Part shown: positions 1 to 10,254 of the stretch, in pieces
How the letters are laid out: every line of letters begins with the position of its first letter
Numbering within the stretch: position 1 is the stretch's first letter
Source: Syntrophorhabdaceae bacterium PtaU1.Bin034
GTDB lineage: Bacteria > Desulfobacterota_G > Syntrophorhabdia > Syntrophorhabdales > WCHB1-27
Direction of reading: 5' to 3'
DNA length: 10,254 bases
Assembly: GCA_002067405.1 (NCBI GenBank)
Contig: MVRP01000148.1
Span: 1 to 10,254 of the forward strand
Translations under genes and position numbers: made by a program
The notes under the pieces: generated by a model
What the model was told of the DNA's origin: nothing
Seen by the model: the letters and a program-made list of their open reading frames with translations, nothing else
Database searches by the model: none

Positions 1-1
1 G

Positions 2-85
2 GCGGTGAAGAAGAACGTGATCCGCCTGCTCGCAAGCACGAGGATGCTGGAACTGAACATAAGCGATGCGAAAGAGGTTCTGTGA
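2..85 (+). CDS. C-terminal end of an unidentified protein (5' end outside the window)
   Basis: An open frame enters from the left edge and ends at TGA 83-85. The 27 visible residues end in the sequence SDAKEVL and have the charged, Leu-rich look of a C-terminal helix; no family can be named from so little. That this is a real gene end is supported by the strong rho-independent terminator that starts 21 bases after the stop. The next gene has its own promoter, so this one closes a separate upstream transcription unit. Confidence 0.55.
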   Translation, partial: AVKKNVIRLLASTRMLELNISDAKEVL

Positions 86-106
86 AGGCCGATTCCGATT
101 ACCCTA

Positions 107-146
107 CCGAAGGGGCGGCTTTTGAGCCGTTCCTTCGGTTTTTTTT
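107..146 (+). terminator. Rho-independent terminator of the upstream gene
   Basis: Bases 107-120 pair with 125-138 in a 14-bp stem (outer arm CCGAAGG with CCTTCGG, inner arm CGGCT with AGCCG, two G-T pairs between them) closed by a 4-base loop, TTTG. The stem is followed directly by eight T (139-146). All the parts of an intrinsic terminator are present. Its T-tract ends next to the -35 box of the following promoter, so the two units are packed end to end. Confidence 0.93.
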
Positions 147-147
147 C

Positions 148-176
148 TTGAGAAGCGGGAAGAAGCGGGATATAAT
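148..176 (+). promoter_or_regulatory. Sigma70-type promoter of the L,D-transpeptidase gene
   Basis: TTGAGA (148-153, five of six consensus bases) and TATAAT (171-176, perfect) are separated by the ideal 17 bp. The spacer lies within a perfect 10-bp tandem duplication, AGAAGCGGGA at 151-160 and 161-170. Transcription would be expected to start near 182-184, only about ten bases before the ATG at 194, leaving a very short leader. Confidence 0.75.
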
Positions 177-193
177 CGGCGCGAGAATCAGGC

Positions 194-712
194 ATGCGCG
201 CAGGCTTCAGGTTTTTCATCCCCTTCTGTTCAATTCTTCTGGCCGTCCTCATGCCTTTCTTCTGTGGTTCAGAGGAAGCGGCACCCATTAAAGCCGACAG
301 GGTTTACGTGTCAAAGGGCAAGAGGCTCCTTATGCTCATGAAGGGCGATGAGGTGTTGAAGCAATATCATATTGCCCTCGGGGGAGAGCCCAAAGGCCAC
401 AAAACCCGGCTGGGCGATTCAAGAACACCGGAGGGAGATTATTTTTTGGACCGGAGAAATCCGAAGAGCAAGTTCCACCTGTCCATGCACATTTCCTATC
501 CGAACGAGAACGATATTCTTGCCGCCCGCGAGCTCGGGGTGGAGCCAGGGGGCAATATCATGATCCATGGTCTGCCCGAAGGCAAGGCATGGGTGGGGTC
601 CCTGCACACGCTCCTTAACTGGACAGACGGATGCATTGCCGTGACAAACGAGGAAATGGACGAGATTTGGAGGTATGTGCCCGACGGAACGCCCATCAGG
701 ATTGAATTTTAG
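194..712 (+). CDS. Exported L,D-transpeptidase family protein (YkuD domain)
   Basis: The 172-residue product has an N-terminal hydrophobic export segment (about residues 6-24) after two Arg, then a single YkuD catalytic domain (about 36-172). Visible family marks are the early GDSRTPEG stretch (75-82), SYPNEND (101-107), HG at 125-126 and the active-site loop TDGCIAV (144-150) with nucleophile Cys147. YkuD enzymes act outside the inner membrane, forming or cutting L,D peptide links in peptidoglycan or between peptidoglycan and protein through an acyl-Cys intermediate. There is no LysM or other wall-binding domain, as in YafK-like members. Cys24 follows the hydrophobic segment, but the preceding PFF is a poor lipobox, so a lipoprotein is unlikely. 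The ATG at 194 lies close behind a good promoter and lacks a strong ribosome binding site; the next ATG (251) would destroy the signal segment. Confidence 0.9.
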   Translation: MRAGFRFFIPFCSILLAVLMPFFCGSEEAAPIKADRVYVSKGKRLLMLMKGDEVLKQYHIALGGEPKGHKTRLGDSRTPEGDYFLDRRNPKSKFHLSMHISYPNENDILAARELGVEPGGNIMIHGLPEGKAWVGSLHTLLNWTDGCIAVTNEEMDEIWRYVPDGTPIRIEF

Positions 713-765
713 CGTTTTCTCTTGCTTTTGGAGTAAATGGACTTAGAATCTCACAAGGAGCGATC

Positions 766-1104
766 ATGCATATTCTCATCAACTGGTTCGTAATGACCGT
801 CGCCATTCTGATTTCTGCCTATCTTCTTCCCGGCGTTCTCGTGAGAAGTTTTTTTGCCGCTGTTGTTACCGCTCTTGTTCTCGGCCTCGTCAACGCAGTT
901 GTCAGGCCGATCCTCATAATCTTCACCCTCCCTCTTACCATTTTGAGCCTCGGACTTTTCATCTTCGTGCTTAACGCCCTCCTCGTTCTCCTTGTGAGCG
1001 CCATTGTTCCGGGGTTCGAAGTCCGCAACTTCTGGTGGGCGCTTCTGTTCACTCTCGTTTTTTCTATCGTAAGCTTTGTACTGCACAAAATAGTTCCGGT
1101 TTAA
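766..1104 (+). CDS. Phage holin family 4 / YvlD-type small membrane protein
   Basis: The product has 112 residues, almost all hydrophobic, with about four membrane helices (roughly 3-21, 28-45, 49-80 as one long or two short helices, and 88-108). The signature of Pfam family Phage_holin_4_2 (PF04020) is clear: NAVVRP (43-48), then TLPLT (54-58), SLGLF (61-65) and VPGFEV (81-86) before the last helix. Despite the family name, these chromosomal proteins are not known lysis holins; YvlD-like members are often tied to envelope stress, and the exact role is unknown. AAGGAG at 755-760 lies 5 bases before the ATG. A possible weak promoter (TTGCTT 722-727, TAGAAT 744-749) would start too near the binding site to be convincing, so co-transcription with the L,D-transpeptidase, 53 bases upstream, is at least as likely. 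Confidence 0.88.
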   Translation: MHILINWFVMTVAILISAYLLPGVLVRSFFAAVVTALVLGLVNAVVRPILIIFTLPLTILSLGLFIFVLNALLVLLVSAIVPGFEVRNFWWALLFTLVFSIVSFVLHKIVPV

Positions 1105-1215
1105 CCTGTGTCCGCACCATACCTTGTGCACATGGCCTGTTTAAGAAGACAACCGAAGGTCCGATAACACTCTTTGCAGGGGAAGAACAGAGACCGGATG
1201 CAAGGAGAAGAGAAG

Positions 1216-2469
1216 GTGAACGCCGAACCGGTGAATGATATTTTTGTTGCGCGGCAGCCCATTTTCGATCCGAAGCAAAACGTGTTGGCATACGAACTGC
1301 TGTACCGCAGCTCCATGAAGAATACCTATGACGCCACTGACGCTACTTCGGCGACCCTGGACGTCATGCGGAACGCTTTTCTGATGCTTGGACCACAACT
1401 AATAGGCACGAAAAAGGCCTTCATAAATTTCAATCGCGATCTCCTGAACAAAAGGAGCGCTTTCAGCTTGCGCCCTGAGTCCACGGTCATTGAAATCCTC
1501 GAGGACGTGGAGGTCGACGATTCGATCGTGGCGGCCTGCCGGGAATTGAAGGGCGCGGGCTATGTTCTCGCTCTGGATGACTTTGATCAGAAGAACAGAT
1601 CGACCGAAGCCCTCATCAGCCTTGCCGACATCATAAAAGTAGATTTCCGGTCAACCACCCCGGAGCAACGAAAGGCGATCGTTGCATCCAACAAAAACAA
1701 AAAAATCCAGTTTCTCGCAGAAAAGGTAGAGACAATTGAAGAATTCGAGGAAGCCAGAGAAATGGGCTACGTCTATTTTCAGGGCTATTTCTTCGGAAAG
1801 CCGGTAATAGTATCGGCGAAGAATATTCCGGGAAGCAAGCTCAACTATGTGAGAATGCTTTCCGAAATCAACCAGCCGGAGCTCGATTTTCGTAATCTCG
1901 AAAAAATCATCATGCAGGATACGTACTTCACGTACACCCTCCTGAATTACATGAACTCGGCCTATTTCAGTTTTCGCGACCACGTCACCTCGATCAGGCA
2001 GGCCCTTGTGTTTCTCGGCGAGCGGGAACTGAGAAAATGGGCCTCTCTCATCATTCTCACCTTCATAGGCGTTGACAGGCCTTCGCAGGTCGTCGTCACC
2101 TCCCTGGTAAGAGCCAAGTTTTGCGAGGCCCTGACGCACAAGACCGACCTTGCAGACAACGGATCGGAGCTCTTTATGATGGGCATGCTTTCGTTGTTGG
2201 ACGTTCTCGTCGGGCGGCCCCTCGCGGAAATCCTTGAGACCATGAATGTGTCAAAGGAGGTGAAAATAGGGCTCAAAGGGGGCAACAACCGTCACGGACA
2301 GCTCTTCCGGCTTGTCCTTGCCTACGAGAAGGCAGACTGGCAGGACGTAGACCTGTGGGCCGGGAAGTTGTCGCTGGACGTGAGCGGAATATCCGAAGCT
2401 TACCGTCGATCGGTTGAATGGGCCGACCAGGTATTTGAGGTGCAGCCGAGGACAATGCCTGTCAACTGA
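1216..2469 (+). CDS. EAL-HDOD signalling protein (YuxH/CdgJ type)
   Basis: From the GTG at 1216 the product has 417 residues. The start was chosen because AAGGAG (1202-1207) sits 8 bases upstream and only a short tail precedes the usual first motif, VARQPIFD (11-18); an ATG at 1198 and a TTG at 1174 are in frame but poorly placed. Residues about 8-196 form an EAL domain: ELL at 27-29 in place of EAL, Asn71, EILE (93-96), LDDFD (120-124, usually DDFG), Lys141 and Asp143, AEKVET (168-173) and QGYFFGKP (189-196). Most metal and catalytic positions of c-di-GMP phosphodiesterases seem kept, but in this two-domain class some members (Vibrio CdgJ) are inactive, so activity is open. Residues about 205-395 form an HDOD domain, an HD-like fold without the HD residues. 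Such proteins usually affect motility or surface behaviour. Confidence 0.92.
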   Translation: MNAEPVNDIFVARQPIFDPKQNVLAYELLYRSSMKNTYDATDATSATLDVMRNAFLMLGPQLIGTKKAFINFNRDLLNKRSAFSLRPESTVIEILEDVEVDDSIVAACRELKGAGYVLALDDFDQKNRSTEALISLADIIKVDFRSTTPEQRKAIVASNKNKKIQFLAEKVETIEEFEEAREMGYVYFQGYFFGKPVIVSAKNIPGSKLNYVRMLSEINQPELDFRNLEKIIMQDTYFTYTLLNYMNSAYFSFRDHVTSIRQALVFLGERELRKWASLIILTFIGVDRPSQVVVTSLVRAKFCEALTHKTDLADNGSELFMMGMLSLLDVLVGRPLAEILETMNVSKEVKIGLKGGNNRHGQLFRLVLAYEKADWQDVDLWAGKLSLDVSGISEAYRRSVEWADQVFEVQPRTMPVN

Positions 2470-2620
2470 TCCGTACTTCCTGCCGGTGATTTTCATCCGA
2501 TGAAATAACCACACCATCTGTCGAAGATTTCTTCCGTTCCCGGCTCCACCGCTGTCGCTCCGTGTTATTGGCGGCACGTCATCCAAATGCGGTCACCCTG
2601 TCTTCGCCACGCCGCTTCAA

Positions 2621-2648
2621 TTGACAAAAAAGAAAAGGTGTTTAGTTT
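2621..2648 (+). promoter_or_regulatory. Probable sigma70 promoter of the Gly/Ser-rich protein gene
   Basis: A perfect TTGACA (2621-2626) is followed after 16 bp by TAGTTT (2643-2648), a weak -10 match. The site lies in a 213-base gap and is the only good -35 box before a gene with a perfect ribosome binding site. The AT-rich stretch around it contrasts with the GC-rich flanks. Confidence 0.45.
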
Positions 2649-2682
2649 TTCAGTAATCACGCAATATAAGGAGGTGAAAAGC

Positions 2683-3009
2683 ATGAGGAACAGAGCGATT
2701 TTTATCTGGGTGCTCGTGATCGGCCTGATGGCGGCGTGGACCGTCGGAACGACGGACGCCCTCGCAGGAGGCAAGAAGAGTCAGGACCAGCAGAGCAGCG
2801 GCAGTCAGATGGGTGGCCAGAAAGACAGCGGCACTTCAAGCAGTCAGATGGGTGGCCAGAGCGAGAGCGGAACCACAAGCAGAGACATGGGCAAATCAGG
2901 AGCAGGCCCATCGGGTAGCCAGGGCGGCACGAGCGGCATGGGCAGCGGCAGCACATCGGGCGGCAGCAGCTCGGGAATGGGTACCGGAAGTTCAGGCGGA
3001 TCAAAATAG
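2683..3009 (+). CDS. Secreted Gly/Ser-rich low-complexity protein, unknown function
   Basis: The product has 108 residues. The start at 2683 is fixed by AAGGAGGTGA (2668-2677), a full 10-base complement to the 16S tail, 5 bases upstream. A clear signal peptide (positive MRNR, hydrophobic 5-21) ends in ALA at 26-28, giving a mature chain of about 80 residues. That chain has no Cys, almost no hydrophobic residues except Met, and is rich in Gly, Ser, Gln and Thr. The unit SQMGGQ occurs twice in a 13-residue repeat, and GMG/GSG/GGS runs fill the C-terminus. The DNA carries an identical 21-base copy pair at 2801-2821 and 2840-2860. The protein is probably disordered and periplasmic or extracellular. 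I recognise no family, and similar strings occur by convergence in many unrelated secreted proteins. The strong binding site suggests high expression. Confidence 0.8.
   Translation: MRNRAIFIWVLVIGLMAAWTVGTTDALAGGKKSQDQQSSGSQMGGQKDSGTSSSQMGGQSESGTTSRDMGKSGAGPSGSQGGTSGMGSGSTSGGSSSGMGTGSSGGSK
2801..2860 (+). repeat. Direct repeat inside the Gly/Ser-rich gene (39-bp period)
   Basis: A 21-base sequence starting GCAGTCAGATGGG at 2801 is repeated without a change at 2840. The 39-bp period equals 13 codons, so the repeat is in frame and encodes SQMGGQ plus flanking residues. This fits internal duplication of coding sequence rather than a regulatory repeat. Confidence 0.85.
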
Positions 3010-3070
3010 GCCAAGCTTAAGTCAAACCCCCCTTGGATTTTCCATTTTGGAAGTAAATGTTGCGACATAG

Positions 3071-3111
3071 CCCCATTCCACGGCGGAACATGTCTCCGTC
3101 GTGGAATGGGG
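3071..3111. repeat. 17-bp inverted repeat between convergent genes
   Basis: Bases 3071-3087 (starting CCCCATTCCACG) pair with 3095-3111 over 17 bp with only one G-T pair, around a 7-base loop, ACATGTC. It lies between the stop of the Gly/Ser-rich gene (3009, + strand) and the stop of the M24 peptidase gene (3180, - strand), where a bidirectional terminator would be expected. No T-tract follows the stem on either strand, so it is not a classic intrinsic terminator. It may still end or protect transcripts from both sides, or be a dispersed palindromic element. The rest of 3010-3179 shows nothing convincing. Confidence 0.8.
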
Positions 3112-3179
3112 AAGGGGGCCCTACGCAGGAAAGCAAAGGAAACCAAGGAGCGCCGGGTGCAAGGCGGGTCCGGGACAGG

Positions 3180-4379
3180 CTACAACCGTACGAGATCGAC
3201 AGGCGTGCCGGTGACACGCTCAAGCTTGTTTTTTCTCACAATGAAGTCTACCTCTATTCCGACCACGCCTTTTTGGGGGAAAACGAACTTGGGTTCAAAT
3301 GCAAAGACCATGCCCTCCTTAAGCATTGTCTTGTGGCGTGCCGTGACAACGGGAAGCTCATTAATCTCGAGACCGAGGCCGTGGCCGATGAACGTCACCT
3401 GCCCCGCACCGAATCCCATGAAGTGGTCTTCGAGCTTTGCCTTTTTTACTTTCTCGTAAGCCCTCGCGAACATCTCGGTACAGTCGATCCCCTCTTTCGC
3501 AAAAGTTTCCGTATCCTCAACGATCAGTCGCGCTGTCTCGTAAGGTTTCCGGAACATCTCATCCAGTTTCCCCAAGACGTAAGACCTGGTCTCATCCGTG
3601 ATATACCCATTGTAGCCGCCGCCGTAATCCACGATGACGGGAATGCCTCTCTCCGCCCTTTTCGTTGATGATCCTTGCCCGGTAGCAGGAGTGACGCCTA
3701 TGCCCGAGACCGGAACATCCCCCGCAGAAGGAACTGTCCCCGTGTAACCGGAGGTCACATAGAGGCTCATCATCTCCTGGTTGAGGCCTCTCATTCGCAG
3801 GAACCCCTGATGGCCGTGCTTTCTCCCCTCCGCCACAAGCTCGGCGTCAATATCCAGTTCCCTGGCACCCTCCCTGATCACGCCAGGCGCTTTCGCGAAT
3901 ATACGATCGCAGATCGCGCCCGACTTCCTTACCTGCTCGAGCTCAAAGGGGCTTTTTACGATCCTTAGCTCCTTTATCAGGCCGGAAATATCGGTGAAAT
4001 TCCCGAAGCCTGTGATGCTCTTGAATCTTTCAAAATTGGCAACGGGCACCACATCGAACTCCATGCCGCCCGTGCCTTTAAGGATTTTCTTGTCCCTGAT
4101 GATCTCCGCCATATTCTTGTCGGTCTTTATCCCCGTCACTTCAAGCGGCGTTTCTATCATGGCCCGGTCGAGGCTTCTCTGAACGAAGAAAAGAGGTTCC
4201 CCATCCAGCGGAACGACAAGTGTGCCTTTTTGAAGGGAGCCGGTGAAATAAAAGAGATCGACATTTTGCATGATCACGGCGAAATCGATGCCCGATGACG
4301 CCATCAGCTTCTTCAGATTGTCGATTCTTGCCTGGATTTCTTCCTTTGGGGTGAGATCACCCTCGAGCTGTGTCAACAT
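3180..4379 (-). CDS. M24 family metallopeptidase (Xaa-Pro dipeptidase-like)
   Basis: From the ATG at 4379 the product has 399 residues: a creatinase-type N-terminal domain (about 17-140) and a pita-bread catalytic domain (about 148-395). All five metal ligands of the M24 family can be placed: Asp251 (VDYGGG), Asp262 (TDETRSY), His333 (GHGLGLE), Glu362 (FEPKF) and Glu376 (GIEVDF). A working two-metal aminopeptidase or dipeptidase that removes residues next to Pro is therefore likely; the exact substrate cannot be read. The start lies 23 bases inside the 3' end of proS, with GGGAGGA within the proS coding sequence serving as ribosome binding site, so the two genes are probably co-transcribed and translationally coupled. 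An in-frame TTG at 4400 is a less likely start. No signal peptide is visible, so the enzyme should be cytoplasmic. Confidence 0.9.
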   Translation of the reverse strand: MLTQLEGDLTPKEEIQARIDNLKKLMASSGIDFAVIMQNVDLFYFTGSLQKGTLVVPLDGEPLFFVQRSLDRAMIETPLEVTGIKTDKNMAEIIRDKKILKGTGGMEFDVVPVANFERFKSITGFGNFTDISGLIKELRIVKSPFELEQVRKSGAICDRIFAKAPGVIREGARELDIDAELVAEGRKHGHQGFLRMRGLNQEMMSLYVTSGYTGTVPSAGDVPVSGIGVTPATGQGSSTKRAERGIPVIVDYGGGYNGYITDETRSYVLGKLDEMFRKPYETARLIVEDTETFAKEGIDCTEMFARAYEKVKKAKLEDHFMGFGAGQVTFIGHGLGLEINELPVVTARHKTMLKEGMVFAFEPKFVFPQKGVVGIEVDFIVRKNKLERVTGTPVDLVRL

Positions 4380-6066
4380 ATTCCATGATCCTCCCTGCAA
4401 TCTCTTCCTTTTTGACCTTTACCGGCTCTTTCAGGGTCCGTATCTTGATTTCCACATTCCCCTCCTTAAGGCCCCGTTCCCCGATGGTAACGCGGAAGGG
4501 AACGCCGATAAGGTCGCAATCCTTGAACTTGACCCCTGGTCTCTCGTCCCTGTCATCGAGGATCACATCGACCCCCTTGTCGAGAAGGGTTTTGTAGACC
4601 GTATCCGCTATTTCCATGCTTTCAGGATGCGAAGTATTGACAGGCAGCACTTCGACCTCGAAGGGGGCGATGGAGAAGGGCAATGCAATACCGTTCTCGT
4701 CATGGTTCTGCTCGATCGCTGCCGCCACGGTCCTGCCGACGCCAATCCCGTAGCAGCCCATGACCATGAGCCTGTCCTGTCCCGCCTGATCGAGAAAGGT
4801 AGCGTTCATGGCTTCGCTGTATTTCAGGCCCAGCTTGAATATGTGACCGACCTCGATCCCTTTTGTCGACGTAAGGCGTTCCTGGCAGCGGGGGCATGTG
4901 TCCCCTTCAGTGGCGACTTTCAGGTCGTAGTACCCCTCGACCTTGAAATCGCCTGTATTCACACCGACTATATGTATATCCTTTTCGTTGCCGCCCACAA
5001 CGAAATCCTGCATGGAGAGCAGGTCCTTGTCTGCAAAAAGCGGTATGTCGAGACCTATGGGGCCGGAGAAGCCCAGAGGTCCTCCGGTTGCCTCCTCGAT
5101 GACAGCCTCACTCGCCAGCTCCACGAACTTGAACGACAGGACGTTCTTCAGCTTGGTGGGGTTTATTTCCCTGTCCCCTGCCACAAGTGCGCCTACTGTG
5201 CCCTTGTCCGTAGTGAAAAGCAGGGTTTTGACCAGTTGACGGGGGGCGACATTGAGGAACCGGGCCACTTCCTCCACGCGTCTTTTCCCCGGGGTCTCCA
5301 CTTTCCTGTACGAGCCGCCGTCCCGCTTCTCTGCGGAGCCTGCAGCCCCCCCGACTTCGGCCCGCTCGAGGTTGGCCGCATAACCGCATGTGTCGCAGGA
5401 AATGATGATGTCCTCACCCGTGTCAGCGAGGACCATGAATTCGTGAGAGAATTTTCCGCCGATCTCCCCCGTATCCGCTTCAACGGCGCGGAACCGGAGG
5501 CCGCATCGCCTGAAGATGTTTTCATAGGCGTCAAACATCGCCATGTAGCTCTTTTCGGCGCCCTGTTCGTCGACATCAAAGCTGTAAGCGTCTTTCATGA
5601 GGAACTCCCTCGACCTCATCACGCCAAACCTCGGACGGATCTCATCCCGGAATTTCGTCTGAATCTGATAGAGGGTCACCGGAAGCTCGCGGTAAGACCG
5701 AATCTCCTTTCTTACCAGGTCCGTGATCACTTCCTCGTGGGTGGGGGCAAGGCAAAGCTCCCTGTCGTTCCGGTCCCGGAACCGCAGAAGCTCCTTTCCG
5801 TAAAATTCCCATCTTCCGCTCTCGACCCATAGCTCCTTCGGCTGAACAGCCGGCATGAGAATCTCCTGGGCACCCTTTCCGTTCATCTCTTCTCTTATGA
5901 TACGCTCGACTTTTCTGAGCGACTTCAGGCCTAAAGGCAACCAGGTGTATATGCCCGAGGAAAGTCTCCTTATAAAGCCGGCGCGCAGCATGAGCTTGTG
6001 GCTCACTACCTCCGCCTCCTTCGGGACCTCCTTCATGGTAGGAATGAATGTCTTCGAAAACAGCAT
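4357..6066 (-). CDS. proS: Proline--tRNA ligase, bacterial type with editing domain
   Basis: The 569-residue product matches the length and order of bacterial-type ProRS (E. coli about 572). It charges tRNA-Pro with proline in the cytoplasm. Class II motif 1 lies near 64-77, motif 2 spans about 138-165 (TKFRDEIRPRFG, then SREFLMKDAYSF), and motif 3 lies near 438-450 (CYGIGVGRT). The YbaK-like insertion that clears misacylated Ala-tRNA-Pro covers about 240-385, with its key Lys280 (QLVKTLLF) and a GFSGP loop (332-336). CxxC pairs occur at 224-227 and 391-394. The anticodon-binding domain runs from about 468 to 560. The ATG at 6066 gives the expected start and has AGGGGGT just upstream; an in-frame TTG at 6087 adds seven non-family residues. 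It heads a pair with the overlapping M24 peptidase gene. Confidence 0.98.
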   Translation of the reverse strand: MLFSKTFIPTMKEVPKEAEVVSHKLMLRAGFIRRLSSGIYTWLPLGLKSLRKVERIIREEMNGKGAQEILMPAVQPKELWVESGRWEFYGKELLRFRDRNDRELCLAPTHEEVITDLVRKEIRSYRELPVTLYQIQTKFRDEIRPRFGVMRSREFLMKDAYSFDVDEQGAEKSYMAMFDAYENIFRRCGLRFRAVEADTGEIGGKFSHEFMVLADTGEDIIISCDTCGYAANLERAEVGGAAGSAEKRDGGSYRKVETPGKRRVEEVARFLNVAPRQLVKTLLFTTDKGTVGALVAGDREINPTKLKNVLSFKFVELASEAVIEEATGGPLGFSGPIGLDIPLFADKDLLSMQDFVVGGNEKDIHIVGVNTGDFKVEGYYDLKVATEGDTCPRCQERLTSTKGIEVGHIFKLGLKYSEAMNATFLDQAGQDRLMVMGCYGIGVGRTVAAAIEQNHDENGIALPFSIAPFEVEVLPVNTSHPESMEIADTVYKTLLDKGVDVILDDRDERPGVKFKDCDLIGVPFRVTIGERGLKEGNVEIKIRTLKEPVKVKKEEIAGRIMEYVDTARG

Positions 6067-6092
6067 CGTTACCCCCTGTTTTTGCAATTATC

Positions 6093-6120
6093 GGGGCTCA
6101 GCGCCCCTTGCTATGCTGAG
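6093..6120 (-). promoter_or_regulatory. Competing hairpins in the proS leader
   Basis: In the leader just ahead of proS, GGGGC and GCCCC (6093-6107) form a 5-bp hairpin with a 5-base loop. The same bases can instead take part in CTCAGC-GCTGAG pairing (6097-6102 with 6115-6120). The two folds exclude each other, as in attenuation or translation-control leaders. There is no T-tract and no visible T-box, so a regulatory role is only a possibility. Confidence 0.25.
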
Positions 6121-6160
6121 GTGCAAAAGGAGATAGGGGGCGGAGGAGAAAATGCTTGTT

Positions 6161-6192
6161 CACCGTTGCCCCTCTGCCCCTTTGCACCGTTG
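6161..6192. repeat. Four tandem copies of a degenerate 8-bp repeat
   Basis: On the + strand the units are CACCGTTG, CCCCTCTG, CCCCTTTG and CACCGTTG, end to end, with a shared pattern of C-C-C at positions 1, 3 and 4 and T-G at positions 7 and 8. The outer two copies are identical. They lie in the 254-base gap between the rhodanese gene and proS, where no coding sequence is evident. Confidence 0.55.
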
Positions 6193-6282
6193 CTTCGGCA
6201 GTAATGCACCCCTACAACAAAAGGAAGAGGCGTTTTACTTGCCGGCAACCCGCTTGCAGGTGCCCCCGGGTCGCCCTTTCTA

Positions 6283-6302
6283 CTGCAGAAGTTATTCTAC
6301 AG
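6283..6302 (-). other. Stem-loop downstream of the selenorhodanese gene
   Basis: On the - strand CTGTAGAA and TTCTGCAG form an 8-bp stem with one G-U pair and loop TAAC, starting 18 bases after the TAG stop at 6321-6323. It has no T-tract, so it may be a weak or factor-dependent transcript end. Its position after the second stop rather than after the TGA agrees with the gene ending at 6321. Confidence 0.35.
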
Positions 6303-6320
6303 CTATCCTGCGATTGCGGG

Positions 6321-6740
6321 CTATTGTTCGGTTTCCACGCTATGGCCCTTCGCGACCCATGCGGGATAACCGGCCATAAGGGTATCAACATTCCGGTAGC
6401 CCATGTTTTTGGCTGCGACCGCCGCCTGCTTGCTCGGTTGTCAGCCGTGTCCCCGGCAGTAAAAGATGATCTGCAGGTCCTTGTCGGAAGGCAACAGCGC
6501 TGCCAATCCGTCGAACCTGTGCGGCGGTATATTCAGAGCACCCGGAATATGCCCTTGCCTGAATTCGTATTCGGTCCTCGTATCCACAAGAAGAAAGTCA
6601 CTTTTCTGGTCCAGCATCTTCTTGAGCTGTTCGATGCTCACATCCGTGATAGGTCTCGTGGGCTGCATGGTTGAGCACGAGACGAAGAATAGCGCGGCAA
6701 GAAATAGTGGAAGCATGTATACATTCCGGCCGGTTTTCAT
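6321..6740 (-). CDS. Probable selenocysteine-containing rhodanese-domain lipoprotein (in-frame TGA at 6441-6443)
   Basis: Read through the TGA, the product has 139 residues. Residues 1-21 are a lipoprotein signal with a slightly atypical lipobox, FVSC, and lipidation at Cys22. A rhodanese domain follows: LLVDTRTEYEF (50-60), GHIPGALNIP (63-72), then the loop FYCRGHG with catalytic-type Cys95, codon 100 = TGA, and QPSKQAA, MGYRNV, MAGYPAW and VAKGHSVE up to TAG. The part after the TGA is exactly what a rhodanese needs (helix after the loop, GY-NV strand, G-P-W), so the frame is conserved through the stop. As I recall, related anaerobe proteins have a second Cys at this place (YCGG-x-KC-x-LS); here Sec100 would replace it, giving C-x4-U. 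A hairpin of SECIS type lies 14 bases downstream. The lipid anchor places it in the cell envelope. A one-base TGC/TGT to TGA pseudogene is the main alternative; stopping at 99 residues would remove about a third of the domain. Confidence 0.75.
6393..6443 (-). promoter_or_regulatory. Candidate bacterial SECIS element after the in-frame TGA
   Basis: Downstream of TGA (6443-6441, - strand), bases 6426-6421 (GGCGGC) pair with 6416-6411 (GCAGCC) with one G-A mismatch, closing a 4-base loop GGUC at 6420-6417. The loop begins 20 bases after the TGA. The E. coli fdhF SECIS also has a GGUC loop, about 18 bases after its UGA, and SelB reads this loop. A possible lower stem pairs CCGAGC (6437-6432) with GCU-AC-CGG (6400-6393), with a 2-base bulge. 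Position, loop bases and size fit the published bacterial pattern; the fold was drawn by eye. Confidence 0.6.
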
Positions 6741-6779
6741 GCGTCTAATTTAGCAAAAAAACCTCCTGATGTCATTAAG

Positions 6780-6808
6780 ATCGTATGGAATAGCGGAAGA
6801 GGAACCAA
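6780..6808 (-). promoter_or_regulatory. Possible promoter of the selenorhodanese gene
   Basis: On the - strand TTGGTT (6808-6803) and TACGAT (6785-6780) are spaced by 17 bp, three and four matches to consensus. A start about seven bases on would give a leader of roughly 35 bases containing AGGAGG. The match is modest, but no other gene would drive this unit, as the region above it is a gene remnant. Confidence 0.3.
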
Positions 6809-6895
6809 TGCGGGGTACGGTCAGGGACAATACGGTCACGGGAACTATTCAAGTGTCCACTTTGCCACAGGAACGATTACCCTTAGCAGCCTGGC

Positions 6896-7177
6896 TCAAT
6901 TCGGCTCCCGGGCCGTTGACCTTGGGATATAACGCCATCCAAAGTCGTAACCGCTGGCGCTAAGCGCTTTAAGTTCCGCCAATTGCCTGTCCTCCATCGG
7001 CTGCACACCGGTTATCTCCAGACGCAGAAAAGTGTTTCCTTCATAGCTCGCATTGGTGAAGCAGTAGATACCGGCCGGTCCCTGTGGTATTGCTCCGGAG
7101 GCGATTGCCGGTTTGAAGGCCGGGAGCCCCGTGAATGCCTCCGGCCCTTCAATGCTAACGGGCAGTCCTTGTCCGTA
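6896..7177 (-). pseudogene. Coding-like frame without a usable start, probable gene remnant
   Basis: A frame of 93 codons is open between TGA 7178-7180 and TGA 6896-6898 and reads like real protein: LPAFKPAIASG, then GIYCFTNASYEGN, FLRLEITGVQP, ELKALSASGYDF and GWRYIPRS near the end. No ATG, GTG or TTG occurs in its first half; an ATT at 7151-7153, right after the MFS stop, is the only near-start, and the first GTG and ATG come very late. It overlaps the intact MFS end by 23 bases in another frame. It is either the 3' end of a gene cut by rearrangement or a gene with an unusual start. I do not recognise the family. The rest of 6741-7154 holds only the possible promoter and short repeats. Confidence 0.35.
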
Positions 7178-8528
7178 TCAATTCTTCCTCCACTGCCTCC
7201 AGCGTTTGTCCTTTCACATTGACCCTGTAGAAGAAGACGAGCACTGCGCACAGGAAACAGGGGATCGCGAAAATTGCGAAATACTGGCTGAATGAGAACC
7301 CGCCTGCCTGAAGAAGGCCGCCCAGCATGGGGCCGCACACAGCCCCGAACCTCCCCATCGTCAGGGCCCACCCTACCCCTGTGGAGCGTACGTGGGTGGG
7401 GTAGATCTCACCCGTCACCGCATGGTTGGCCGACTGTCCTCCGATGACAAAGAAACCGGTCGCGGTGCCGACAATGTACAGGGCGAGCGGACTATGCGTG
7501 CTCAGCCCGAAGACCCACATGGAAATCGCCGCGAGAACATAAGCAAAGACAAGGGCCGATTTCCTCCCGAACCGGTCCATGACGACGCCAAGACAGATAG
7601 CACCGGCCGCGCCTCCGAGGTGATTCAAAAGCGTGTAGCCGTAGCTCTTGACCATGGGGATGCCCGATTTCACGAGAAGCGTAGGGAGCCAGGTGGTCAA
7701 ACCATAGATGCACAGCAGGTTGAAGAAGTAGACGAACCAGATGAGGATCGTCATGATGGCCAGTCTGGACGTAAAAAGGGTCTTTATGCCGCTGCTCTTA
7801 TGCCCGGCGGCAACAGTGGGAAAACTCTCTTTCGTCCATTCAGCGGGGGTTGCTCCCGCTGCCTTTTCGATGCGCCGCAGGACTTGGATGGCCTTGTCGA
7901 ATTTTCCTTTTTCCGCAAGGAAGCGGACGGACTCGGGAAGAAGCCAGAGCAGCACAGGGATGAACAGTATCGGAATGAGGGCAAAGAGCAATACGACCCG
8001 CCAGCCGTACGCGGGAATTACCAGGATCGATATCAGCCCGGCAATGGCCGGTCCTATCATAAAGCCGGTGAACATGGTGCTGACCATCCTGGCACGAACT
8101 TTAGCCGGAGCAAACTCCGACGTGAGGGTGATCGTGAGGGTGAGCGCTCCGCCTATCCCCAGCCCGGCCAGGAAGCGGAAAATACAGAAGGTTTTGAAGT
8201 CTGGTGCGAAATAGAGAATACCGCTGAAGAACGAGAACAGGAAGAGGCCGATTATAAGGGGCACTTTCCTGCCTATCCTGTCCGCCAGCATCCCGAGCCC
8301 GGCCGTCCCAATCATGAGGCCTACCAGGCCGTATGACATGATGGAGCCTGCCTGGATTGGGGTCAGATGCCATTCTTTCACTATATGAGGCATGGCGTAG
8401 GCGAGTATCTGGGAATCGTACCCGTCGAAAATCAGCGTGAACAGCCCGAGGACCAGTAAAAGACCGTGGAAACGGTTGAATTTCAGTTCATCGCAAAACT
8501 GCGTTGCGTTCAATGTCGTCTGTTTCAT
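7155..8528 (-). CDS. MFS carrier of the aromatic acid:H+ symporter type
   Basis: The 457-residue product has twelve predicted membrane helices in two halves with a central cytoplasmic loop (about 198-245). MFS marks are DGYD in helix 1 (35-38), typical of the AAHS group (PcaK, BenK), LADRIGRK in loop 2-3 (81-88), FRFLAGLGIGGA in helix 4 (117-128), PESVRFL after helix 6 (198-204) and a second MDRFGRKS in the second half. AAHS members bring benzoate-like acids into the cell with protons; the exact substrate cannot be read here. The ATG at 8528 has AGAGGA six bases upstream. It follows the GntR-type regulator gene by 26 bases and very likely shares its transcript, suggesting that it imports the compound handled by the amidohydrolase. 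Confidence 0.9.
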   Translation of the reverse strand: MKQTTLNATQFCDELKFNRFHGLLLVLGLFTLIFDGYDSQILAYAMPHIVKEWHLTPIQAGSIMSYGLVGLMIGTAGLGMLADRIGRKVPLIIGLFLFSFFSGILYFAPDFKTFCIFRFLAGLGIGGALTLTITLTSEFAPAKVRARMVSTMFTGFMIGPAIAGLISILVIPAYGWRVVLLFALIPILFIPVLLWLLPESVRFLAEKGKFDKAIQVLRRIEKAAGATPAEWTKESFPTVAAGHKSSGIKTLFTSRLAIMTILIWFVYFFNLLCIYGLTTWLPTLLVKSGIPMVKSYGYTLLNHLGGAAGAICLGVVMDRFGRKSALVFAYVLAAISMWVFGLSTHSPLALYIVGTATGFFVIGGQSANHAVTGEIYPTHVRSTGVGWALTMGRFGAVCGPMLGGLLQAGGFSFSQYFAIFAIPCFLCAVLVFFYRVNVKGQTLEAVEEELIRTRTAR

Positions 8529-8554
8529 TTTCTTTCCTCTTTAGCGGTCGGTTT

Positions 8555-9286
8555 TCATGCGCTCTGGGTGTCTCCCAACAGGATTTCTTCTGCAAACGAC
8601 AGATCTTTATCCAACAACTCGAGCGCATTCTTTGCATTCTTTGCGACCATGGCGTCCACAATTGCTTCATGGAGCGTCGTGATATGCATGGACTGCTTCA
8701 CCTCGACTCCTTCGTGTCTGCTCTTGAAATCGGCAAAGACAGCGAGGATCGATTCCATCACGATGGAAAACGTGTAGTTCTTGGAAGCGTTGGCGAGAAT
8801 GCGGTGGAAATCGATATTTTCCTCGTACGCGGATTTGTCCGCTTGTAGTTTTCTCCGGGCCCGGACGATGTTGTCCCGGAGGTTTTCGATGTCGGTCTGG
8901 TCAGCATTGGTCATGGCCAGCATCAACACGGAGCTCTCGATTGCCTTGCGCGCTTCCATGCAGTCGACCAGGGAGATCTTGTGAAGTTTGATGGTATCGA
9001 GGAAGAGCCCGGCCATTTTGCTCAGTACGGTGGCCTCGATCACGGCGCCGCCCTTGACACCCGGCCGCACTTTGATGAAGCCGGAAAGCTCAAGCACCCT
9101 GAGGGCCTCACGAACGGACTGGCGGCCTACCTGGAACAACTGTGCGAGCGCGTGCTCGGAAGGCAATTGCTGGCCAGGTTGAAGCGTGCCGTTGAAGATA
9201 AGCTCCTTCAGCCTGTCCGACACTTCTTCGAATGTCCTCCTGTTCCGTATCGGCCCGAATACGGCTCCGTACTGTTCTTTTTTCAT
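8555..9286 (-). CDS. GntR/FadR-subfamily transcriptional regulator (FCD domain)
   Basis: The 243-residue product has an N-terminal winged helix-turn-helix (about 17-84) with the GntR pattern GTLQPGQQLPSEHALAQLF (33-51), VGRQSVREALRVLE (53-66) and a wing at GVKGGAVI (76-83). An all-helical FCD ligand domain follows (about 100-235). Of the residues that hold metal in many FCD proteins, His161 (NIDFHRIL) and His206 (TLHEAIVDA) are visible with Asn157 at the usual acidic position; the C-terminal His is not evident (DKDLSFAE), so the metal site may be incomplete. Such proteins usually repress a neighbouring operon until an organic acid binds. The ATG at 9286 has GGAGG seven bases upstream. The gene sits between the amidohydrolase and the carrier, which it probably controls. 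Confidence 0.93.
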   Translation of the reverse strand: MKKEQYGAVFGPIRNRRTFEEVSDRLKELIFNGTLQPGQQLPSEHALAQLFQVGRQSVREALRVLELSGFIKVRPGVKGGAVIEATVLSKMAGLFLDTIKLHKISLVDCMEARKAIESSVLMLAMTNADQTDIENLRDNIVRARRKLQADKSAYEENIDFHRILANASKNYTFSIVMESILAVFADFKSRHEGVEVKQSMHITTLHEAIVDAMVAKNAKNALELLDKDLSFAEEILLGDTQSA

Positions 9287-9301
9287 GCATTAGCCTCCAC
9301 C

Positions 9302-9313
9302 GGTAGTCTTACC
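9302..9313. promoter_or_regulatory. Candidate operator of the GntR-type regulator
   Basis: GGTA-GTCT-TACC is a perfect 4+4 inverted repeat with a 4-base centre, directly upstream of the ribosome binding site of the regulator gene. FadR-subfamily proteins bind short palindromes of the GT-N-AC type, so this is a fair candidate for self-control. A 12-base palindrome can also occur by chance. Confidence 0.3.
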
Positions 9314-9332
9314 AATCTATGCCCGATCAGGT

Positions 9333-10254
9333 TCACAGATGCAAGAGCTTTCTCGCGTTTCCTTCGTATATTTTGTATTTCGTCGATGCGGACAACTCCA
9401 TCCTGTCGATGGCATTGATCGTCTCCCGTATCGCAACATCGCCGTTCTCCACGTCGAAGGGCATGTCTGTCCCGAAAAGTACCCTGTCTTCGCCGAAGAA
9501 TTTGATCCCGCATTCCATCGCGTAGTTGCTGTTGCCGTTGAGCGCCGAATCCGCATAGAACATTCTCAAATATTCGACCGGATGTTTTTTGAGACCGGGG
9601 AAATACTCGGCGTTAATGCGCTGCAGGCCGTTGTTCCAGTGGACAATCGCGCGGTCGGAGAAATAGGGGGCCATACCGCCGAGGTGGTGCGTGATGATCT
9701 TGAGATTGGGGAACTTCTCGAAGATACCCGAGAAGACGAACCTTACCATCGCCGCCGTCGTATCGTAAGGCCAGCCGTATATGGAGAAGAGCTGGTTGTA
9801 CGATCTGTCTTCCGAGGCATAGTCCTTCTGCTCGGAACCCCGCATCGGATGGAGCCAGATCGGCAGGTCGAGTTCCGCCATCAGCTCATAGAGCGGCATG
9901 AACTCGTCAGCGCTCGGCGGCTTCCCGGTTATTCTGGTGTAAATCTGGATGCCCTTGAACCCGAGTTCCTTTATTGCCCGCTCAGCCTCCCTGACCGACG
10001 CGTCTATATCATTGAGAGGGAGGTTTGCAACAGCAGCGACGAACTTGTCCGGATACTTTGCGACCACCTCCGCCATCTCGTCGTTGCACAAACGGGCTAG
10101 GTCCACCGCTTCACCGGGGGACACGATCTCTTCCAGCGGCGGCATGGCCGTGTTGATCACCTGCACAAGGCCCTCGTAACGTTCCAGCTTGGCGATCCTG
10201 GCCTCGACATCGGTCAGGATCGGCCGCCTGTCCTGCACGGCCCGCTCCGTTGCG
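9333..10254 (-). CDS. Amidohydrolase family 2 (ACMSD-like) metal-dependent enzyme, N-terminus outside the window
   Basis: The frame is open to the right edge and ends at TGA 9333-9335, giving about 306 residues. It is a TIM-barrel enzyme of Pfam PF04909: the barrel carries LPIWLHPMR (metal His), KIITHHLGGMAPY (His and active-site loop) and LFGTDMPFD (catalytic Asp). The N-terminal HxH metal pair would lie upstream of the window, since the visible part opens in the helical region before the second strand. The family includes aromatic decarboxylases (ACMSD, gamma-resorcylate decarboxylase) and hydrolases; the reaction cannot be fixed. A GTG at 10236-10238 is in frame, but starting there would lose the HxH strand. 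The regulator gene follows after 46 bases and the aromatic acid carrier after that, which points to breakdown of an aromatic or unsaturated carboxylic acid. Confidence 0.88.
   Translation of the reverse strand, partial: ATERAVQDRRPILTDVEARIAKLERYEGLVQVINTAMPPLEEIVSPGEAVDLARLCNDEMAEVVAKYPDKFVAAVANLPLNDIDASVREAERAIKELGFKGIQIYTRITGKPPSADEFMPLYELMAELDLPIWLHPMRGSEQKDYASEDRSYNQLFSIYGWPYDTTAAMVRFVFSGIFEKFPNLKIITHHLGGMAPYFSDRAIVHWNNGLQRINAEYFPGLKKHPVEYLRMFYADSALNGNSNYAMECGIKFFGEDRVLFGTDMPFDVENGDVAIRETINAIDRMELSASTKYKIYEGNARKLLHL

Follow-up and report, generated by a model that had tools for sequence, protein, structure and literature searches.

A selenocysteine codon very probably lies in the active-site loop of a rhodanese lipoprotein gene with a C-x4-U arrangement

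Selenoproteins of the rhodanese type have been reported since 2005 (PMC9312934, PMC1088965, PMC2398784, PMC5029168; accessible sections), as the preliminary description of this DNA had noted, and a table row for one such class in the accessible part of PMC5029168 carries the numbers 24 and 25. The excerpted table of a 2026 review (PMC13188914) lists five rhodanese forms, with the motifs UxxS, UxxG, CxU, UxxG and UxxxxU (TsoB), and classes every one of them as a predicted rather than an experimentally verified selenoprotein. Nothing on a C-x4-U family appears in the accessible portions of PMC1794560, PMC11227280 and PMC10298544, relevant words are absent from PMC12013277, and no C-x4-U rhodanese is named in the titles or abstract openings listed by searches of the openly licensed PMC literature.

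Here we analyzed a stretch of 10,254 nucleotides (the window), the minus strand of which encodes such a loop. Translated from 6740 to 6321, the frame reads M...FYC95RGHG-TGA100-QPSKQAAVAAKNMGYRNVDTLMAGYPAWVAKGHSVETEQ-TAG. A single in-frame TGA (6443-6441) lies five residues past Cys95 and is followed by 39 codons before the TAG at 6323-6321. The preliminary description had noticed this lone TGA and the reading on to TAG without giving a strand; both stand, on the minus strand. The Pfam rhodanese match (PF00581) spans the TGA, covering residues 36-130 with 72.7 bits against a cut-off of 22.2; Sec was entered as Cys in the searches and in structure modelling. The features of the locus are as follows.

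6321..6740, minus strand: putative selenoprotein gene for a rhodanese lipoprotein of 139 residues with predicted Sec100; ATG at 6740-6738, TAG at 6323-6321
6441..6443, minus strand: in-frame TGA, codon 100, predicted to encode Sec from the frame, the homologue comparison and the tree
6456..6458, minus strand: codon of Cys95, the rhodanese catalytic-type residue, invariant in both alignments; the C-x4-U loop is formed by residues 95-100
6675..6740, minus strand: predicted lipoprotein signal peptide with lipobox FVSC and Cys22, the motif being present in 14 of 16 close-clade proteins
6324..6440, minus strand: 39 codons past the TGA, a conserved rhodanese C-terminus by identity to full-length Cys relatives
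6411..6426, minus strand: weak candidate bSECIS hairpin GGC-g-GC[GGUC]GC-a-GCC, -5.5 kcal/mol, not above background

The lipobox (residues 19-22) follows a hydrophobic stretch, and the 14 close-clade proteins that share the motif include the window's own; the exceptions are P0005, which has a late start, and P0114 (SFSC). Judged from this motif, the rhodanese is probably lipid-anchored, in agreement with the earlier reading of it as a lipoprotein. The database version of the protein, P0002, has 99 residues and is exactly the truncated product that automatic annotation had been expected to give.

Among the tabulated forms, form 1 of PMC13188914 (PF00581, UxxS, WP_010941598.1) is described in the accessible part as a rhodanese domain with Sec followed by x-x-S, and the window protein reads U100-Q-P-S103; compared by motif description, form 1 may belong to the same family as the window rhodanese. 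Form 5, TsoB (NF045694), is a rhodanese/DsbD fusion and gives the window protein its best NCBIfam match (4.2e-21 over residues 35-138). Its UxxxxU motif, likened here by spacing alone, sets two redox residues as far apart as they are in the window's C-x4-U. In contrast to TsoB, however, the first of these residues is Cys rather than Sec, and the window protein has only 139 residues and scores 74.7 bits where the cut-off is 805. Form 3, rhodanese_LYCAU (NF041203, CxU), is a small rhodanese in which Cys is kept and Sec follows, as in the window, but the Sec stands at +2 rather than +5, and the score of 48.9 bits is below the cut-off of 115. The window rhodanese therefore falls below the curated cut-offs of both NF045694 and NF041203. 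The earlier suggestion that the arrangement may be new holds in part: C-x4-U does not occur in the motif column of the excerpted review table, yet form 1 may overlap with it and TsoB has the same spacing. On sequence grounds, the window gene very probably joins the rhodanese selenoproteins, a kind already known.

The residue at loop position 100 was compared in homologues. A first protein search returned 17 proteins, P0002 included; ten others end at P0002's exact end point, P0003, P0004, P0005 and P0018 have Cys at position 100 and read through, and P0014 and P0015 have Trp there. Two profile searches, with about 8000 candidates scored in each, gave 555 and 1138 matches, of which the best 120 were listed each time; the second used full-length rows only, because the first profile had included truncated rows. 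Across the 124 homologues of the first search and first profile, 100 (P0002 among them) end exactly four residues past the catalytic Cys, and in the remainder Cys comes next in 21 and Trp in 3. A census of the first loop of each of 174 homologues other than P0002 found that 103 end one residue before position 100 (in protein records, where the stop codon is not read), 67 have Cys at this position, 3 have Trp and one, P0173, has a loop one residue longer; because each profile list held the best 120 matches, these loop counts are not whole-family frequencies. The Cys that had been predicted at position 100 of relatives is thus present in 67 of the 174, and the catalytic-type Cys95, which had been described as kept, is invariant in both alignments. 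The pattern C-x4-C-x-x-[ST] occurs in 64 of 176 proteins, counting the window's, written with Cys. In the later loops of two-domain relatives the position is held by R (16), S (3), A (3), F (1) or C (1), and one protein ends there. A two-domain rhodanese of Desulfobacterales bacterium HSG17, P0162, has C-x4-C in its first domain, and its second domain ends FYCGGFT, stopping exactly before the equivalent of loop position 100, where perhaps a Sec is encoded. Beyond these proteins, two scans of viral contigs gave zero confirmed relatives, and a tblastn search of plasmid sequences gave 137 records, all below 60% identity, of which 20 were listed.

These counts bear on whether the TGA is simply a nonsense mutation or sequencing error at what would be a Cys codon in an ordinary C-x4-C rhodanese. 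Of the 71 other homologues that continue past this position, 67 have Cys there, a single change turns TGC or TGT into TGA, and the SECIS candidate described below is weak, all of which would fit such an event. Against it, 103 of the 174 end at the identical place, which errors or decay would not bring about, and the frame remains intact beyond the TGA, with conservation similar to that of the part before it. We therefore regard a mutation or error as highly improbable.

The conservation past the TGA was assessed in seven full-length Cys relatives. Identities to the window protein after and before the TGA are 25/39 and 44/70 for P0003, 26/37 and 38/70 for P0004, 22/37 and 37/61 for P0005, 20/37 and 42/70 for P0025, 16/37 and 33/70 for P0023, 18/39 and 31/70 for P0028, and 11/37 and 31/70 for P0030. 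Conservation after the TGA is therefore similar to or greater than that before it in six of the seven, and lower in P0030. A tree of 60 chosen rows (29 Cys, 27 truncated, 3 Trp and the window) was built from the 98 columns before the loop position. On this tree, in which many forks are open, seven changes between Cys and truncated-or-Trp are counted, six of them forced by starred branches. Such repeated exchange fits a Cys/Sec exchange, whereas broken genes would not cluster in this way.

The Trp records, from P0014, P0015 and P0026 (3 of the 174 other homologues), are metagenome gene calls, and they could be taken to mean that the TGA is read as another residue, either as Trp under a changed code or as Cys by a suppressor. 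However, TGA terminates four of the nine other window reading frames taken as genes, eight of which have a Pfam match, so the code in the window is the standard one and TGA is a normal stop elsewhere in it, as had been stated. Furthermore, P0014 and P0015 have a second Trp exactly where their relative P0023 ends (KPW versus KP) and thus overrun that end, as calling with table 4 would give, and P0035, with 3 differences from P0014 in 93 residues, already stops at the loop position. From the second Trp and the ending of P0035 at the loop we infer that P0014 and P0015 were called with table 4, in which case their Trp stands for TGA; P0026 is without a second sign of such calling. Together the alignments indicate that the three Trp records are probably table-4 gene calls, and decoding of the window's TGA as Trp or Cys seems to us exceedingly improbable.

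The predicted model of the window protein is a confident one (mean pLDDT 88.2) and shows an ordinary rhodanese, in which the loop of residues 95-100 lies between the strand 90-94 and the helix 101-112. The Foldseek matches listed are mainly rhodaneses or rhodanese-containing proteins. By sequence, the top PDB match is 6mxv, which shows no second Cys in the printed alignment; TAL-effector PDB matches were rejected as repeat artefacts, since no single stretch of them passes. The model also speaks to the possibility that the 99-residue protein is the real product and that the rest of the frame is dead or regulatory. This truncated form is the one in the database, and many relatives are recorded likewise, yet it would be without the helix 101-112, the strand 118-121 and the helix 124-130 of the modelled fold, and the region past the TGA is conserved. 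A genuine 99-residue product is, in our judgement, very unlikely.

For the RNA, we used the bacterial SECIS model given in the accessible part of PMC13188914, with an energy limit of -7.5 kcal/mol; according to the same text, some selenoprotein genes fail this model. In the window hairpin the apical loop GGUC starts 20 nt past the TGA, as the model wants, and the same is seen at the Methylomirabilota locus L014/L036, a likeness that may stem from the protein because both sites encode AAVAA. The hairpin folds at -5.5 kcal/mol, and at -7.0 when extended by one base at either end, short of the limit in both cases. Among 300 coding positions drawn at random from the window, 132 reached -5.5 and 102 reached -7.5, and 135 of 150 synonymous recodings were equal to or better than the window. 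A SECIS element was therefore set aside as positive evidence, the candidate being no better than the coding background or synonymous recodings. Of four stretches that were folded, the 44 nt containing the TGA gave z = -3.38, a folding value matched by 75 of 1000 synonymous recodings, and the others gave 0.21, 0.38 and 1.02; for the two stretches starting at the TGA, 804 and 782 of 1000 recodings matched or beat the window. Taken together, the RNA results lean, if at all, against a SECIS element here.

Searches of 95 Methylomirabilota genomes, first with the window protein and later with a profile, turned up many rhodaneses with in-frame TGA. The loci examined, which are part of those listed and include 40 more stretches fetched after the profile search, hold 53 TGA-bearing loops at 52 places: 27 U-x-C, 13 C-x-U (two of them in L068), 6 U-x-U, 6 C-x4-U, and one whose U has no partner at +2. 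The C-x4-U loci, read in DNA, come from six genomes, and five of them have YCGGP[NT]UAQSP and one has YCWDYQUDLS. In five of these six genomes selA, selB and tRNA-Sec are over their cut-offs, with all three on one contig. None of the three is over the cut-offs in G062, which carries the YCWDYQU locus (L076); its C-x4-TGA frame reflects either an incomplete genome or a residue that is not selenocysteine. The C-x4-U-x-x-S loop of L036, L037, L063, L038 and L071 is the same as the window's, and the frame of L071 hits a TAG shortly past the loop. L014 and L017, which are the same places as L036 and L037, share 37-38% identity with the window protein. The C-x4-U loci differ from the window in having stronger folds past the TGA. 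Thus the idea that other genomes have TGA at this loop position is borne out by DNA from six Methylomirabilota genomes, whose proteins are distant relatives; for close relatives the sign is protein truncation alone.

Full-length ProRS sequences of the 95 genomes are at most 51% identical to that of the window, and a Methylomirabilota origin of the window was rejected. TsoB gave no match over its cut-off in 94 Methylomirabilota genomes. In 288 Verrucomicrobiota genomes, 48 matches (E <= 1e-15, 43 genomes) contained no in-frame stops; this is a weak control, because the ten matches that were fetched all lack the [FVILM][YFVL]C motif and are not close relatives. Within the one phylum Methylomirabilota, U-x-U, U-x-C, C-x-U and C-x4-U forms all occur. 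Six small rhodaneses (L013, L039, L040, L041, L044 and L092) have two in-frame TGA codons two codons apart (FYUTUP), which suggests, from the sequence, that they are double selenoproteins with a U-x-U motif. In five genomes of the phylum (G044, G045, G046, G063 and G064), the ProRS match is reported with one in-frame TAG.

The TGA at the position where relatives have Cys, the conserved C-terminus beyond it and the many relatives whose records end at that point together support the Sec reading, and on this comparative evidence the window rhodanese is very probably a real selenoprotein. The explanation that we consider likely is a lipid-anchored rhodanese in which UGA would be decoded as Sec100, with translation running on to the TAG, and in which Sec100 would take part in a redox cycle with Cys95. 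In rhodaneses, the loop residues form a cradle around the persulfide carried by the first Cys. The loop C95-R-G-H-G-U100 would pair this catalytic-type Cys with a Sec at the loop end, well placed to attack the persulfide, which favors a cycle through a Cys95-Sec100 selenenylsulfide. In such a cycle, which would run in the envelope, Cys95 would take up a sulfane sulfur and hold it as a persulfide. Sec100, as the last loop residue, would attack the persulfide so that sulfide is released or the sulfur is passed on, and the resulting selenenylsulfide would be reduced by a thioredoxin-like partner. The Cys relatives would run the same cycle with a disulfide. The protein would then act as a redox rhodanese, that is, a sulfane-sulfur or persulfide reductase, rather than as a plain thiosulfate:cyanide sulfurtransferase.

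A selenoprotein at this locus might instead act not on sulfane sulfur but on selenium or oxyanions, for example in the reduction or delivery of selenite. In Geobacter sulfurreducens the rhodanese-like lipoprotein ExtH is encoded beside extI, the loss of which impairs selenite and tellurite reduction (PMC5877670, PMC6148476; accessible parts). ExtH, at 49.0 kDa (PMC5877670), is far larger than the window protein, however, and its cluster has cytochromes, whereas a Pfam scan of nine further proteins of the window finds none. In addition, the neighbors of the rhodanese gene (ProRS, an MFS transporter and an amidohydrolase) point to no such pathway. We consider a selenium-handling role unlikely.

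The family proteins examined, drawn from the best-120 lists, are mostly recorded as stumps. We offer as a tentative proposal, one that we would not yet favor, that the C-x4-U rhodaneses form a large envelope selenoprotein family, present in databases mostly as stumps of ~93-101 residues, whose members would be selenenylsulfide-forming sulfane-sulfur or persulfide reductases. If true, this would be a redox chemistry not assigned to rhodaneses in the excerpted table of PMC13188914, and the repeated Cys/Sec exchange would be a natural experiment. Pairs from this family with Cys or predicted Sec at one loop position could make selenium's gain in sulfane-sulfur chemistry directly measurable. The records also point to a systematic database fault, in which clusters of ~93-101-residue "rhodanese" records are probably selenoproteins cut at the active site.

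Elsewhere in the window, Rfam gave no match, nor did it on 6200-7200 at a permissive threshold, and ARAGORN found nothing. On the plus strand, 2587-3009 encodes a short secreted-looking protein with repeated QMGGQ units and a high content of Gly, Ser and Gln; it has no Pfam match. Between the MFS and rhodanese genes, 7177-6896 on the minus strand is open for 93 residues; this stretch lacks a clear start, ends with TGA and overlaps the end of the MFS gene.
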